Part shown: positions 1 through 64,000 of the stretch, piece after piece
How positions within the stretch are numbered: the stretch's first letter is position 1
How the letters are laid out: each line of letters begins with the position of its first letter
Source: Erysipelotrichaceae bacterium
GTDB lineage: Bacteria; Bacillota_I; Bacilli_A; Erysipelotrichales; Erysipelotrichaceae
Direction of reading: 5' to 3'
Assembly (NCBI GenBank): GCA_017473265.1
Contig: JAFULQ010000008.1
Span: forward strand, 1-64,000
DNA length: 64,000 nt
The notes under the pieces: generated by a model
Seen by the model: the letters and a program-made list of their open reading frames with translations, nothing else
The model's database searches: none
What the model was told of the DNA's origin: nothing
Program-made: the position numbers and the translations under genes

Positions 1-140
1 AGATGGAGTTAGAAGATCCTTTTAAGGGAACTAAGAAATAATGCACGCCGCAGACCACATTTGCGCTGTAAGGCGCTGCTGGTAGGATAGGGCTATGCCC
101 GCATATGAAAAACCACTAGCTATGCTAGTGGATATTTATT
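1..140 (+). mobile_element. Right end of an IS200-type insertion sequence (partial)
   Basis: The first bases hold the tail of a reading frame, followed by GC-richer, strongly folded DNA unlike its surroundings: a GCGC/GCGC stem near 65-76, a GGGC-TAT-GCCC hairpin at 90-100, and a perfect 8-bp hairpin CCACTAGC-TAT-GCTAGTGG at 113-131. The run 'gcacgccgcagacca', then 'gggctatgcccgcatatg', then a terminal hairpin matches my recollection of the right ends of IS200 elements in Firmicutes. The rest of the element lies upstream of the window, and its exact right boundary cannot be set. Confidence 0.6.
3..41 (+). CDS. C-terminal fragment, probable IS200 transposase TnpA (partial at window edge)
   Basis: An open frame enters from the left edge and ends at TAA 39-41, finishing in ELEDPFKGTKK. 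Short DPF.G-type tails are common in IS200 Y1 transposases, and the DNA behind it folds like an IS200 right end. Only about a dozen residues are visible, so the catalytic HUH and Tyr motifs cannot be checked. The call rests mainly on the downstream hairpins. Confidence 0.4.
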   Translation: MELEDPFKGTKK

Positions 141-293
141 CATTTGATATCAAGGAGTCCTTGCACAAATATTATAGCATACTAAAATAGATAATTTGTC
201 TCAAAATACAGGAGTTTTCCACATTCTTATTGGAATACGAATAAAGAGTATTTACAACTATGCAAAGATGTCATAAGCATTAAAATGATTTTG

Positions 294-302
294 TGATACA
301 AT
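294..302 (+). promoter_or_regulatory. Extended -10 promoter before the ABC exporter
   Basis: TG-A-TACAAT (294-302) is an extended -10 element about 22 bp upstream of the ABC transporter start. No good -35 box is seen at 17 bp, which is tolerated by extended -10 promoters. The remainder of 140-293 is AT-rich with no gene recognised. Confidence 0.4.
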
Positions 303-324
303 AGTCTAGGAAAGGTGGTTTTGT

Positions 325-3300
325 ATGCTTCAAATTAAAAATGTTTCAAAGCAATATAAAACGGGAGAATTAGTTCAAATTGCATTAGATAATGTAAGCT
401 TGAATTTAAGAGATAATGAATTTGTTTCCATTTTAGGACCAAGTGGCTCTGGGAAAACAACATTATTAAATATTATTGGTGGATTGGATCGCTATGATAG
501 TGGGGACTTAATCATTAACAATGTTTCTACCAAAGACTATAAAGACCGCGATTGGGATTCCTATCGTAATCATACGATTGGATTTGTATTCCAAAGCTAT
601 AATTTAATTCCACACCAAAGTGTATTATCCAATGTAGAATTGGCATTAACTATTGGTGGTATTTCAAAAAAAGAACGTAGAGAAAGAGCGTTGGCTGCAT
701 TAGATGAAGTAGGATTAAAAGATCAAGCACATAAACGTCCAAACCAAATGTCAGGTGGACAAATGCAACGTGTTGCGATTGCACGTGCATTAGTAAATAA
801 TCCAGATATCTTATTAGCGGATGAACCTACTGGTGCTTTAGATACGCAAACAAGTGTTCAAGTTATGGAACTATTGAAGGAAGTAGCTAAAGATCGTTTG
901 GTTGTTATGGTTACCCATAATCCAGAATTAGCTGAAGAATATTCAACACGTATTGTTAAGTTAAGAGATGGAAAGATTATTGATGATTCTGATCCATTTG
1001 TTGTTGAAAGTGATGAAGCGGCAACATATAAGAATCTTGGTAAAGCATCTATGGCTTTTACTACAGCATTATCATTAAGTTTTAATAACTTATTAACGAA
1101 AAAAGGTAGAACCATTTTAACAGCATTTGCTGGTTCTATTGGTATTATTGGTATTGCCTTGATTTTAGCTCTATCAACTGGTTTCCAAAACTATATTGAT
1201 AAAATTCAAGAAGATACACTAACAAGTTATCCATTAACAATTTATGCAGATACTGCGGATACAACGAGTGCGTTATTATCTATGGTAGCGAATCGTCAAG
1301 AGGATTTATCTGAAACAGACATTGTGAAAGAAAATCAATTTATTTCTACAATGATGTCTAGTGTTGGCAAAAATGATTTAACTACTTTTAAAAAGCATTT
1401 AGAAGAGGATAAGTCTAATGTAGATACAATGGTAGAAAAAATACACTACACCTATAGTGTACAACCAAATATTTACACAAAAGATGTTACCGGGGAATAT
1501 ACACAAGTAAACCCTAGTACCATGATGAATACCTTAATGGGACAATCAAATATGATGCAACAAGCTGCGACAAGCATTTTCTATGAAATGATAGACGATG
1601 AAGCCATTTATGATAGTTATGATGTTTTATCGGGTAGATGGCCTAAAGCATATGATGAAGCGATTATTGTTTTATCAGAACCAAATGGCATTCCTGATAT
1701 CTTGGTTTATAGTTTAGGATTACGTGATGTAAATGAATTAAAAGATATGGTATCTAAAATTATGGCTGGTGAAGCTGTTGAAAATACCAATGAACCATTA
1801 CGTTTAACCTATGACCAATTGTTAGGCTTAGATTTTAGATTGGTATATGCTAGCGATACTTATAAATATAACGATAAATACGATATTTATGAAAGTATGG
1901 TAGATGATAAAGACTTCATGGCTAAGTTATATAACAAGAGTCATAAATTGAATATTGTTGGTGTAGTTTGTGCTAAAGAGGATTCTAATAGTATGAGTTT
2001 ACAAAGTGGTGTTGCTTATACTCGTGCATTAACAGAACATGTAATGAATCAAGCTAAAAATCAAGAAATTGTTAAAAAACAATTATTGAATAAAGATATT
2101 AACGTATTTAGTGGCAAACGTTTTGATGATGATAGTAAAGAAAGTGGCTTAGACTTTGAAGATATGATTTCCATTGATACAGATAAGTTGTCAAAAGCCT
2201 TTGGCTCTGATGTAGATGCCAGTGCAATTCAAAGTATGACTACAGGCTATATGAGCGAAATTTCTGGTGCAATTACTACAGATACGACTGGTGCAACAAC
2301 TTTATTTACGGACAATCTAAAGAAAATTGCGAAAGGAATGTTTGTTGATTATTTAACTAAAAATGATCCAAATGGAACTGGTATGGCTATGATTCAACTA
2401 GCTAATGTTGAAACGGTTGTAGATACATATCTAGCAACAGAAGAAGTAAAAGCTATGTTATTGGATATGGAAACACAATATGTGATTCCACAAGATACCT
2501 ATATAAGTGTTTATAAACCATTGTTAGTAGGTATGTTACAAGCATATATTCAAACATCTGGTTCAGATACAGCTATGATTGTAGAAATGGCTATTGATCC
2601 ATTAGTAGAATCATTTACAAGTCAAGCAATGGTACAAGCAACAGCTTCTAAAATGGGTACAGGAATGACAGAGGCGAAAATGCAAGCTACAGTACTAACA
2701 AAAGTTGGGGAACTAACAGGTAAGTTAGTAGAAACAATGTCATCTGCTATGCAAGTGGATCCAAACATGATTGCGAGTGCCTTTACTTTTGATTTAAGTG
2801 AAGAAGAATTAGGACGCTTAATGAGTACTATGTCTAGTGTAAGTGCTGATAAAACAGCTTATACAAACTTATTATCTTTAGGCTATCAACATGTGGATGA
2901 ACCAACATCAGTTTCTTTCTACTTTGATAGTTTTGATAACAAAGAATTATTCATTGATTATTTAGATGCATATAACGAAGAAATGAAAGCCATTGATGAA
3001 GAAAAAGAACTATCTTACTCTGATATTACAGGATTATTGATGTCTGGAGTAAAAACCATTGTGGATAGTGTTAGTTATGTATTAATTGCCTTTGTTAGTA
3101 TTTCGTTAATTGTATCTTCAATTATGATTGGTATTATTACCTATATTTCTGTATTAGAAAGAACTAAGGAAATTGGGGTATTACGTGCGATTGGAGCAAG
3201 TAAGAAGAATATTTCATCTATCTTCAATGCGGAAACATTCATCGTTGGATTGATTTCAGGGGTATTGGGTATTGGTGTAACGTTATTATTGATTCCACCA

Positions 3301-3474
3301 ATTAATTCTTTCATTCATGCGGTTGCGGATAATCCAGATATTAATGCCGTGTTACCTACACCTGCAGCTATTATATTAGTGGTATTAAGTGTTGTTCTAA
3401 CATTATTAAGTGGATTGATTCCATCAAGACAAGCGGCTAAGAAAGATCCAGTATTAGCGTTAAGAAGTGAATAA
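325..3474 (+). CDS. ABC transporter, fused ATPase and FtsX/MacB-type permease
   Basis: A 1049-aa membrane protein joining an ABC ATPase to a MacB/FtsX-like permease. The ATPase (about 1-225) shows Walker A GPSGSGKT at 38-45, Q-loop Q90, signature SGGQM at 143-147, Walker B ILLADE at 162-167 and H-loop H198. It resembles the LolD/MacB group. After a linker, TM1 lies near 262-285, then a large extracellular region (about 290-905), then three TM segments with the conserved [16 protein letters not shown] loop and the [17 protein letters not shown] end. The order ATPase-TM1-ectodomain-TM2-4 is that of MacB-type mechanotransmission exporters rather than importers. The ectodomain is much longer than usual and rich in Met, Thr and acidic residues. 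AAAGGTGG precedes the ATG. It appears monocistronic, ending at a bidirectional terminator. Substrate unknown; candidates are peptides, antimicrobials or lipids. Confidence 0.88.
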
Positions 3475-3479
3475 AACAA

Positions 3480-3512
3480 AAAAGGATTCGTAATGATGAA
3501 ACGAATCCTTTT
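3480..3512. terminator. Bidirectional terminator between convergent genes
   Basis: AAAAGGATTCG (3480-3490) pairs with CGAATCCTTTT (3502-3512) around an 11-nt loop, with A/T runs on both sides. It serves the ABC exporter on plus and the YfcC-like gene on minus. Confidence 0.85.
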
Positions 3513-4901
3513 TTAATATCCAATAACCATTCCTAATAACAATAATCCAGAAGTAATCAGAATATTTAATAACTGAAACTTCCAACTCCATTTAATCCAT
3601 GAAAAGTAATCCAATTCCGCAACACCCAATGAAATCAATAACACTGGATTAGTAGGGTAGAAGATCTTAGAAAAACCATCTCCAAAAGCGAATGCCATAA
3701 TACATAATTGTGTTGAAATGCCAAATACTTGGGCAACAGGTACAATCAATGGTATTAATAAGAATGCTTTTGCCGAACCTGATGGAATAAAGAAATTCAT
3801 AATTAATACAATCAAATAAATGAATAAGATGATTGTATATTTCGGTAAGGTATTCGCAATTTGCATTGCATAATATAATAATGTATCCAAAATTTGTGCT
3901 TCTATTAATGTATATTTAATAGAATTTGCCATAAGAATCATGAGTATAGCTGGTAACATGTTGATTACACCACTTGTAAAATGATGAAGAATATCCTTAT
4001 TAGACATTTTTGCTAGGATAGTGGCAGTTAATCCAGCAACCAAGAAGGTAATTGCCACAATAATCATGGTTATATCTTGTAATGCAGGAATAAAAGCAGA
4101 CAAGATGACACACAAGATACCAATGCATAAAATACTTGTAAATGCATACAAAGCCTTTTGCATATGTTTTTCTGGTTTAAACGAAAATGATACATTTTGA
4201 ATGTTTTGTTCAACTTTTTTACTATGACTATATAAGAATAGTAATAATACTAGATAAATGATGACAAAGGCAAATAAACGATATCCCATACCCGAGAACA
4301 TCGGCAGATTCGCTAATTGTTGAGCCACTCCAACAGTAAATGGATTACATACGCCACAAGCAAACCCACAACCAACAGCTAATAAACTCATGCCTAGTCC
4401 TGTGATTTTGTCCCATCCAAAACGTATAGCAATCATAACAACAATCGGTACTAGAGGTACACATTCCTCAAAAGAACCAACTAAAGAACCAAGTGCCATA
4501 AAAAATAGAGTAATCATCGCTAATAAAAGATAACGTTTATTTTGAAATTTAATCGTAATACTATCTAGCATATAACGCATCAAACCACAAACATCTAAAC
4601 AATTAAATATGCCACCAATGATTAATAAGAATAAGATAACAGCTATAATCGAAAAACTGCCTTCAGAAAATAAAACAAGAAGCGGTGATAATAACCAATT
4701 GAAAAAGGATATATGCCCATCTACAAAAGTAAACGATAAACTTGGATCAATGACTAAATTTCCCAAAGCATCAACACTTCGTACATATTCTCCACTTGGT
4801 ATAACAAACGTTAATCCATAGGTAAAAGCCATAAGGGTAAATATGACAATCAAAGCGCGTATAAAAGATACTGTACTAATATTTTGTTTTGTTTTTTGCA
4901 T
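3513..4901 (-). CDS. YfcC/DcuC-family anaerobic carrier
   Basis: A 462-aa protein with about 12 hydrophobic segments. The GSFEECVPLVPI motif and the GCGFACGVCNPFTVGVAQ stretch are typical of the C4-dicarboxylate anaerobic carrier superfamily (PF03606), which includes YfcC, DcuC and ArcD-like antiporters. A second conserved region near the C-terminus, with FFIPSGSAKAF and YPTNPVLLISLG, matches the inverted-repeat half. Members exchange dicarboxylates or basic amino acids across the cytoplasmic membrane; the substrate here cannot be told. GAAGGAGGG stands just before the ATG, and a good promoter (4924-4952) lies upstream. The gene is single and convergent with the ABC exporter. No arginine deiminase or fumarate genes are nearby to fix its role. 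Confidence 0.8.
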   Translation of the reverse strand: MQKTKQNISTVSFIRALIVIFTLMAFTYGLTFVIPSGEYVRSVDALGNLVIDPSLSFTFVDGHISFFNWLLSPLLVLFSEGSFSIIAVILFLLIIGGIFNCLDVCGLMRYMLDSITIKFQNKRYLLLAMITLFFMALGSLVGSFEECVPLVPIVVMIAIRFGWDKITGLGMSLLAVGCGFACGVCNPFTVGVAQQLANLPMFSGMGYRLFAFVIIYLVLLLFLYSHSKKVEQNIQNVSFSFKPEKHMQKALYAFTSILCIGILCVILSAFIPALQDITMIIVAITFLVAGLTATILAKMSNKDILHHFTSGVINMLPAILMILMANSIKYTLIEAQILDTLLYYAMQIANTLPKYTIILFIYLIVLIMNFFIPSGSAKAFLLIPLIVPVAQVFGISTQLCIMAFAFGDGFSKIFYPTNPVLLISLGVAELDYFSWIKWSWKFQLLNILITSGLLLLGMVIGY

Positions 4902-4923
4902 AGCATCCCTCCTTCAAGTTGCT

Positions 4924-4952
4924 ATTATAGTATGGTTTCTTTATTATTACAA
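4924..4952 (-). promoter_or_regulatory. Promoter of the YfcC-like carrier
   Basis: On the minus strand, TTGTAA (4952-4947), a 17-bp spacer and TATAAT (4929-4924) form a near-consensus sigma-A promoter just upstream of the carrier's ribosome binding site. Confidence 0.7.
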
Positions 4953-4957
4953 CAAAT

Positions 4958-4979
4958 AAAAAAGGCGGATTTCTCCGCC
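4958..4979 (-). terminator. Terminator of the padR-DUF4097 operon
   Basis: GGCGGA (4964-4969) and TCCGCC (4974-4979) enclose a 4-nt loop. On the minus strand the stem is followed by a U-run encoded by 4958-4963. Confidence 0.85.
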
Positions 4980-5024
4980 ATGTGCTACGATTATAAATAG
5001 GGAAATATAGAGTCTAACAGCACA

Positions 5025-6278
5025 TTATCGAATGGTAATATCACCAGACAATGTTGAAATAGCAATATCCGCTTTTTTTCCATCACCTAAACGAATTGTG
5101 CGATGAGATTCTTTATATGCACGCATTCTCGTACGATTACATACATCGCCGGACATAGTTTCAATCATCACTGTGTAATCTTCATCATCTACATTTATAT
5201 CCACATCACCACTTGTGGTTTGGATTTTAGCTTCTGTAACAGGGCTTTCAAGTGTCACATCCACATCACCACTAATTGTTTTTAGCAATAAATTATCACA
5301 ATCTCCTGTAAAATCAATATCACCACTGGTACTGTGTGCACTCAATTGTTCTGTATGAACGTCGATTGCTTCGATATCACCACTAGTGGTATGCATTCTA
5401 AAGTTTCCATCGACTCTTCTAAGATCAATATCACCACTGGTTGTAGAGATTAAGCTGTTTTCGCAAGTAGAACGTTCAATAGTTACATCTCCAGAAATTG
5501 ATTCTATTTGAAGATGGTCTATTTGAATATTGCTGATATCAATATCACTTGATTTTGTACTAATCTGTAATTGCTCAACAATGTCAGAAACATAAACAAT
5601 TAGCTTTCCATCCACATGTCCAACATTTGGTTCTAGCATTAAAGTATTATTAGAAATTGTTGCATGAATCATACCATTAGAATTAGAGAATACATTACGA
5701 GATCTTTCAAAATGATAACTAGTTGTAGGAGCATCATAAATCTCTACATCACAATCTCCTAATGGAATACTAATTTGAATTTTTGTACAATCTTCTGCCT
5801 CTAAAACAGTGTCTTCTGTATCATAGTATTCTTGATAATATCTTTTTTTAGTATGTTTTGTTTCATAGTCATCATTCCAACGTTTGATGCCTTTTACAGC
5901 GTCTTCAGCCACATGAATACTCTTTTTTACAATTTCTTCAACTGTTCCATCAATGCCTTTTAAAGAGTCCGCAACCGCTTTTGCGATGGTATCAGCCAAA
6001 TCTTGAAAAGGTTCTGCATTTGTTTCTTCTGATTCTTTCTTTTGCTCTTCTTGATGATGTAAATTAACTAAAGTAACAGGTGCTTCTTCCATTTCGCGTA
6101 TATTTTGTAATACCTCTTCTACGGTTCCAAGAGTTGTCATAATTTCTTCTTCACTTTGTCCTTCAGCTAATCCTGCATTAAAGTGTTCTTCAAATGCTTC
6201 TAAAATCTCATTTTGAAAAGATGTAGGGTATACACATAATCCTTTTTTTAGTTCATTAATATATTCTTGTTTTGTCAT
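5025..6278 (-). CDS. HAAS (DUF1700) domain plus DUF4097 beta-repeat protein
   Basis: A 417-aa protein. The first 65 or so residues (MTKQEYINELKKGL through LQNIREME) match the HAAS/DUF1700 domain, usually found beside PadR regulators. A charged linker (about 66-145) follows. Residues from about 235 to the end carry at least eight spaced SGD[IV] motifs such as TTSGDIDLRR, HTTSGDIEA and STSGDIDF, the hallmark of DUF4097, predicted to form a stacked beta structure. Unlike many relatives, it shows no clear membrane segment or signal peptide, so it is probably cytoplasmic. The start overlaps the padR stop by one base (TAATG), so the two are translationally coupled. It is probably PadR-controlled and stress-related. 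Molecular role unknown. Confidence 0.75.
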   Translation of the reverse strand: MTKQEYINELKKGLCVYPTSFQNEILEAFEEHFNAGLAEGQSEEEIMTTLGTVEEVLQNIREMEEAPVTLVNLHHQEEQKKESEETNAEPFQDLADTIAKAVADSLKGIDGTVEEIVKKSIHVAEDAVKGIKRWNDDYETKHTKKRYYQEYYDTEDTVLEAEDCTKIQISIPLGDCDVEIYDAPTTSYHFERSRNVFSNSNGMIHATISNNTLMLEPNVGHVDGKLIVYVSDIVEQLQISTKSSDIDISNIQIDHLQIESISGDVTIERSTCENSLISTTSGDIDLRRVDGNFRMHTTSGDIEAIDVHTEQLSAHSTSGDIDFTGDCDNLLLKTISGDVDVTLESPVTEAKIQTTSGDVDINVDDEDYTVMIETMSGDVCNRTRMRAYKESHRTIRLGDGKKADIAISTLSGDITIR

Positions 6279-6580
6279 TATAATAACCTTTCTACTTTCT
6301 TAACGAAAGATAACCATTCATTCTTTTGTTCTTGTTGAAAGTCTCTACCTTTATCAGTAAGGTGATAATACTTTCGAGCAGGACCACTAGGTGATTCTAC
6401 TAAATAGGTTTCTACATAACCTTCATCCTTTAACCTTTTTAGTATTAGGTATAAGGTACCAGCTGCCAAAGACATCTCTTTCGATATGGTATCTGTTAGC
6501 TCATAACCATACAAATCCTTTGCAACCAATTGTGATAGAACACATAATTCCAATACACCTTTTTTAAATTGTGCATTCAT
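6278..6580 (-). CDS. PadR-family transcriptional regulator
   Basis: About 100 aa, the usual size of the short PadR group. The winged helix shows FKKGVLELCVLSQL, DLYGYELTDTI, LAAGTLYLILKRLKDEGYVE and the wing GPARKYYHLTDKGR. I start at ATG 6580 (MNAQFKK), with AGAGGTGAC seven bases upstream; a longer frame exists but lacks a ribosome site. It leads a two-gene operon with the HAAS/DUF4097 gene. An inverted repeat over its -10 element suggests autorepression. Ligand unknown. Confidence 0.88.
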   Translation of the reverse strand: MNAQFKKGVLELCVLSQLVAKDLYGYELTDTISKEMSLAAGTLYLILKRLKDEGYVETYLVESPSGPARKYYHLTDKGRDFQQEQKNEWLSFVKKVERLL

Positions 6581-6614
6581 ACAGTCACCTCTTTCTTCAC
6601 TATATTTTAATGTG

Positions 6615-6662
6615 ATATAGCTTGTGTGGCTATATATTAACATATACTATTCTACATTGCAA
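6615..6662 (-). promoter_or_regulatory. padR promoter with overlapping inverted-repeat operator
   Basis: Minus-strand promoter: TTGCAA (6662-6657), 17-bp spacer, TAATAT (6639-6634). A 7-bp inverted repeat ATATAGC-N7-GCTATAT (6615-6635) overlaps the downstream edge of the -10, a position fitting repression by PadR itself. The operator assignment is inference. Confidence 0.55.
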
Positions 6663-6718
6663 TATAGTGTTATAAAAAATTTTAATGATATAATTGTTTT
6701 GTATCAGGAGGATAGGTT

Positions 6719-7528
6719 ATGGAACATATTAAATTAGTGATTTGTGATATTGATGGTACGATTATTCCTAAAGGATGTCACGATATTTCAGATAACCTTA
6801 AAAAAGCATTCAAACAATTACACGAAAAGGGTATTGATTTATTAGTGGCTACAGGAAGGCATTATAATTTTACACAAACCAAATTATTTGAATCTTTAAC
6901 GAATGATTACATGATTACGATTAATGGATCTTGTTTAAATAAAATTAATGGAGAAGTAGTTCATTACTTTACGATTGATGAAGATACTTTATGGAATGTT
7001 GTAAAGGTATGTGAAACATATGATATTGGATTAGGATTAAAGTTTAAAGACAATATTGTAACTTATCATAACCATGAGAAATATATTGAAGGATATTTAC
7101 CACACAATCCAGAGTGGAGAGAAAAGATTGTGAATGATTGCGAAAAAAGAGAATATCATCTAGAACATGGATTACCATGCGGTATCTTCTTCATTGGTGA
7201 TGAAAATGTTATTGAAGAGTTGTTCCATGGTAGAATTGGTAATCTAATTGTCGCAAGAAGCATTAAAGACGGTTTTGATGTATTCATTGAAGATATTAAT
7301 AAGAGTACCGGAATTGATGAATATATGAAACTAACTGGTCATACTTGGGATGAAGCTATTTGCTTTGGTGATGCTGGTAATGATACAGCAATGTTAAAGA
7401 AGGCTAAGATTGGTGTTACTTTTGAAGATGCGAAAGATTTTGTTAAAGAGGCGTGTGATTATATAACTTGTCCTTGTGAAGAAGATGGAGTGTATAAAGC
7501 ATTGCAACATTTTGGGTTGGTAGAATAA
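6719..7528 (+). CDS. Cof-type HAD hydrolase
   Basis: A 269-aa Cof/type IIB HAD phosphatase. Motif I is CDIDGTIIPKG, with catalytic aspartates near residues 10 and 12. Motif II is the Thr in LLVATGRH, motif III the Lys in DINKSTGI, and motif IV GDAGNDTAML. The cap between motifs II and III is the C2 alpha/beta type. Relatives dephosphorylate sugar phosphates, FMN or pyridoxal phosphate; no substrate can be named. AGGAGG (6706-6711) and TATAAT (6689-6694) lie upstream. It overlaps the next HAD gene by one base, so the two are coupled. Confidence 0.88.
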   Translation: MEHIKLVICDIDGTIIPKGCHDISDNLKKAFKQLHEKGIDLLVATGRHYNFTQTKLFESLTNDYMITINGSCLNKINGEVVHYFTIDEDTLWNVVKVCETYDIGLGLKFKDNIVTYHNHEKYIEGYLPHNPEWREKIVNDCEKREYHLEHGLPCGIFFIGDENVIEELFHGRIGNLIVARSIKDGFDVFIEDINKSTGIDEYMKLTGHTWDEAICFGDAGNDTAMLKKAKIGVTFEDAKDFVKEACDYITCPCEEDGVYKALQHFGLVE

Positions 7529-8277
7529 TGATTAAACTAGCCGTATTTGACATAGATAATACTTTGATTGATCGGACAGAAGGATATATTCGTCCCTCAG
7601 TAATAGATGTTTTTGAAAAATTAAAGAAAAAAGGTATTTATTGTATAATCGCTACTGGTAGAACATATAATATTATTCAAAAAGAAGTCTTAGATTTACA
7701 ATATGACTATATTATATGTGGAAACGGTACACAAATTATTTCAAATGATAAAAAAATTGTATATGAAGTACATATAGATAAAGAAACAACAAAGTTGTTA
7801 ATGAATGAAGTAAAGCGTAACAATGATAGAATGAGTTTTGAGTTTAAGTCTGGAACATTTAATATTGGAATATTTGAACTTATACATAAAAACATACTGT
7901 CAGAAATTAATTTGGATAAAGAATTACCAACAGTTGGTATGGGTATTTTAGAAGAAGAGAATGTACAACACTATAGGAATTTATTTCCTAGTCTGGATTT
8001 TATCGATGCTGGTATGATTCATCACTATGATGTTGTAAAAAAGGGAGAAAATAAAAAGAATTCATTAATATACTTATGTGAGAAATTAAATATCATTAAA
8101 GAAGAAATAATAGCTGTTGGTGATGGCGTTAATGATATCGAAATGATTGAGTATGCTGAAATTGGTGTTGCTATGGGAAATGCTTGCGATGAACTTAAGA
8201 AAATCGCAGATATTGTTACAACATCTGTAGTTGAAGATGGAATAAAAGAAGTATTTGAAAAGTTAAAAATCATATAA
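7528..8277 (+). CDS. Cof-type HAD hydrolase, second of a tandem pair
   Basis: A 249-aa Cof-type HAD phosphatase with motif I FDIDNTLIDR, motif II IIATGRT, a motif III Lys in KKGENKKNSL and motif IV VGDGVNDIEMIE. The ATG overlaps the upstream HAD stop (TAATG). The two proteins are only modestly alike, so this is probably not a recent duplication. Its more AT-rich, Lys/Ile-heavy sequence differs slightly from its partner. The transcript ends at the hairpin after 8277. Substrate unknown. Confidence 0.85.
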   Translation: MIKLAVFDIDNTLIDRTEGYIRPSVIDVFEKLKKKGIYCIIATGRTYNIIQKEVLDLQYDYIICGNGTQIISNDKKIVYEVHIDKETTKLLMNEVKRNNDRMSFEFKSGTFNIGIFELIHKNILSEINLDKELPTVGMGILEEENVQHYRNLFPSLDFIDAGMIHHYDVVKKGENKKNSLIYLCEKLNIIKEEIIAVGDGVNDIEMIEYAEIGVAMGNACDELKKIADIVTTSVVEDGIKEVFEKLKII

Positions 8278-8304
8278 AAAATAGAGGTTTTCCTCTATTT
8301 TTTT
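8277..8304. terminator. Terminator between convergent genes
   Basis: AAAAATAGAGG (8277-8287) pairs with CCTCTATTTTT (8292-8302) around a tttt loop, followed by more T. The near-symmetric stem can work in both directions, and it overlaps the stop of the 52-aa gene on minus. Confidence 0.8.
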
Positions 8305-8453
8305 TCTCTTTTTGCCATGATTTCTTTGTAATGCCACATGAATGCACAAAGAATTAAAATAATACCAAAAGTAAAGCCTTCGGACATATGAGAAGTGAAT
8401 CCAAGAATCAACATAGCGATTCCTAAAAGATAACATAATATAATTAATACCAT
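8295..8453 (-). CDS. Small membrane protein, 52 aa
   Basis: I translated this by hand: it starts MVLIILCYLLGIAMLILGF and ends MAKREKK, stop TAG at 8297-8295. It has two hydrophobic segments (about 2-19 and 29-41) joined by THMSEG-type polar residues and a basic tail, a small two-TM peptide. AGGAGGATT lies just before the ATG and overlaps the stop region of the upstream PRD regulator gene, so the two are probably cotranscribed. No family recognised. Possible roles are a modulator of the PTS permease or a generic small membrane protein. Confidence 0.6.
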   Translation of the reverse strand: MVLIILCYLLGIAMLILGFTSHMSEGFTFGIILILCAFMWHYKEIMAKREKK

Positions 8454-8462
8454 AAAATCCTC

Positions 8463-10394
8463 CTATTCATAATGAGTAAAAATTTGTTCTAGTTCTTCAA
8501 AACTATTTGTATTTAACATTTGTTGATAGATTTCATTATTTGAAATAATATCAGTTAATGTACTGAATAATGCTCTAAAGTTGCTACGATCATCTTTCTT
8601 TAGCGAAACAATAAAAATTAAATTAACACTATTTTCTCCCCAAATAACAGGATTTTTATTGATAGAAAGAGCAACAAAAGATGCAATGTCATTATTAGAT
8701 AAAGTATGTGCAATTGCAATATTATTATAAGAACTAGGAGCTATTTTCTCGTGATTATATATTTCTGCTTTGAACTGATTGTTAATTAAGTTATTTGAAT
8801 ATAGATAATCACAGATTGTTTCAATGGCTTCCTTAGAGTTTTTAAAGCCTTTATTAAAGAAACATAAATCTTTGTTTAAATAAGATTTAAAGTTCTTAAA
8901 AGAAGCATTTCGTTTTTTGATAATTTGCAAATTGCGTACCTTACTTCGAATACTATCTACATTATGTTCGTTCAAAAATGGATCTACTAAGATTACAGGA
9001 ACATTTGAACTATATGTAAGGTCATAAGTAGAAATCAAAGCATCAAACTCATGATTCTTTAATTCGTCTGTATTTGTAACCATTGTTTCAATATAAATTA
9101 AATTACCTAACAAATTTTCAATTTTCTTATATAGGTTTTTACCAATTACATAATAATCTGGTACAACTAAAGCACATATGATTTTTTGTTGTTGTACCTT
9201 TTGTTCTTCTAAGATAACACCAACATGTAGAGTAATATATGCAATTTCATCTTCAGATAAAACATGACCAGTTTCTTGTTGAATGATATAAGCAATATTT
9301 ACAGAAATGACATATAAAAATGGATATTTATTTTTAATATCATTAAATTGTTGATTTTTAAGTGTTAGTTTTTTATCCGCTCTAATTAACACATTTTTAA
9401 GATGCAGAGCAAAACGAATATTAAACTGTTGACTATTTAAATCGATAGAATATGTATTATAAATAGTTTCAATGATTTTATTAAGAAAAGAACTCATTTC
9501 AATATCAACTACTTTTTCAATACTATCATTTAATTCGTATAAATCCACTTCTTTGGAAACTATACGTGTAGACATCAATAAAGATGCATCCATAATATCA
9601 TTAATACTGAAGTTAGCATTTTTATAATATTGACTCAATTCTTTTGTTATCTCTGTGACGATTTTAGTAATTTCAGGATCAGAGTATTCTTCAACATTAA
9701 GATGTAAGATTTGATGTTCATCTTTTTCTATTGGATTGTCATAACTAAGTTCAATACGAATTGCAAGATGAATAATATACGTTAACAAAGAATAGTGATC
9801 TACATAACACTGATGTTTAGTAAAAACTCCTAATACAATTTGACGAATATCAGATAAATTAACATGTTTAAAATATTTCTTAACATTTTCAGTAGAAAAA
9901 GATGTTTGATCTAATTCGTCACGAATTACATTTAAAGCAAAATCTTTACGATCACTTTCTTTCGCTATAGAAAACAACTTTCCTTGTTTTGTTTTGAGGT
10001 GGATATTATAATTTTTAAGTTCTCGTTTCCACTTTTCCATTTCATTTCTAAAAGTAATAGAAGAAATGCCAAATGAATCAGCTAGTGCATCGATATCCAT
10101 TATTTCGTTTTTAATAACTAATTGACGATAAATGAATTTTTTTCTTTCTTCATAATTAGTTGGAAAATTTTGATTTTCTTCATGAATAAAAGTATTTGTG
10201 TTATTGATGCGATACCCTTTATTTGAAGAAAGAATAATGGATTCTTGTTCATTGATTTTAGAAATTAAATAACGAACTTGTCGCGTAGAAAGGCTTAGTT
10301 GTTCAGCAATTGTGCTACATGGTAGCCATTTATCAGTAGATTGTAATAGTTTTATTAAGTCATTGCTTTTACTATTTTTTTCTAAAGTAATCAT
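8463..10394 (-). CDS. PRD-containing PTS transcriptional regulator (LicR/MtlR-like)
   Basis: A 643-aa modular regulator. An N-terminal HTH (about 12-50, with TIAEQLSLSTRQVRYLISKI) and a second Mga-like HTH (about 90-130) are followed by two PRD domains (about 180-285 and 295-400), containing TYIIHLAIRIELS, RFALHLKNVLIR and ITLHVGVILEEQ with candidate regulatory histidines. Next is an EIIB-like segment near 405-490 whose P-loop Cys appears to be missing (ALVVPDYYVIG), then a C-terminal EIIA-like domain (about 500-643) with H in IAIAHTL. Family members are DNA-binding activators whose activity is set by HPr- and EIIB-dependent phosphorylation. It diverges from the PTS operon, which it most likely controls through the inverted repeat at 10443-10480. 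Confidence 0.85.
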   Translation of the reverse strand: MITLEKNSKSNDLIKLLQSTDKWLPCSTIAEQLSLSTRQVRYLISKINEQESIILSSNKGYRINNTNTFIHEENQNFPTNYEERKKFIYRQLVIKNEIMDIDALADSFGISSITFRNEMEKWKRELKNYNIHLKTKQGKLFSIAKESDRKDFALNVIRDELDQTSFSTENVKKYFKHVNLSDIRQIVLGVFTKHQCYVDHYSLLTYIIHLAIRIELSYDNPIEKDEHQILHLNVEEYSDPEITKIVTEITKELSQYYKNANFSINDIMDASLLMSTRIVSKEVDLYELNDSIEKVVDIEMSSFLNKIIETIYNTYSIDLNSQQFNIRFALHLKNVLIRADKKLTLKNQQFNDIKNKYPFLYVISVNIAYIIQQETGHVLSEDEIAYITLHVGVILEEQKVQQQKIICALVVPDYYVIGKNLYKKIENLLGNLIYIETMVTNTDELKNHEFDALISTYDLTYSSNVPVILVDPFLNEHNVDSIRSKVRNLQIIKKRNASFKNFKSYLNKDLCFFNKGFKNSKEAIETICDYLYSNNLINNQFKAEIYNHEKIAPSSYNNIAIAHTLSNNDIASFVALSINKNPVIWGENSVNLIFIVSLKKDDRSNFRALFSTLTDIISNNEIYQQMLNTNSFEELEQIFTHYE

Positions 10395-10442
10395 AAACGC
10401 ACCCCTTCAATAATAATTATAAAAGTATACTCGTGTAAAAAA

Positions 10443-10480
10443 ACATTTGAATTTGTCACATGCTTGACAATTTTGAATGT
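10443..10480. promoter_or_regulatory. Large imperfect inverted repeat, putative PRD-regulator operator
   Basis: The divergent 151-bp gap contains ACATT (10443-10447) mirrored by AATGT (10476-10480), with TTGTCA-N6-TGACAA (10453-10470) inside. A TACAAT -10 candidate sits at 10503-10508, but the -35 position is a plain T-run, as expected for an activator-dependent promoter with the operator just upstream. That the regulator binds here is inference. Confidence 0.5.
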
Positions 10481-10563
10481 TTTTTAATTCACAAGCAACA
10501 TCTACAATGTAAATAACAAAAGCTATAAGTGAAAATAGTTTTGAGATGAAAGGAGGTATTGTT

Positions 10564-10872
10564 CTGAACGAAAAATTAGTCGAAAGAACGGTTTACATTA
10601 TCGCCAATGCTGGAGACAGTAGAAGCTGTTCAATGGCTGCGATGGAATGTGCAAAAAGTGGAGATTTTGAAGAAGCTCATAATTTATTATCAGAATCTAG
10701 CGAAGCACTACATCGTGCGCATGTTGAACATACGCAATTGCTAACAGAAGATGCCAAGGGAGAAAATATTCAAGTTAGTTTGCTTTTAGTGCATGCTTCT
10801 AATCATCTTTCTGTAGCAGAGGTCACATTGGACTTTGTTCGAGAAATTATTGAACTTTATGAAAGGAGATAG
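10564..10872 (+). CDS. PTS EIIA component, lactose/cellobiose family
   Basis: About 102 aa, all-helical, the normal size for LacF/ChbA-type EIIA. The phosphorylation site is the His in LLLVHASNHLSVAEV, and the segment AAMECAKSGDFEEAHNLL is typical of the family. The start is unusual. AGGAGG at 10551-10556 sits inside the longest frame, so ATG 10546 is unlikely to be used, while CTG 10564 lies seven bases after the Shine-Dalgarno; no ATG or GTG is available there. It heads the EIIA-EIIB-EIIC operon and would pass phosphate from HPr to the neighbouring EIIB. Confidence 0.85.
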   Translation: MNEKLVERTVYIIANAGDSRSCSMAAMECAKSGDFEEAHNLLSESSEALHRAHVEHTQLLTEDAKGENIQVSLLLVHASNHLSVAEVTLDFVREIIELYERR

Positions 10873-10877
10873 TTTTG

Positions 10878-11189
10878 ATGCTTAATATTGTCTTATTGTG
10901 TCAATATGGCGCAAGTACTGGCTTAGTTGCGGATAAGATTGTTGAAGCAGCTAACAAAAGAGGGATTGAAGCAGTTGTAAATGCATATTCAGTATCAGAA
11001 GCAGCTAAGGTAATTCCTACTGCGGATATTGTTTTATTGGGACCACAAGTTCGATTCCATCAAAAGAATTTAGAAAAGGCTCATGGACATCATGGTGTAC
11101 CTATTGTACCAATGCAACCAGTTGATTATGGGCGTCTAAATGGAGAAGGTATTTTAAATACTGCTCTAGAAGTTTTAGAAAAGAAGTAA
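10878..11189 (+). CDS. PTS EIIB component, lactose/cellobiose family
   Basis: A 103-aa EIIB of the Lac/Chb type. It begins MLNIVLLCQYGASTGLVADKI, where the early Cys followed by the loop is the phosphocysteine P-loop. The later segments ADIVLLGPQVRF and VPIVPMQPVDYG match ChbB/CelA. AAAGGAGAT precedes ATG 10878; the TTG codon three bases upstream is not the better start. It accepts phosphate from EIIA and phosphorylates the sugar carried by EIIC. Confidence 0.92.
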   Translation: MLNIVLLCQYGASTGLVADKIVEAANKRGIEAVVNAYSVSEAAKVIPTADIVLLGPQVRFHQKNLEKAHGHHGVPIVPMQPVDYGRLNGEGILNTALEVLEKK

Positions 11190-11201
11190 GGAGAGATAAT
11201 A

Positions 11202-12485
11202 ATGTCTGAAACTAAAACAAATTTTGTCGATAAAATTGCGGACGTTTTAACACCAGTTGCCGCAAAAATGCAAGAAATGCATTTAATTTCAGCTTTAGCT
11301 GAAACAATGCAAGCAGTAATGCCAATTACTATTATTGGTTCATTTGCTTGTTTAGCAGCTTTCTTGGATCTTGGAGGATATCAAGCGTTTTTAGCTAATC
11401 ATCCAGCAATTATGACAATTGCTATGAGTATCCAATCACTAACATTAAGCTGCTTTGCTTTATATGTTTTACTATTATTACCATATTTATATGCAAATAA
11501 ATTAGGTATGAAACAATCGCTAACAATGATTCCATTATCATTAGCAGCTTTCTTATTAATCACACCACATGAATTATATACAAACATTCATACTGAATGG
11601 TTGGGTAATAAAGGTTTATTATCTGCTATTTTAATTTCATTTGTAGTTGTACGTGTTGCTAAATTCTTTATTGATAAGAAAATCTGTTTAAGAATGCCTG
11701 CTGGTGTTCCTAAGTTTGTAGAAGAAGGATTTGGTATTTTAGTTCCTGCTGCTGTTATTTGGGTAACATGTGCTATTGTACAACACTTTATGGCTGCTAC
11801 ATCATTTGGTTCTGTTCATATGGTTATTTACACAATTTTACAAAAACCATTCCAAACAGTTGGTTTATCATTAATTGGACAAACAGTAACTGAAACTATG
11901 GCTACATTATGTATGTTCTTAGGCTTACATGCGAATACAGTTATCGGTGTTGTTGAACCATTACGTTATGCAGCTGCTGCTGAAAACTTAGCTGCATGGC
12001 AAGCTGGTTTAGAATTGCCAAATATTGCTCCATATGGATTCACTAACTTATCATTAATTGGAGCTGGTGGAAGCTGCTTATCTGCTACATTAGCATTCTT
12101 AATCTTCTCTAAATCTAAGAGATATCAAAGTGTTGCTAGAATTGCTGTTCTTCCAGGTATTTTCGGTGTTGGAGAACCAATCTTATTTGGTTTACCAATC
12201 ATGTTAAATCCTACAGCATTTATTCCATTTATTGGTGTTGTTATTTTTAACCAAATCTATGCTTATTCAATTATTGCAATTGGTCTAGTTGGTAAATTTA
12301 CAGGTGCTACTATCCACTGGACATGTCCTCCTTTCTTGAACATGATTTTATCAAGTTCAACTCCATTCCGTGCATGTATTGCATTAGCAATTGAATTAGT
12401 AATTAACTTATTAATTTGGTATCCATTCGTTAAGATGATGGATAAAGAAGCTTTGGCTGAAGAAGCAGAAGCTGCAGAAAAATAA
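11202..12485 (+). CDS. PTS EIIC permease, cellobiose/beta-glucoside type
   Basis: A 427-aa integral membrane protein with about ten hydrophobic segments, of the lactose/cellobiose EIIC family (CelB/ChbC). Recognisable stretches are PVAAKMQEMHLISALAETM, MPITIIGSFACL, GVGEPILFGLPIMLNPT and the conserved WTCPPFLNMILSS near the C-terminus. The GEPILFG loop contains the family's substrate-binding Glu. With the adjacent EIIA and EIIB it forms a complete uptake system. The GH1 enzyme downstream argues for a beta-glucoside substrate. Confidence 0.92.
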   Translation: MSETKTNFVDKIADVLTPVAAKMQEMHLISALAETMQAVMPITIIGSFACLAAFLDLGGYQAFLANHPAIMTIAMSIQSLTLSCFALYVLLLLPYLYANKLGMKQSLTMIPLSLAAFLLITPHELYTNIHTEWLGNKGLLSAILISFVVVRVAKFFIDKKICLRMPAGVPKFVEEGFGILVPAAVIWVTCAIVQHFMAATSFGSVHMVIYTILQKPFQTVGLSLIGQTVTETMATLCMFLGLHANTVIGVVEPLRYAAAAENLAAWQAGLELPNIAPYGFTNLSLIGAGGSCLSATLAFLIFSKSKRYQSVARIAVLPGIFGVGEPILFGLPIMLNPTAFIPFIGVVIFNQIYAYSIIAIGLVGKFTGATIHWTCPPFLNMILSSSTPFRACIALAIELVINLLIWYPFVKMMDKEALAEEAEAAEK

Positions 12486-12504
12486 TTTAAAAACTGTAGT
12501 CAAA

Positions 12505-12536
12505 AAGTAAGCCGGCATATATTTGTCGGCTTACTT
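12505..12536 (+). terminator. Intercistronic hairpin after EIIC
   Basis: AAGTAAGCCG (12505-12514) pairs with CGGCTTACTT (12527-12536). No strong U-run follows, so this looks more like a leaky terminator or an mRNA-stabilising hairpin that sets PTS expression above that of the downstream genes. Confidence 0.5.
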
Positions 12537-12559
12537 ATTAGATGATATGAGGATAAAAC

Positions 12560-13393
12560 ATGAAAAAAATAGTCTTTGTTGATGTAGATGGAACTTTGGT
12601 GAATTATGAAAATCATTTACCAAAATCAGCTATTTGTGCAATTCGTAAGGCTAGAGAAAATGGCCATAAAGTATTTATTAGTACAGGAAGAAGTAAAGCG
12701 GAAGTTTATCAAGAAATCTGGGATATTGGTATTGATGGAATGATTGGTGGTAATGGAAGTTATATAGAAGTTGATGGTAATTGTATTTATCACCAATATA
12801 TTTCATTAGAGCAGTGTAAAGAAATAGTGGATTGGTTTGATGAAAAAGGTTTTGCATACTATCTAGAAAGCAATAATGGTCTTTTTGCAAGTAAAGATTT
12901 TGAAAGTAAAGCTATTGATGCAATTCGAGAATATGCACGAAGAAAAGGTGGAAATCATGTAGAGCAAATGCAAGTTACAGATGCATATCCTGATATGATC
13001 TTTAATGGTAATGTATATCGTAATGATGTTAATAAAATAAGTTATAAATTAAATAGCTATCAAGATTATTTAGATGTAAAAGAAAGATTCCCTAATTTTA
13101 AAAATGGAACATGGGGAGGAGAATTTGATAAAGCTTTATTTGGAGATATTGGTTTAAAGGATATCAATAAAGCAAAAGCAATTGCGTTTTTATTAGATTA
13201 CTTAGCTATGACAATCGAACAAACCATTGCTATTGGTGATGCGAAAATAGATATTCCGATGTTGGAATATTGCAATATTGGTGTTTCTATGGGCAATGGA
13301 GGAGAACAAATAAAAAAAGTAGCGGATTATATAACTGATGATGTTGATGACGATGGGTTATATAAGGCGTTTGAATATTTAGAATTGCTTTAA
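12560..13393 (+). CDS. Cof-type HAD hydrolase in the PTS/flavoenzyme cluster
   Basis: A 277-aa Cof-type phosphatase. Motif I is FVDVDGTLVNYE, motif II FISTGRSK, the motif III Lys lies in DINKAKAI, and motif IV is AIGDAKIDIPMLEY. The C2 cap lies between. It sits 12 bp before the first flavoenzyme gene and after the EIIC hairpin, so it is probably in the same transcript. In a PTS pathway a HAD could dephosphorylate released sugar 6-phosphate, but this family is promiscuous. Confidence 0.87.
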   Translation: MKKIVFVDVDGTLVNYENHLPKSAICAIRKARENGHKVFISTGRSKAEVYQEIWDIGIDGMIGGNGSYIEVDGNCIYHQYISLEQCKEIVDWFDEKGFAYYLESNNGLFASKDFESKAIDAIREYARRKGGNHVEQMQVTDAYPDMIFNGNVYRNDVNKISYKLNSYQDYLDVKERFPNFKNGTWGGEFDKALFGDIGLKDINKAKAIAFLLDYLAMTIEQTIAIGDAKIDIPMLEYCNIGVSMGNGGEQIKKVADYITDDVDDDGLYKAFEYLELL

Positions 13394-13405
13394 GGAGGAA
13401 GATAT

Positions 13406-15283
13406 ATGTATGTACATCCAAAATATCCATTATTATTTTCGCCATTGAAAATAAATAAATTGGTGTTACCAAATCGTATTTTTTATGCGCCAGTTGAATA
13501 TTATCATGATCGTGCATTAGCTGGGGCTGCAGTAATGATGCGTGGAACTAGTGGAACATTAGAAGATCCAAAGTGTCGTATTAAACCAGGTAAATGGTTA
13601 TTTGCTAATAGTGAATTACCGCGAGTAAAAAAAGAATTGTCAGAAATAAAACGTGCTGGTTCAATTGCTTCTTTAGAAGTAATGCATGCAGGCATTTGTG
13701 CTTATGCTGAAAAAGATGGTTATGTTATTGGGCCTAGTGCAGGTATAAGTCCTAAAGGACATAGAATCGTTGAAATGACCAAAGAAATGATGATAGATAT
13801 GACCATGGATTTTGCAAATACGTGTCGTATAGCGAAAGAAATAGGCTATGACATGGTTATGGTACATTTTGCTCATGGATGGATTGCATCACAATTTTTC
13901 TCAACTCGTTATAATCAAAGAACAGATGAATTTGGTGGATGTTTTGAAAATCGTGTACGTTTTCCAAAAATGATTTTACGTGCAATACGTGAAGCTCTTG
14001 GCAAAGATTATCCTATTGATATGCGTATTAGTGCTTATGAAGCATTTGCAGGTTGCATGCCAAAAGAAGAAGTGATTCGTTTTATCAAAGAAGTAGCTGA
14101 TGAAGGGTTGATAGATATGGTCAATGTATCATATGGAGGAGAACTTTCATATGAATCAGATGATAATATTGCATATCCAAGTCCATATGATCCAGATATG
14201 TGCTATGTGGATTATAGTGAAGCAATCAAAAAAGTTGTATCTGTACCAGTTGCAATTGTTGGGAAGATTATGACTCCTGAACAAGCAGAATGGATTCTAG
14301 CTAATCAAAAAGCCGATGCGGTAGTTATTGGTCGTTCATCAATTGCGGATCCATATTGGGCTAAAAAGGCTTTTGAATGTAGAAGTGATGATATTGTACC
14401 ATGCATTTCTTGTGGTAAATGTTTTGATAAACGTTGTTCAGTAAATCTTAGAGGTTATCAAGAACATTATATACCTTTACAATTGCCAAAAGATGCGAAT
14501 AAAAAGAAAGTAGTTGTTATAGGCGGTGGTCCTGCAGGAATGAAGGCTGCATTAACTGCAAATGAAAAAGGCTATGATGTTGTGTTATATGAAGCAACAA
14601 ATAGTCTAGGTGGATTACTGAAAACTACAGAATATGATGAAAATAAACGCGAATTAAAGCGATATAAAGATTATTTAGTTGGACAAATAAATAAATCAAA
14701 AGTAGTAGTTAAATATAATACAAAAGCTACAAAAGATTTAATCGAACAAGAACAACCAGATCAATTGATTTTGGCATTAGGTTCATTACCAGTTACACCA
14801 AGAATAGAGGGTGTCGAAAATGCAATACAATGTGTAGATGCACATTATGAAATTGATAAAATTGGTAAACAGGTTGTGATTATAGGTGGTGGACTTGTAG
14901 GAAGCGAATTTGCCTTAACATTGGCATATCGTGGACATAACGTAACAATTATTGAAAAATCAAATGTATATGGTGGACAATTAGATAACACTACCTTTAA
15001 ACCATATGATTTAATCAAACATCATCCAAACATCAAAGTTTATACCAATGCAACTTGTACACATATCGAAAAAGAATATGTAGAATTCGAAAATGAACAA
15101 GGGGACAAACAATGTGTAGATGCAAATACAGTAATTTTATCTGTTGGATTTAGAAGTAATAATCATAATGTAGAACAATTCTATGGTATTACTCCACATA
15201 CAACGATAATTGGAGATTTGCGTAGACCAGCAAATATAAGAGAATGTGAAGAAGAAGGATACTTTGCAGTATCAGGAATATAA
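13406..15283 (+). CDS. Old Yellow Enzyme family NAD(FAD) oxidoreductase 1
   Basis: A 625-aa three-domain flavoenzyme like 2,4-dienoyl-CoA reductase, BaiCD/BaiH and TMADH. An FMN TIM barrel covers about 1-340, starting FSPLKINKLVLPNRIFYAP and including HFAHGWIASQF and NQRTDEFGGCFENRVRFP. The cysteine cluster CISCGKCFDKRC follows, then two Rossmann folds with VVVIGGGPAGMKAA (FAD) and VVIIGGGLVGSEFAL (NAD(P)). The fourth Cys spacing, CX2CX2CX4C, is shorter than CX2CX2CX11C in the two sister enzymes here; the 4Fe-4S cluster may still form. GGAGG precedes the ATG. Such enzymes reduce activated C=C bonds with NADH under anaerobic conditions. Substrate unknown; an aglycone from the GH1 reaction is my inference. 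Confidence 0.85.
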   Translation: MYVHPKYPLLFSPLKINKLVLPNRIFYAPVEYYHDRALAGAAVMMRGTSGTLEDPKCRIKPGKWLFANSELPRVKKELSEIKRAGSIASLEVMHAGICAYAEKDGYVIGPSAGISPKGHRIVEMTKEMMIDMTMDFANTCRIAKEIGYDMVMVHFAHGWIASQFFSTRYNQRTDEFGGCFENRVRFPKMILRAIREALGKDYPIDMRISAYEAFAGCMPKEEVIRFIKEVADEGLIDMVNVSYGGELSYESDDNIAYPSPYDPDMCYVDYSEAIKKVVSVPVAIVGKIMTPEQAEWILANQKADAVVIGRSSIADPYWAKKAFECRSDDIVPCISCGKCFDKRCSVNLRGYQEHYIPLQLPKDANKKKVVVIGGGPAGMKAALTANEKGYDVVLYEATNSLGGLLKTTEYDENKRELKRYKDYLVGQINKSKVVVKYNTKATKDLIEQEQPDQLILALGSLPVTPRIEGVENAIQCVDAHYEIDKIGKQVVIIGGGLVGSEFALTLAYRGHNVTIIEKSNVYGGQLDNTTFKPYDLIKHHPNIKVYTNATCTHIEKEYVEFENEQGDKQCVDANTVILSVGFRSNNHNVEQFYGITPHTTIIGDLRRPANIRECEEEGYFAVSGI

Positions 15284-15294
15284 AGGAGAAAAAT

Positions 15295-15510
15295 ATGATT
15301 AAAGTATCAGGGCCTAAAATACAAGAAGTAGTACAAAAAGTTGATGGACAAGATATTAATGGTATTGTTTATACATTTACTGGTAAAATACAAGGAATAC
15401 AAGCAACATTCACTACAAATAGTGAGAATGAAGAAATTGCAAAAGATAATTTAAAAAAATATTTAAAACAAAATATGGGACCTTATCGAATGTATGTTGA
15501 AGTAGTTTGA
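15295..15510 (+). CDS. Small protein of 71 aa between two flavoenzymes
   Basis: It starts MIKVSGPKIQEVVQKVDGQD and ends GPYRMYVEVV, with AAAGGAG before the ATG. The sequence alternates short strands with one helix-like stretch (about 43-60, EEIAKDNLKKYLKQ) and has no signal peptide or membrane segment; it looks like a compact alpha/beta fold. I do not recognise the family. It is 11 bp after OYE 1, and its stop TGA overlaps the ribosome site of OYE 2, so it is an integral operon member. It may be an accessory subunit or a binding protein. Confidence 0.7.
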   Translation: MIKVSGPKIQEVVQKVDGQDINGIVYTFTGKIQGIQATFTTNSENEEIAKDNLKKYLKQNMGPYRMYVEVV

Positions 15511-15518
15511 GGAATAAT

Positions 15519-17441
15519 ATGAAATATCCAAATATATTTGCACCACTACGAGTTAAAAATATAATGTTGAAAAACAGAATTATTGCAGCACCTATGGGTA
15601 CTCCAAAAGCAACAGTTCTTTCATCTACCAATTATGGAGGACTTAGTATTTGGGATAAATCAAAAGGAGGTGCAGCAGTAGTAACTGTGTCTGATATGTA
15701 TCTTGCTAATTTGGCACAGGAAAAAGATGCTTTTAGTAAATATGCAAAAGACGTTACAAGAGAAGTTTTATCTATTTGCCGTCAAGCGGGTTCTTTAGCT
15801 ATGTTAGAAATTGCTTTTATGGGAAATAAAAATACAGATGGAACCATACAAGGACCAAGCAATGGGAAACATTTTACTGGTGGAATCATGAAAGAAATGT
15901 CACTAGAAGAAATGAAAGAAATGAAAAATAATCTTGTAAGACGTGCACAACAAGCTAAAGAATTTGGCTTTGATATGTTGATGTTACATTTTGGACATGA
16001 TAGTTTATGTTCTTTATTTCTATCTCCTATATGGAATCAAAGAGATGATATGTACGGTGGTTCATTAGATAATCGTATTCGATATGCTAAAGAAGTATTA
16101 GAAGCAATCCGCACAGCAGTTGGTGAAGACTATCCAATTCTTGTACGTTTTTCAAGAAGTTTAAAAGTGCAAGAAACCTTCAAAGAAGAAGATATGCTCT
16201 ATTTAATAAAACAAGTACAACATCTTATTGATATTGTAAATGTATCTTGTGGTATGGATTGTTATGGCGGAACAATTGATAAATATGTTGCTAATACATA
16301 TAGTCATTCAACGATATTCTTACCAAGAATGTACAATTTAGCTTTTGCAGAAAAAGTGAAAAAGGAATGTAATGTATTAGTTTGTGTTGTTGGTGGAGTA
16401 TTAGATCCTAAAGAAGCTGAAGCTGCGATTAAAGCAGGAAAAACAGATTTAGTTATGATGGGAAGACAATTAATCGCAGATCCATATTGGCCAAAGAAAT
16501 TACAAAATGGATTGGAAGAAGATATTGTTCCATGTTTAAGATGTTTGTATTGTTATCATATTTCTACTGAACATGATAATACACAATGTTCAGTGAATCC
16601 ACGATATCGTAGAGAAAATCGTGTACCACTAAAACTTGAAAAAGTAGAGTCTAATAAACATGTGGTAGTCATTGGTGGAGGTCCCGCTGGAATGAAAGCA
16701 GCATTAACCTTAAACGATAAAGGACATAAGGTAACATTAATTGAAAAAGAACCTCAATTAGGGGGTAACTTAAAATATGCTGATTATGGAATGTTTAAAG
16801 AAGAACTAAAGAAATATAGAGAGTATTTAATACATCAAGTACAAAACGCAAATATTCAACTAATATTAAATAAAGAAGCAACCAAAGAATATGTTGAATC
16901 GCTTCATCCTGATGGATTGATAATTGCGGTAGGAGCTGATATTAAAAAACCACAAATTATGGGTATAGAATATGCTATTCATGCATTAGATATTTATCCA
17001 AAATTAAATCAAGTTAAAGGTAGTGTAGTTGTTATTGGTGGAGGAACCATTGGAAGTGAACTTGCATATGAACTAAGTTTACTAAACCACGAAGTTTCTA
17101 TTATTGAAAAACAAGATGCACTAGTAAAAAATGCCAATTGGTTATATCGACATGGCTTCTATAATGCAGTAAAAGACTCTGGTCATTTATTGAAAGTATA
17201 TGTAGAAAGTCAAGTAAAGGAAATAACTCCAACCGGTGTATCTTTTATAGATAAAGATGGAAAAGAATGCTTTATAAAAGCAGATACCATTGTATTGGCA
17301 ACAGGTATGACAGAAAGAAGAGAATTGGCCTTTTCTTTCTATGGAATTACTCCTGAAACAGCTATGGTTGGAGACTGCTATAAAGTTGCTCAAGTTTTAC
17401 AAGCAACCAACGATGCTTACTTTATAGCAGAAAATATGTAG
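15519..17441 (+). CDS. Old Yellow Enzyme family NAD(FAD) oxidoreductase 2
   Basis: About 640 aa, same architecture as its neighbours: FMN barrel, cysteine cluster, FAD and NAD(P) domains. Cluster CLRCLYCYHISTEHDNTQC is CX2CX2CX11C. The Rossmann motifs are VVVIGGGPAGMKAAL and VVVIGGGTIGSELAY. In the barrel the usual AHG[YW] active-site stretch is replaced by HFGHDSLCSLFLSP, unlike the HGW of OYE 1 and OYE 3, which suggests a different substrate or mechanism. I start at ATG 15519 with GAGGAA upstream; the TTG at 15507 is poorer. Confidence 0.85.
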   Translation: MKYPNIFAPLRVKNIMLKNRIIAAPMGTPKATVLSSTNYGGLSIWDKSKGGAAVVTVSDMYLANLAQEKDAFSKYAKDVTREVLSICRQAGSLAMLEIAFMGNKNTDGTIQGPSNGKHFTGGIMKEMSLEEMKEMKNNLVRRAQQAKEFGFDMLMLHFGHDSLCSLFLSPIWNQRDDMYGGSLDNRIRYAKEVLEAIRTAVGEDYPILVRFSRSLKVQETFKEEDMLYLIKQVQHLIDIVNVSCGMDCYGGTIDKYVANTYSHSTIFLPRMYNLAFAEKVKKECNVLVCVVGGVLDPKEAEAAIKAGKTDLVMMGRQLIADPYWPKKLQNGLEEDIVPCLRCLYCYHISTEHDNTQCSVNPRYRRENRVPLKLEKVESNKHVVVIGGGPAGMKAALTLNDKGHKVTLIEKEPQLGGNLKYADYGMFKEELKKYREYLIHQVQNANIQLILNKEATKEYVESLHPDGLIIAVGADIKKPQIMGIEYAIHALDIYPKLNQVKGSVVVIGGGTIGSELAYELSLLNHEVSIIEKQDALVKNANWLYRHGFYNAVKDSGHLLKVYVESQVKEITPTGVSFIDKDGKECFIKADTIVLATGMTERRELAFSFYGITPETAMVGDCYKVAQVLQATNDAYFIAENM

Positions 17442-18869
<1,428 letters not shown>

Positions 18870-18909
18870 GAAAGGAAAATCATTCGTTTTTAGAATGAAG
18901 AAATAGAAT

Positions 18910-19098
18910 ATGAAAACTGAAAGTAAATTAGCGACTTTTGCATTGGCAGGATTTAGTGTATGGGTACCATTAGTTGGAATAATATTATGGTATATGTGTA
19001 ATAAAAGAAAAGATGAAAAAGCTGCAAAACTATTTGCTATTTGTGCCTTAATTGGATTTGTAATTAATTTTGTTCCTAGATTAATTGGAGCAATGTAA
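18910..19098 (+). CDS. Small two-TM membrane protein, 62 aa
   Basis: It begins MKTESKLATFALAGFSVWV. Hydrophobic segments lie at about 8-29 and 42-59, separated by a basic loop NKRKDEKAAK, giving a helical hairpin. Its ribosome site is weak (AGAAAT), and a 6-bp hairpin (18880-18898) lies in the gap after GH1. It could be a small regulator or chaperone in the cluster. Family not recognised. Position and direction fit the operon. Confidence 0.6.
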   Translation: MKTESKLATFALAGFSVWVPLVGIILWYMCNKRKDEKAAKLFAICALIGFVINFVPRLIGAM

Positions 19099-19113
19099 AT
19101 AGGGGGTGCAAAA

Positions 19114-20184
19114 ATGAAATACGGTACAGATAAATATTATTGGGATACATTAACCAAAGAAGATATGTTAATACGTCCAACACGATTTAATAATGATGAA
19201 GACATGCACCCTGAAAGGAGTATTGTTACTTGTTTGGGTACATGGTTTGATCAAGGGACAGATAAAGCTCCTGTTTCGTATTTTCGTTTAATGAATTTAG
19301 ATAGTCCTCGTTGGGCGGGTATGGTACGCCCGGGTGATGGACCTTTAACAAAACATACAGTTTTACATTTAGATGATATTGCCCAAAAAGGAGATATCAT
19401 GATTCCTTATCAAAAATTACAAAGTAATCCTGATGTTTGGGGTTGGGGCGTTGAAGATCCATTTGTGGAAGTTAGATATTATGAAGATGGGACCATTACA
19501 TGGAAAGAAGGGAAAGATGGAAGTATCTTAGATGTAAAACTAGAACCTTTTCCATATACATTTTTTATTCATGTATGTGAACAATTTCCAGTTAGTACAT
19601 TTTATTCGAACGGATGTTATTTGAAAGGTACTTATGAAGGAAAACCAATTGAAGGAATTGGCTTTCATGATGGACAATTTGTGCCAACGGATAAAACAGA
19701 TAAAGAAACAGCATGGCAAAAAACAACAGATTATCTAACGGCAAATTGTGTAGGTATTCGTGAAGATGGAAGAAAAGAGGTTTGTTTCTTTAATGGTGAA
19801 GCCGATCATTTGGTTGGTGGATATTGGTTAGAAGGAGAAGAACCAATTGTTGATGGTAATGTAAAAATTACCGGTAATTGGGTACATTTACCATATACAG
19901 ATGATGGTACTTGTTTAATGCCAACTTTTGATATTCAAATTGGTTCAAAAACTATTCATTTTGAAGGAAAATGGGGTTTAAAAGGATGGGGAAAAGAAGA
20001 TTCAGCTGAAAATGCCGAAAAAGGATTGCCATCTTTTGGAGATCGACATGGAGAATCACAATGTATAGGCACATTCTATGAAGGAGATATTCCATATAAA
20101 CATCGTGTATGGCAAACGTTTATTGAAAATATGCAAGCGTTTGACTATAAGCTTAAAGCTAGAGGGCATAAGGTAATAGATTAG
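19114..20184 (+). CDS. Cluster protein A of a paralogous pair, family unknown
   Basis: A 356-aa cytoplasmic protein with no signal peptide or TM segment. It is rich in Trp, Gly, Asp and Tyr, suggesting a beta-rich fold. Conserved blocks shared with the next gene are RYYEDGTITWKEG, GSILDV.LEPFP, CEQFPVSTFY, GGYWLEGEEPIVD, WVHLPY.DDGTC, FEGKWGLKGW and FYEGD(I/V)PY. GGGGGTG precedes the ATG. I cannot name a family. A calycin/CrtC-like barrel is a weak guess from the GYWLEG and FEGKWGLKG strands. It is placed between GH1 and OYE 3, so a role in aglycone binding or conversion is inferred. Confidence 0.75.
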   Translation: MKYGTDKYYWDTLTKEDMLIRPTRFNNDEDMHPERSIVTCLGTWFDQGTDKAPVSYFRLMNLDSPRWAGMVRPGDGPLTKHTVLHLDDIAQKGDIMIPYQKLQSNPDVWGWGVEDPFVEVRYYEDGTITWKEGKDGSILDVKLEPFPYTFFIHVCEQFPVSTFYSNGCYLKGTYEGKPIEGIGFHDGQFVPTDKTDKETAWQKTTDYLTANCVGIREDGRKEVCFFNGEADHLVGGYWLEGEEPIVDGNVKITGNWVHLPYTDDGTCLMPTFDIQIGSKTIHFEGKWGLKGWGKEDSAENAEKGLPSFGDRHGESQCIGTFYEGDIPYKHRVWQTFIENMQAFDYKLKARGHKVID

Positions 20185-20192
20185 GTGGTATC

Positions 20193-21227
20193 ATGGCAGA
20201 TTTTTATTTTGATAAAAAAACAGTAAATGATTATACGGAAAAGCCAGATCGCTTTCAAAACGAAAAAGATGGTTTCGCTAAAGTGTATTGTATAGAGAGT
20301 ATTGCGACATTATATGTGAATGGAACAAGTCAAGCACCTGTGCATTTTTTTCGTCATATGAATGTAGATAAAACCCGTTTTGCAGGCATGGTACAAACAG
20401 GAGAAGGACCACTAACAACACAAACAGAAGCCCATGTTGAAGATTTAGCTGGTCCAAATGCAACAATTAAACGATATCAACAATTATCTGCTCATCCACT
20501 ATTGTTTGGGTATAGTGCAGATAAACCTTTTTGTGAGTATCGCTATTATGAAGATGGGACTATTACATGGAAAGAAGGGGAAAATGGTTCTATTTTAGAT
20601 GTGAGATTAGAACCATTCCCAATAGCTTTCTTCTTGCATAGATGTGAACAATTTCCAGTTAGTACATTTTACACGCATCCGCATATTATTCATGGTACAT
20701 ATGAAGGCAAACCAATTATTGGTATTGGTAATGATGATCGTCAATATATTCCAGATGTAAAAGTAGATGCACAAACACAAGAAAAAAATTACCAAAAAAC
20801 AACAGATTATTTAACCGCAAACTGTGCTGGCGTTAGAAAAGATGGTAGAAGAGAAATAGCATTCTTTAATGGCAACTATGGACACTTAGCAGGTGGATAT
20901 TGGTTAGAAGGAGAAGAACCCATTGTAGATGATAATGTACAAATTATCGGTGACTGGGTACATTTACCGTATTGTGATGATGGAACATGTGTAATGGTAA
21001 AATTTGATTTTAAAATTGGACCAAAAACCATTCATTTTGAAGGTAAATGGGGTCTAAAAGGATGGACAAGTACACCAAATCTTGCCAAACACGGACAATC
21101 TCAAGTATTAGGTACCTTCTATGAAGGAGATGTTCCATATGAACATACTGTTTGGCAAACGTTTGTTGAAAATATGGCAGCTTTTGATGAAAAATTAAAA
21201 AAAGTTGGATATAAAGTTGTTGATTAA
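20193..21227 (+). CDS. Cluster protein B of a paralogous pair, family unknown
   Basis: A 344-aa paralogue of the preceding protein, colinear with it over nearly its whole length apart from a shorter loop before the C-terminal FYEGDVPYEHTVWQTF. The central block RYYEDGTITWKEG through CEQFPVSTFYT is almost identical, while the N-terminus and the loop after STFY differ. The ATG follows AGGTGG. The adjacent copies (9-bp gap) look like an old tandem duplication, and they could form a heterodimer. Function unknown. Confidence 0.75.
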   Translation: MADFYFDKKTVNDYTEKPDRFQNEKDGFAKVYCIESIATLYVNGTSQAPVHFFRHMNVDKTRFAGMVQTGEGPLTTQTEAHVEDLAGPNATIKRYQQLSAHPLLFGYSADKPFCEYRYYEDGTITWKEGENGSILDVRLEPFPIAFFLHRCEQFPVSTFYTHPHIIHGTYEGKPIIGIGNDDRQYIPDVKVDAQTQEKNYQKTTDYLTANCAGVRKDGRREIAFFNGNYGHLAGGYWLEGEEPIVDDNVQIIGDWVHLPYCDDGTCVMVKFDFKIGPKTIHFEGKWGLKGWTSTPNLAKHGQSQVLGTFYEGDVPYEHTVWQTFVENMAAFDEKLKKVGYKVVD

Positions 21228-21243
21228 CAAGAAAGGAGTATGT

Positions 21244-23145
21244 ATGAAATATACACATTTATTTTCACCAATTCCATTCAATGGAATAATGCTAAAAAAT
21301 AGAATTATTGCAGCCCCAATAAGTGATGAATATGAAGAAAAAGCAAAAGGTGGAGCTGCATTGGTTGTTTGCGGACATTCTATTGTGGAATATGGTAGAA
21401 GTAGTTTTGCTAGTGGATATGAGCAAAGTGCTTTCTTTAAATATGAAGTGGAAAAAACACAACAAAAAATTCGTACATGTCATAAAGCGGGAGCACGCGC
21501 TTCAATTGAATTATTTCATGCTGGTTTATATGCAAGAACACTACCAGATACTTTTGCATGGGGACCATGTGCCTTTGTTCGTGAAGATGGTGTAGAAGTA
21601 AGAGCATTGGATGAAGAAAGCATGACAAAGGTAATCGAATTATATGCAAATGAGGCTAAAAATGCCAAAGATTTAGGTTTTGATGCAATTTTCTTGCATT
21701 TCGGTCATGGTTGGTTACCAGCTCAGTTTTTATCTCCATTGTATAATCATCGTACGGATGAATTTGGTGGATGTATTGAAAATCGTGCCAAATTTCCATT
21801 AATGATTTTAAAACGAATTCGTGAAGTAGTAGGTTCAACATATCCAATTGAAATGCGTATTTCGGGGGAAGAATGTGTTCCTGGATCAATTAAATTTGAA
21901 GATACATTGTCATTCATATTAATGGCAGAACCATATATTGATTCTGTACAAATATCTGCTGGACTAGATATTAATTATGAAGGTAATACTCGTTGTGCAT
22001 CAACAAATTTAGTAGAACATATGCCAAATTTACATTGGGCAAAAGAAGTAAAAAAACATGTTAAGAAAATAAACGTTTCAATGGTAGGAGCTATTATGGG
22101 ACCGGATGAAGCTGAAGAAATATTAGCAAAAGGATACGTGGATACTGTCGCATTTGGTAGAAGTTTTAATGCAGATCCTGATTGGCCAAATAAAGCAAAA
22201 GAAGGAAGAGAAGAAGATATTCGTCCTTGTTTACGTTGTAACCAATGTTATCATATTACAACCTATCGTAGAAATGTTGGTTGCTCGGTAAACCCAAGAT
22301 ATCATAATGAAAAAATAATTGAAAAAGAAGTAACACCTACAAACAATCCAAAGAAAGTGGTTGTTGTAGGGGCGGGGCCTGCTGGAATGATGTGTGCTAT
22401 TACAGCATCAAAACGAGGACATCAAGTTGTATTATTAGAAAAGAATAGTGAAGTCGGTGGCGCTTTGAATTTGATTGCCAAGGAACACTATAAAGCGGAT
22501 GTTGCTAGATATTTACAATACTTAAAAACACAATTAGCAAAATCAGAGGTTGTAACTCGTTTGAATTATAATGCAACTCCAGAAAAAATCAAAGAAATGC
22601 AACCAGATGCTTTAGTACTAGCATTAGGTGGAGAACCAGTTGTCTTACCAATAGAAGGAGTACATTTGCCTCATGTTATGACATATGAACAAGCAATTAT
22701 GAATCCTGAAAGTGTTGGGAATCATCCTTTAATTATTGGGGGAGGAACTATAGGTTTAGAATTAGCAATAGAGTTTAATGAAATACATGGAAAAGATGTA
22801 ACCATTGTAGAGTTAACGGATAAATTAGCTGCACAAGGTAATATGTTATACCGTATTGCATTAAGACAAAAGTATGAAAGTTTAAAAAATCCATTAAAGA
22901 TTCATTGCGAAAGTAAAGCGACCAAAATTACAAAAGAAAGTGTTGTATTACAAAGTAAAGATGGAAGCATTAAAGAAGTATATGCAGATACAGTAATTTT
23001 ATGTACAGGCGTCAAGTCAAAACGAGACATTATTCATGAATTTTATGGAATTACATGTGAAACATATGAAATTGGAGATGTTATCCGACCAAGATTGATT
23101 CAAGAAGCAACCTTTGAAGGTTATGGTGTAGGCGAAACAATTTAA
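21244..23145 (+). CDS. Old Yellow Enzyme family NAD(FAD) oxidoreductase 3
   Basis: A 633-aa enzyme with FMN barrel, Fe-S cluster and two nucleotide-binding domains. The active-site stretch HFGHGWLPAQFLSPLYNHR and the following DEFGG are well kept. Cluster CLRCNQCYHITTYRRNVGC is CX2CX2CX11C. Rossmann motifs are VVVVGAGPAGMMCAI and IIGGGTIGLELAI. The start is ATG 21244 (MKYTHLF) after AAAGGAG; a longer frame lacks support. It closes the flavoenzyme set together with the SnoaL-like gene. Confidence 0.86.
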   Translation: MKYTHLFSPIPFNGIMLKNRIIAAPISDEYEEKAKGGAALVVCGHSIVEYGRSSFASGYEQSAFFKYEVEKTQQKIRTCHKAGARASIELFHAGLYARTLPDTFAWGPCAFVREDGVEVRALDEESMTKVIELYANEAKNAKDLGFDAIFLHFGHGWLPAQFLSPLYNHRTDEFGGCIENRAKFPLMILKRIREVVGSTYPIEMRISGEECVPGSIKFEDTLSFILMAEPYIDSVQISAGLDINYEGNTRCASTNLVEHMPNLHWAKEVKKHVKKINVSMVGAIMGPDEAEEILAKGYVDTVAFGRSFNADPDWPNKAKEGREEDIRPCLRCNQCYHITTYRRNVGCSVNPRYHNEKIIEKEVTPTNNPKKVVVVGAGPAGMMCAITASKRGHQVVLLEKNSEVGGALNLIAKEHYKADVARYLQYLKTQLAKSEVVTRLNYNATPEKIKEMQPDALVLALGGEPVVLPIEGVHLPHVMTYEQAIMNPESVGNHPLIIGGGTIGLELAIEFNEIHGKDVTIVELTDKLAAQGNMLYRIALRQKYESLKNPLKIHCESKATKITKESVVLQSKDGSIKEVYADTVILCTGVKSKRDIIHEFYGITCETYEIGDVIRPRLIQEATFEGYGVGETI

Positions 23146-23161
23146 GGAGATACGCATAAGT

Positions 23162-23869
23162 ATGAAAGTTTTAAAAATGAGAATGATGGATACATGCGAT
23201 TTACTAAATAAAATTGCAGAAATTAAATTGAAAGATGATAAGAAGATAATTATCTTCTTTCAAAAAGATGTGGCAGAAGATGAATGCCATATAATAATTC
23301 CTAAATGTAAATGTTTGAAAATAGAAGATGGTATTTATCAATTGTTATTTACATATGAACAACAAACTACAACAGCAATCATAAATTTATGCAATCATAT
23401 GATTACATTCACTTCAATTAAAGAAAATGGTGATTTTGATGTCAATCAAGGTAGTTTTTACTTAATTACTAAAGAAAATGAATTAGATTCATCATGTGTA
23501 ACGAACGAAGATATTGCGGTAGATTTTTGGTTGCGATTTTTTGATCAACATGACGAAACTGCAATTGATGACTATTTAGAAGAACCATATTTACAACACA
23601 ATCCAAAAGTTGCAGATGGAATAGAAGCATTTAGAAATGAATTTCATGATCGTTTTTATACAGATATGAAAGAATGTCATACAGAAATAAAACGCGTTGT
23701 ATCAAGAGGAGACTTAGTGTTTATACACAATATATTAAAAAGAAATCCACAGGTCAAAGGGCATGCAGCAGTTGATATTTTTAGAGTAGAAAATGGCAAA
23801 ATTGTTGAACATTGGGATGTGATTCAACCTATGCCAGAAACATCTAAAAATGATCATCCAATGTTTTAA
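23162..23869 (+). CDS. SnoaL-like protein with extra N-terminal domain
   Basis: A 235-aa protein. Residues from about 118 to 230 (IAVDFWLRFFDQHDETAIDDY, EPYLQHNPKVADGIEAF, VFIHNILKRNPQV, AAVDIFRVENGKIVEHWDV) match the SnoaL-like NTF2 fold, used by polyketide cyclases, isomerases and dehydratases. The first 110 or so residues are a separate, Lys- and Cys-containing region I do not recognise. It is the last gene of the cluster, ending at a bidirectional terminator. A SnoaL fold beside OYE reductases recalls BaiE with BaiCD/BaiH, but no other bai genes are present. Confidence 0.72.
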   Translation: MKVLKMRMMDTCDLLNKIAEIKLKDDKKIIIFFQKDVAEDECHIIIPKCKCLKIEDGIYQLLFTYEQQTTTAIINLCNHMITFTSIKENGDFDVNQGSFYLITKENELDSSCVTNEDIAVDFWLRFFDQHDETAIDDYLEEPYLQHNPKVADGIEAFRNEFHDRFYTDMKECHTEIKRVVSRGDLVFIHNILKRNPQVKGHAAVDIFRVENGKIVEHWDVIQPMPETSKNDHPMF

Positions 23870-23879
23870 ACAAAAAAAC

Positions 23880-23910
23880 ACACAAGAGAGATATATTATT
23901 TCTCTTGTGT
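23880..23910. terminator. Bidirectional terminator
   Basis: ACACAAGAGA (23880-23889) pairs with TCTCTTGTGT (23901-23910), flanked by an A-run and a T-run. It separates the cluster from the convergent DUF3284/GntR genes. Confidence 0.85.
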
Positions 23911-24327
23911 TTTCTTTTGCTCTAATAAATACTTTTCTACATCTCTCATTCGCTTCTCAGTTTTTTTAATAAAACCTTTTTCAATGAATGAATTATACTT
24001 TTTAAGCTTGTTGTTTTGATCATACATCTTTTCTGTATAGGTAATTTCACATTGGTTATCACCTTTTGGAAGAATAAGATATTTGTTGATATTTGTTTGT
24101 TTACTCGTTTTATATTCCATTTCTATAACTCTAGGATATACATAATCTAGGATTTTAACAGTTGATAATTCGTTTTTAAATCCAGTATTTAGTGACCGTT
24201 CAAATTTTAAGCCTTTACGTATAGTTTTATTTTCAACATCACTGACATCAACAATTGTTTGAATTGTGGAGATTACAAAATCAAAATATTCTTTTGCGTT
24301 GATTTGCGCTACAATTTTAACTTCCAT
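23896..24327 (-). CDS. DUF3284-like protein
   Basis: A 143-aa cytoplasmic protein beginning MEVKIVAQINAKEYFDFVI, resembling DUF3284 proteins that accompany cellobiose/beta-glucoside PTS genes in lactobacilli and relatives. The fold looks START/SRPBCC-like (a beta-sheet with a long C-terminal helix TEKRMRDVEKYLLEQ). I start at ATG 24327, where AGAGGTGA is correctly spaced. It lies 11 bp after gntR and is probably cotranscribed with it. The link to a PTS supports the beta-glucoside reading of the neighbouring cluster, but the molecular role is unknown. Confidence 0.65.
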   Translation of the reverse strand: MEVKIVAQINAKEYFDFVISTIQTIVDVSDVENKTIRKGLKFERSLNTGFKNELSTVKILDYVYPRVIEMEYKTSKQTNINKYLILPKGDNQCEITYTEKMYDQNNKLKKYNSFIEKGFIKKTEKRMRDVEKYLLEQKKTQEK

Positions 24328-24338
24328 AAATCTCACCT

Positions 24339-25091
24339 CTATTTCTTAACTAGTTTTAAACTAAATTTACTACGATCGCCCCTATATTTCGCAATACTGT
24401 ATTCCATAGGAACATCGTTTTGATTATAACTAATAGTTGTTGTTTGACAAATAGCACTATTTTTATTTGTTTGTAATAGTTTAGCAGTTTTATCATCTGC
24501 TAAAGTAGCTTCAATAGTACGATTAACAGACTGAATTGAACAATTGTATTTTTGTTCTAACAAAGAATATAAAGAATTGTTTTCAAAATCTTCATTTTCT
24601 AATAGAGGAAACATTGTACATGGTAAATATGTTTCTACAATAACCATTGGATCATGATTCGCAAAACGCAAGCGTTTCAAATGTAAAACTTTCGCATCTT
24701 TTGGTAGTTGTAATGCGTCCGCAACTACATTATTAACTGTTTCGATTTCATTAGATAATAAGGTAGTAGATGGAGTTAAACCAAGCATTTTCATTTCATC
24801 ATTAAAGCTAGCCAATTGTTCAAAGAAATAACTATCAATTTTAGGCTGTGATACAAAAGTTCCTAAAGGCTTTCTTCTTGTTAACAAACCTTCTTGAATT
24901 AATTCTTTTAGTGCTTGTCTTACTGTTGGACGAGAAATTTGTAAAGCTTCACAAAACTCATTTTCTGTAGGAATTTGATCGTTAACTTTAAATGTGCCAT
25001 CTTGAATTCTATTCTTCAATTCTTGTTTAAATTGATAATATAAAGGAATCGGAATGTTTTTATCAATGTGAAATAATTCTTGTAAATTCAT
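24339..25091 (-). CDS. GntR-family (HutC/UTRA) transcriptional regulator
   Basis: A 250-aa regulator. The N-terminal winged helix has IPLYYQFKQELKNRI, IPTENEFCEALQISRPTVRQALKELIQEGLLTRR in two adjoining parts and KPLGTFV. Residues from about 80 to the end form a UTRA effector domain (VLHLKRLRFANHDPMVIVETYL, IEATLADDKTAKLL). UTRA domains bind small sugars or amino-acid derivatives. It starts at ATG 25091 after GGGGA; the longer frame is not needed. It diverges from deoC, and a palindrome in the shared promoter region is its likely operator. Confidence 0.85.
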   Translation of the reverse strand: MNLQELFHIDKNIPIPLYYQFKQELKNRIQDGTFKVNDQIPTENEFCEALQISRPTVRQALKELIQEGLLTRRKPLGTFVSQPKIDSYFFEQLASFNDEMKMLGLTPSTTLLSNEIETVNNVVADALQLPKDAKVLHLKRLRFANHDPMVIVETYLPCTMFPLLENEDFENNSLYSLLEQKYNCSIQSVNRTIEATLADDKTAKLLQTNKNSAICQTTTISYNQNDVPMEYSIAKYRGDRSKFSLKLVKK

Positions 25092-25116
25092 ATGTATTTC
25101 CCCTTTAGTTATTTTA

Positions 25117-25178
25117 ATTATAAAGCAAAGTAATTTAGTTGACAATATGAAGTTATAACGTTAGAATGTAATTACATT
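25117..25178. promoter_or_regulatory. Back-to-back gntR and deoC promoters with palindromic operator
   Basis: Plus strand: TTGACA (25139-25144), 17 bp, TAGAAT (25162-25167) drives deoC. Minus strand: TTGTCA (25145-25140), 17 bp, TATAAT (25122-25117) drives gntR. The two -35 boxes overlap almost fully. AATGTAATTACATT (25165-25178) is a perfect 14-bp palindrome over the deoC -10 edge, the size and place expected for a GntR operator. The promoter boxes are seen directly; the binding is inferred. Confidence 0.7.
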
Positions 25179-25191
25179 GGAGGTAACGATT

Positions 25192-25869
25192 ATGACAGAA
25201 AGAGAATTATGTAAGTATTTTGACCACACATTTTTAAAAGCATTTGCAACAAAAGCAGATTTTGAAAAATTGTGTAACGAAGCTAAAGAATTAGGAACAG
25301 CGATGGTAGCTATTAACTCATCACCTGTTACTATGTGTAAAGAATTATTAAAAGGTACAGATGTACATGTTGGTGCAGCTATTGGTTTCCCTTTAGGACA
25401 AACAACCATTGCGACTAAAGTATTTGAAACAGAAGACGCTATTAAAAATGGTGCTGATGAAATTGACTATGTAATTAATATTGGTGAAGCTAAGATGGGT
25501 CATTGGGATTATATTAAAGATGAAATGGAACAAATCGTAGCTGTATGTCGTAAATATAATATTTTAATTAAAGTTATTTTTGAAAACTGTTATTTAACAA
25601 AAGATGAAATTCGTAAATTAGCAGAAATTTCTAAAGAAGTTAAACCAGACTTTATTAAAACTTCTACAGGATTTGGAACAGGTGGAGCTACACTTGAAGA
25701 TGTTAAATTAATGAAAGAAGTTGTTGGTGATGTTGTTAAGGTTAAAGCTGCTGGTGGTATCCGCGATTGGGAAACCTGTAAAGCAATGATTGAAGCTGGT
25801 GCTGAACGTATTGGTACAAGTTCTAGTATTGCTATTCGTGATCAATTCTTGGCTTGTGGAGGAAAATAA
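25192..25869 (+). CDS. deoC: Deoxyribose-phosphate aldolase
   Basis: A 225-aa DeoC-type class I aldolase. Visible hallmarks are the N-terminal [31 protein letters not shown], the [15 protein letters not shown] loop containing the catalytic Lys, and [13 protein letters not shown] with the second active Lys. It cleaves 2-deoxyribose 5-phosphate to glyceraldehyde 3-phosphate and acetaldehyde in the cytoplasm. The start is ATG 25192 after TTGGAGGTAA; the earlier TTG frame contains the ribosome site. It overlaps the next gene by one base. No other deoxynucleoside genes are nearby, so a different aldol substrate is possible. Confidence 0.92.
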
Positions 25870-26732
25870 TGAGAGTTATTATTACTGGTGGTAATGGATA
25901 TATCGCTTCTTTGACTAAGAAGTTAAATCCACAAATTGAATGGGTTTCTATTGATAGAAATGAATTGGATTTAAGCAATCCAGAAGCAGTTAAAGAATAT
26001 TTTGAAAATGCGGAATTTGATGCAGTATTCCATACTGGTGCTATGGCACAAACTGCTGATTGCGAAAACTATCCAGAATTAACACATCGTATTAATGTAG
26101 AATCTACAATTGAAATTGCGAAAGTATGTGCTAAGAGAAATGCTCGTTTAGTATTTATTAGTACTGAACAAGTATTCAATGGTAAAACAGAAGCTGGACC
26201 ATTTACAGAAGAAAGCGAACCTGTTTGTGTAACTGCATATGGTAATCATAAAATTGAATGTGAAAAATACATTTATGCAAATATGAATAACTACATCGTA
26301 TTACGTTTCTCTTGGATGATGGGATTATCTTATCCAGGTGTTCGTACTTCTCCAAATATTATTGATAATGTAATGAAAGCAATGTTCTATCAAAAACCAA
26401 CGAAATTTACAGTTAATGAAATTCGTGGTATGACATATGCGAAACATTTAGCGGAAAACTTTGCGAAGATTTTAGAATTGCCTGCAGGTACATATCATTT
26501 CTCTAATGTAAATAAGAATAATACATATGAATCTGCAAAGATTGTAGCTAGAAAATTAGGTTATTCTGAAGAATTAATTGATAAGTATATTTTACCGAAT
26601 ACAGAACGTTATGCAGATCGTTTTAGAGATTATCGTTTAGATAATTCTAAGATTGAATCTTGTGGAATTTCTTTAGGTACTTTTGAAGAAGATGTTGAAG
26701 AGTGCTTAAGAGATTTTGGTTATATTCGTTAA
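25869..26732 (+). CDS. Extended SDR / RmlD-like NAD(P)-dependent sugar reductase
   Basis: A 287-aa Rossmann protein related to RmlD (dTDP-4-dehydrorhamnose reductase) and other extended SDRs. It has the nucleotide motif IITGGNGYIAS at 4-14, DLSNPEAVKEYF, VFHTGAMAQTADCE, the catalytic FISTEQVF Ser/Thr region and YGNHK as the YxxxK pair. No rml, epimerase or nucleotidyltransferase genes are nearby, so dTDP-rhamnose synthesis is unlikely to be its role. It is translationally coupled to deoC (TAATG) and co-regulated. It could reduce a sugar or aldehyde linked to the DeoC reaction. Confidence 0.78.
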   Translation: MRVIITGGNGYIASLTKKLNPQIEWVSIDRNELDLSNPEAVKEYFENAEFDAVFHTGAMAQTADCENYPELTHRINVESTIEIAKVCAKRNARLVFISTEQVFNGKTEAGPFTEESEPVCVTAYGNHKIECEKYIYANMNNYIVLRFSWMMGLSYPGVRTSPNIIDNVMKAMFYQKPTKFTVNEIRGMTYAKHLAENFAKILELPAGTYHFSNVNKNNTYESAKIVARKLGYSEELIDKYILPNTERYADRFRDYRLDNSKIESCGISLGTFEEDVEECLRDFGYIR

Positions 26733-26735
26733 TTG

Positions 26736-26762
26736 AGGAAATCGAAAGATTTCCTTTTTTTA
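26736..26762 (+). terminator. Terminator after deoC-SDR
   Basis: AGGAAATC (26736-26743), loop gaaa, GATTTCCT (26748-26755), then seven or more T. Confidence 0.9.
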
Positions 26763-26777
26763 TTATATAAATGGATA

Positions 26778-26806
26778 TTGCGGAAAAATAAGAATAATAA
26801 TATAAT
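26778..26806 (+). promoter_or_regulatory. Promoter of the NfeD-stomatin operon
   Basis: TTGCGG (26778-26783), 17-bp spacer, TATAAT (26801-26806), 25 bp before the first start codon of the operon. Confidence 0.6.
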
Positions 26807-26830
26807 ATAAATAGAAAGAAGGTATCGAAT

Positions 26831-27196
26831 ATGTACGAGTGGATTAAAGGTAGTGTTTACCACATGATTATTACGTTGTATCCGACAAACATTACATTGA
26901 ATAGTAGTGTTATTAGTAAATTAGAGAATATTCGATGGGTAATGTTAGGGTTAGATCGTGATGAGTGTAAATTAGCCATTAAACCAATTACAAAACGTGA
27001 AATTGATTTGAAATTGGTGGATATGAATCAATTGCATAAAGTATCGATTGGTAATGGATATGGTCGTATTAGTAATAAAGCCATTATGCAAGAAGTAGCT
27101 AAATTATTAAATCGCGACATTACAGGTTTAAAAATAGAAGTAGAATATGATGAATCCGAAAATATGTTTGTAGCGGATTTGAATGATGTAGAATAG
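26831..27196 (+). CDS. Conserved-looking hypothetical protein, 121 aa
   Basis: Starts MYEWIKGSVYHMIITLYPTN. It has alternating strand-like segments (HMIITLYPTNITLN, RWVMLGLDRDECKLAIKPI) and a helical part (ISNKAIMQEVAKLLNRD) with no membrane segment. I do not recognise the family. It is the first gene of an operon with NfeD and a stomatin (12 bp gap), so it may work with that membrane complex. AGAAGG stands before the ATG. Confidence 0.65.
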   Translation: MYEWIKGSVYHMIITLYPTNITLNSSVISKLENIRWVMLGLDRDECKLAIKPITKREIDLKLVDMNQLHKVSIGNGYGRISNKAIMQEVAKLLNRDITGLKIEVEYDESENMFVADLNDVE

Positions 27197-27208
27197 GAGG
27201 GGAAATAC

Positions 27209-27640
27209 ATGAACATGGTAATTGTATGGGGGATTGTAGCCGTTGCTGCGTTGTTGTTAGAAATCGCAACAGTTGGCGCAATGACATCGATTTGGTTTGC
27301 GGTAGGTGCTCTAATCGCGTTAGTGTTGGCTCTATTAAAATTAGGTACAATGATTCAGTTGATTGTATTTATTGTAGTATCTGTAGCATCATTTATTATC
27401 ATTCGTCCAATGGCCGCAAATTACTTACGAGGTAATATTGTTCCAACAAACTATGATAGTTTAATTGGTTCAACTGTAAAAGTAAGTAAAGAGATTACTA
27501 CTGATGCTTGGGGGGAAGTAACAGTTAGTGGTATGACATGGAGTGCTGTGGAAGTAAATGGTAAGGCTGTAGAAGCAGGTAGTCATGTTAAAGTATTAGC
27601 TATTGAAGGAGCTAAATTAATTGTTAAAAAAGGACAATAG
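27209..27640 (+). CDS. NfeD-like membrane protein (short form)
   Basis: A 143-aa protein with two to three TM segments (about 4-55 and 45-65) followed by a C-terminal OB-fold domain (about 80-143: GSTVKVSKEITTDAWGEVTV, AVEVNGKAVEAGSHVKVLAIEGAKLIVKK). This is the short NfeD1b type without the ClpP-like protease domain. GGAGGGG precedes the ATG. Short NfeD proteins pair with SPFH partners at membrane microdomains; the stomatin gene follows directly. Confidence 0.85.
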   Translation: MNMVIVWGIVAVAALLLEIATVGAMTSIWFAVGALIALVLALLKLGTMIQLIVFIVVSVASFIIIRPMAANYLRGNIVPTNYDSLIGSTVKVSKEITTDAWGEVTVSGMTWSAVEVNGKAVEAGSHVKVLAIEGAKLIVKKGQ

Positions 27641-27658
27641 TGTCAAGGAGGAAATATT

Positions 27659-28561
27659 ATGGAATGGTTGACATATTTAATTGTAATTTTAGTTATTTTA
27701 TTAGTTGTTGGTGGTATTTTTGCTTATTTAGTACGTTTAGTACCACAAGCTGAAGCGTATGTTATTGAACGTTTGGGTGCGTATCATGCGACATGGACAA
27801 CAGGATTACACATCCTAATTCCAATTATTGATCGTGTAGCAAATAAAGTTACATTAAAAGAAATTGTAAAAGACTTCGCACCACAACCAGTTATTACAAA
27901 AGATAATGTAACAATGCAAATTGATACAGTAGTTTATTTCTTTATTTCAGATCCTAAATTATACACATATGGAGTTGTTGGTCCTATTACTGCTATTGAA
28001 AATTTAACAGCAACAACCCTTCGTAATATCATTGGGGATTTAGAATTAGATGAAACATTAACATCTCGTGATGTTATTAATACTAAGATGAGAGCAATCT
28101 TAGATGAAGCAACAGATCCTTGGGGAATTAAAGTAACTCGTGTAGAAGTTAAAAATATCATTCCACCACGCGACATCCAAGAAGCAATGGAAAAACAAAT
28201 GCGTGCAGAACGTGAACGTCGTGAAGCTATCTTACGTGCTGAAGGTGAAAAGAGAAGTGCTATCTTAAGTGCAGAAGGTGAAAAAGAATCTATGTTATTA
28301 CGTGCTACAGCTCGTAAAGAAGCAATGATTGCAGAAGCAGAAGGGGAAGCACAAGCAATTGAACGTAAATACCAAGCAGAAGCTAGAGGTATTCAAATGA
28401 TTAAAGATGCAGCTCCATCTAAAGAATACTTATCACTAAAAACTTTAGAAGCATACGAAAAAATGGCTGATGGTAAAGCTACAAAGATTGTGGTTCCAAC
28501 AGAACTTCAAACAATGGCTTCAGCATTAGTTGGTGCTAAAGAAGTAGTAACAAAAGAATAA
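27659..28561 (+). CDS. Stomatin-like SPFH protein (QmcA/slipin type)
   Basis: A 300-aa membrane protein: one N-terminal TM helix (about 5-27), then the SPFH/Band 7 domain with QAEAYVIERLGAYHATW, GLHILIPIIDRV and DNVTMQIDTVVYF, then a charged coiled coil (AILRAEGEKRSAILSAEGEK). It probably oligomerises at the inner face of the membrane and binds the NfeD OB domain. Roles ascribed to such pairs include membrane organisation and stress tolerance. GGAGGAAA precedes the ATG; a terminator follows. Confidence 0.9.
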   Translation: MEWLTYLIVILVILLVVGGIFAYLVRLVPQAEAYVIERLGAYHATWTTGLHILIPIIDRVANKVTLKEIVKDFAPQPVITKDNVTMQIDTVVYFFISDPKLYTYGVVGPITAIENLTATTLRNIIGDLELDETLTSRDVINTKMRAILDEATDPWGIKVTRVEVKNIIPPRDIQEAMEKQMRAERERREAILRAEGEKRSAILSAEGEKESMLLRATARKEAMIAEAEGEAQAIERKYQAEARGIQMIKDAAPSKEYLSLKTLEAYEKMADGKATKIVVPTELQTMASALVGAKEVVTKE

Positions 28562-28565
28562 TCAT

Positions 28566-28587
28566 AAAGCTCCGTAAAGGAGCTTTT
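28566..28587 (+). terminator. Terminator after the stomatin gene
   Basis: AAAGCTCC (28566-28573), loop gtaaa, GGAGCTTT (28579-28586), followed by T. Confidence 0.85.
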
Positions 28588-28661
28588 GTTATGTAAAAAT
28601 AAAGATGAAATTTGTAAACGTACATGATAATATAAGTAAGTAAATAATGGAGGAATCTTTT

Positions 28662-28775
28662 ATGGGAGAAAAAATGGGATTAGGTAAAAAGGTTTTATTA
28701 GGATTTGGATGGACAGTATTACTAATTAGCATTGGATTCTTTGCGTATGCAATTGCTGTTAACCATTTTATGTAG
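28662..28775 (+). CDS. Small membrane peptide, 37 aa
   Basis: Hand translation from ATG 28662 gives a peptide starting MGEKMGLGKKVLLGF and ending AVNHFM, stop TAG 28773-28775. A basic N-terminus is followed by one hydrophobic segment (about 11-33), so it is probably a single-pass membrane peptide. TGGAGGAA stands at good spacing. It is nine bases ahead of the HAD gene and likely cotranscribed with it. Family not recognised. Confidence 0.55.
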   Translation: MGEKMGLGKKVLLGFGWTVLLISIGFFAYAIAVNHFM

Positions 28776-28784
28776 AGGATAGAT

Positions 28785-29612
28785 ATGAAAAAGAAATTGG
28801 TAATTTGTGACATTGATTCAACACTTGTCATGAAACATAAACCTTTAAGTGATCGAGCAAAACAGGTAATTGATTACATTCGATCAAAAGGTATTTTATT
28901 TGGTATTGCTAGTGGTAGACCAATTGAAGATTTACGTAAAATTGTAGATGGTTGGAATTTTGATTCAAACAAAGTGGATGTATACATTGGGATGAATGGT
29001 GGTTCTTTATGGGATCGTTTTCATCAAGAAGAGTATGAATACTTTGTCATGAAAAGAGAATGGCTAAAGGAAACATTAGACGCTATGAAACCATTTAATG
29101 CGAATCCTATTATTTATGAACCAGGTATTGTGGTAACAACGCGTGTTGATGACATGGTACGCTTATCAGCAGAATCCACAAAACGTGATATTTGTTTTGC
29201 GGAAAATGAATCTCGTTTATGGGAAAAAGAAAATGGTAAAATCATGTTTAGAATTAGCGAAGAAATGATGCCTAAGGTAGAAGAATACTTCGCTAAACAC
29301 ACAAATCCAAACTACAATGGTTTTAAAACACAACCAACATTATTTGAATTCTGTGATAAACGCATCAATAAAGGGTATGCTTTAGAAAAATTCTGTGAAA
29401 TGAATGATGTGTCGTTAGAAGAAGTTATAGCCTTTGGAGATACGAGTAATGATAATGAAATGTTAAAAGTTGCTGGTACAGGTGTTTGTATGTTAAATGG
29501 TAGTGATGACACAAAAGCTTGTGCAGATATTATTACTGAAAAAACATGCATAGAAGATGGTTGGGCAGATTATATGGAAAATCATTTTTATAAAGAAGAA
29601 GGAATTGAATAA
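28785..29612 (+). CDS. Cof-type HAD hydrolase
   Basis: A 275-aa Cof-type phosphatase with motif I VICDIDSTLVMKHK (Asp-x-Asp), motif II FGIASGRP, motif III Lys in DKRINKGYALEKF and motif IV FGDTSNDNEMLKVAG. The Ser after the second Asp replaces the more common Gly. Its stop codon lies in the loop of the following terminator. It is the fourth Cof-type HAD in the window. Substrate unknown. Confidence 0.88.
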   Translation: MKKKLVICDIDSTLVMKHKPLSDRAKQVIDYIRSKGILFGIASGRPIEDLRKIVDGWNFDSNKVDVYIGMNGGSLWDRFHQEEYEYFVMKREWLKETLDAMKPFNANPIIYEPGIVVTTRVDDMVRLSAESTKRDICFAENESRLWEKENGKIMFRISEEMMPKVEEYFAKHTNPNYNGFKTQPTLFEFCDKRINKGYALEKFCEMNDVSLEEVIAFGDTSNDNEMLKVAGTGVCMLNGSDDTKACADIITEKTCIEDGWADYMENHFYKEEGIE

Positions 29613-29622
29613 TTCCTTTTTT
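29599..29622 (+). terminator. Terminator overlapping the HAD stop codon
   Basis: AAGGAATT (29599-29606), loop gaat, AATTCCTT (29611-29618), then T-run to 29622. Confidence 0.8.
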
Positions 29623-29651
29623 GTTGCGATAATTTAGATGAGGTGAATCAC

Positions 29652-30578
29652 ATGAAATATATACAAAAAGATCATTTAAAAATATCACGTATTGGTTTAG
29701 GTTGTATGCGCATCAAAGAAAAAACAGTAGATGAAGTTGAAATGTTAGTAAAAACAGCATTAGATAATGGAATTAACTTCTTTGATCATGCGGATATCTA
29801 TGGCAATGGAAATAGCGAAAAACTATTTGGTGAAGTACTTAAACGTCATCCAGATTGGCGAAAACACATGGTGATTCAAACAAAATGTGGTGTCCGTAGA
29901 GCCACAAATACCAATTACTATGATTTTAGTAAAGAATACATTATAAAGAGTGTAGATGGTAGTTTAAAGCGTCTAGGTGTACATTACATTGATATTCTAC
30001 TATTACATCGTCCAGATCTTTTAATGGATCCTAAAGAAGTAGCGGATGCTTTCAATACATTATATGAAAGTGGAAAAGTCAAATACTTTGGTGTATCCAA
30101 TATGAATAGCATGCAGATGGAATTATTACAAAAACACTGCAAACAAAAAATCATGTTTAACCAACTACAATTCAATCCAGTTACATCAAGTATGTTAACA
30201 AGTAGTGTGTTTATGAATCGTTTTGATGATGAAGCATTAGATCGCGATGGTTCAACACTCGATTATTGTCGTTTACATGATATTACCATTCAACCATATT
30301 CCATTTTACAAATTAGTAAGTATTTAGGCTCTTATTTAGATAATCCTGAATATCCAGAACTAAATGCATTATTACAAGAATATGCAGAAAAATATCAAGT
30401 TACCAAAACTGCAATTGTTCTAGCATGGATATTAAAACATCCAGCCGATATGGTACCACTTGCTGGAACAACCAATCCACATCATTTGATAGAATTATGC
30501 AAAGGTAGTGAAATAGAATTAACGAGAGAAGAATGGTATTTCATCTATCATGCTTCTATTAAGAAAAGATTACCATAA
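29652..30578 (+). CDS. Aldo/keto reductase
   Basis: A 308-aa (alpha/beta)8 reductase. The tetrad can be followed: Asp and Tyr in FFDHADIYGNGNSE, Lys in IQTKCGV, and the His in DILLLHRPDLL. The NADPH-binding end is seen at VPLAGTTNPHHLIELC. It resembles the YdhF group of E. coli. It starts at ATG 29652 after GAGGTGA; GTG 29643 overlaps that site. It reduces aldehydes or ketones in the cytoplasm; the physiological substrate is unknown. Single gene between terminators. Confidence 0.9.
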   Translation: MKYIQKDHLKISRIGLGCMRIKEKTVDEVEMLVKTALDNGINFFDHADIYGNGNSEKLFGEVLKRHPDWRKHMVIQTKCGVRRATNTNYYDFSKEYIIKSVDGSLKRLGVHYIDILLLHRPDLLMDPKEVADAFNTLYESGKVKYFGVSNMNSMQMELLQKHCKQKIMFNQLQFNPVTSSMLTSSVFMNRFDDEALDRDGSTLDYCRLHDITIQPYSILQISKYLGSYLDNPEYPELNALLQEYAEKYQVTKTAIVLAWILKHPADMVPLAGTTNPHHLIELCKGSEIELTREEWYFIYHASIKKRLP

Positions 30579-30600
30579 GTCAGAGAAATCTGACTTTTTT
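30577..30600 (+). terminator. Terminator after the aldo/keto reductase
   Basis: AAGTCAGA (30577-30584), loop gaaa, TCTGACTT (30589-30596), followed by T. The stem starts within the stop codon. Confidence 0.88.
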
Positions 30601-30662
30601 GCTTTTTTAGGTAGGAATAATTCAAAAAGATAACGTATTAATAATTGAAGGGGGTGTGAACA

Positions 30663-30797
30663 ATGAATTATCAAAAAATCATACAAAAGATACCTAAAGA
30701 AGCATTAGAAAAAGAAAATTTAACAGAAGCAGAAGTGTTATATTACGCAGAGAATGTGAAATACACCGATGACAAATTATTTCGTTATATCACATAG
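30663..30797 (+). CDS. Small protein of 44 aa next to the IS element
   Basis: ATG 30663 follows AAGGGGG. The peptide begins MNYQKIIQKIPKEALEKENL and ends DDKLFRYIT, a mostly helical, charged, cytoplasmic sequence. Its TAG stop touches the left end of the TnpB element, so the C-terminus may have been changed by insertion. Family not recognised. The rest of 30579-30992 holds only the IS left end. Confidence 0.5.
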   Translation: MNYQKIIQKIPKEALEKENLTEAEVLYYAENVKYTDDKLFRYIT

Positions 30798-30992
30798 CTC
30801 GTAAAATCCCTTGATTTATCTATGGGGATATAAGAGCTTTTCTTTTGCATTAACCAATCATATTTTTTAATTAAACACAACAAGTTTTACACATTCATTT
30901 TGTGGATAATGAGACAAAGTTGGGACAAATAATTAAAGCAACTTTGTTACAATATTGTTGTAGCTAAATGATATGAAGGGAAAGATGGATTA

Positions 30993-32090
30993 ATGAAAAA
31001 AGGTGTAAAGTTTAGAATCTATCCAAATAAAACACAAGAAGATTTAATCAATAGAACATTTGGTTGTTGTCGATTAATTTATAATCGTGCTTTAGCTATG
31101 CGTAAAGATGCATATAAAAATGATGTTAAATGTGGATATAATCAAACTTCTACAATGTTAACTCAACTTAAACAACAAGAGGAATATTCATTTCTAAAAG
31201 ATATAGATTCTATAGCATTACAACAATCATTAAGAGATTTGGACACAGCATATAAGAACTTCTTTAAGAAACTAGCGAAATATCCCAAATTTAAAAGTAA
31301 ATATAACTTGCATCAATCCTATAGAACATTAAATCAAGGTAATAACATTCGTATTATTGGAAATAGTATCAAACTTCCAAAACTAGGATGTGTAAAAGTA
31401 AAACAATCTATGGAAATAGGAAAAATTAATAGTGTAACTGTAGAAAGAACACCAACAGGTAAATACTATGTTGTATTAAATGTCGATTTTGAACCACAAC
31501 AACATATTAACAATGGTGGTGAAGTAGCTTTAGATATGGGCATTAAATCCTTCTATACAGATAGTAATAACAACGTAGTCAATAATCCAAAATATCTAGA
31601 GAAATCAATGAAAAGAATGGTTAGAGAACAAAGAAGATTATCAAGAAAGAAGATTGGAAGTAATAATAGAAATAGGCAACGAATAAAGGTTGCCAGAGTG
31701 CATGAAAAGGTGACGAATCAAAGAAATGATTTTTTACAAAAAGTATCTACAAAATTGATTAGTGAAAACCAAACAATCTATGTTGAAGATCTAAAAGTAA
31801 AGAATATGATTCGTAATCATAAATTAGCACAAAGCATTTCATCTGTATCATGGGGTATGTTTTATAGAATGCTAGAGTACAAAGCAAAGTGGTATGGAAG
31901 TAAAATAATAAAAGTACCTACATTCTATCCAAGTAGTCAAATATGCCATGTATGTGGATGCAAGAATGAAACAGTTAAAAATCTAAGTATTAGAACATGG
32001 GAATGTTCAGATTGTTATACTGTACATGATAGAGATTACAATGCTAGTATGAATATTCTACAAGAAGGAAAAAGACTAGTATTACAATAA
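30993..32090 (+). CDS. tnpB: TnpB RNA-guided nuclease of IS200/IS605 element
   Basis: A 365-aa OrfB/TnpB protein. The N-terminal helix-turn-helix region is KGVKFRIYPNKTQEDLINRTF with CCRLIYNRAL following. RuvC catalytic residues appear intact: Asp in VALDMGIKSFY, Glu in IYVEDLKVKNM and Asp in HDRDYNASMNIL. The zinc ribbon is CHVCG with a second pair in WECSDC. No frameshift is seen, so the nuclease is likely active. TnpB proteins cut DNA next to a short TAM using an omega RNA made from the element's right end. Upstream is a possible -10 with AAGGGAAAG as ribosome site. Confidence 0.92.
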   Translation: MKKGVKFRIYPNKTQEDLINRTFGCCRLIYNRALAMRKDAYKNDVKCGYNQTSTMLTQLKQQEEYSFLKDIDSIALQQSLRDLDTAYKNFFKKLAKYPKFKSKYNLHQSYRTLNQGNNIRIIGNSIKLPKLGCVKVKQSMEIGKINSVTVERTPTGKYYVVLNVDFEPQQHINNGGEVALDMGIKSFYTDSNNNVVNNPKYLEKSMKRMVREQRRLSRKKIGSNNRNRQRIKVARVHEKVTNQRNDFLQKVSTKLISENQTIYVEDLKVKNMIRNHKLAQSISSVSWGMFYRMLEYKAKWYGSKIIKVPTFYPSSQICHVCGCKNETVKNLSIRTWECSDCYTVHDRDYNASMNILQEGKRLVLQ

Positions 32091-32233
32091 TAAAAAGACT
32101 ACACTGCACCGTAGGGCATACGGAAACAGTATAATCTCGCTTGTGGACATTGTGTAAGACGCTATATATTTCTATATATAGTGCTGTAATGGATGAAACA
32201 AGAATCCCCTCGCTTTAGCCATGGGGAGTGTCA
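32091..32233 (+). ncRNA. Predicted omega RNA (reRNA) scaffold of TnpB
   Basis: The region downstream of tnpB is non-coding and folded: CCGTA-gggca-TACGG (32109-32123), CTATATA/TATATAG (32162-32181) and the terminal TCCCC/GGGGA stem (32205-32227). Omega RNAs of this family run from the tnpB 3' end to the right end, with the guide read from flanking DNA. If so, the guide would start near 32234 in the 3' end of the M42 gene. The boundaries are inferred. Confidence 0.5.
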
Positions 32234-33262
32234 ATTCGTTAAGTAATGATAAACAAGTTCTAATGTGTTTTTAACACCTTCAAAGTGTGTTCTTTCCATA
32301 CCATGTGATGCATGAACACCAGGTCCGATTAAAGCACCTTTCACATCATGACCAGCATGTAATGCAGCTCCAACATCAGAACCATAGAATGGATAAATAT
32401 CTACTACATATTTAAGTTCTTTTTCTTTGGCGATTTGAATTAAACGATTGGTTAACTCAAAGTCATAAGGTCCACTAGAATCCTTAGCGCAAATAGATAC
32501 ATCATATTCAGTACATGATAGATCTAAACCGATACATCCCATATCGACAGCTAGTAATTCTTTAATATCACTTGGGATCCAACTCATTCCATGACCGACT
32601 TCTTCATAAGTAGAAATCATAAAATATGTTTTATGCTTTGGAGTAATTTGATGATCATGGAAATATTTTAATACTCCCATAAATACAGCAACAGAAATCT
32701 TATCATCTAAGAAACGAGATTTGATAAATCCACTATCTGTAATTTGTGTTTTAGGATCAATACAAACAAAATCTCCAGGGAAAATACCTAAAGCATTTAC
32801 ATCTTGTTTTGATTTAACTACTTCATCAATTCGAACTTCCATAGTATCTGTATTTCTAGCAGCACTAGAAGCATCTTTATAAACATGTGCAGCTGGTGAC
32901 TTTGATAAAATAGTACCAGAGAATTTGCGACCTTCACGAGTAATGATTGTACAATATTCACCATCTAAAGTAGGCATTAATGGGCCACCTAAATTTGTTA
33001 CTTGTAATTTACCATCACCTGAAACAGAACGAACCATAAGTCCTAAAGTATCTGTATGTGCACATAAACCAACTGCAGATTCATTATCTTCCCCATCCAC
33101 AACAATCACTAAATTTCCTTTATTTGTGCGATAAGAAGCATAATTCCAATTTGCAATTTCTTGTTCAATGAAAGTAATTGCATTTTGAGTATAACCAGAA
33201 GGGCTATGTGTTGCTAATAAGCGTTTCGCAAAATCTAAAATATATGTTTGATCAAAATTCAT
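32231..33262 (-). CDS. M42-family glutamyl aminopeptidase
   Basis: A 343-aa dinuclear metallo-aminopeptidase (M42, PepA/YsdC/FrvX type). Metal and catalytic residues are visible: AHTDTLGLM, the KSRFLDDKISVAVFM Asp region, STYEEVGHGM with the catalytic Glu pair, AVDMGCIGLD and a late GPGVHASHGMERTH. It trims N-terminal residues from peptides in the cytoplasm, usually as a dodecamer. ATG 33262 follows GAGGTGA. The stop codon TGA (32233-32231) lies in the IS right end, so the last residues may differ from the ancestral protein; the core is complete. Confidence 0.9.
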   Translation of the reverse strand: MNFDQTYILDFAKRLLATHSPSGYTQNAITFIEQEIANWNYASYRTNKGNLVIVVDGEDNESAVGLCAHTDTLGLMVRSVSGDGKLQVTNLGGPLMPTLDGEYCTIITREGRKFSGTILSKSPAAHVYKDASSAARNTDTMEVRIDEVVKSKQDVNALGIFPGDFVCIDPKTQITDSGFIKSRFLDDKISVAVFMGVLKYFHDHQITPKHKTYFMISTYEEVGHGMSWIPSDIKELLAVDMGCIGLDLSCTEYDVSICAKDSSGPYDFELTNRLIQIAKEKELKYVVDIYPFYGSDVGAALHAGHDVKGALIGPGVHASHGMERTHFEGVKNTLELVYHYLTN

Positions 33263-33390
33263 ATTTTTCACCTCATTGGTATTATCATACCACTAAAAGA
33301 TAGAAAAATACCTAGAATATTAGGATATAAAATTACAATTTGGTTAATTTGTGATAAAATAGGCACAACATATAGTAGTGGAGGTTTTCT

Positions 33391-34038
33391 ATGGATTACA
33401 GTGTAATTATTGTTGCGGCAGGCAAAGGAGAACGTTTCTCAAAAACAACAAGTAAAATATTATATGAATTACCTAATGGTAAACGTGTGATTCATCAAAC
33501 AATTGATGCTTTTATGGAAAATGAAGCATGTAAACAAGTGATTTTAGTATTGAATGATGAAGGTATGTTATATTTCAAAGACCAATCTAGAAATGGTCGT
33601 ACCGTATTAGTAAAAGGTGGAAATAGTCGCCAAGAAAGTGTGTATAATGGCTTGATGGCGGTTAAAGAAGATGTAGTCTTAATTCATGATGGGGCTCGTC
33701 CTTGGATTAAAACTGATCAAATTAATGATTTAGTAAAAGCATTGGAAACAGAGGAAGCAGCATTATTAACAGTACCTCTACAAGACACAATTAAAGTAGT
33801 AAAAGATGGCTATGTTGTGGACACAATTGATCGTGATACATTACGTCGCGCACAAACTCCTCAAGGCTTCCATACAAAAGAATTGATTGCTTGTTATAAA
33901 GAAGCAATGGCACAAGGTTTAGCAACTACAGATGATGCGCAATTGTATCAATTGATTACTAAAAAACCAATTCGTTGTGTTGAAGGTAGTTTCGCTAACG
34001 AAAAAATTACAACATTACATGATGTGAAAGGAAAATAA
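33391..34038 (+). CDS. ispD: 2-C-methyl-D-erythritol 4-phosphate cytidylyltransferase
   Basis: A 215-aa nucleotidyltransferase starting MDYSVIIVAAGKGERF, the CTP-binding signature with the Arg. GGNSRQESVYNGL and LIHDGARPWI, with the RRAQTPQGFHTKEL stretch, match IspD. It makes CDP-ME in the MEP isoprenoid pathway. TarI, which makes CDP-ribitol, is related and cannot be fully excluded; no tarJ or other MEP gene is adjacent. GGAGG precedes the ATG, and TAAAAT with an upstream TG (about 33351-33360) is a possible promoter. Confidence 0.82.
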   Translation: MDYSVIIVAAGKGERFSKTTSKILYELPNGKRVIHQTIDAFMENEACKQVILVLNDEGMLYFKDQSRNGRTVLVKGGNSRQESVYNGLMAVKEDVVLIHDGARPWIKTDQINDLVKALETEEAALLTVPLQDTIKVVKDGYVVDTIDRDTLRRAQTPQGFHTKELIACYKEAMAQGLATTDDAQLYQLITKKPIRCVEGSFANEKITTLHDVKGK

Positions 34039-34041
34039 ATT

Positions 34042-35280
34042 ATGTATAAACAAAGAAGACAACAAGTATTAGCAAATATGCAACCATATTCAATGGCAAT
34101 TATTTGCTCAGGAATTGCACCATATAAAATTGGAGATGAAAAATATCCATTCTGTGTTGACCGTAATTTCTACTATCTAACAGGTATTGATAGAGAAAAT
34201 ATGACACTTTTATTAGTGAAAACACCAAATGGTACACAAGAAGCATTATTCATCGAACGCTTTGATGAATGGCTAGCTAAATGGGTTGGCGCAAGAATGT
34301 TGCCAAAAGAAGCAACAGAAATCTCTGGTGTACATGATGTGAATTATGTAGAAGATTTAGAAGGTAGAGTCGGTTCATTATTAAATTACTATGGATGTGA
34401 AGATTTTGTAGTATATGGTGATTTTGCTAAACAAGAAATGAACACAGATGATACAGTAGCTGTTAAATTTGTAAACAAATTAAAACAACAATATCCATGG
34501 TTAGTGGTTAAAAACATCAATAAAACATTAACAGATTTGCGTCTAAAGAAAGATGAAACAGAAGTTGAACAATTAAAGAAAGCCATCTCTGTAACAAACG
34601 AAGCTATCTTAAATATGATGCGTCATGTGAAAGAAGGTATGAATGAAGCAGAAGTAGAAGCTCACTTTGATTTTGTGTTAAAGAAAGAACAATGTGGACA
34701 TGCATTCAATTCCATTGTAGCTGCAGGTAAAAATGCAACAATTCTTCACTATGGTCAAAACAATACAGTCATTGGAGAAAATGAATTGGTATTAACTGAC
34801 TTAGGTGCTGCTTATAAACACTATCATGCAGATATTACACGTACATTCCCAGCAAACGGTAAATTCACAGAACGTCAAAAAGAAATCTATGAAATTGTAT
34901 TAGGTGGTAATAAACATATTATTGAATATGCAAAAGTAGGTATGACATTACGTGAATTAAATAATGAATTGATTCGTTATTATGAAGAAAAATTACCAGC
35001 AACAGGTTTATTAAAAGATGGTAAAACAATTCGTGATTACTACTTCCATGGTGTATCTCATATGTTAGGTTTAGAAACACATGATGTACAATACGCAGAT
35101 TATCGTTTAGAAGAAGGAAATGTATTCACAGTAGAACCTGGTTTATACATTGAAGAAGAAAACATCGGTATTCGTATTGAAGATGATGTGTTAATGACAA
35201 AAGATGGATGCATTAACTTATCTAGTGAAATCATTAAAGAAGTAGCGGATATTGAAGCATTCATGAGTCAATATGAATAA
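34042..35280 (+). CDS. M24-family Xaa-Pro aminopeptidase (PepP-like)
   Basis: A 412-aa metallopeptidase. The N-terminal creatinase/prolidase domain covers about 1-165, followed by the pita-bread domain. Metal ligands can be seen in LTDLGAAYKHYHADITRTFP (two Asp), HGVSHMLGLETHD (His), FTVEPGLYIE (Glu) and IGIRIEDDVL (Glu). It removes N-terminal residues preceding proline in the cytoplasm. It lies three bases after ispD and overlaps the next gene by eight, so the three are probably an operon. Confidence 0.92.
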   Translation: MYKQRRQQVLANMQPYSMAIICSGIAPYKIGDEKYPFCVDRNFYYLTGIDRENMTLLLVKTPNGTQEALFIERFDEWLAKWVGARMLPKEATEISGVHDVNYVEDLEGRVGSLLNYYGCEDFVVYGDFAKQEMNTDDTVAVKFVNKLKQQYPWLVVKNINKTLTDLRLKKDETEVEQLKKAISVTNEAILNMMRHVKEGMNEAEVEAHFDFVLKKEQCGHAFNSIVAAGKNATILHYGQNNTVIGENELVLTDLGAAYKHYHADITRTFPANGKFTERQKEIYEIVLGGNKHIIEYAKVGMTLRELNNELIRYYEEKLPATGLLKDGKTIRDYYFHGVSHMLGLETHDVQYADYRLEEGNVFTVEPGLYIEEENIGIRIEDDVLMTKDGCINLSSEIIKEVADIEAFMSQYE

Positions 35281-36010
35281 ACTTAGAAATCAAAAAATAG
35301 GCATAGTACTTGTGTTACTATGTCTTTGTTTAGGATTTGGCTATTTCCTTCATATTCAACCACGTAAGCCAGAAAATAGTAGTCCATTATTTGATCGATA
35401 TGAAAAATACTTGAACTATACTACAGGTGATATAAATAGTGTAGAAGTATATGTAGAGCCAACAACCAAATACCAAGACTATGATTATTATGTAACGGTG
35501 CATAATGCAAGTAATCAATTTGTGTGTGGTACATTGCAATTGGTTAGTGCTAAAGATAATGTGTGCTTTGAAAAGCGTTATATTAACTTAAAACCATTTG
35601 AAGAAAATGTCATTGCGATTGCAGTAGATGTTGTTCCTGTGGATTATAAATGGAAAAATGTATCTTTCTATGAGTATACATATCCTGGTATAGATGTGGA
35701 AACGATGGAAGCATATGACTATGATGAAGCTATGGGATATGTTTGGATGGATGTAATTACTAGTGATGCATTAGATGCGGATGCGTGTTTAACTTATGCA
35801 GAATATATCTATGTTCAAGATATTTTAGCTGGTAGTGAATATGTAGACATATTCTTCTATACTAGAGATGATGTGGTATATGAGCAAAAGGGAAATGAAA
35901 ATTATCCAGATATCAATAGTGCGTATTATGCAAGTGCTTTTGATGGAGAAAAATTGCAGATTGTTGATTTAGAAACTAGTAAAATTATTAAAGAAAAATT
36001 ACTAAAATAG
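35273..36010 (+). CDS. Membrane-anchored extracytoplasmic protein, function unknown
   Basis: A 245-aa protein with a basic start and one hydrophobic segment (about 9-27, IGIVLVLLCLCLGFGYFL), then a Tyr- and Asp-rich exported domain. The two Cys in the hydrophobic stretch do not form a clear lipobox with small residues before Cys, so a signal anchor is more likely than a lipoprotein. A FxxYEYTYPGIDVET region and repeated Tyr suggest a beta-rich fold. Family not recognised. It overlaps the M24 gene by eight bases. Confidence 0.7.
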   Translation: MNKLRNQKIGIVLVLLCLCLGFGYFLHIQPRKPENSSPLFDRYEKYLNYTTGDINSVEVYVEPTTKYQDYDYYVTVHNASNQFVCGTLQLVSAKDNVCFEKRYINLKPFEENVIAIAVDVVPVDYKWKNVSFYEYTYPGIDVETMEAYDYDEAMGYVWMDVITSDALDADACLTYAEYIYVQDILAGSEYVDIFFYTRDDVVYEQKGNENYPDINSAYYASAFDGEKLQIVDLETSKIIKEKLLK

Positions 36011-36080
36011 TAGGATTTTTGACAAAATTTGACGTATATATAAGTAGAAAGGAAAAATGCAAAAATTAGCAAAGTTTTCA

Positions 36081-36109
36081 TTTACAACACGTTGAATTAT
36101 TGATATAAT
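36081..36109 (+). promoter_or_regulatory. Promoter of the rpsF operon
   Basis: TTTACA (36081-36086), 17-bp spacer, TATAAT (36104-36109), about 75 bp before rpsF, leaving room for a structured leader. Confidence 0.75.
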
Positions 36110-36138
36110 CCATAATACGGGTAGATATGTCCAGTATT

Positions 36139-36176
36139 TACTCCTTGCCTGAAAAGGCCAATAGACCATAAGGAGG
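36139..36176 (+). promoter_or_regulatory. Probable S6:S18 autoregulatory leader of rpsF
   Basis: CTCCTT (36141-36146) pairs with AAGGAG (36170-36175), which is the rpsF Shine-Dalgarno. Inside is the hairpin GCCT-gaaa-AGGC (36147-36158) and an unpaired CAATAGACCAT strand. Known rpsF leaders bind the S6:S18 dimer through a hairpin mimicking its 16S rRNA site and hide the ribosome site. The fit here is by pattern only. Confidence 0.6.
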
Positions 36177-36183
36177 TGTATTT

Positions 36184-36477
36184 ATGAAGAAGTATGAAGT
36201 TATGTATATCTTAAAAGCAAATCTTGAAGATGCTACTAGACAAGCGACAATCGATTCATTAAATGCAATCATCACAAATGACGGTGGAGTGATTGAATCA
36301 ACAGATGAATGGGGTCTTCGCGAATTTGCGTATGAGATCGATGGCATGACAAAAGGATACTATGTAGTCGTTACTTTCAATGGTACAGCAGCTGCTGTAG
36401 CTGAATTTGAACGTATTGCACGTATTGATAACAATGTCATTCGTACAATGATGCTTTGCTTAGAAGGCATTAAGTAG
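36184..36477 (+). CDS. rpsF: 30S ribosomal protein S6
   Basis: A 97-aa ferredoxin-like ribosomal protein. MKKYEVMYILKANLED, the DEWGLREFAYEIDGMTKGYY stretch (W-G--.-AY-I) and IARIDNNVIRTMML are diagnostic. It binds S18 on the 30S platform. First gene of rpsF-ssb-rpsR, preceded by AAGGAGGTG held in the leader structure. Confidence 0.97.
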   Translation: MKKYEVMYILKANLEDATRQATIDSLNAIITNDGGVIESTDEWGLREFAYEIDGMTKGYYVVVTFNGTAAAVAEFERIARIDNNVIRTMMLCLEGIK

Positions 36478-36490
36478 TAGGTGAACGTTT

Positions 36491-36928
36491 ATGATTAATC
36501 GTGTGATTTTGGTGGGTCGTTTAACAAAAGATCCAATGCTTAGAAAGACACAAGCTGGAACTTCTGTAACATCGTTTACAGTTGCGTGTGGTCGTCGTGT
36601 GGCTGCAGGTCAAGAGCCTCAAACAGATTTTATTAACTGTGTGGCTTGGAACCGTACAGCGGATATTGTGAGTCAATATACACACAAGGGTAGCCTTGTT
36701 GGTGTAGAAGGACGCATTCAATCTCGTAGCTATGATGATGCACAAGGTAAACGTGTGTATGTGACTGAAGTTGTGTGTGACAGCGTTCAATTTTTAGAAT
36801 CACGCAGTGCAAGTGAAAATCGTGGTTCTATGATGGAAACTAGAGGTTATGAATCTGATGTTCCATCATATGATGATTTTGCTAGCACACCATCATTAGA
36901 TATTTCTAGTGATGACTTACCATTTTAA
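36491..36928 (+). CDS. ssb: Single-stranded DNA-binding protein
   Basis: A 145-aa SSB. The OB fold starts [17 protein letters not shown], with [14 protein letters not shown] and [18 protein letters not shown] flexible tail leads to the acidic tip DISSDDLPF, which recruits repair and replication partners. It acts as a tetramer on ssDNA. It lies between rpsF and rpsR, as in most Bacillota. Confidence 0.97.
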
Positions 36929-36945
36929 GAAAGGAGACTATTCGT

Positions 36946-37176
36946 ATGGCATTCAAAAAACAAAGAATGGGACGTAAAAAAGTATGTTATTTTACAAAAA
37001 ATAATGTTCAATATATCGATTACAAAGATACTGAATTATTAAAGAAATTTATCTCTGCAAACGGTAAAATTATCCCAAGACGTGTAACAGGTACTAGCGC
37101 TAAATACCAACGTATGTTAGCAACAGCTATTAAACGTGCTCGTCAAATGGCTTTATTACCTTATGTAGCTGACTAA
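36946..37176 (+). CDS. rpsR: 30S ribosomal protein S18
   Basis: A 76-aa basic protein. [35 protein letters not shown] and [17 protein letters not shown] are S18 signatures. It pairs with S6 in the small subunit. AAAGGAG precedes the ATG. A terminator follows. Confidence 0.97.
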
Positions 37177-37199
37177 TTAAAAAAAACATATTTGAAACC

Positions 37200-37230
37200 A
37201 AAACCTCCGTCATTTGATGGAGGTTTTATA
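37200..37230 (+). terminator. Terminator after rpsR
   Basis: AAAACCTCC (37200-37208) pairs with GGAGGTTTT (37219-37227), then AT-rich sequence. A weak 3' tail may let some transcription reach the yybS-gdpP genes. Confidence 0.75.
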
Positions 37231-37252
37231 TTTTATAGAAAGGAAATGGATC

Positions 37253-38161
37253 ATGAATCGTAATATTAAAAGATTAACTGAAGGAGCCATGATGTGTGGT
37301 TTAATCGGTGTATTATTAGTTATCAATCGTCAATTTGCGAATGCTTTTGATGCATATATGATGTGGATTGTTCCATTGCCAATTATTGTTTATACAGTTC
37401 GTTATGGGATAAAAAATGGTTTTGTTGTAACGTTTTGCGCAAGTGTAATTGCCTTTATGTTAGCTTTACCACAAACAGTTTTTTATGTTTTAGCGAGTTG
37501 TTTATTAGGTGCGATTTATGGTCATGGTGTCCGTAAAGAAAAATCGAATGCATGGTTATTAACGACATCTATTATTGCTAGTACAATCATTATGATTGTG
37601 ACAACGATTCTATTTGCTAGTATCTTTGGATATGACTTACAAATGGAATTAGAGATGATTATGCAAATGGTGGACAGTGTAAATTTAAATGTCACCGGGA
37701 ATTTGGTTCGTACATTATTGTATGCATCATTATTCTTAACTTGCTTACTTGAAGGTTTCTTAGTACATATGTTAGCGTATATTGTATTAACGAAATTAAA
37801 GATTAAAGTAAAAGGCTTTGTACCATTGTTAAATTATTATGCACCAAAATGGTTTGCTTATACGGGTATATTGTCACTAGTTGGAAATTGGATTGTTCCA
37901 CATTTCACACAAAACACACAAATATTAGAGATACTCTTATGTGTAAGTGGTATCTATTTAGTAATAGCTGCATTATTTGGTTATTTATTAGTAATGCTAG
38001 CTATTCGCATTTCTAAAAAGAAATATAGCGTATTTTTCTTTGTTTTATTATTAGTATTGTTCTTTAAAGAAGTGATTATGTTATTATGTGTATTAGGAAT
38101 ATTAGATATGTTAACTGATGTTCGCAAAGACTTGTTGAGGAGGTTAGTGCATGAAAAATAA
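37253..38161 (+). CDS. YybS-like membrane protein (DUF2232)
   Basis: A 302-aa protein with about eight TM segments, starting MNRNIKRLTEGAMMCGLIG. Its position before gdpP and rplI, its length and hydrophobic profile fit YybS (DUF2232), whose function is unsettled; a link to vitamin or lipid transport has been discussed for related ECF S folds. ATG 37253 follows AAAGGAAA; the longer frame has no support. It overlaps gdpP by 11 bp, so the two are coupled. Confidence 0.8.
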   Translation: MNRNIKRLTEGAMMCGLIGVLLVINRQFANAFDAYMMWIVPLPIIVYTVRYGIKNGFVVTFCASVIAFMLALPQTVFYVLASCLLGAIYGHGVRKEKSNAWLLTTSIIASTIIMIVTTILFASIFGYDLQMELEMIMQMVDSVNLNVTGNLVRTLLYASLFLTCLLEGFLVHMLAYIVLTKLKIKVKGFVPLLNYYAPKWFAYTGILSLVGNWIVPHFTQNTQILEILLCVSGIYLVIAALFGYLLVMLAIRISKKKYSVFFFVLLLVLFFKEVIMLLCVLGILDMLTDVRKDLLRRLVHEK

Positions 38162-40136
38162 TTTAGAAGCTAACAAATATCGTACCGCCTTATTATTTAC
38201 TGTTGAAATTGTTATCGCACTATTATTAGAATTTGTTTTTAAAGTGCGTTATGCGTCTTTTATTCTTATTTTTGTTATTGTAGATGCGGTGTATGTTGCT
38301 TGGTTGATGTATCAATACAATCAAGAAGCAACTGAGAATTTTTATTCCATTAAAGATTTAGTAACTACCAACATGTCTGAAGCCATTCATTTTGGTGATG
38401 TGGGAATTGTAACATACAATCATGAGTATTTAATTACTTGGATGAGCGATTTATTTACAGATCGCGAAATTAATTATGTTGGTGAAAAGATTACAATGTG
38501 GTTACCAGAAATTAATCAATTATTCCAAAATGAAGTCGATCGAGTAACCGTTGAATTTGAAGGTTATTTGTATTTAGTTACTCGTGGTGAAGGTGAACAG
38601 GTTTTATATTTTAAAGATATTACGGATTATAGCTTGTTACAAAAGAACTATAAAAATGAAAAAGTAGTTATTGGTATGATTCATATGGATAATTATAATG
38701 AAACGATTCAATATGAAGATGAACAAAAGATTGCTTTAATTAATACGAATGTTCGTCAAAAAGTAGTGGATTGGTGTGTTCATCATAAAATGATGGTTCG
38801 TCGTGTGCGTTCGGACCGTTTTATGGTGGTTTTAAATGAAGCACAATATGCACATATTGCGGAAGAAAACTTCTCCATCTTATATGATGTTCGTAATGAA
38901 GCAACTAAATTAGATGTTGCGATTACATTATCTATGGCTTTTGCTAGAGGGACAAATGATTATTTAGAATTAGATAAAATGATGAATGATTTATTGGAAT
39001 TAGCCCAAAACCGTGGTGGTGACCAAGTTGCGGTAAAAGTATATGGCGAAAATGTAAAATTGTTTGGTGGAAGTAGTGAAGCACAAGAAAAACGTAGTCG
39101 TGTACGTGTGCGTGTAATGGCTAAGACTATTCAAGATATGATTGAAAACAGTAGTAAAGTCTTTATTGTAGGTCATAAAGAGATGGATTTTGACTGTTTA
39201 GGTGCAGCATTAGGAATGAGTCGTATTGTTTCTGCTTTACATAAAGAAGTATATATTGCCTTAGATGAACGTAGTATTGAACGTAAAGTTGAACAAGCGA
39301 TTTATCGCATTAATAAAAAACTAGTTGAAAATCATAATTTTATTCCTGTAGAAGAAGTAGAAGAAATGATTGATAAAGATACATTAGTGATTGCAGTGGA
39401 TCATCATCGCATGTCATTATCTAGTGGTGCTAAAATTATTGAAAAAGCATCTAAAACTATGGTTATTGACCATCATAGAAGAAGTTCTGATGATAATATT
39501 CCTGCAGTATTGGTATATGTTGAAACATCAGCTTCATCAACAACTGAGCTAGTTACTGAGTTATTACAATATCAATATGATAAAATTGAATTATTAGAAG
39601 AAGAAGCGGACGTTATGTTTGCAGGTATGCTTGTGGATACAAATCACTTTAGAACACGTAGTGGTAGTCGTACATTTGAAGCGGCTGCACAATTGCGTAA
39701 AATGGGGGCTGATCCAGCAAATGCGGATGATATGTTAAAAGATACGTATCGTGAATTTGAACTGCGTAATGAGATGTTATCTTATAGCGAACGTGTGTAT
39801 GATAATATCTTAGTATGTGCAATTGATAATGATGAAATTTACAATCGTACGGCATTGTCTATTGCGGCGGATGATTTATTATCGATTAAAGATACAAAAG
39901 CTACCTTCGTTATTGCTAGAATTGATGCAGAAACTGTAGCAATTAGTGCACGTAGTGCAGGTGAAGTGAATGTACAAACTCTTATGGAAAAAATGGGTGG
40001 TGGAGGACACTTCACTGGTGCAGCATTACAAAGAAAAGAATCATCTGTTAAAGAGTTAGAAGATGAATTGTTAGATTGTTTGGATGAATATTTAAAGGAG
40101 GAAAAGCGCGCTTATGAAAGTAATTCTATTGAGTGA
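38151..40136 (+). CDS. gdpP: Cyclic-di-AMP phosphodiesterase GdpP
   Basis: A 661-aa membrane enzyme. Two N-terminal TM helices (about 11-60), a PAS-like domain, a degenerate GGDEF (about 175-305, without the GGDEF motif) and a DHH/DHHA1 phosphodiesterase. The metal motifs are [46 protein letters not shown] and the terminal [12 protein letters not shown]. It hydrolyses c-di-AMP to pApA and so sets potassium and osmotic balance. Relevant targets are the Ktr-like and KdpD proteins at 56.7-62 kb. GGAGG precedes the ATG. Confidence 0.95.
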
Positions 40137-40560
40137 TGTTAAAAAAGTAGGTAAAAAAGGTGAAATTAAAGAAGTTGCGGATGGATATGCTAGAAACTTC
40201 TTAATTCGTAATCATTTAGCTGTAGAAGCTACAAAAGGTAGTTTGAATGTTTTGGATCAACAAAACCAAGCGGCAGCTGAAGCTGAAGCGCAAAAAGTAG
40301 CGGATGCGAAAGCATTAAAAGAAGAAATTGAGAAATTAACATTAGTATTTAAAGTAAAAGTTGGTAAAGAAGGTAGAGCCTTTGGAAGTGTTTCTACTAA
40401 ACAAATTACAGATGAATTATTAAAGCGTTATAAGATTAAAGTTGAAAAACGCAAATTCGTTGATACTGACAATTTAGGAACTTTAGGTTATCATAATGTT
40501 AAGGTTGAGCTTCATAAAGGAGTAATTGCGACTGTTAAAGTTCAACTAGTAGAAATTTAA
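40114..40560 (+). CDS. rplI: 50S ribosomal protein L9
   Basis: A 148-aa protein. The N-terminal domain [19 protein letters not shown], with [14 protein letters not shown], is diagnostic; a long helix (about 45-75) links it to the C-terminal domain ([33 protein letters not shown]). It overlaps gdpP by 23 bp. AAAGGAGG lies within the gdpP end. Confidence 0.97.
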
Positions 40561-40581
40561 GATTAGAGAGGAGTGATTGCC

Positions 40582-41925
40582 ATGGCAAAACAAATGCCAA
40601 ATAGCGTTGATGTAGAACAATCTTTATTAGGATCGATGTTGTTATATCCTGAAAGTGTTCGTATTGCGTTTGAAAAAGGGTTGGTGGAGAGCGATTTTTA
40701 TTCAAATGTGAATCAACGTATTTTCAATGTCATCATGGGGATAGACAATGAGAAAAAGCCAGTGGAAATTACTGGTGTCGTCACTCGATTAACTGATTTG
40801 GGATTATTACAACAAGTTGGTGGAATGGAATATTTATTAAAATTAGTAGATATGGCAACTTCACCAGCAAATTGTGAATATTACATTAGTTTGGTACAGA
40901 ATAAAGCGATTTTACGTCGCTTAATTGAAAGTGCACAAGAAATATCAGAAGAGGGTATGGATCTTTCAAATGATATTGAAGATGTATTAGATTTGGCTGA
41001 ACAAAAGATTTTAAATGTTACAAGAAGTCGTAGAACGACTGATTTCCGTACAGGTAAGCAAGTTGTACAAGTGGTATTAAAAGAACTTGAAAATTTACAA
41101 CAAAACCGTGGTTTAACGGGTATTCCAACAAACTTTGAACGTTTGGATTATATGACAAACGGTTTTCAAAGAGGGGATTTAATTATTTTAGCGGCTCGTC
41201 CATCTATGGGGAAAACAGCGTTTGCTTTAAACTTAGGTTTAAATGCGGCTACAATTTTTGATAAAACTGTTGCCATTTTCTCACTAGAAATGCCTAGTGA
41301 ACAATTGGTAAAACGTATGTTGTCTTCAAAAGGCGCTGTACAAGGTAGTAAATTAAAAAATGGTTATTTAGATAACCGTGATTGGAATAATTTATATGAT
41401 GCGGCACAAGAACTTCAACAAGCAAAAATTTTCTTGGATGACAGTTCTACAATCCGTATGTCAGAAATTTTTAGTAAATGTCGTAAATTAAAATCTGAAC
41501 ATGGTTTAGATATTGTTATTATCGACTACTTACAATTAATTTCTGGTGGTAAAAAGACAGAATCTCGTCAACAAGAAGTATCAGAAATTTCTCGTAATTT
41601 AAAACAATTGGCGAGAGAATTGGAAGTCCCAGTTATTGCCTTGTCACAATTGTCTCGTAAAACAGAACAAAGACCTGGGGAAGATAAGCGTCCAATCTTA
41701 TCTGACTTAAGAGAATCTGGTTCTATTGAGCAAGATGCGGACTTAGTTATGTTCTTACATAGTGCAGATTATTATAAAAAAGAAAAGCCTGAAATTCGTT
41801 CTATGCAAGTTATCGTTGCGAAGCATCGTAATGGTGCTGTTGGTGATGTTGATTTAACGTTTGAACCTGGAATTAGTACTTTCTTTAATGCGGCTAAGAA
41901 AGGAGAAGAGATGGATGAATCGTAG
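40582..41925 (+). CDS. dnaB: Replicative DNA helicase
   Basis: A 447-aa DnaB-type hexameric helicase (DnaC in Bacillus naming). The N-terminal primase-interacting domain starts NSVDVEQSLLGSMLLYP. RecA motor: Walker A AARPSMGKTAFALN, FSLEMPSEQLVKRML, Walker B VIIDYLQLI and the SQLSRKTEQR arginine-finger loop. The start ATG 40582 follows GAGGAGTGA; the GTG three codons earlier is the ribosome site region. Confidence 0.96.
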   Translation: MAKQMPNSVDVEQSLLGSMLLYPESVRIAFEKGLVESDFYSNVNQRIFNVIMGIDNEKKPVEITGVVTRLTDLGLLQQVGGMEYLLKLVDMATSPANCEYYISLVQNKAILRRLIESAQEISEEGMDLSNDIEDVLDLAEQKILNVTRSRRTTDFRTGKQVVQVVLKELENLQQNRGLTGIPTNFERLDYMTNGFQRGDLIILAARPSMGKTAFALNLGLNAATIFDKTVAIFSLEMPSEQLVKRMLSSKGAVQGSKLKNGYLDNRDWNNLYDAAQELQQAKIFLDDSSTIRMSEIFSKCRKLKSEHGLDIVIIDYLQLISGGKKTESRQQEVSEISRNLKQLARELEVPVIALSQLSRKTEQRPGEDKRPILSDLRESGSIEQDADLVMFLHSADYYKKEKPEIRSMQVIVAKHRNGAVGDVDLTFEPGISTFFNAAKKGEEMDES

Positions 41926-43459
41926 TAAACTATTGATTGTAATTGCCATTTTTCTAAGTATTGGTTGTGGGATTTTATTTCCAAATATTAGTAATAGAAA
42001 GTCTTATGCTTTAGATGTATTGCCACAAGATACAGGTAATGAGATTATGGTGTTAGACCAACAAAAACTATCTGTATATCAAAATCCGGTTGAAATTACA
42101 AAACTGTATAATAAAAACCAATTGATTGGTGTTATCACAGATATGAAATCATTGGATGAAACACTAGATATAGTATATAAAGAAGACTATGAAGAAAAAT
42201 TCCCTGGTACTGAGGTTGGTTTAGGGGAAGATGTATATTTCGTGAAAGAACAATCGTATTTTGAATATGAAAATATTGATGATGAAATCATGGAATATTT
42301 AGTTAGTGAGAATTTATTCTCTATTTTAACGAATAAAATTGAGTTTAGTAATGGTGCTGTTATTTATGTAAATAACGTTGAAGACTTTACAAATGCTCGT
42401 GAGAAGTATTTATTGAACTTTATTTCAAAGGCTACTTATGATTTATTAAAAATGAATCAAGCACCAACTGCTTTATCAAGTTTTGGTGAACAAGAGCTTA
42501 GCTTACAAGTTTTAGAAGAAATGACTGTAAGTGAAGGGTTGGCTTCAGAAGAAGATATTTTCATGAATGAGACCGAAATTTTAGAATTCTTAAGTTACGG
42601 TTATGGAGTAACTAAGCAGTATTATACAGTAAAAGAGTATGATACGGTTGAAGGGGTAGCAACACAAGCAAGAACCGGTATTAACACGCAACAATTGATT
42701 GCGATTAATCCAGGAGTGTTGGTGTCTGAAGACCAAGTATTAACACCAGGTCAAAAGTTGAATATTACGTATTTTGATTCACCATTAACAGTAGTGGTTG
42801 TGAAAGAACGTTTAGTAGAAGAAAAGATATATCCTGCTTCTACTAAATATATTCGTGATGATACTTTAGCGGCAGGAAAACGTATTGTTGAAGTAAAAGA
42901 AGTTATTGGGACACGTAATGTACGTTACCAAGATACATACACGAATGGTGTTTTAACTAGTGGGAAAGAAATCTCCAGTTTAACAACCATTCAACCGGTT
43001 CAAGAAGTTGTACGTATCGGTACTAAAGGTGGCGGTAACTATAACCAATTTATTACTGGTGGTGAAGGTCAGTTCTGGTATCCAGTTAAAAATCCAAGAA
43101 TCACTTGTCGTTGGGGTTGTTATAAAGGACACCAAGCATTGGATTTACAAGAACGTTATAATGTTTGGGGTAACTGTTATGCGGCTGCTGAAGGATATGT
43201 ATGGTCTAATTCGTATGATAGTTTAGGTGGTTATTATGTTATTCTAGACCACAAGAATGGATACTATACATATTATGGTCACTTCCGTGAAAAGAGTGCG
43301 GTAAAAGTTGGACAATATATTTCCAAAGGTCAAATGATCGGTAAAGTTGGTATGACTGGTGTCGCAACTGGTCCACACGTTCACTTTGAAATTTGGACGG
43401 ATGGTAAACCATATCGTGGTGGAAGACGTTTGGATCCATGTAAATTCTTAGGATGTTAA
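41915..43459 (+). CDS. M23 peptidase with LysM-like and G5 domains
   Basis: A 514-aa exported protein. A signal peptide or anchor (about 1-25, LLIVIAIFLSIGCGILF) precedes an unrecognised region, a LysM-like domain (about 235-285: YYTVKEYDTVEGVATQA, LIAINPGVLVSEDQVLTPGQ) and a G5-like domain (KRIVEVKEVIGTRNVRYQD). The C-terminal M23 domain has zinc ligands in GHQALDLQ and GPHVHFEIW and the HxH pattern is complete. It probably cuts peptidoglycan cross-links outside the membrane. ATG 41915 overlaps the dnaB end by 11 bp, with AGGAGAA upstream. Confidence 0.9.
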   Translation: MNRSKLLIVIAIFLSIGCGILFPNISNRKSYALDVLPQDTGNEIMVLDQQKLSVYQNPVEITKLYNKNQLIGVITDMKSLDETLDIVYKEDYEEKFPGTEVGLGEDVYFVKEQSYFEYENIDDEIMEYLVSENLFSILTNKIEFSNGAVIYVNNVEDFTNAREKYLLNFISKATYDLLKMNQAPTALSSFGEQELSLQVLEEMTVSEGLASEEDIFMNETEILEFLSYGYGVTKQYYTVKEYDTVEGVATQARTGINTQQLIAINPGVLVSEDQVLTPGQKLNITYFDSPLTVVVVKERLVEEKIYPASTKYIRDDTLAAGKRIVEVKEVIGTRNVRYQDTYTNGVLTSGKEISSLTTIQPVQEVVRIGTKGGGNYNQFITGGEGQFWYPVKNPRITCRWGCYKGHQALDLQERYNVWGNCYAAAEGYVWSNSYDSLGGYYVILDHKNGYYTYYGHFREKSAVKVGQYISKGQMIGKVGMTGVATGPHVHFEIWTDGKPYRGGRRLDPCKFLGC

Positions 43460-43460
43460 T

Positions 43461-44204
43461 ATGAAGTATTATGTATTAGCTAGTGGATCTAAAGGAAATT
43501 GTTCATTAATCGTTTCTAATGAAACCATCATCATGTTAGATTGTGGATGCAGTAAGAAATATATTAATGATAGTTTAAAGGAATTGAATTATACCCTTGA
43601 TAATATTGATGCATTATTACTTACACATTCGCATACCGATCATATTCGAAGTGTGGATGTGTTTACACAAATTCCAGTATATGCATCATTTGAACTATTA
43701 AATCGAAGAGATGAAATAGAAGTTGTGCCATATCAATCATTTCAAATCAAAGACGTGAACATAACACCAATTGCCTTATCACATGATACAGAATCTACGG
43801 TAGGCTATATCTTTGATGATGGAAGTGAACGTTTGGTATATGTAACAGATACGGGGTATGTTAGTGAGAAGAATATCGAATATTTATTAAATGCAGATTA
43901 CTATATTTTCGAAAGTAATCATGATATTCCAACACTTATGGCCACAAGACGTCCACAATTTCTAAAGGCTAGAATTATTTCGAATTATGGTCATTTATGT
44001 AATGAAGAAGCAGCACAAATCTTATCACGTTGTATTGGTGCCAATACTAAGGAAATTGTCTTAGCACATATATCTCAAGAAGCCAATACACAAGAAATGG
44101 CATTAAATTCCTTGTTGCATGAATTACATTTTATCCAATATCCTGTGAATAAGTTAAAAATTTATGCGGCAGGACAATATGAAATTATTAGAGGTGGGAA
44201 CTAA
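43461..44204 (+). CDS. WalJ/YycJ-like metallo-beta-lactamase fold hydrolase
   Basis: A 247-aa MBL-fold protein: MKYYVLASGSKGNCSLI with the YycJ-type start, metal motif LTHSHTDHIRS, and later ALSHDTESTVGYIF, VYVTDTGYVSEKN and VLAHISQEAN. YycJ (WalJ) proteins are cytoplasmic nuclease-like enzymes linked to cell-wall and repair control. Usually next to walRK; here those genes are absent, though rlmH follows as in the wal region. It starts one base after the peptidase stop. Confidence 0.88.
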   Translation: MKYYVLASGSKGNCSLIVSNETIIMLDCGCSKKYINDSLKELNYTLDNIDALLLTHSHTDHIRSVDVFTQIPVYASFELLNRRDEIEVVPYQSFQIKDVNITPIALSHDTESTVGYIFDDGSERLVYVTDTGYVSEKNIEYLLNADYYIFESNHDIPTLMATRRPQFLKARIISNYGHLCNEEAAQILSRCIGANTKEIVLAHISQEANTQEMALNSLLHELHFIQYPVNKLKIYAAGQYEIIRGGN

Positions 44205-44221
44205 AAGGTTTCCACCTTTTC
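44192..44221 (+). terminator. Terminator overlapping the walJ-like stop
   Basis: AGGTGGGAAC (44192-44201) pairs with GTTTCCACCT (44208-44217) with one G-T pair, then TTTTCT. The stop codon is in the loop. Confidence 0.75.
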
Positions 44222-44254
44222 TAAAACCTAGTATAATAAAATGGGTGAGAATTA

Positions 44255-44728
44255 ATGAAAATTGTTTGTGTGGGAAAAATAAAAGAGAAATCATTAGCTA
44301 CATTAATCCAAGAGTATTGTAAACGCATTGGTGCATATACCAAATTGGAAATTGTAGAAGTAGATGATATTATGGCACCACAATCCAATAGTGATGCACA
44401 AAATGAACAAGTGAAATATAAAGAAGGACAAGCGATTTTAAGTAAAATCAAAGAAAAAGAGTTTGTGATTTTACTGGATTTAAAAGGTAAAATGTTAACA
44501 TCAGAAAGTTTGTCTGAAAAAATAGAAGAAATTCAAACCTATCATGGTTCACAAATTACATTTGTTATTGGAGGCTCATTAGGTATTTCACAAGAGGTGA
44601 TTCAACGAAGTAATTTTAGATGGAAATTATCAGATTTAACATTTCCACACCAAATTGTTCGTTTAATGATTGTTGAACAAATTTATCGTTCATTCAAAAT
44701 TATGAAAAATGAACCTTACCATAAGTAG
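44255..44728 (+). CDS. rlmH: 23S rRNA pseudouridine-1915 N3-methyltransferase
   Basis: A 157-aa SPOUT methyltransferase, full length for RlmH. MKIVCVGKIKEKSLATLIQ, FVILLDLKGKMLTSE, VIGGSLGISQEV (the SAM knot) and LSDLTFPHQIVRLMIVEQIYR are diagnostic. It methylates pseudouridine 1915 in helix 69. TATAAT at 44232-44237 may give it its own promoter after the upstream terminator. Confidence 0.96.
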   Translation: MKIVCVGKIKEKSLATLIQEYCKRIGAYTKLEIVEVDDIMAPQSNSDAQNEQVKYKEGQAILSKIKEKEFVILLDLKGKMLTSESLSEKIEEIQTYHGSQITFVIGGSLGISQEVIQRSNFRWKLSDLTFPHQIVRLMIVEQIYRSFKIMKNEPYHK

Positions 44729-44736
44729 GAGGTATT

Positions 44737-45966
44737 ATGTATAAATTTTATATAGATACAAATAAAGAGGCTTTTGATGCTTTTGTACAAGAACATGCGT
44801 ACGCATCGCTTTTACAAGGCAGTAAATGGTCATTAATTAAAGATAACTGGGGACATCAATTTGTTTCTGTTACAAAAGAAGATACGATTGTTGCGACCGC
44901 AATGATATTAATAAAACATATGCCTTTAGGATTTACATTGTTCTATATTCCTAGAGGACCGGTTATGGATTATGAAAATGAAGAGTTAGTACGATTCTTT
45001 TTTGTAGAACTTAAAAAGTATGCAAAAACACAAAAAGCGATTTGTGTAAAATTTGATCCACTAGTTATCTATAATGCTTTTGCATTAAAAGATGTAGAAA
45101 ATCGTAAAACATATGATCATAAAACAGTAGAACTATTAAAAAGTATGGGTGTTCATCATTATGGCTATAATTTAGATATGCATGATGCTACGCAACCTAG
45201 AACACAGGCTGTTTTCTATTTTTATGAAAACTGGAGAAATGATTATAGTTCCAATTTGAAAAAGAATGTACAAAAAGCAAAGAATAAAGGTGTGCAATGG
45301 AAACAAGCTGGAAAAGAAAGTATTGATATTTTCGCTGATTTATTAAAGAAAACCAGTGATCGTCAAGGTGTTGCCTTACGTGATAAAAGCTATTTTGAAC
45401 GCTTAATGGATGTGTATCAAGAAGATGCCGCAATCTTTTTGACATATATTAATCAAAAAGAATTATTACTTGAAGCAACAAATAAATTAAATGATATCCA
45501 ACAAAATTTACAAGCAAATCCAAATCGAGCAGCGAGTAAATTAAAAGCAATTTATGAAAATATCCAAGGATTGGAAGATGAAATAGCAAGATTACAACAA
45601 AACATTGAAGTTGATGGTGAAATAGCTTATATTTCTGCCACATTGATTTGTAAAGATAAACATACATCTGAATTGTTATATGCAGGTATGGATGATAAGT
45701 ATAACAAATATTGTGGTACCTATATTTCATGGCTAAAAGCACTAGAATGGGCTGAAGATGCAGGATGTAGAAAATGTAACTTTGGGGGTGTACAAGGAAC
45801 ACTTGATGATGGATTGACATCATATAAGAGTCGTTTCTCTCCAGTGTTTGAAGATTATATTGGAGAACTAGATATGCCAGTTATGCCATTATGGTATCGC
45901 ATGTTTGTTGTGACATTACCTATGGCTAAGAAAGTATTAAGAGGAATTCGTTCATGGAAGAAATAA
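44737..45966 (+). CDS. FemX/FemAB-type peptidoglycan aminoacyltransferase
   Basis: A 409-aa Fem-family enzyme (two GNAT-like lobes), with the family marks FTLFYIPRGPVMDY, NLKKNVQKAKNKGVQW, YAGMDDKYNKYCGTYISW and KCNFGGVQGTLDDGLTSYK. A charged helical insert (about 245-290, ATNKLNDIQQNLQ to EDEIARLQQNIE) forms the coiled-coil arm that binds tRNA. It transfers amino acids from aminoacyl-tRNA to the lipid II peptide for the interpeptide bridge. Only one Fem protein is present here. It starts eight bases after rlmH. Confidence 0.9.
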   Translation: MYKFYIDTNKEAFDAFVQEHAYASLLQGSKWSLIKDNWGHQFVSVTKEDTIVATAMILIKHMPLGFTLFYIPRGPVMDYENEELVRFFFVELKKYAKTQKAICVKFDPLVIYNAFALKDVENRKTYDHKTVELLKSMGVHHYGYNLDMHDATQPRTQAVFYFYENWRNDYSSNLKKNVQKAKNKGVQWKQAGKESIDIFADLLKKTSDRQGVALRDKSYFERLMDVYQEDAAIFLTYINQKELLLEATNKLNDIQQNLQANPNRAASKLKAIYENIQGLEDEIARLQQNIEVDGEIAYISATLICKDKHTSELLYAGMDDKYNKYCGTYISWLKALEWAEDAGCRKCNFGGVQGTLDDGLTSYKSRFSPVFEDYIGELDMPVMPLWYRMFVVTLPMAKKVLRGIRSWKK

Positions 45967-46817
45967 CATTTGAAACGTTTATGAATTGGTTAGATGGTTT
46001 ATTTGTACAATCAGCTGTAGAAGGTATCTTGGCGATAATCTTAGTGCTAATTGTTACTTTGTTTTGTTGGAAAATTGCTAAGAAAATCATTCGTAAACAT
46101 TTAGTGAATAAGAATTTAGATATCATTTTGAATATAACAAAAATTGTAATTTGGACATTTGGTATCTTGATTGCGACAAGACAAATTAAAGCATTACAAG
46201 ATTTAGCTTTAGTTTTATTCTCAAGTTCAGGCGTAGTGGTGGTAGTTTTAGGCCTATCTGCTCAAGAAACAATGAACAATATCATTAGTGGAGTTATGAT
46301 TGCTTGGAATAAGCCATTTGAAATTGGAGATTATATACGTTGTGTGGATAATAGTGCGGAAGGATATGTACATGCGATTGAATTGCGTCATACCATCTTG
46401 CGTACCTTTGAAAATCATTTATTTGTAGTGCCTAATTCAATACTAAATACATCAGTTATTGAAAATTATACAATGGCTGAAAAACAATGTGTTTTCTTTG
46501 ATGTAGGTATTAGTTATGAAAGTGATTTAGAACGTGCAATTGAAATCATTCGTGATATTGCTTTAGCACATCCACTATTCTATGATGTGCGAACAAAAGA
46601 AGATATCGAAAATGGTGTAGAACCAGTTACAGTACGTGTACAAGCATTAGCAGATTTTTCGGTAAAATTGCGTGCAGTATTGTGGGTAGAAAGTTTTAAT
46701 CAAAGAGGAAGTTATTTATCAGATTTGCGTAAAGCTGTGAAATTGCAGTTTGACAAAGAGGGGATTGAAATACCATATCCTTATCAAAATACAATTATTC
46801 ACACAAAGGAAAAATAG
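45954..46817 (+). CDS. MscS-family small-conductance mechanosensitive channel
   Basis: A 287-aa protein with three TM segments (about 20-45, 60-80, 85-110). The pore helix VVVLGLSAQETMNNIISGV is followed by the beta domain with KPFEIGDYIRC, HTILRTFENHLFVVPNS and the cytoplasmic cage. It opens on osmotic downshock to release solutes. The ATG lies within the femX end (13-bp overlap). Confidence 0.93.
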   Translation: MEEITFETFMNWLDGLFVQSAVEGILAIILVLIVTLFCWKIAKKIIRKHLVNKNLDIILNITKIVIWTFGILIATRQIKALQDLALVLFSSSGVVVVVLGLSAQETMNNIISGVMIAWNKPFEIGDYIRCVDNSAEGYVHAIELRHTILRTFENHLFVVPNSILNTSVIENYTMAEKQCVFFDVGISYESDLERAIEIIRDIALAHPLFYDVRTKEDIENGVEPVTVRVQALADFSVKLRAVLWVESFNQRGSYLSDLRKAVKLQFDKEGIEIPYPYQNTIIHTKEK

Positions 46818-46820
46818 TTG

Positions 46821-46834
46821 TGAAAGCGTTATCA
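46821..46834. promoter_or_regulatory. Catabolite response element before ptsH
   Basis: TGAAAGCGTTATCA fits the degenerate CRE consensus TGWAARCGYTWNCW at every position. It lies just upstream of the ptsH -35 (46842), a place fitting CcpA activation or interference. That CcpA binds here is inferred. Confidence 0.65.
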
Positions 46835-46841
46835 AATTCTG

Positions 46842-46870
46842 TTGATAATTGAAATGAATTGATATAAAAT
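46842..46870 (+). promoter_or_regulatory. ptsH promoter
   Basis: TTGATA (46842-46847), 17-bp spacer, TAAAAT (46865-46870), 26 bp before the ATG with TGGAGG between. Confidence 0.6.
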
Positions 46871-46896
46871 AATATTGAATATAATGGAGGTTTATC

Positions 46897-47163
46897 ATGA
46901 AAGAAATTACAGTAACAGTAGTAGACCCAGTTGGATTACATGCTCGTCCAGCTACAATCGCAGTAAACGCTGCAAGCAATTGTAAAAGTGAAGTAAATGT
47001 TTCTTATAAAGGCCGTTCAGTAAACATGAAATCAATCATGGGAGTTATGTCTTTAGGAATCCCTACACAATCTGAAATTACAATTACTTGTGAAGGTGAA
47101 GATGAAGAAGCAGCAATCGTAGCAATCGAAGAAAAATTAAGACAGTTTAAAGTAATCGCTTAG
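46897..47163 (+). CDS. ptsH: Phosphocarrier protein HPr
   Basis: An 88-aa HPr. Active His15 lies in DPVGLHARPAT, and regulatory Ser46 in VNMKSIMGVMSLGI with the hydrophobic Met-Gly patch that HPr kinase and CcpA recognise. It passes phosphate from enzyme I to EIIA proteins such as that at 10.5 kb and, as Ser-P HPr, is CcpA's corepressor. ptsI is not next to it here; a terminator follows instead. Confidence 0.97.
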   Translation: MKEITVTVVDPVGLHARPATIAVNAASNCKSEVNVSYKGRSVNMKSIMGVMSLGIPTQSEITITCEGEDEEAAIVAIEEKLRQFKVIA

Positions 47164-47177
47164 TATTGAATAGAAAG

Positions 47178-47204
47178 AGGAAGGTGCTATGCATCTTCTT
47201 TTTT
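47178..47204 (+). terminator. Terminator after ptsH
   Basis: GAAGGTGC (47180-47187), loop tat, GCATCTTC (47191-47198) with one G-T pair, followed by TTTTTT. Confidence 0.85.
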
Positions 47205-47226
47205 ATCATGTAGGAAGGAAAATAAT

Positions 47227-48921
47227 ATGATTGAAACAAAATATCAACATTGGCTAAACTTTGAAGGTTTAGATGCAGATCTTAAAAAAGAATTAGAAGG
47301 CATGAATGAATTCGAAAAGAATGATGCATTCTATACAAACGTTGAATTTGGTACAGCAGGTATGCGTGGAGTATTAGGTGCTGGAACAAACCGTTTAAAC
47401 ATTTATACAATTCGTAAAGCTAACTATGGTTTTGCGAAATACATTTGTGACCATGGCAAAGAAGCTATGGAACGTGGTGTAGCTATCGCTTATGACAACC
47501 GTTTCATGTCAAAAGAATTTGCTATGGAATCAGCTAGATTATTAGCTATGTTCAACATTAAAACTTATGTATTTACATCATTACGTCCAACTCCAGAATT
47601 ATCATATGCAGTAAGACATTTAAAATGTTTCGGTGGTATCGTAATTACTGCTTCTCATAATCCAAAAGAATACAATGGATACAAATTATATGATGAAAAT
47701 GGATGTCAATTAGTACCTCATTTAGTAAAAGGTGTAATTGACCACGTTAATGAAGTAGAAGATGAATTACGTATTGAAGTAACATTAACTGCTGAACAAG
47801 AAACATTAATCAACATGATTGATAAAGAAGTTGACGTTCCTTATTTAGATGAATGTATGCAAATTCAATTACATCCTGAATTATCAAAAGAAAATTTCAA
47901 GATGGTATTTACTCCTCAACATGGTACAGCTAATGAATCAATCCATGAATTATTCGGACGCGTTGGTTATGATGTAGTTTATGTTGAAGAACAATGTAAT
48001 CCAGACCCAGCATTCTCTGGTACATTATCTCCAAACCCAGAAGAACCAAAAGCCTACAAATTAGCAATTGAATATGCTGAAAAATGCGATGCAGATATCG
48101 TATTAACTACTGACCCAGATGCTGACCGTTTAGGTGTTGCTGTAAAACAAAATGGTGTTTATGAATTAATGACTGGTAACCAATCTGCAGCTGTATTATT
48201 AGAATACATCTTCTCTCAAAGACAAGCTGCTGGTACATTACCTGCTAACCCTGTAATGTTCAATACTGTAGTAACTTCTGATTTAGGTGAAGCTATCGCT
48301 GCTTACTATAATATCGAAACAGAAAAAACATTAACTGGCTTCAAATTTATCGGTGATAAAGTTGCTAAATATGAAAAAACAAATGAAAAAGAATTCGTAT
48401 TTGGTTATGAAGAAAGTTATGGTTGCTTAGTAAAACCATTCGTTCGTGATAAAGATGCTATGCAAGCTTGTATGATGTTAGCTGAATGTGCAAACTTCTA
48501 TAAGAAACAAGGTAAGACTTTGATTGATGTATTACATGATTTATATGCTCGTCATGGTTGGTATTTAGAAACTCAACAATCAATTACTTTCAAAGGTAGT
48601 GAAGGTGCTGCTAACATGAAAGCGATGTTACAACGTTTACGTGACAACATTCCTGCACAAATCGCTGCTTACAAAGTAGTTAAATATGAAGACTATGGTA
48701 AACAAATCGTAGTTGCTAATGGTGAAACAACTGAATTAGTTGGATTCCCAACATCTGAAGTATTGAAATACTACTTAGAAGATGGTTCTTGGATTGCTAT
48801 TCGTCCATCAGGAACAGAACCTAAGTGTAAGTTCTATTACTGCATTAAAGGTACAGACGCTGCTCATGTTGATGAAAAACGTGCTGAACTTTATGCAGCT
48901 ATTGATGAATTAATTAAATAA
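47227..48921 (+). CDS. pgcA: Phospho-sugar mutase (phosphoglucomutase/phosphomannomutase)
   Basis: A 564-aa alpha-D-phosphohexomutase of the PgcA/PGM2 type. EFGTAGMRGVLGAG begins domain 1; the phosphoserine loop is VITASHNPKEYNGYK; the metal loop is LTTDPDADRLGV; the sugar loop GYEESYGCLV; and the phosphate loop IRPSGTEPKCKFYY. It interconverts glucose 1- and 6-phosphate, linking glycogen (glgP below) to glycolysis. AGGAAGG precedes the ATG, and a 12-bp terminator stem ends the gene. Confidence 0.94.
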   Translation: MIETKYQHWLNFEGLDADLKKELEGMNEFEKNDAFYTNVEFGTAGMRGVLGAGTNRLNIYTIRKANYGFAKYICDHGKEAMERGVAIAYDNRFMSKEFAMESARLLAMFNIKTYVFTSLRPTPELSYAVRHLKCFGGIVITASHNPKEYNGYKLYDENGCQLVPHLVKGVIDHVNEVEDELRIEVTLTAEQETLINMIDKEVDVPYLDECMQIQLHPELSKENFKMVFTPQHGTANESIHELFGRVGYDVVYVEEQCNPDPAFSGTLSPNPEEPKAYKLAIEYAEKCDADIVLTTDPDADRLGVAVKQNGVYELMTGNQSAAVLLEYIFSQRQAAGTLPANPVMFNTVVTSDLGEAIAAYYNIETEKTLTGFKFIGDKVAKYEKTNEKEFVFGYEESYGCLVKPFVRDKDAMQACMMLAECANFYKKQGKTLIDVLHDLYARHGWYLETQQSITFKGSEGAANMKAMLQRLRDNIPAQIAAYKVVKYEDYGKQIVVANGETTELVGFPTSEVLKYYLEDGSWIAIRPSGTEPKCKFYYCIKGTDAAHVDEKRAELYAAIDELIK

Positions 48922-48928
48922 AAAAAGT

Positions 48929-48961
48929 AGATGCTTTACCAATTGGTAAAGCATCTTTTTT
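48929..48961 (+). terminator. Strong terminator after phosphoglucomutase
   Basis: AGATGCTTTACC (48929-48940), loop aatt, GGTAAAGCATCT (48945-48956), then T-run. Confidence 0.93.
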
Positions 48962-48973
48962 GTATCTAACAAC

Positions 48974-49004
48974 AAAAAAAGCATATATCCATACGATATA
49001 TGCT
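48974..49004 (-). terminator. Terminator of the minus-strand membrane gene
   Basis: AGCATATAT (48980-48988) pairs with ATATATGCT (48996-49004); on the minus strand the stem is followed by a U-run from 48980-48974. Confidence 0.85.
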
Positions 49005-49011
49005 AATAAGA

Positions 49012-49731
49012 TTAAATCCATCTACGTTTAGTTTTAACTCTTTCCTCATCAATTGCTAAAAACATCATTGAAGAACCATCCGTACCTGCTTTATAAATAT
49101 GACCATCAATATTTGCTTTTAATTCATGAGGGAATTCCATAACAGCTTTATATTCATCATATACTTTTCCATCAATAACCAATTGATTTACGGATTTCAC
49201 TCTACGATATACAACATGTCTTCCTAAAATATCATCTTCCAAGAAAATACGTGCCTTTACATCTTCTGCATAACCAATTGGTGTAGTATTTGCTTTTTCA
49301 GTAATTTCACCTAATAATTCATCTTCTAAGCTCTTTTGTTTTGGGAAAATAACAATTCCATATACAAGATAACCAATTATAATTACATGGAAAAGTAATT
49401 CAGCCGCAATATTTGATAATTCAAAATCAAATAACCAAAATAAGAACAAAGTATCAAGTATAAAATATACAATAGCTAACACAAGTCCAAGAATACGATC
49501 TTTAGCTAAAAACCAACATCCAACTAACGCTAATGATGATACTACTGCAATAACATAACCTAATATAAATTCATATAAAATAGCTTCAATTGCAAAGTAG
49601 AATGGAATAGAAGCACTAAATAAAAACATCGTATCTGAACCAACTGCTATCATTGCTATACTTGCGACAGTACATAGAAGAACAACTAGAATAATATTTC
49701 TAGCATTATTAAATCTTTTTTGTTTATCCAT
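49012..49731 (-). CDS. Multi-pass membrane protein, function unknown
   Basis: A 239-aa protein with about five TM segments in residues 12-130 and a hydrophilic C-terminal domain (about 140-239) containing VKARIFLEDDILGRHVVYRR and VMEFPHELKANIDGHIYKAG. No family recognised. ATG 49731 follows GGGAGAT. It is a single gene on minus, with its own promoter and terminator, between pgm and the glycogen genes, but nothing ties it to carbon storage. Confidence 0.72.
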   Translation of the reverse strand: MDKQKRFNNARNIILVVLLCTVASIAMIAVGSDTMFLFSASIPFYFAIEAILYEFILGYVIAVVSSLALVGCWFLAKDRILGLVLAIVYFILDTLFLFWLFDFELSNIAAELLFHVIIIGYLVYGIVIFPKQKSLEDELLGEITEKANTTPIGYAEDVKARIFLEDDILGRHVVYRRVKSVNQLVIDGKVYDEYKAVMEFPHELKANIDGHIYKAGTDGSSMMFLAIDEERVKTKRRWI

Positions 49732-49758
49732 AAAATTATCTCCCTAATCTTTTATTAA

Positions 49759-49787
49759 ATTATACATTTATTCTATGATATAAGCAA
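49759..49787 (-). promoter_or_regulatory. Promoter of the minus-strand membrane gene
   Basis: TTGCTT (49787-49782), 17-bp spacer, TATAAT (49764-49759) on the minus strand, 28 bp before its ATG. Confidence 0.6.
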
Positions 49788-49881
49788 TTTTATGCTTCAT
49801 ATATCTATGATTTCTTTTCACATACGATATAATCTATATTACTAATTTAATTCGCTGTAGAAAATTGCTATTAAAGCATTA

Positions 49882-49895
49882 AGAAAACGCTTTAA
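49882..49895. promoter_or_regulatory. CRE-like site before the glycogen genes
   Basis: AGAAAACGCTTTAA keeps the core GAAAACGCTTT of a CcpA site but misses the outer T and C. It lies about 85 bp before glgB, whose own promoter boxes are not clear. Confidence 0.35.
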
Positions 49896-49980
49896 TTAAA
49901 GGACTTTTTTTGAGTTCGTGTGGAAATATTGGTAAAAATATATTACAATATAGCAGTCTATGTAGATGGAGGTATTTCTC

Positions 49981-51855
49981 ATGAAGCTAGAGAGATTTAA
50001 TTGTTTTTTTGAAGGAAGAACAATAGAAGCCTACAAACTATTTGGTGCTCATAAAGAAGATAAAGGAATTCGCTTTACAGTTTATGCACCAAATGCCAAA
50101 AATGTACAAGTATCAGGGGAATACAATGGATGGAATGGTGCTTGTGGATGGATGGAAAAAATAGATGAGCGTGGTGTTTGGAGTACATATATTCCAAATG
50201 CGAATGAGTATCAACTATATAAATACTTAATTGAAACGCATACTGGTTGGATTGGTAAAGCTGATCCATACGCTACCTACAGCGAATTGCGTCCAAGATG
50301 GAATAGTATCATTGTGGATGGTACAAACTATGCTTGGGATGATGCGAAATGGATGAAAAAGCGTACAAAGAACTTTGATAAACCAATGAATATTTATGAA
50401 GTTCATGCTGGTAGTTGGAAGCGTGATATGTTTGGTAATTGGTATACATACAAACAATTAGAGGAAGAGTTAATTCCATATGTGGTTAACAATGGTTATA
50501 CACATATTGAACTTATGCCTTTAGCAGCTCATCCATTTGATGGATCTTGGGGATACCAAATTTTTGGATTTTATAGCTTAACATCGCGTTATGGAACCGT
50601 TTTCGATTTCCAACATTTTGTAGATGCTTGTCATAAGGCTGGCATTGGTGTTATCATGGATTTCGTTCCGGTGCATTTTGCGAGTGATGCATATGGATTA
50701 CAAAATTTCGATGGTTCACATGTATATGAATATGATAAAGATATGGATGCGAAAAGTGAGTGGGGAACTTACAACTTTGACTTGTGGAAGGATACGACTC
50801 GTAGTTTCTTGATGTCAAGTGCAGCCTATTGGTTAGATGTATATCATGTGGATGGTTTACGTATGGATGCGATTAGTAATGTCATTTATTGGCAAGGTAA
50901 TCAAAATCGTGGAGAGAATAAGGGTGCGTTAGAATTTATCAAGCGTATGAATACTCTTTTAAACGAAACATATCCAAATGTAATGTTAATAGCGGAAGAT
51001 TCTAGTGCCTTCCCTAATGTAACAAAGTCTACACTAGAAGATGGATTGGGATTTGATTATAAGTGGGATTTGGGTTGGATGAATGACACTTTGAAATATT
51101 ACAAACGCGACCCAATTTATCGCAAATATCATCACAATGATTTGACTTTCTCAATGGCGTATTTCTATTCTGAAAAGTTCCTTATGCCATTGTCACATGA
51201 TGAAGTGGTTCATGGTAAAGGTACCATCATTAATAAAATGTGGGGTAGCTATGAACAAAAGTTTGCGCAATGCAAAAACTTATTTACATATATGATGACA
51301 CACCCAGGTAAGAAATTGAATTTCATGGGTAATGAGATTGCACATTTCAGAGAGTTTGATGAACAAAAGGAATTGGATTGGTTCTTGTTGAAGTATCCAA
51401 AGCATGAAGCTTTTGCTAGAGCAATGACCGATTTAATGCATATTTATCAGCACAACAGTGCATTTTCTAAATACGATTATGAATATAAAGGCTTTAAATG
51501 GATTGATCCAGATAATGCTAATGATAGTGTATATTCTTATTATCGTGAAGATGAAAAAGGCTGTTATGTTGTAGTATTGAACATGACGCCAAATTCTTTT
51601 GAAGAATTTACGATTGGTGTTCCGCATGCTGGTAAGTACATAGAAATGTTTAATACGGAAAAAGACATTTATGATGGCTGTAATATGTGTAATTATGAGC
51701 CAATTAAGAGTATTAAAAAACCGTTTAAACATTTTGAAAATAGTCTTGTTTGTCGCTTGGCGCCTTTTGCGGCTGTGATTTTCAAGTGTGAAAAAGCACG
51801 TGGTAGAAAATCTACAACTACAAAGAAGACAAAAACAATGAAAACTGAACAATAA
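49981..51855 (+). CDS. glgB: 1,4-alpha-glucan branching enzyme
   Basis: A 624-aa GH13 branching enzyme. An N-terminal CBM48 (IRFTVYAPNAKNVQVSGEYN), catalytic domain with EVHAGSWKRD, HVDGLRMDAISNVIYW (nucleophile Asp), LIAEDSSAFPNV (acid Glu) and MPLSHDEVVHGKGTI (stabilising Asp). It makes alpha-1,6 branches in glycogen. The start is ATG 49981; ATG 49966 encloses the GGAGG ribosome site. The last 25 or so residues are a Lys/Thr-rich basic tail (RGRKSTTTKKTKTMKTEQ) unusual for GlgB. Confidence 0.95.
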   Translation: MKLERFNCFFEGRTIEAYKLFGAHKEDKGIRFTVYAPNAKNVQVSGEYNGWNGACGWMEKIDERGVWSTYIPNANEYQLYKYLIETHTGWIGKADPYATYSELRPRWNSIIVDGTNYAWDDAKWMKKRTKNFDKPMNIYEVHAGSWKRDMFGNWYTYKQLEEELIPYVVNNGYTHIELMPLAAHPFDGSWGYQIFGFYSLTSRYGTVFDFQHFVDACHKAGIGVIMDFVPVHFASDAYGLQNFDGSHVYEYDKDMDAKSEWGTYNFDLWKDTTRSFLMSSAAYWLDVYHVDGLRMDAISNVIYWQGNQNRGENKGALEFIKRMNTLLNETYPNVMLIAEDSSAFPNVTKSTLEDGLGFDYKWDLGWMNDTLKYYKRDPIYRKYHHNDLTFSMAYFYSEKFLMPLSHDEVVHGKGTIINKMWGSYEQKFAQCKNLFTYMMTHPGKKLNFMGNEIAHFREFDEQKELDWFLLKYPKHEAFARAMTDLMHIYQHNSAFSKYDYEYKGFKWIDPDNANDSVYSYYREDEKGCYVVVLNMTPNSFEEFTIGVPHAGKYIEMFNTEKDIYDGCNMCNYEPIKSIKKPFKHFENSLVCRLAPFAAVIFKCEKARGRKSTTTKKTKTMKTEQ

Positions 51856-51871
51856 AATGAGAGGGGATCTT

Positions 51872-54271
51872 ATGTTTACAAACAAACAAATTTTTATTCA
51901 AGAATACACACGTAGAATGGCTGAAAAATACGGTCGTTCAGTGGAGTCTTCACATCCAACAGAACGTTTCTTATTGTTAGGAGAAATGGTACGCGATTAT
52001 GCTAGTACTAACTGGAAACTAACAAAAGAAATGGTTGCGAAACATCAAAGTCGTCAAATGATGTATTTCTCAATGGAATTCTTAATTGGTCGTTTATTAA
52101 CAAATAACATGATGAACTTAGGAATTTATGACATTGTTAAAGATGGATTAGCAGACATGAATATCGATTTAAATGAAATCGAGGATTTAGAAAGTGATGC
52201 TGGTTTAGGAAACGGTGGTTTAGGTCGTTTGGCTGCATGTTTCTTAGATTCATTAGCTGCTTTAGAATTGCCTGGTAGTGGTAACTGTATTCGTTATCAA
52301 TACGGGTTATTCAAACAAAAAATCGTGAACGGACGTCAAGTTGAAGTTCCTGATATGTGGTTACGTTATGGAAATCCATGGGAAATCCGTAAAGCAAAAC
52401 ATGCAGTTGACGTTAAGTTCTTCGGACGTATTGAAATGACAAGAAAAGAAGACGGACACATGCAAGTGCGTCATGTTGATGCTGAAACAGTACGTGCGGT
52501 ACCATATGATATGCCTATCGTAGGTCATGGTACAAAAGTAACAAACTCATTACGTTTATGGAATGCAGAAGCTGCAGAAGATCTTGAAGGAAAAGATTTC
52601 AAGAAATATATTTCTGAAGTTAATGAAATTTGCCAAAACGTATATCCAGATGATAGTACAGAACATGGTAAAATCTTACGTTTAAAACAAGAATATTTCT
52701 TCGTAAGTGCTGGTGTTCAATCTATTATCAAAGCACACTTACGTGTATATCCAAACTTAGATAACTTCCATGAAAAGTATTGCTTCCAAATGAATGATAC
52801 TCATCCAATTTTAGTTATTCCTGAAATGATGCGTATTTTAATGGATGAATACAACTATGGTTGGGATGAAGCTTGGAATATTGTAACAAAAACAGTGGCA
52901 TATACAAACCATACTGTAATGTCTGAAGCATTAGAAAAATGGTCTGTAGCATATGTTCAAAAATTATTACCAAGAATCTATATGATCATCGAAGAAATCA
53001 ATACTCGTTTTGTTAGAGAAATCAATGAAAAATTCCATGATTACAACTTAGCAAACCGTGTAGCTGTTATCCGTGATGGTCAAGTACATATGGCTCACTT
53101 AGGTATTGTGGCTGCTTACTCAGTAAATGGTGTAGCTGCATTACATACAGAAATCTTAAAGAACGATGTTATGAAAGATTTCTATCACATTTATCCAGAA
53201 AAATTCAATAATAAGACAAATGGTGTAACTCACCGTCGTTGGTTGGTATATTCTAACCCTCAATTAAGAGAATTATTGAATGAAACAATTGGTGATTCTT
53301 ATATCAAAAATCCTGCTGATTTAGAAAAATTAATTCCTCATGTACATGATAAGGAATTGCAAGAAAAGTTCTTTAATGTTAAAAAACAACGTAAAGAAAT
53401 CTTAGCGGCTTATATTAAAAAGGTTACAGGTATTGAAATTGATACAAATTCAATCTTTGATGTTCAAGCAAAACGTTTACATGCTTACAAACGTCAATTA
53501 TTAAATGTATTACACATTATCTATTTATATCAAGAAATCAAACGTAATCCTGAATTTACGATGCATCCAAGAACTTTCATTTTTGCGGCTAAAGCAGCTC
53601 CTGCTTATACATTAGCTAAATCAATCATTGAATTGATTCATGCAGTTGGTGAAAAGGTTAATAATGATCCAGAAGTTAGCCGTTTCATGAAGGTAGTATT
53701 TATTCCTAACTATAGTGTAAGTATTGCTGAAATCTTAATGAATGCATCTGATGTATCTGAACAAATCTCTACTGCTGGTAAAGAAGCTAGTGGTACTGGT
53801 AACATGAAGTTCATGATTAATGGTGCGATTACATTAGGAACATATGACGGTGCTAACGTAGAAATTCATGGTTTAGTTGGTGATGATCATAGCGTAATCT
53901 TCGGTTTACGTGTTGAAGACATCGAAAAATTAAGAGCTGAAGGTTATAATGCTTGGAAGTATTATAATGAAGACAGACGTATTATGTATGTATTAAACTC
54001 TTTAATCGATGGAACATGGTCTAAAGATCCAATGACATTCAAATTAATCTATGATGAATTGTTATATCGTAACGATGAATACTTCTTATTAGCTGATTTT
54101 GATTCTTATGTAAAAGCACAAAGAAAGATTGAAGCTAAATATAGAAATCGTGAAGAATGGTTAAGCAGTTGTTTATACAATATCGGTAAAGCAGGTTTCT
54201 TCTCTACTGATAGAACCATTCAAAACTATTCAGATGATATCTGGCATTTAGAAAAAGTTTATTTTGATTAA
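51872..54271 (+). CDS. glgP: Glycogen/maltodextrin phosphorylase
   Basis: A 799-aa GT35 phosphorylase. DAGLGNGGLGRLAACFLDSL, EKYCFQMNDTHP, the KTNGVTHRRWL stretch and the PLP lysine in SGTGNMKFMINGAITLG are diagnostic. It releases glucose 1-phosphate from alpha-1,4 ends for the phosphoglucomutase encoded upstream. The start is ATG 51872 with AGAGGGGA before it. It lies 16 bp after glgB in one operon, ending at a strong terminator. Confidence 0.96.
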   Translation: MFTNKQIFIQEYTRRMAEKYGRSVESSHPTERFLLLGEMVRDYASTNWKLTKEMVAKHQSRQMMYFSMEFLIGRLLTNNMMNLGIYDIVKDGLADMNIDLNEIEDLESDAGLGNGGLGRLAACFLDSLAALELPGSGNCIRYQYGLFKQKIVNGRQVEVPDMWLRYGNPWEIRKAKHAVDVKFFGRIEMTRKEDGHMQVRHVDAETVRAVPYDMPIVGHGTKVTNSLRLWNAEAAEDLEGKDFKKYISEVNEICQNVYPDDSTEHGKILRLKQEYFFVSAGVQSIIKAHLRVYPNLDNFHEKYCFQMNDTHPILVIPEMMRILMDEYNYGWDEAWNIVTKTVAYTNHTVMSEALEKWSVAYVQKLLPRIYMIIEEINTRFVREINEKFHDYNLANRVAVIRDGQVHMAHLGIVAAYSVNGVAALHTEILKNDVMKDFYHIYPEKFNNKTNGVTHRRWLVYSNPQLRELLNETIGDSYIKNPADLEKLIPHVHDKELQEKFFNVKKQRKEILAAYIKKVTGIEIDTNSIFDVQAKRLHAYKRQLLNVLHIIYLYQEIKRNPEFTMHPRTFIFAAKAAPAYTLAKSIIELIHAVGEKVNNDPEVSRFMKVVFIPNYSVSIAEILMNASDVSEQISTAGKEASGTGNMKFMINGAITLGTYDGANVEIHGLVGDDHSVIFGLRVEDIEKLRAEGYNAWKYYNEDRRIMYVLNSLIDGTWSKDPMTFKLIYDELLYRNDEYFLLADFDSYVKAQRKIEAKYRNREEWLSSCLYNIGKAGFFSTDRTIQNYSDDIWHLEKVYFD

Positions 54272-54278
54272 TCATAAG

Positions 54279-54309
54279 AAAGCTTACAGTTTCCTGTAGG
54301 CTTTTTTTC
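54279..54309 (+). terminator. Terminator after glgP
   Basis: AAAGCTTACAG (54279-54289), loop tttc, CTGTAGGCTTT (54294-54304) with one G-T pair, then T-run. Confidence 0.88.
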
Positions 54310-54311
54310 TG

Positions 54312-54341
54312 TTGCGACAAATATGATATATCATGTATAAT
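54312..54341 (+). promoter_or_regulatory. Promoter of the pullulanase gene
   Basis: TTGCGA (54312-54317), 18-bp spacer, TATAAT (54336-54341), 29 bp before the ATG with GGGGGA between. Confidence 0.65.
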
Positions 54342-54369
54342 AATTTTATCTACGTTTGGGGGATTATTT

Positions 54370-56520
54370 ATGCGCAAAGAAGAAATTATGGAAGCCTATT
54401 TAGACCGATATGATTTGATAGTCGTATATATTCATGAACAGTTCTATCAAGGGAAATCAGATACCTTCCGTCTAAGAGATGCGAACGGAAATGTACAAAA
54501 TCTTATGATTAAAAGCATTGAACGTTCTTCAAGAGCATATAGTAAATATAAATTATCAGTACCACAAGACATTAAAATTGGTGAAGAATATACAATTATT
54601 ATCGACTACGCCTTACAATGTCCATTACGCTTTGGATATGTAGTGCGCACTAAACAATTTGATGATGAATTCTATTATGATGGTAATGATTTAGGTGCTA
54701 CATATGCTGCAACAAAAACATCATTTGCTTTATGGGCACCAACAGCCACACGTGCAAAAGTAGAAATTAAACAAAATGATGTTGAAATTACACAAGAAAT
54801 GAAACGCACAGATAAAGGGGTATACCGTGCTGAAGTGCAAGGTGATTTTGATGGCGCAAGCTATGTATATTTAGTGAAGGTGAATGGCGTTTGGGCAGAA
54901 GCAGTAGATCCATATGCCAAAAGTTGTAATGCCAATAAACAACGAGGTTTTATTTTAAATCCAAAACGTACAACTATGGATTTACATAATGCAGATTTGC
55001 CAAGAATCGAATCATATACAGACATTGTTGTATATGAAACACATGTTCGTGATTTTACAAAACAATTTCCACATCCAAATGCTGGAAAATTCTTAGGTTT
55101 GACATTGGAAGGGTTTAAAACACCAAATGGTCATGAAGCAGGTTTTGATTATTTAAAATCACTAGGAATAACGCATTTGCAATTACAACCAGTTAATGAT
55201 TATACATCTGTAGATGAATTGAATATTGATCCATATTATAACTGGGGTTATGATCCAGGACACTATAACTGCCCAGAAGGTAGTTATGCAATGGACCCAA
55301 ACGATCCATATAGTCGTGTAAATGAATTGAAGATAGCTATTTCTAAATTACATAAAGCAGGAATTCGTGTGATTTTAGATGTTGTTTATAATCATATGCA
55401 AAGTCAATTGAATTCAGATTTTGAAAAGATTGTACCAAACTACTATTTCCGTTTATCAGAAAATGGTAGACCTAGTAATGGTTCTTTCTGTGGAAATGAC
55501 TTCGATTCTACCCGTTTAATGGCTCGTAAATTTATTGTTGACTCAATTGCTATGTGGATGAATGATTATGGTGTAGATGGATTCCGTTTTGATTTAATGG
55601 GTATTTTAGATGTAGAAACAATGAATCAAATTCATAAAACAGCGAAAAATATCAATCCAAATGTCTTCTTACATGGTGAAGGTTGGAATATGCCAACCAT
55701 TTTACCAGATGAATTAAAAGCTACATTATCCAATCAAGGTAAATTAGAAGGAATTGGACAATTCAATGATTTCTTTAGAGAACATGTTAAAGGGAAATCA
55801 AGTGAACACGAAATCATGGTAAAAGGTTTCTGTACTGGAGATATTAACTATATTCATGCCATTCCAGCGTGTATGTCAGGATGCGTTATGAATAAACCAG
55901 GATTTGTACGTATTTTCGATTCTCCTGAAAAATCAACAAACTATGTAGAATGCCATGATAATGGTACAGTTTGGGATAAGATGAAAGTATGTAATAGTGG
56001 AGAAGATAATGCGACACGTATTCAACGTCAAAAGATGATGTTAGGTATTATATTATTATCACAAGGGGTTCCATTTATTCATAGTGGACAAGAATTCTGT
56101 CGTACTAAAAATGGGGTTCAAAACTCTTATGCATCTAGCGATTTAATCAACCGTATTGATTGGGATCGTAAAGATAAATATGATCTAGTTGTAGATTATA
56201 CAAAAGATATGATTCAATTACGTAAGCGTTTGGCTGCGTTGCGTATGCGTACCCAAGAAGAGATTGAAAAACATGCGCAATTCACGATTATTGATAATCG
56301 CTTAATTGAATACACTTTAAAAAATGTAGCTGCATATGGTGAATATGAAGAAATTAAGATTTATGTAAATGCCACAAAAGATGTTATTACTCATTCATTA
56401 AAAGATATGTATGAAGTATTAGCTAATGGTAATGGTTTAGTTACGGAAACAACCTTTGTGGATCAATTGGAGATTTCACCATTAAGTATTACTGTATTAG
56501 CAAAGAAAGGTCTAAATTGA
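54370..56520 (+). CDS. pulA: Type I pullulanase (debranching enzyme)
   Basis: A 716-aa GH13 debranching enzyme. The hallmark YNWGYDP is present. An N-terminal beta domain and CBM48 (about 110-190, TSFALWAPTATRAKVEI) precede the catalytic barrel with DVVYNHM, VDGFRFDLMGIL (nucleophile Asp), LHGEGWNM (acid Glu) and NYVECHDNGTVWDK. No signal peptide, so it acts inside on glycogen or imported dextrins with GlgP. It has its own promoter after the glgBP operon. Confidence 0.94.
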   Translation: MRKEEIMEAYLDRYDLIVVYIHEQFYQGKSDTFRLRDANGNVQNLMIKSIERSSRAYSKYKLSVPQDIKIGEEYTIIIDYALQCPLRFGYVVRTKQFDDEFYYDGNDLGATYAATKTSFALWAPTATRAKVEIKQNDVEITQEMKRTDKGVYRAEVQGDFDGASYVYLVKVNGVWAEAVDPYAKSCNANKQRGFILNPKRTTMDLHNADLPRIESYTDIVVYETHVRDFTKQFPHPNAGKFLGLTLEGFKTPNGHEAGFDYLKSLGITHLQLQPVNDYTSVDELNIDPYYNWGYDPGHYNCPEGSYAMDPNDPYSRVNELKIAISKLHKAGIRVILDVVYNHMQSQLNSDFEKIVPNYYFRLSENGRPSNGSFCGNDFDSTRLMARKFIVDSIAMWMNDYGVDGFRFDLMGILDVETMNQIHKTAKNINPNVFLHGEGWNMPTILPDELKATLSNQGKLEGIGQFNDFFREHVKGKSSEHEIMVKGFCTGDINYIHAIPACMSGCVMNKPGFVRIFDSPEKSTNYVECHDNGTVWDKMKVCNSGEDNATRIQRQKMMLGIILLSQGVPFIHSGQEFCRTKNGVQNSYASSDLINRIDWDRKDKYDLVVDYTKDMIQLRKRLAALRMRTQEEIEKHAQFTIIDNRLIEYTLKNVAAYGEYEEIKIYVNATKDVITHSLKDMYEVLANGNGLVTETTFVDQLEISPLSITVLAKKGLN

Positions 56521-56755
56521 TGTGTACCCAGAATCCTGGACACGTTAAATTTTAGTTTTAAACCTAGCATGTGGATGCTAACCTGTATTGGACAGGTGGC
56601 ATCCATTTTGTTTTTGGAGAGTGTAATATATGAAAATTTGCAATATACAATTTACTTTTTTCTTAATACAAATTTAATGCAACAAAAAGGATGCTAACGC
56701 ACAATTTATATCTAGTGTGAAATAATTATTATAGTAGATGATTAGAGGTATTAAT
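56521..56755. other. Non-coding gap with possible IS3-like end
   Basis: No gene is seen. TGTGTACCCAGAATCCTGG followed by ACACG (56521-56544) looks like an IS3-family terminal repeat, or may be just a small GTGT/ACAC hairpin. A strong terminator hairpin follows (56572-56616). The sequence GGATGCTAAC occurs twice, at about 56573 and 56688. Confidence 0.3.
56572..56616 (+). terminator. Long two-stem terminator after pullulanase
   Basis: TGGATGC (56572-56578) pairs with GCATCCA (56599-56605) and, inside, ACCTGT (56581-56586) with ACAGGT (56592-56597), followed by TTTTGTTTTT. Confidence 0.8.
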
Positions 56756-58084
56756 ATGGGACGAATTAGAAAACGTTTATCTTCATCTCAAATTATTATA
56801 TTTGGTTTTGCTATAGCAATCCTAATCGGAAGTTTATTATTAACAATTCCAATTTCTACAAAAGATGGTAATGGTACAAGTTTTATAGATGCCTTATTCA
56901 CAGCAACCTCAGCAGTTTGCGTTACAGGACTGGTTGTTCACGATACAGCGACATATTGGAGTGTTTTTGGACAAGGATTAATTATGATTATGATTCAAAT
57001 TGGAGGTATGGGAATTGTAACGATTGCTGTTGCAATTTCCATGTTATCTGGGAAACATATTGGTTTAAAACAGCGTAGTACTATGCAAGAAGCAATATCT
57101 GCTCATAAAGTTGGAGGTATTGTTCGGATGACTGGATTTATTATTAAAATGACAATCATCTTCGAACTTTTGGGATTAATAATCATGGCACCAACTTTCT
57201 GTAAAGAGTTTGGAACGATAAAAGGGATATGGTATTCCTTGTTTCACTCTATTTCAGCATTTTGCAATGCTGGATTTGACTTGATGGGAGTAAAAGAACA
57301 ATATTCTTCTCTTACATTTTTTGCGAATCACCCAATTATCAACTTTACTGTTATGTCATTAATTATTATTGGTGGAATTGGTTTTATGACATGGGATGAT
57401 ATTATAAAACATAAATTTAATATACGGAAATATCGCATGCAAAGTAAAGTTATTTTAATGACTACTACATTGTTAATAGTATTTCCAGCAATATACTTTT
57501 ATTTCTTTGAATTTCAAAACATGCCAATACATATACGTATCATGAGTTCTCTATTTCAATCAATTACACCGAGAACTGCTGGATTCAATACGGTTGATTT
57601 AACTATAATTAGTGAGGTTGGCTTAGCCATTATAATTATACTTATGCTTATAGGTGGATCTCCAGGTTCAACTGCCGGTGGTATGAAAACTACAACGATT
57701 GCGGTTATGCTTTCTACAGCAATCTCTGTATTCCGCCGCAGAGAACATACACATTTTTTTGGACGCAGAGTGAATGAAGAAACTGTTAGAAATGCAGGGA
57801 CTATTTTAATGTTGTATGTAATTTTGTTTTTAACAGGAGGTTGTATTATTAGTTGCATTGAGGATCTTCCATTACTTAGTTGTTTGTTTGAAACAGCATC
57901 AGCAATCGGAACGGTAGGATTGACTTTAGGAATCACAACAAAGTTAGGAATCATTTCTAAGATGATTTTAATCTTTTTAATGTATGTTGGCAGAGTCGGT
58001 AGTTTAACCTTGATATTCTCAGCTATTTCTAGTAATCAAGGAAATACAGCACGATTTCCACAAGAAAAAATAACGGTGGGATAA
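56756..58084 (+). CDS. KtrB/TrkH-family potassium channel subunit
   Basis: A 442-aa membrane protein of the SKT superfamily. Four pore repeats are visible with filter-like segments SAVCVTGLV, SAFCNAGFD, GSPGSTAGGMKTT and SAIGTVGLTLG, each with the filter Gly. Length and AGGM gate loop favour KtrB. It forms the K+ path in the membrane, gated by the RCK subunit encoded next. I start at ATG 56756 (MGRIRKR) after AGAGG; ATG 56738 encloses that site. Confidence 0.92.
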   Translation: MGRIRKRLSSSQIIIFGFAIAILIGSLLLTIPISTKDGNGTSFIDALFTATSAVCVTGLVVHDTATYWSVFGQGLIMIMIQIGGMGIVTIAVAISMLSGKHIGLKQRSTMQEAISAHKVGGIVRMTGFIIKMTIIFELLGLIIMAPTFCKEFGTIKGIWYSLFHSISAFCNAGFDLMGVKEQYSSLTFFANHPIINFTVMSLIIIGGIGFMTWDDIIKHKFNIRKYRMQSKVILMTTTLLIVFPAIYFYFFEFQNMPIHIRIMSSLFQSITPRTAGFNTVDLTIISEVGLAIIIILMLIGGSPGSTAGGMKTTTIAVMLSTAISVFRRREHTHFFGRRVNEETVRNAGTILMLYVILFLTGGCIISCIEDLPLLSCLFETASAIGTVGLTLGITTKLGIISKMILIFLMYVGRVGSLTLIFSAISSNQGNTARFPQEKITVG

Positions 58085-58094
58085 GGAGAAAAAT

Positions 58095-58742
58095 ATGAAA
58101 TCTATATTATTAATTGGACTTGGACGTTTTGGTACGCATATTGCTATGAAACTTAATGAATTAAATCATGAAGTAATGGCAATTGATAACAATGAAGAAA
58201 GAGTTAATGCAGCACTTTCATATGTTACTAACGCTCAAATTGGTGATAGTACTAATGGAGAATTCTTATCTTCTTTGGGCATTAGTAATTTTGATGCCTG
58301 TATCGTTGCTATTGGTGACAATTTCCAAAACTCTTTAGAAACAGCTTATTTATTGAAAGAATTAGGAGCAAAAAAAGTTATTGCTAGAGCATCTAGAGGC
58401 GTGCAAGAGAAATTTTTACTTCGTAATGGTGCGGATGAGGTAGTTTATCCAGAAAAGCAGTTAGCAGCATGGACAGCTATCCGTTGTACTTCAGAACATA
58501 TTCGAGATTATATTGAATTGGATTCTGATTACTCTATTATAGAACTAAGTATTCCAGATGAATGGGATGGAAAAACAATTATTCAGCTAGATATTCGTAG
58601 AAAATATGGAATTAATATATTGGGAATAAGAGAATATGGAAAACTTAATATGAATATGTTACCTAGTACTGTTCTTAATAAAGGAAAAACGATTTTAGTT
58701 CTTGGTCCTCATAAAGCTGTTCAAAAGTGTTTCCATATTTAA
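58095..58742 (+). CDS. KtrA/TrkA-type RCK regulatory subunit
   Basis: A 215-aa cytoplasmic protein: RCK_N Rossmann domain with LLIGLGRFGTHIA and the acidic end AIDNNEE, then an RCK_C domain (about 140-215). Such octameric rings bind ATP/ADP and often c-di-AMP through RCK_C, controlling the KtrB-type pore. GGAGAA precedes the ATG, 10 bp after the pore gene. Confidence 0.92.
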   Translation: MKSILLIGLGRFGTHIAMKLNELNHEVMAIDNNEERVNAALSYVTNAQIGDSTNGEFLSSLGISNFDACIVAIGDNFQNSLETAYLLKELGAKKVIARASRGVQEKFLLRNGADEVVYPEKQLAAWTAIRCTSEHIRDYIELDSDYSIIELSIPDEWDGKTIIQLDIRRKYGINILGIREYGKLNMNMLPSTVLNKGKTILVLGPHKAVQKCFHI

Positions 58743-58765
58743 AGAAGTAATTTGAGGTAATTTTG

Positions 58766-59293
58766 ATGAAAGATATTGTTGTATTGATGTTGCTTATTAT
58801 AATGGCAATTTTGTTTGCTTATTACCTTTTAAAAAAACTAAATGCTATTATTAGTGAAACGTTTCGTTTGCAATCTACTGAAAATGCAGTTAAAGGTTGT
58901 GTTATCAAAATAGGAACTACAAGAAAATCATTATTTGATTCTACAAAATCTGCATTAGATCAGTGTTCACAACTACATCCTAATATAGAGTATGTTTTTT
59001 CTATAAGTAATGTTAATCATCTTCTTTGGAAATTATATATTGGAAGAATTGATATCATATTATTGTCTGAAAAACATATCAAGAAAATAAATAAAGGCTT
59101 TTCATCTTTTCATGTTCCATATCGTATTAATAAAAAAGACAAAATACAAATTCGTACAGAGGGTGAGGAAGAGAATAGGTGTTATGTTGTTTGGAATCCA
59201 TCCATTACATCTAGAGAAAGGGATAGAGTTTTGTTCTATATTGAAAATGATCAAAACAGTATACGTAGTGGTTACTATGAATGCGTAGAATGA
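58766..59293 (+). CDS. Membrane-anchored protein with LysR-effector-like domain
   Basis: A 175-aa protein. One N-terminal TM (about 4-22, VVLMLLIIMAILFAYYLL) is followed by a segment at about 45-100 with CVIKIGTTRKSLFDSTKSAL, QLHPNIEYVF, NHLLWKLYIGRIDIILLSE, which resembles the first half of a LysR substrate-binding (type 2 periplasmic) domain. No helix-turn-helix is present. The end (RCYVVWNPSITSRERDRVLFY) may be the second lobe, shortened. ATG 58766 follows GAGG. It lies between the Ktr-like genes and kdpDE and shares their direction, so a role in potassium sensing or transport is plausible but unproven. Confidence 0.65.
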   Translation: MKDIVVLMLLIIMAILFAYYLLKKLNAIISETFRLQSTENAVKGCVIKIGTTRKSLFDSTKSALDQCSQLHPNIEYVFSISNVNHLLWKLYIGRIDIILLSEKHIKKINKGFSSFHVPYRINKKDKIQIRTEGEEENRCYVVWNPSITSRERDRVLFYIENDQNSIRSGYYECVE

Positions 59294-59315
59294 TTCATTT
59301 AATTTGCTTTAAAAT

Positions 59316-59335
59316 AAAGCCCGTAAGGGCTTTTT
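59316..59335 (+). terminator. Terminator after the Ktr-like operon
   Basis: AAAGCCC (59316-59322), loop gtaa, GGGCTTT (59327-59333), then T. Confidence 0.85.
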
Positions 59336-59448
59336 AAGTATAGATTATGAAATAAATGAATTATATTCTGCATCTTGAAAAACAAGCGCATACTCATTAT
59401 TACTTACACGATTGTATCTTCTCATTTGGTATTAAATGACAGTTTTTA

Positions 59449-59457
59449 TGGTATAAT
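59449..59457 (+). promoter_or_regulatory. Extended -10 promoter of kdpDE
   Basis: TG-G-TATAAT (59449-59457) is a consensus extended -10 element 27 bp before kdpD. No matching -35 is seen. Confidence 0.5.
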
Positions 59458-59483
59458 TGATAAAAATCAAGAAGGTGGCTGCT

Positions 59484-62069
59484 ATGAATTTTGTAGACAA
59501 AGGAAAATTAAAAATTTTCTTCGGATATACTGAAAATATAGGGAAAACACAAGCTATGCTTAAAGCAGCATGGATTGCTAAAGAACGAGGTGTGGATGTT
59601 GTGGTTGGATATATCGCTGCAAATGTTTCTGAACAGATGATAGAACAACTTTCACAATTTGAAATGTTAGATTTAGGAAAGGGCCGCATATTCGATATTG
59701 ATCGAGCATTAGAAAGAAAACCTGAATTAATATTAATTGATGAACTGGCACATACAAATAATTTTAACAGCCGCCATAAACATCGATATCAAGAAGTGGA
59801 AGAACTTCTTAACAATGGAATAGATGTGTATACAACAATTAATGTCGGAAATATTGAAAGTCTTCGAGATTTGGTTGCATCGATTACTGGAATTAGTGCA
59901 TGGGAAAGTATTCCAGATTTTGTGTTTGATAATGCGGATCAAGTAGAATTAATTGATGCTGAACCGCAGGAAATAATCGAACATTTAAAAGAAAAAAACA
60001 CCGCAGAATCTAGACTTTCTTTTGAACAATTATCAGCATTGCGTGAAATAGCTCTTAGAAGATGTGCAGATAGGGTAAAACATGTTTTTGAACGTACACA
60101 GGATAAAAAAGCATTCCATACAGATGAGCATATTCTTGCGTGTTTATCGTCTGCTCCATCTAATGCCAAAATTATTCGCACAGCAGCTCGTATGGCAAAA
60201 GCATTTAATAGTCAGTTTACTGCTCTATTTGTAGAAACATCAGATTTTGTAACGGAAACAAAAGAAAATAAGCAACGTCTTCGTGAAAATCAAAGATTGG
60301 CACAACAGCTTGATGCAAACATTGAAACTGTTTATGGTGATGATGTTCCCTATCAAATTGCGGAGTTTGCTCGTCTTTCAGGAATTACAAAAATTGTTCT
60401 TGGCCGTAGTGCTGTAACACGAAAAAACTTTTTAGGAAAACAAACGCTAACAGAGCAACTTCTTGCTTATGCACCCGAAATAGATATTCATATCATCCCT
60501 GATAGAAGTACGGATATTGCGTATAAGCATAAAAAAACGAAAAGCTTAAGAAAAAATGAAATATTAAAAAATGGAATCATCAGTGTAGCTATTTTTGCAG
60601 GTACTACATTACTCAGTATTCTATTTGAACATTTAGGATTTACAGATTCTAATATTATCATGGTATATATTTTAGGAGTGCTATTGACATCTATTGTAAC
60701 GTCTCATCAAATCTACAGTTTGGTTTCTTCTGTGGCTAGTGTAGTAATATTTAATTTCTTATTTACTGCTCCAAGGTTTTCTCTAGAGGCTTATGGAACT
60801 GGATATCCAGTGACCTTTGTAATTATGTTTTTAACAGCTTATATTACTGGAACTTTTGCAATACGTTATAAAGCACAGGCTGGTCAATCTGCAAAAATAG
60901 CACATAGAACAAAAATACTGTTTGATACAAATCAAATGCTTTCTAAATTAAATGGAAAAGATGAAATTTTTCAAGCTACAGCGAAACAAATTCAAAAATT
61001 ATTAAATCGTAATATCGTTATTTATGAAAATGAAAATGGTTATTTAAAGAATCCATATTTTTCTTTAGTAAATGAAAACGAAAACTATTTTTATGATTTT
61101 GAAAGTGAAGGTATTACTGCTAAATGGGTGATGACAAATAACCAAATTGCTGGTGCAACTACGGATACACATGCACATGTACAGTATTTATATCTTGCTG
61201 TTCGTATAAATGATCATGTTTATGGTGTGTTGGGTATCGATGCTAAAGAATCTCCTCTTGATGCATCTGAACATAGTATTGTGATTTCTATTTTAGGTGA
61301 GGCTGCATTAGCATTAGAAAATGAAAAAAATGCTCGTGAAAAAGAGGAAGCAGCTGTATTAGTAGAGAGCGAACAACTTCGCGCAAATCTATTACGTGCA
61401 ATATCTCATGACCTTCGTACTCCATTGACTTCTATTTCTGGAAATGCTAATAATTTGATGGCAAATGGTAAAAGTTTTGATGAAAAAACAAAACAGCAGA
61501 TGTATGCAGATATTTATAATGACTCAATGTGGCTTATTGATTTAGTTGAAAATTTATTATATGCTACACGAATTGAAGATGGACGAATGAAACTTCAAAC
61601 TTCTGCAGAGCTTCTTAGTGAAATTGTTGAAGAATCGATTCAAAGAATTAGGCCGAAGGCAAACAATCATTTGTTGAATGTATCCCATATGGATGATTTG
61701 TTGTTAGTAAAAGCAGATGCCAAACTTGTTGTACAGGTTGTTACTAATATAATTGATAATGCGTTAAAATATACACCAAGTGGAACTTCAATCTCAATTA
61801 TTACAAAGAGAGTCAATGATTTGGCTGAAATACAAATTGCTGATACTGGTAATGGCATTTCAGATAAGGATAAACAACATATTTTTGATAAATTTTATTG
61901 TGGAGACAATAAAGTTGCGGATAATCGCCGCAGTTTGGGTCTAGGTCTATTTCTATGTAAAGCAATTATTCAGGCACATGGAGGAACCATTTCTGTTTCG
62001 GATAATTTGCCACATGGAACAATATTTACCTTTACCCTTCCGTTAGAGGAGGCTTCTTATTATGAATAG
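59484..62069 (+). CDS. kdpD: Sensor histidine kinase KdpD
   Basis: An 861-aa KdpD. The N-terminal KdpD domain has KLKIFFGYTENIGKTQAML (Walker A-like GX4GKT) and LILIDELAHTN. A USP-like domain (about 225-345) follows, with NSQFTALFVET and VLGRSAVTRKNFLG. Four TM helices (DUF4118, about 365-465) lead to a GAF-like region, then HisKA with phospho-His in LLRAISHDLRTPLTS and HATPase with NIIDNALKYTPSG, DTGNGIS and LGLGLFLCKAI. It senses K+ limitation or salt. ATG 59484 follows AAGGTGG; longer frame not used. It overlaps kdpE by 8 bp. Confidence 0.95.
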   Translation: MNFVDKGKLKIFFGYTENIGKTQAMLKAAWIAKERGVDVVVGYIAANVSEQMIEQLSQFEMLDLGKGRIFDIDRALERKPELILIDELAHTNNFNSRHKHRYQEVEELLNNGIDVYTTINVGNIESLRDLVASITGISAWESIPDFVFDNADQVELIDAEPQEIIEHLKEKNTAESRLSFEQLSALREIALRRCADRVKHVFERTQDKKAFHTDEHILACLSSAPSNAKIIRTAARMAKAFNSQFTALFVETSDFVTETKENKQRLRENQRLAQQLDANIETVYGDDVPYQIAEFARLSGITKIVLGRSAVTRKNFLGKQTLTEQLLAYAPEIDIHIIPDRSTDIAYKHKKTKSLRKNEILKNGIISVAIFAGTTLLSILFEHLGFTDSNIIMVYILGVLLTSIVTSHQIYSLVSSVASVVIFNFLFTAPRFSLEAYGTGYPVTFVIMFLTAYITGTFAIRYKAQAGQSAKIAHRTKILFDTNQMLSKLNGKDEIFQATAKQIQKLLNRNIVIYENENGYLKNPYFSLVNENENYFYDFESEGITAKWVMTNNQIAGATTDTHAHVQYLYLAVRINDHVYGVLGIDAKESPLDASEHSIVISILGEAALALENEKNAREKEEAAVLVESEQLRANLLRAISHDLRTPLTSISGNANNLMANGKSFDEKTKQQMYADIYNDSMWLIDLVENLLYATRIEDGRMKLQTSAELLSEIVEESIQRIRPKANNHLLNVSHMDDLLLVKADAKLVVQVVTNIIDNALKYTPSGTSISIITKRVNDLAEIQIADTGNGISDKDKQHIFDKFYCGDNKVADNRRSLGLGLFLCKAIIQAHGGTISVSDNLPHGTIFTFTLPLEEASYYE

Positions 62070-62760
62070 TTTTCAAATATTGGTTGTTGAAGATGATAAA
62101 CCCGTTAGAAATCTAATTACAACTACATTAAAAGCTAATAACTATCGTTATATTACTTCAATAAATGGGGAAAGTGCTATTATGGAAACGGCTTCGCACA
62201 ATCCTGATATTATTCTATTGGATTTAGGTTTACCGGACGTTGATGGTGTTGAAGTAATAAAACGTATTAGAAGTTGGTCGAATATTCCTATTATTGTTAT
62301 TAGCGCCCGAAACGAGGATAGCGATAAAATTGATGCACTAGATGCTGGTGCTGATGATTATTTGACAAAACCATTTTCTGTTGATGAACTTCTTGCGCGA
62401 CTTCGTGTCACTCAAAGACGGTTGGCTTTGATGCAAAATAGCAACATACAAGAATCATGCTATGAAAATGGGCAACTCCGTATTGATTATGCAAAACGTT
62501 GTGTCTATTTGGCACAGGAAGAATTACGTTTAACGCCAATCGAATATAAACTCTTATGCTTACTTGCAAAAAATACAGGCAAGGTATTAACGCATAAATA
62601 TATTCTGACCAATGTATGGGGCAATAGTCTAGACTCTAATGTTGGTTCTCTGCGTGTATTTATGGCAACATTAAGAAAAAAATTAGAAAAGAATTCTAAT
62701 TCTTTACAGTACATCCAAACCCATATTGGTATAGGTTATCGTATGATGCGAGTAGAATAA
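62062..62760 (+). CDS. kdpE: Response regulator KdpE
   Basis: A 232-aa OmpR-type regulator. Receiver: acidic pair EDDKPV, phospho-Asp in IILLDLGLPDVDG, Thr/Ser in VISARNED, Lys in YLTKPF. The winged helix (about 130-232) shows LRLTPIEYKLLCLLAKNTGKV, LTHKYILTNVWG and GSLRVFMATLRKKLE. No kdpFABC follows, so its target may be the Ktr-like operon just upstream or a locus elsewhere. AGAGGAGG lies within the kdpD end. Confidence 0.95.
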   Translation: MNSFQILVVEDDKPVRNLITTTLKANNYRYITSINGESAIMETASHNPDIILLDLGLPDVDGVEVIKRIRSWSNIPIIVISARNEDSDKIDALDAGADDYLTKPFSVDELLARLRVTQRRLALMQNSNIQESCYENGQLRIDYAKRCVYLAQEELRLTPIEYKLLCLLAKNTGKVLTHKYILTNVWGNSLDSNVGSLRVFMATLRKKLEKNSNSLQYIQTHIGIGYRMMRVE

Positions 62761-62858
62761 GAAAATACTTAATAATAAATGAAAAGTAGTTTGAATATAC
62801 GATTTAGAAAATAGAATATAATATCAGATATGACAGTAATAGCTCATAGAGGGATTGA

Positions 62859-62957
62859 TATGAATGGACATACTTTTTAGATGTTTATAATAATTCGATT
62901 ATTGCATGGGATATTTCAGAAAAACATGAAGATATCAAACCATATTACACATTCTAA
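62859..62957 (+). pseudogene. Possible integrase/transposase fragment
   Basis: A stop-bounded frame of about 32 codons reads TYFLDVYNNSIIAWDISEKH before ending YYTF-stop. The pattern of a beta strand with Asp, then SIIAWDIS, recalls the rve core of IS3-like transposases (YLxxVxDxYsxxIVGWxiS). No start codon or flanking frame is found. The rest of 62761-63030 appears non-coding apart from the terminator at its end. Confidence 0.25.
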
Positions 62958-62985
62958 TTTAAATTCATAACTATAATGCATATTA

Positions 62986-63026
62986 TAAAAATACCCTTCT
63001 TACTGGCTTGTCCAGTAAACAGGGTA
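62986..63026 (-). terminator. Terminator of the LytTR gene
   Basis: TACCCT (62992-62997) pairs with AGGGTA (63021-63026), and TTACTGG (63000-63006) with CCAGTAA (63012-63018); a U-run on minus comes from the A-run at 62987-62991. Confidence 0.8.
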
Positions 63027-63030
63027 CATA

Positions 63031-63423
63031 TCAAACTGATCTTTCTTTTATATATGCCAAAAACTGTGTACGTAGCTGCATAGAACGCTTACTGGATATT
63101 GGAATACGAATATCATTATCCAATAGTAGATACAATTGTGAGAATGCTTTAATGTATTGCATATTCACGATGTAAGATTGATGAGGCATTATGAATATTG
63201 AGGTATCCAATACAGTGTATAATTCCTTGATTTTCTTATGTGTAATATATGTAGTGGTAGTTGTGTGGACAAAGGTAACTCTTTGAAGATAATTATCATA
63301 TTTGGAAAAGTGTTCAAAATAGATAATGTTCGCAAATGGTATTTGAATGCCGTGTTCTAAATATAGTATTTCCATACCATCATTATATGATGGAAAAATA
63401 GTTTCACAACATTTGTAACACAT
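63031..63423 (-). CDS. Stand-alone LytTR DNA-binding protein
   Basis: A 130-aa protein that is almost entirely a LytTR domain: YLEHGIQIPFANIIYFEHF, THKKIKELYTVLDTSIFIMP, HQSYIVNMQYIKAF and ISSKRSMQLRTQFLAYI. No receiver or membrane domain is attached. The first 16 residues contain three Cys (CYKCCE). The start is uncertain: ATG 63423 has only a close AGG, and ATG 63375 is possible. It faces away from the XRE gene. Such small LytTR proteins often control competence, bacteriocin or their own operons with a membrane partner, which is not seen here. Confidence 0.78.
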   Translation of the reverse strand: MCYKCCETIFPSYNDGMEILYLEHGIQIPFANIIYFEHFSKYDNYLQRVTFVHTTTTTYITHKKIKELYTVLDTSIFIMPHQSYIVNMQYIKAFSQLYLLLDNDIRIPISSKRSMQLRTQFLAYIKERSV

Positions 63424-63474
63424 CCTGCAAAAAATAGGATAAAGTTGATAAAAAAGTCAAATACTATGGTATAT

Positions 63475-63496
63475 AAGTACAAATCACTCCGTACTT
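63475..63496. promoter_or_regulatory. Inverted repeat before the XRE gene
   Basis: AAGTAC-N10-GTACTT (63475-63496) lies in the divergent gap between the LytTR and XRE genes, near possible boxes TTGATA (63445) and TATATA (63470). It may be an operator of either regulator. Confidence 0.35.
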
Positions 63497-63531
63497 CGAT
63501 TGTGTACAATTATGGTAAGGGTAGTGATAGT

Positions 63532-63807
63532 ATGTTTGGAAGTAATTTAAAAGATGTAAGAAAAGCAAGAAGATTGACACAACAAGAACTTGCGACACTA
63601 GTAGGTGTTTCAAAGACAACAATTTCTGGTTGGGAAACTGGTGCAAATTTGCCAGCATCACAAACCTTAATTTTACTTGCGAAAACGTTACATACATCTA
63701 TTGATTATTTAGTTGGATTATCTACACCAAGTACGATTAATACAGATGGTTTAAGTGAAAGTGATATTCGTAAATTACAAATGTTTGCGGACATTATGAA
63801 AGAATAA
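63532..63807 (+). CDS. XRE-family transcriptional regulator
   Basis: A 91-aa Cro/CI-type repressor. MFGSNLKDVRKARRLTQQEL, the recognition helix VGVSKTTISGWETGANLP and LLAKTLHTSIDYLVGLS form a complete five-helix HTH, with a short C-terminal tail (SDIRKLQMFADIMKE) for dimerisation. ATG 63532 fits the domain start; the longer frame upstream runs through the promoter region. It ends at a terminator. Confidence 0.88.
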   Translation: MFGSNLKDVRKARRLTQQELATLVGVSKTTISGWETGANLPASQTLILLAKTLHTSIDYLVGLSTPSTINTDGLSESDIRKLQMFADIMKE

Positions 63808-63810
63808 GTG

Positions 63811-63841
63811 AACTACATATAGTAATATGTAGTTTTTTTTA
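63811..63841 (+). terminator. Terminator after the XRE gene
   Basis: AACTACATAT (63811-63820), loop agta, ATATGTAGTT (63825-63834), then T-run. Confidence 0.92.
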
Positions 63842-63851
63842 TGGAGGAAAT

Positions 63852-64000
63852 ATGCAAAAAGTGTTTTTCATGAGCAATCAAACCATTTTATATTTACCAA
63901 TTGATGAAATTATTTTTATACAATGGAGGAATCGTAAATTGTATGTACATACCAAAGATACCATTTATCCAGTGAGTGGATATTTAAAACAATATACGTA
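63852..64000 (+). CDS. Second LytTR-domain protein (5' part, cut by window end)
   Basis: ATG 63852 follows GGAGGAAAT. The visible residues start MQKVFFMSNQTILYLPIDEI and continue with IIFIQWRNRKLYVHTK and YPVSGYLKQY, the first strands of a LytTR domain, directly at the N-terminus. So it too seems to lack a receiver. The rest is beyond the window. Confidence 0.65.
   Translation, partial: MQKVFFMSNQTILYLPIDEIIFIQWRNRKLYVHTKDTIYPVSGYLKQYT

What the first reader, a model, noticed from the sequence alone, without database searches (positions are those of the whole stretch)
19114..21227. Tandem paralogues of an unrecognised, Trp-rich family
Two adjacent 344-356-aa proteins share long conserved blocks (RYYEDGTITWKEG, CEQFPVSTFY, GGYWLEGEEPIVD, FEGKWGLKGW). 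The strong conservation of charged and aromatic residues suggests an active or binding site, and the tandem copy suggests a heteromer or two substrates. I cannot place them in any family.
Basis: seen in the sequence. Interest (0 to 1): 0.65.

Follow-up and report, generated by a model that had tools for sequence, protein, structure and literature searches.

The report
AttH-fold enzyme pair in plant-glucoside operon
Two neighbouring genes in a gut-type bacterium encode a previously unclassified pair of double-barrel proteins, built like enzymes that add water to, or eliminate groups from, plant and steroid compounds, and their relatives almost always sit beside genes that import and split plant glucosides, so they probably help process the released plant chemical.

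Summary
ORFs 19114-20184 (A, 356 aa) and 20193-21227 (B, 344 aa) are 57% identical tandem paralogues with no usable Pfam, NCBIfam, PHROGs or PDB sequence match, alone or as a profile of 22 relatives. "Trp-rich" fits A (12 W) better than B (6 W). AlphaFold models of both have low pLDDT (48, 43), yet both match one structural superfamily: two-barrel calycins AttH (2ich), kievitone hydratase, 25-phosphosteroid lyase and CghA/Fsa2 Diels-Alderases (for A, Z 8.7-11.3; next fold 4.8). Hallmark AttH/CrtC motifs are absent, so this is a separate family. I found it only in Erysipelotrichaceae; Clostridia could not be sampled. Relatives are linked to PTS genes (15 of 18 contigs) and a GH1 6-phospho-beta-glucosidase (11 of 18), with two unrelated PTS types. 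OYE reductases accompany mainly the A/B subclade; one relative is fused to a HAD phosphatase. Best reading: cofactor-free hydratase/dehydratase/lyase-type enzymes that process the aglycone (or intact phosphoglucoside) of PTS-imported beta-glucosides, here working with three BaiCD-like reductases. Pathway link is well supported and fold probable; reaction and substrate are inferred. A new family within a known fold class.

The parts
19114..20184 (+). Paralogue A, 356 aa, two-domain AttH/CrtC-like calycin (predicted)
   Evidence: fold:
20193..21227 (+). Paralogue B, 344 aa, two-domain AttH/CrtC-like calycin (predicted)
   Evidence: fold:
8463..10394 (-). BglG/MtlR-type PTS-regulated transcription regulator with EIIA-like domain, divergent from the operon
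   Evidence: homologues lie in 9 other neighbourhoods
10546..10872 (+). PTS EIIA, lactose/cellobiose family
   Evidence: TIGR00823, E 2e-27
10875..11189 (+). PTS EIIB, lactose/cellobiose family
   Evidence: TIGR00853, E 3e-23
11202..12485 (+). PTS EIIC, lactose/cellobiose family
   Evidence: TIGR00410, above cut-off
12560..13393 (+). Cof-type HAD phosphatase; homologous to the HAD domain fused to a family member in L039
13406..15283 (+). OYE/BaiCD-like flavin and Fe-S ene-reductase 1
15507..17441 (+). OYE/BaiCD-like ene-reductase 2
17451..18869 (+). GH1 6-phospho-beta-glucosidase, the only GH1 found in this genome
   Evidence: (above cut-off of NF007154, NF007158 and NF007356)
21244..23145 (+). 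OYE/BaiCD-like ene-reductase 3 (likely ATG start at 21244)
23162..23869 (+). Protein with SnoaL-like C-terminal domain; a homologue is also beside the family member in L003

Best explanation
A and B are cytoplasmic, cofactor-independent enzymes of the two-barrel AttH/CrtC calycin superfamily and form their own family within it. They work in a pathway in which a PTS imports and 6-phosphorylates a plant beta-glucoside and a GH1 6-phospho-beta-glucosidase releases the aglycone. The family member then does acid-base chemistry (hydration, dehydration or another elimination/isomerisation) on the aglycone or on the intact phosphoglucoside, in a cleft between the barrels lined by invariant Arg, Glu, Asp, His and Lys. 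In this window's variant, three BaiCD-like OYE reductases and a SnoaL-fold protein would saturate or remove the function so exposed, much as a dehydratase and ene-reductases cooperate in bile acid 7-dehydroxylation. Supported by results: existence, paralogy, conservation, operon linkage and (from low-confidence but concordant models) fold. Inferred: location in the cytoplasm, catalysis itself, reaction type, site of the active cleft, substrate and order of steps.
For: Fold: from model A, VIA-align gives 2ich AttH Z 11.3, 25-phosphosteroid lyase 10.4, kievitone hydratase 10.0 and the Diels-Alderases 8.7-9.5, then a gap to 4.8. Model B gives the same families at Z 8.6-10.8, next fold 7.2. Foldseek ranks AttH first for both (E 9.7e-7 and 1.1e-5). 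Pathway: PTS genes lie with the family gene in 15 of 18 contigs and GH1 in 11 of 18. GH1 is near it in 10 of 13 genomes against 0.27 expected, P about 1e-16 (gene numbers approximated from genome size). Two unrelated PTS types are used (Lac/Cel IIABC; Bgl IIBC with LicT), so the shared factor is the beta-glucoside rather than one transporter. PTS plus phospho-beta-glucosidase loci take up and deglucosylate plant glucosides in Lactobacillus acidophilus (PMC5698550). The three OYEs match BaiCD best, below its cut-off. BaiE, the dehydratase of the bai pathway, is a SnoaL_4 protein (PMC10382948).
Against: Model confidence is low (mean pLDDT 43 and 48, only 3 sequences in the alignment). Profile-profile comparison with AttH finds nothing (P 0.84), though it also links AttH with a CrtC only weakly (P 0.03), so it is weak evidence. 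The AttH/CrtC signature residues (EWWY, conserved WxW) are absent, so a known catalytic set cannot be transferred. One divergent relative lies in a genome with no GH1 found (G227, about 83% complete), and two operons with PTS lack GH1 (L003, L037). No substrate is known.
Confidence: 0.5

Rival explanations
1. The family is a non-hydrolytic phosphoglucoside-cleaving enzyme: it eliminates the aglycone (or phosphate) from the imported 6-phospho-beta-glucoside, acting beside or instead of GH1, as 25-phosphosteroid lyase eliminates phosphate within the same fold.
For: 25-phosphosteroid lyase is among the best structural matches (Z 10.4). Two apparently complete PTS operons with a family gene have no GH1 (L003, L037). 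Invariant Arg/Lys could bind phosphate. A HAD phosphatase is fused or near in several loci.
Against: Most loci also hold GH1 in the same operon, which would make a second cleaving enzyme redundant. The genomes of the GH1-lacking operons (G104, G011) have many GH1 genes elsewhere. Phosphate binding was not tested.
Confidence: 0.15
2. The proteins are non-catalytic, lipocalin-like carriers or sinks that bind the toxic aglycone and hand it to the reductases or to export.
For: Many calycins bind small hydrophobic ligands (general knowledge). Tandem copies of differing specificity would fit. In L. acidophilus aglycones are exported largely unmodified (PMC5698550).
Against: More than a dozen invariant charged or aromatic residues across 22 diverged proteins are more than a ligand-binding barrel needs (inference). 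The members of this two-barrel class with known function that matched here are enzymes (kievitone hydratase, 25-PSL, Diels-Alderases); AttH itself has no function stated in its entry.
Confidence: 0.2
3. A pericyclase or isomerase role, such as in a biosynthetic pathway, as for the Diels-Alderases CghA and Fsa2.
For: These are top structural matches for model B (Z 10-10.8).
Against: No biosynthetic genes were recognised near the window copy or in the neighbourhoods examined. The context is catabolic (PTS, phospho-glucosidase, PTS-responsive regulators).
Confidence: 0.05

Closest known systems
AttH (PF07143 CrtC + PF17186 Lipocalin_9; PDB 2ich, Agrobacterium pAt lipocalin-like protein)
   Same: Predicted two-barrel fold over most of the length; best Foldseek match for both models
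   Different: No profile similarity; EWWY and the conserved WxW absent in all 22 relatives; different gene neighbours
Kievitone hydratase (7a0t) and carotenoid 1,2-hydratase CrtC
   Same: Fold (kievitone hydratase Z 9.9-10.0); cofactor-free chemistry; a plant phenolic as substrate in the first case
   Different: CrtC catalytic Asp and Trp pair (D268, W283, W285; PMC12402844) have no conserved equivalent recognised here
25-phosphosteroid lyase of anaerobic sterol degradation (9g4c, 9fzn)
   Same: Fold (Z 9.1 and 10.4); a superfamily member that eliminates phosphate, in an anaerobic catabolic setting
   Different: Steroid substrate and pathway; only 7-10% identity in the structural alignments
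Plant-glucoside PTS / phospho-beta-glucosidase loci of Lactobacillus acidophilus
   Same: PTS import and intracellular GH1 deglucosylation (PMC5698550)
   Different: No AttH-like or OYE genes are described in the passages read; aglycones are mostly exported unmodified
bai operon for bile acid 7-dehydroxylation
   Same: BaiCD-like OYEs and a SnoaL-fold protein side by side (PMC10382948)
   Different: No CoA ligase, CoA transferase or BaiA-type gene recognised in the operon; glucoside import instead; the AttH-like pair has no bai counterpart

Membership tests
Two-barrel AttH/CrtC calycin superfamily (fold level) | Two consecutive beta-barrel (calycin) domains in one chain of about 320-380 aa | tested here: met
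   Both models match the superfamily structures over 230-268 residues at Z 8.6-11.3, with the caveat of mean pLDDT 43-48
AttH family (PF07143 + PF17186) | Match to Pfam CrtC and Lipocalin_9 profiles | tested here: not met
   No such match for A, B or 22 relatives at E up to 1; Agrobacterium AttH matches both strongly
AttH family (PF07143 + PF17186) | Invariant EWWY near the N-terminus and W-[DN]-W after the LDxEW-type motif | tested here: not met
   Present in all 10 AttH-like proteins; EWWY in none of 22 family members, and the only W-x-W is an unrelated WGW in paralogue A
Carotenoid 1,2-hydratase / kievitone hydratase | Catalytic Asp (CrtC D268) with Trp pair W283/W285 | tested here: inconclusive
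   No conserved W-x-W, and the Asp of the similar-looking GxGxxDR segment varies, but positions were compared by eye, not by a confident structural alignment
Carotenoid 1,2-hydratase / kievitone hydratase | Water addition to an isoprenoid double bond | not testable with these tools
   Needs an enzyme assay
25-phosphosteroid lyase | Phosphate-binding site and C-O lyase activity | not testable with these tools
   Invariant Arg/Lys exist, but no coordinates or assay were available
Phospho-beta-glucoside utilisation operon (context) | PTS IIA/IIB/IIC, GH1 6-phospho-beta-glucosidase and BglG-type regulator together | tested here: met
   for the window genes; for relatives
bai-type reductive dehydroxylation pathway | True BaiCD / BaiE orthologues | tested here: not met
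   OYEs score 340-376 bits against the BaiCD cut-off of 825; the SnoaL protein matches SnoaL and SnoaL_2, not SnoaL_4

The most novel reading that the evidence does not exclude
A new enzyme family of the AttH/CrtC fold carries out a new step in plant-glucoside catabolism in gut Erysipelotrichaceae: either non-hydrolytic cleavage of 6-phospho-beta-glucosides, or dehydration/hydration of the aglycone that makes it an electron acceptor for BaiCD-like reductases, that is, a glucoside-fed reductive dehydroxylation pathway.
Probability: 0.25. Interest if true: 0.75.

Novelty: new variant of a known kind. Interest (0 to 1): 0.45.

Why it matters
Gut bacteria release and transform plant phytochemicals from their glucosides, yet most enzymes acting after deglucosylation are unknown. 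An unannotated family tied to beta-glucoside PTS operons, with a fold used by hydratases, lyases and pericyclases, gives a concrete candidate for such steps, and it makes the question testable with a single operon in which the only GH1 of the genome, the family pair and three reductases lie together.

Tried and rejected
Sequence libraries (Pfam, NCBIfam, PHROGs, PDB by sequence, alone and as profile) gave nothing usable. Profile-profile comparison with AttH and with one CrtC was negative; the positive control AttH versus CrtC was itself weak, so this does not exclude homology. A search for PF07143 in 245 genomes of the phylum, and in the control genomes, rang nowhere, so it is uninformative. 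Clostridia could not be sampled, because no centre genome outside the window's phylum was available, so the restriction to Erysipelotrichaceae holds only for the sampled order, class and phylum. Considered and rejected: a recent local duplication (the tree separates A and B); a mobile or phage element (no viral relatives, no PHROGs match); an obligate partner of OYE (most relatives have no OYE nearby); an obligate partner of GH1 (G211 has many GH1 and no family gene; G227 has a family gene and no GH1 found). Literature searches found no description of the family.

Full report
Observation. The two ORFs exist as described: A 19114-20184 (356 aa) and B 20193-21227 (344 aa), both on the + strand with Shine-Dalgarno-like sequences and 8 bp between them. 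They are 57% identical over 352 columns. The Trp richness is clear only in A (12 Trp, against 6 in B).

Sequence classification. Neither protein, nor 22 relatives scanned singly, nor a profile of them, matches Pfam, NCBIfam, PHROGs or the sequences of the PDB in a usable way. Relatives occur in 15 of 273 genomes of the window's own family. Samples of order, class and phylum added none outside it, and viral contigs and plasmids have none. A scan of genome contigs with B, which reaches close relatives only, found one locus, in a Solobacterium metagenome assembly (Erysipelotrichaceae). Clostridia were not testable, so the true range is open.

Conservation. Across 22 relatives, 26 positions are invariant. 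The invariant charged or aromatic ones are R54, R62, E128, R215, D217, E221, Y236, Y260, D263, H281, W286, K289, Y316 and E326 in B numbering. That density of invariant charged residues fits an active site better than simple ligand binding (inference). Both A and B keep all of them.

Fold. Mean pLDDT was 43 for B and 48 for A, which is low, and on its own I would not trust either model. The searches nevertheless agree. For A, VIA-align lists fourteen entries at Z 8.7-11.3 and then drops to 4.8; all fourteen are members of one structural class: AttH (2ich), 25-phosphosteroid lyase, kievitone hydratase and the Fsa2/Phm7/CghA-type pericyclases. For B the same class fills Z 8.6-10.8 and the next fold scores 7.2. 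Foldseek puts AttH first in both cases. The fold assignment is therefore likely, but residue-level correspondence is not established.

Not AttH proper. I took AttH from the Agrobacterium At plasmid and nine diverse relatives and aligned them. hhalign finds no similarity to our profile. As a control, AttH against a CrtC is also weak, so this is not evidence of unrelatedness. All ten AttH-like proteins carry EWWY and W-[DN]-W. No family member here has EWWY, and only paralogue A has a W-x-W, elsewhere in the chain. In CrtC the important residues are D268, W110, W283 and W285 (PMC12402844); no conserved equivalent is evident here. The family is thus best described as a new family within the fold class, with its own active-site set.

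Genomic context. In the window the operon runs: PTS IIA, IIB, IIC (lactose/cellobiose family), HAD phosphatase, two OYE/BaiCD-like reductases, GH1 6-phospho-beta-glucosidase, a small ORF, A, B, a third OYE and a SnoaL-domain protein, with a divergent BglG/MtlR-type regulator. Across 18 contigs carrying a family gene, PTS genes lie with it in 15 and GH1 in 11 (L043 and L044 are near-identical copies from two genomes). The PTS is of two unrelated kinds: Lac/Cel IIABC, or Bgl-type IIBC with a LicT antiterminator and Glc-type IIA. A rough test with GH1 counts per genome gives 10 of 13 genomes observed against 0.27 expected, P about 1e-16 (gene totals are estimates, and GH1 counts include split matches). 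This genome has exactly one detected GH1, and it is the one in this operon. OYE genes accompany the subclade of A and B (six of its seven members) and one other locus, so OYE looks like an addition to a more general PTS/GH1 association. A natural fusion of a Cof-type HAD with a family member occurs in G228 (L039), and HAD genes lie nearby in the window, L032 and L042.

Two paralogues. In the tree, A groups with L030, L032 and one L031 copy (support 99/97). B's closest relative by identity and path length is L003; B's exact position is unresolved. Genome G104 holds an A-like copy, the B-like L003 copy and a third one. The pair is therefore older than these genomes and has been kept, which favours different substrates or steps; a heteromer is possible but untested.

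Mechanism. The best-supported account: glucoside imported and phosphorylated by the PTS, deglucosylated by GH1, aglycone (or phosphoglucoside) processed by the family enzyme, and in this variant reduced by the OYEs. PTS plus phospho-beta-glucosidase loci do the first two steps for plant glucosides in L. acidophilus (PMC5698550). The reaction type (hydration, dehydration or elimination) is inferred from the fold class only. The parallel with the bai operon (BaiCD-like reductases and a SnoaL-fold neighbour; BaiE is a SnoaL_4 protein, PMC10382948) is a resemblance of parts, not membership: the OYEs score far below the BaiCD cut-off and the SnoaL protein matches other SnoaL families.

Verdict. Real, unclassified, well conserved, with a probable fold and a strong pathway link; substrate and reaction remain open.

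Noticed in passing
L039:440-2344 (-): A natural fusion of a Cof-type HAD phosphatase with a family member in one 634-aa ORF (genome G228), suggesting a functional link to a phosphatase.
   Followed up: partly
window 18910-19098 (+): Small ORF of about 62 aa between GH1 and paralogue A, apparently a membrane protein with two hydrophobic stretches (read by eye from the sequence).
   Followed up: no
window 23896-24336 (-) and 24339-25145 (-): A DUF3284 protein and a GntR/UTRA regulator lie convergent to the operon; a GntR homologue also lies near the divergent family member in L042.
   Followed up: no
L045:9234-10287 (+) and G123:C218:22159-22449: Two family members look broken: one split over two frames (frameshift or assembly error), one truncated with an in-frame TAG.
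   Followed up: no
L042:8562-9584 (-): The most divergent relative sits beside a YdjC-type deacetylase, a GntR regulator and a HAD gene, without PTS or GH1, in a genome where no GH1 was found.
   Followed up: partly
G000:C17:13034-16106 (-): Two further OYE-family genes lie side by side elsewhere in the window's genome.
   Followed up: no
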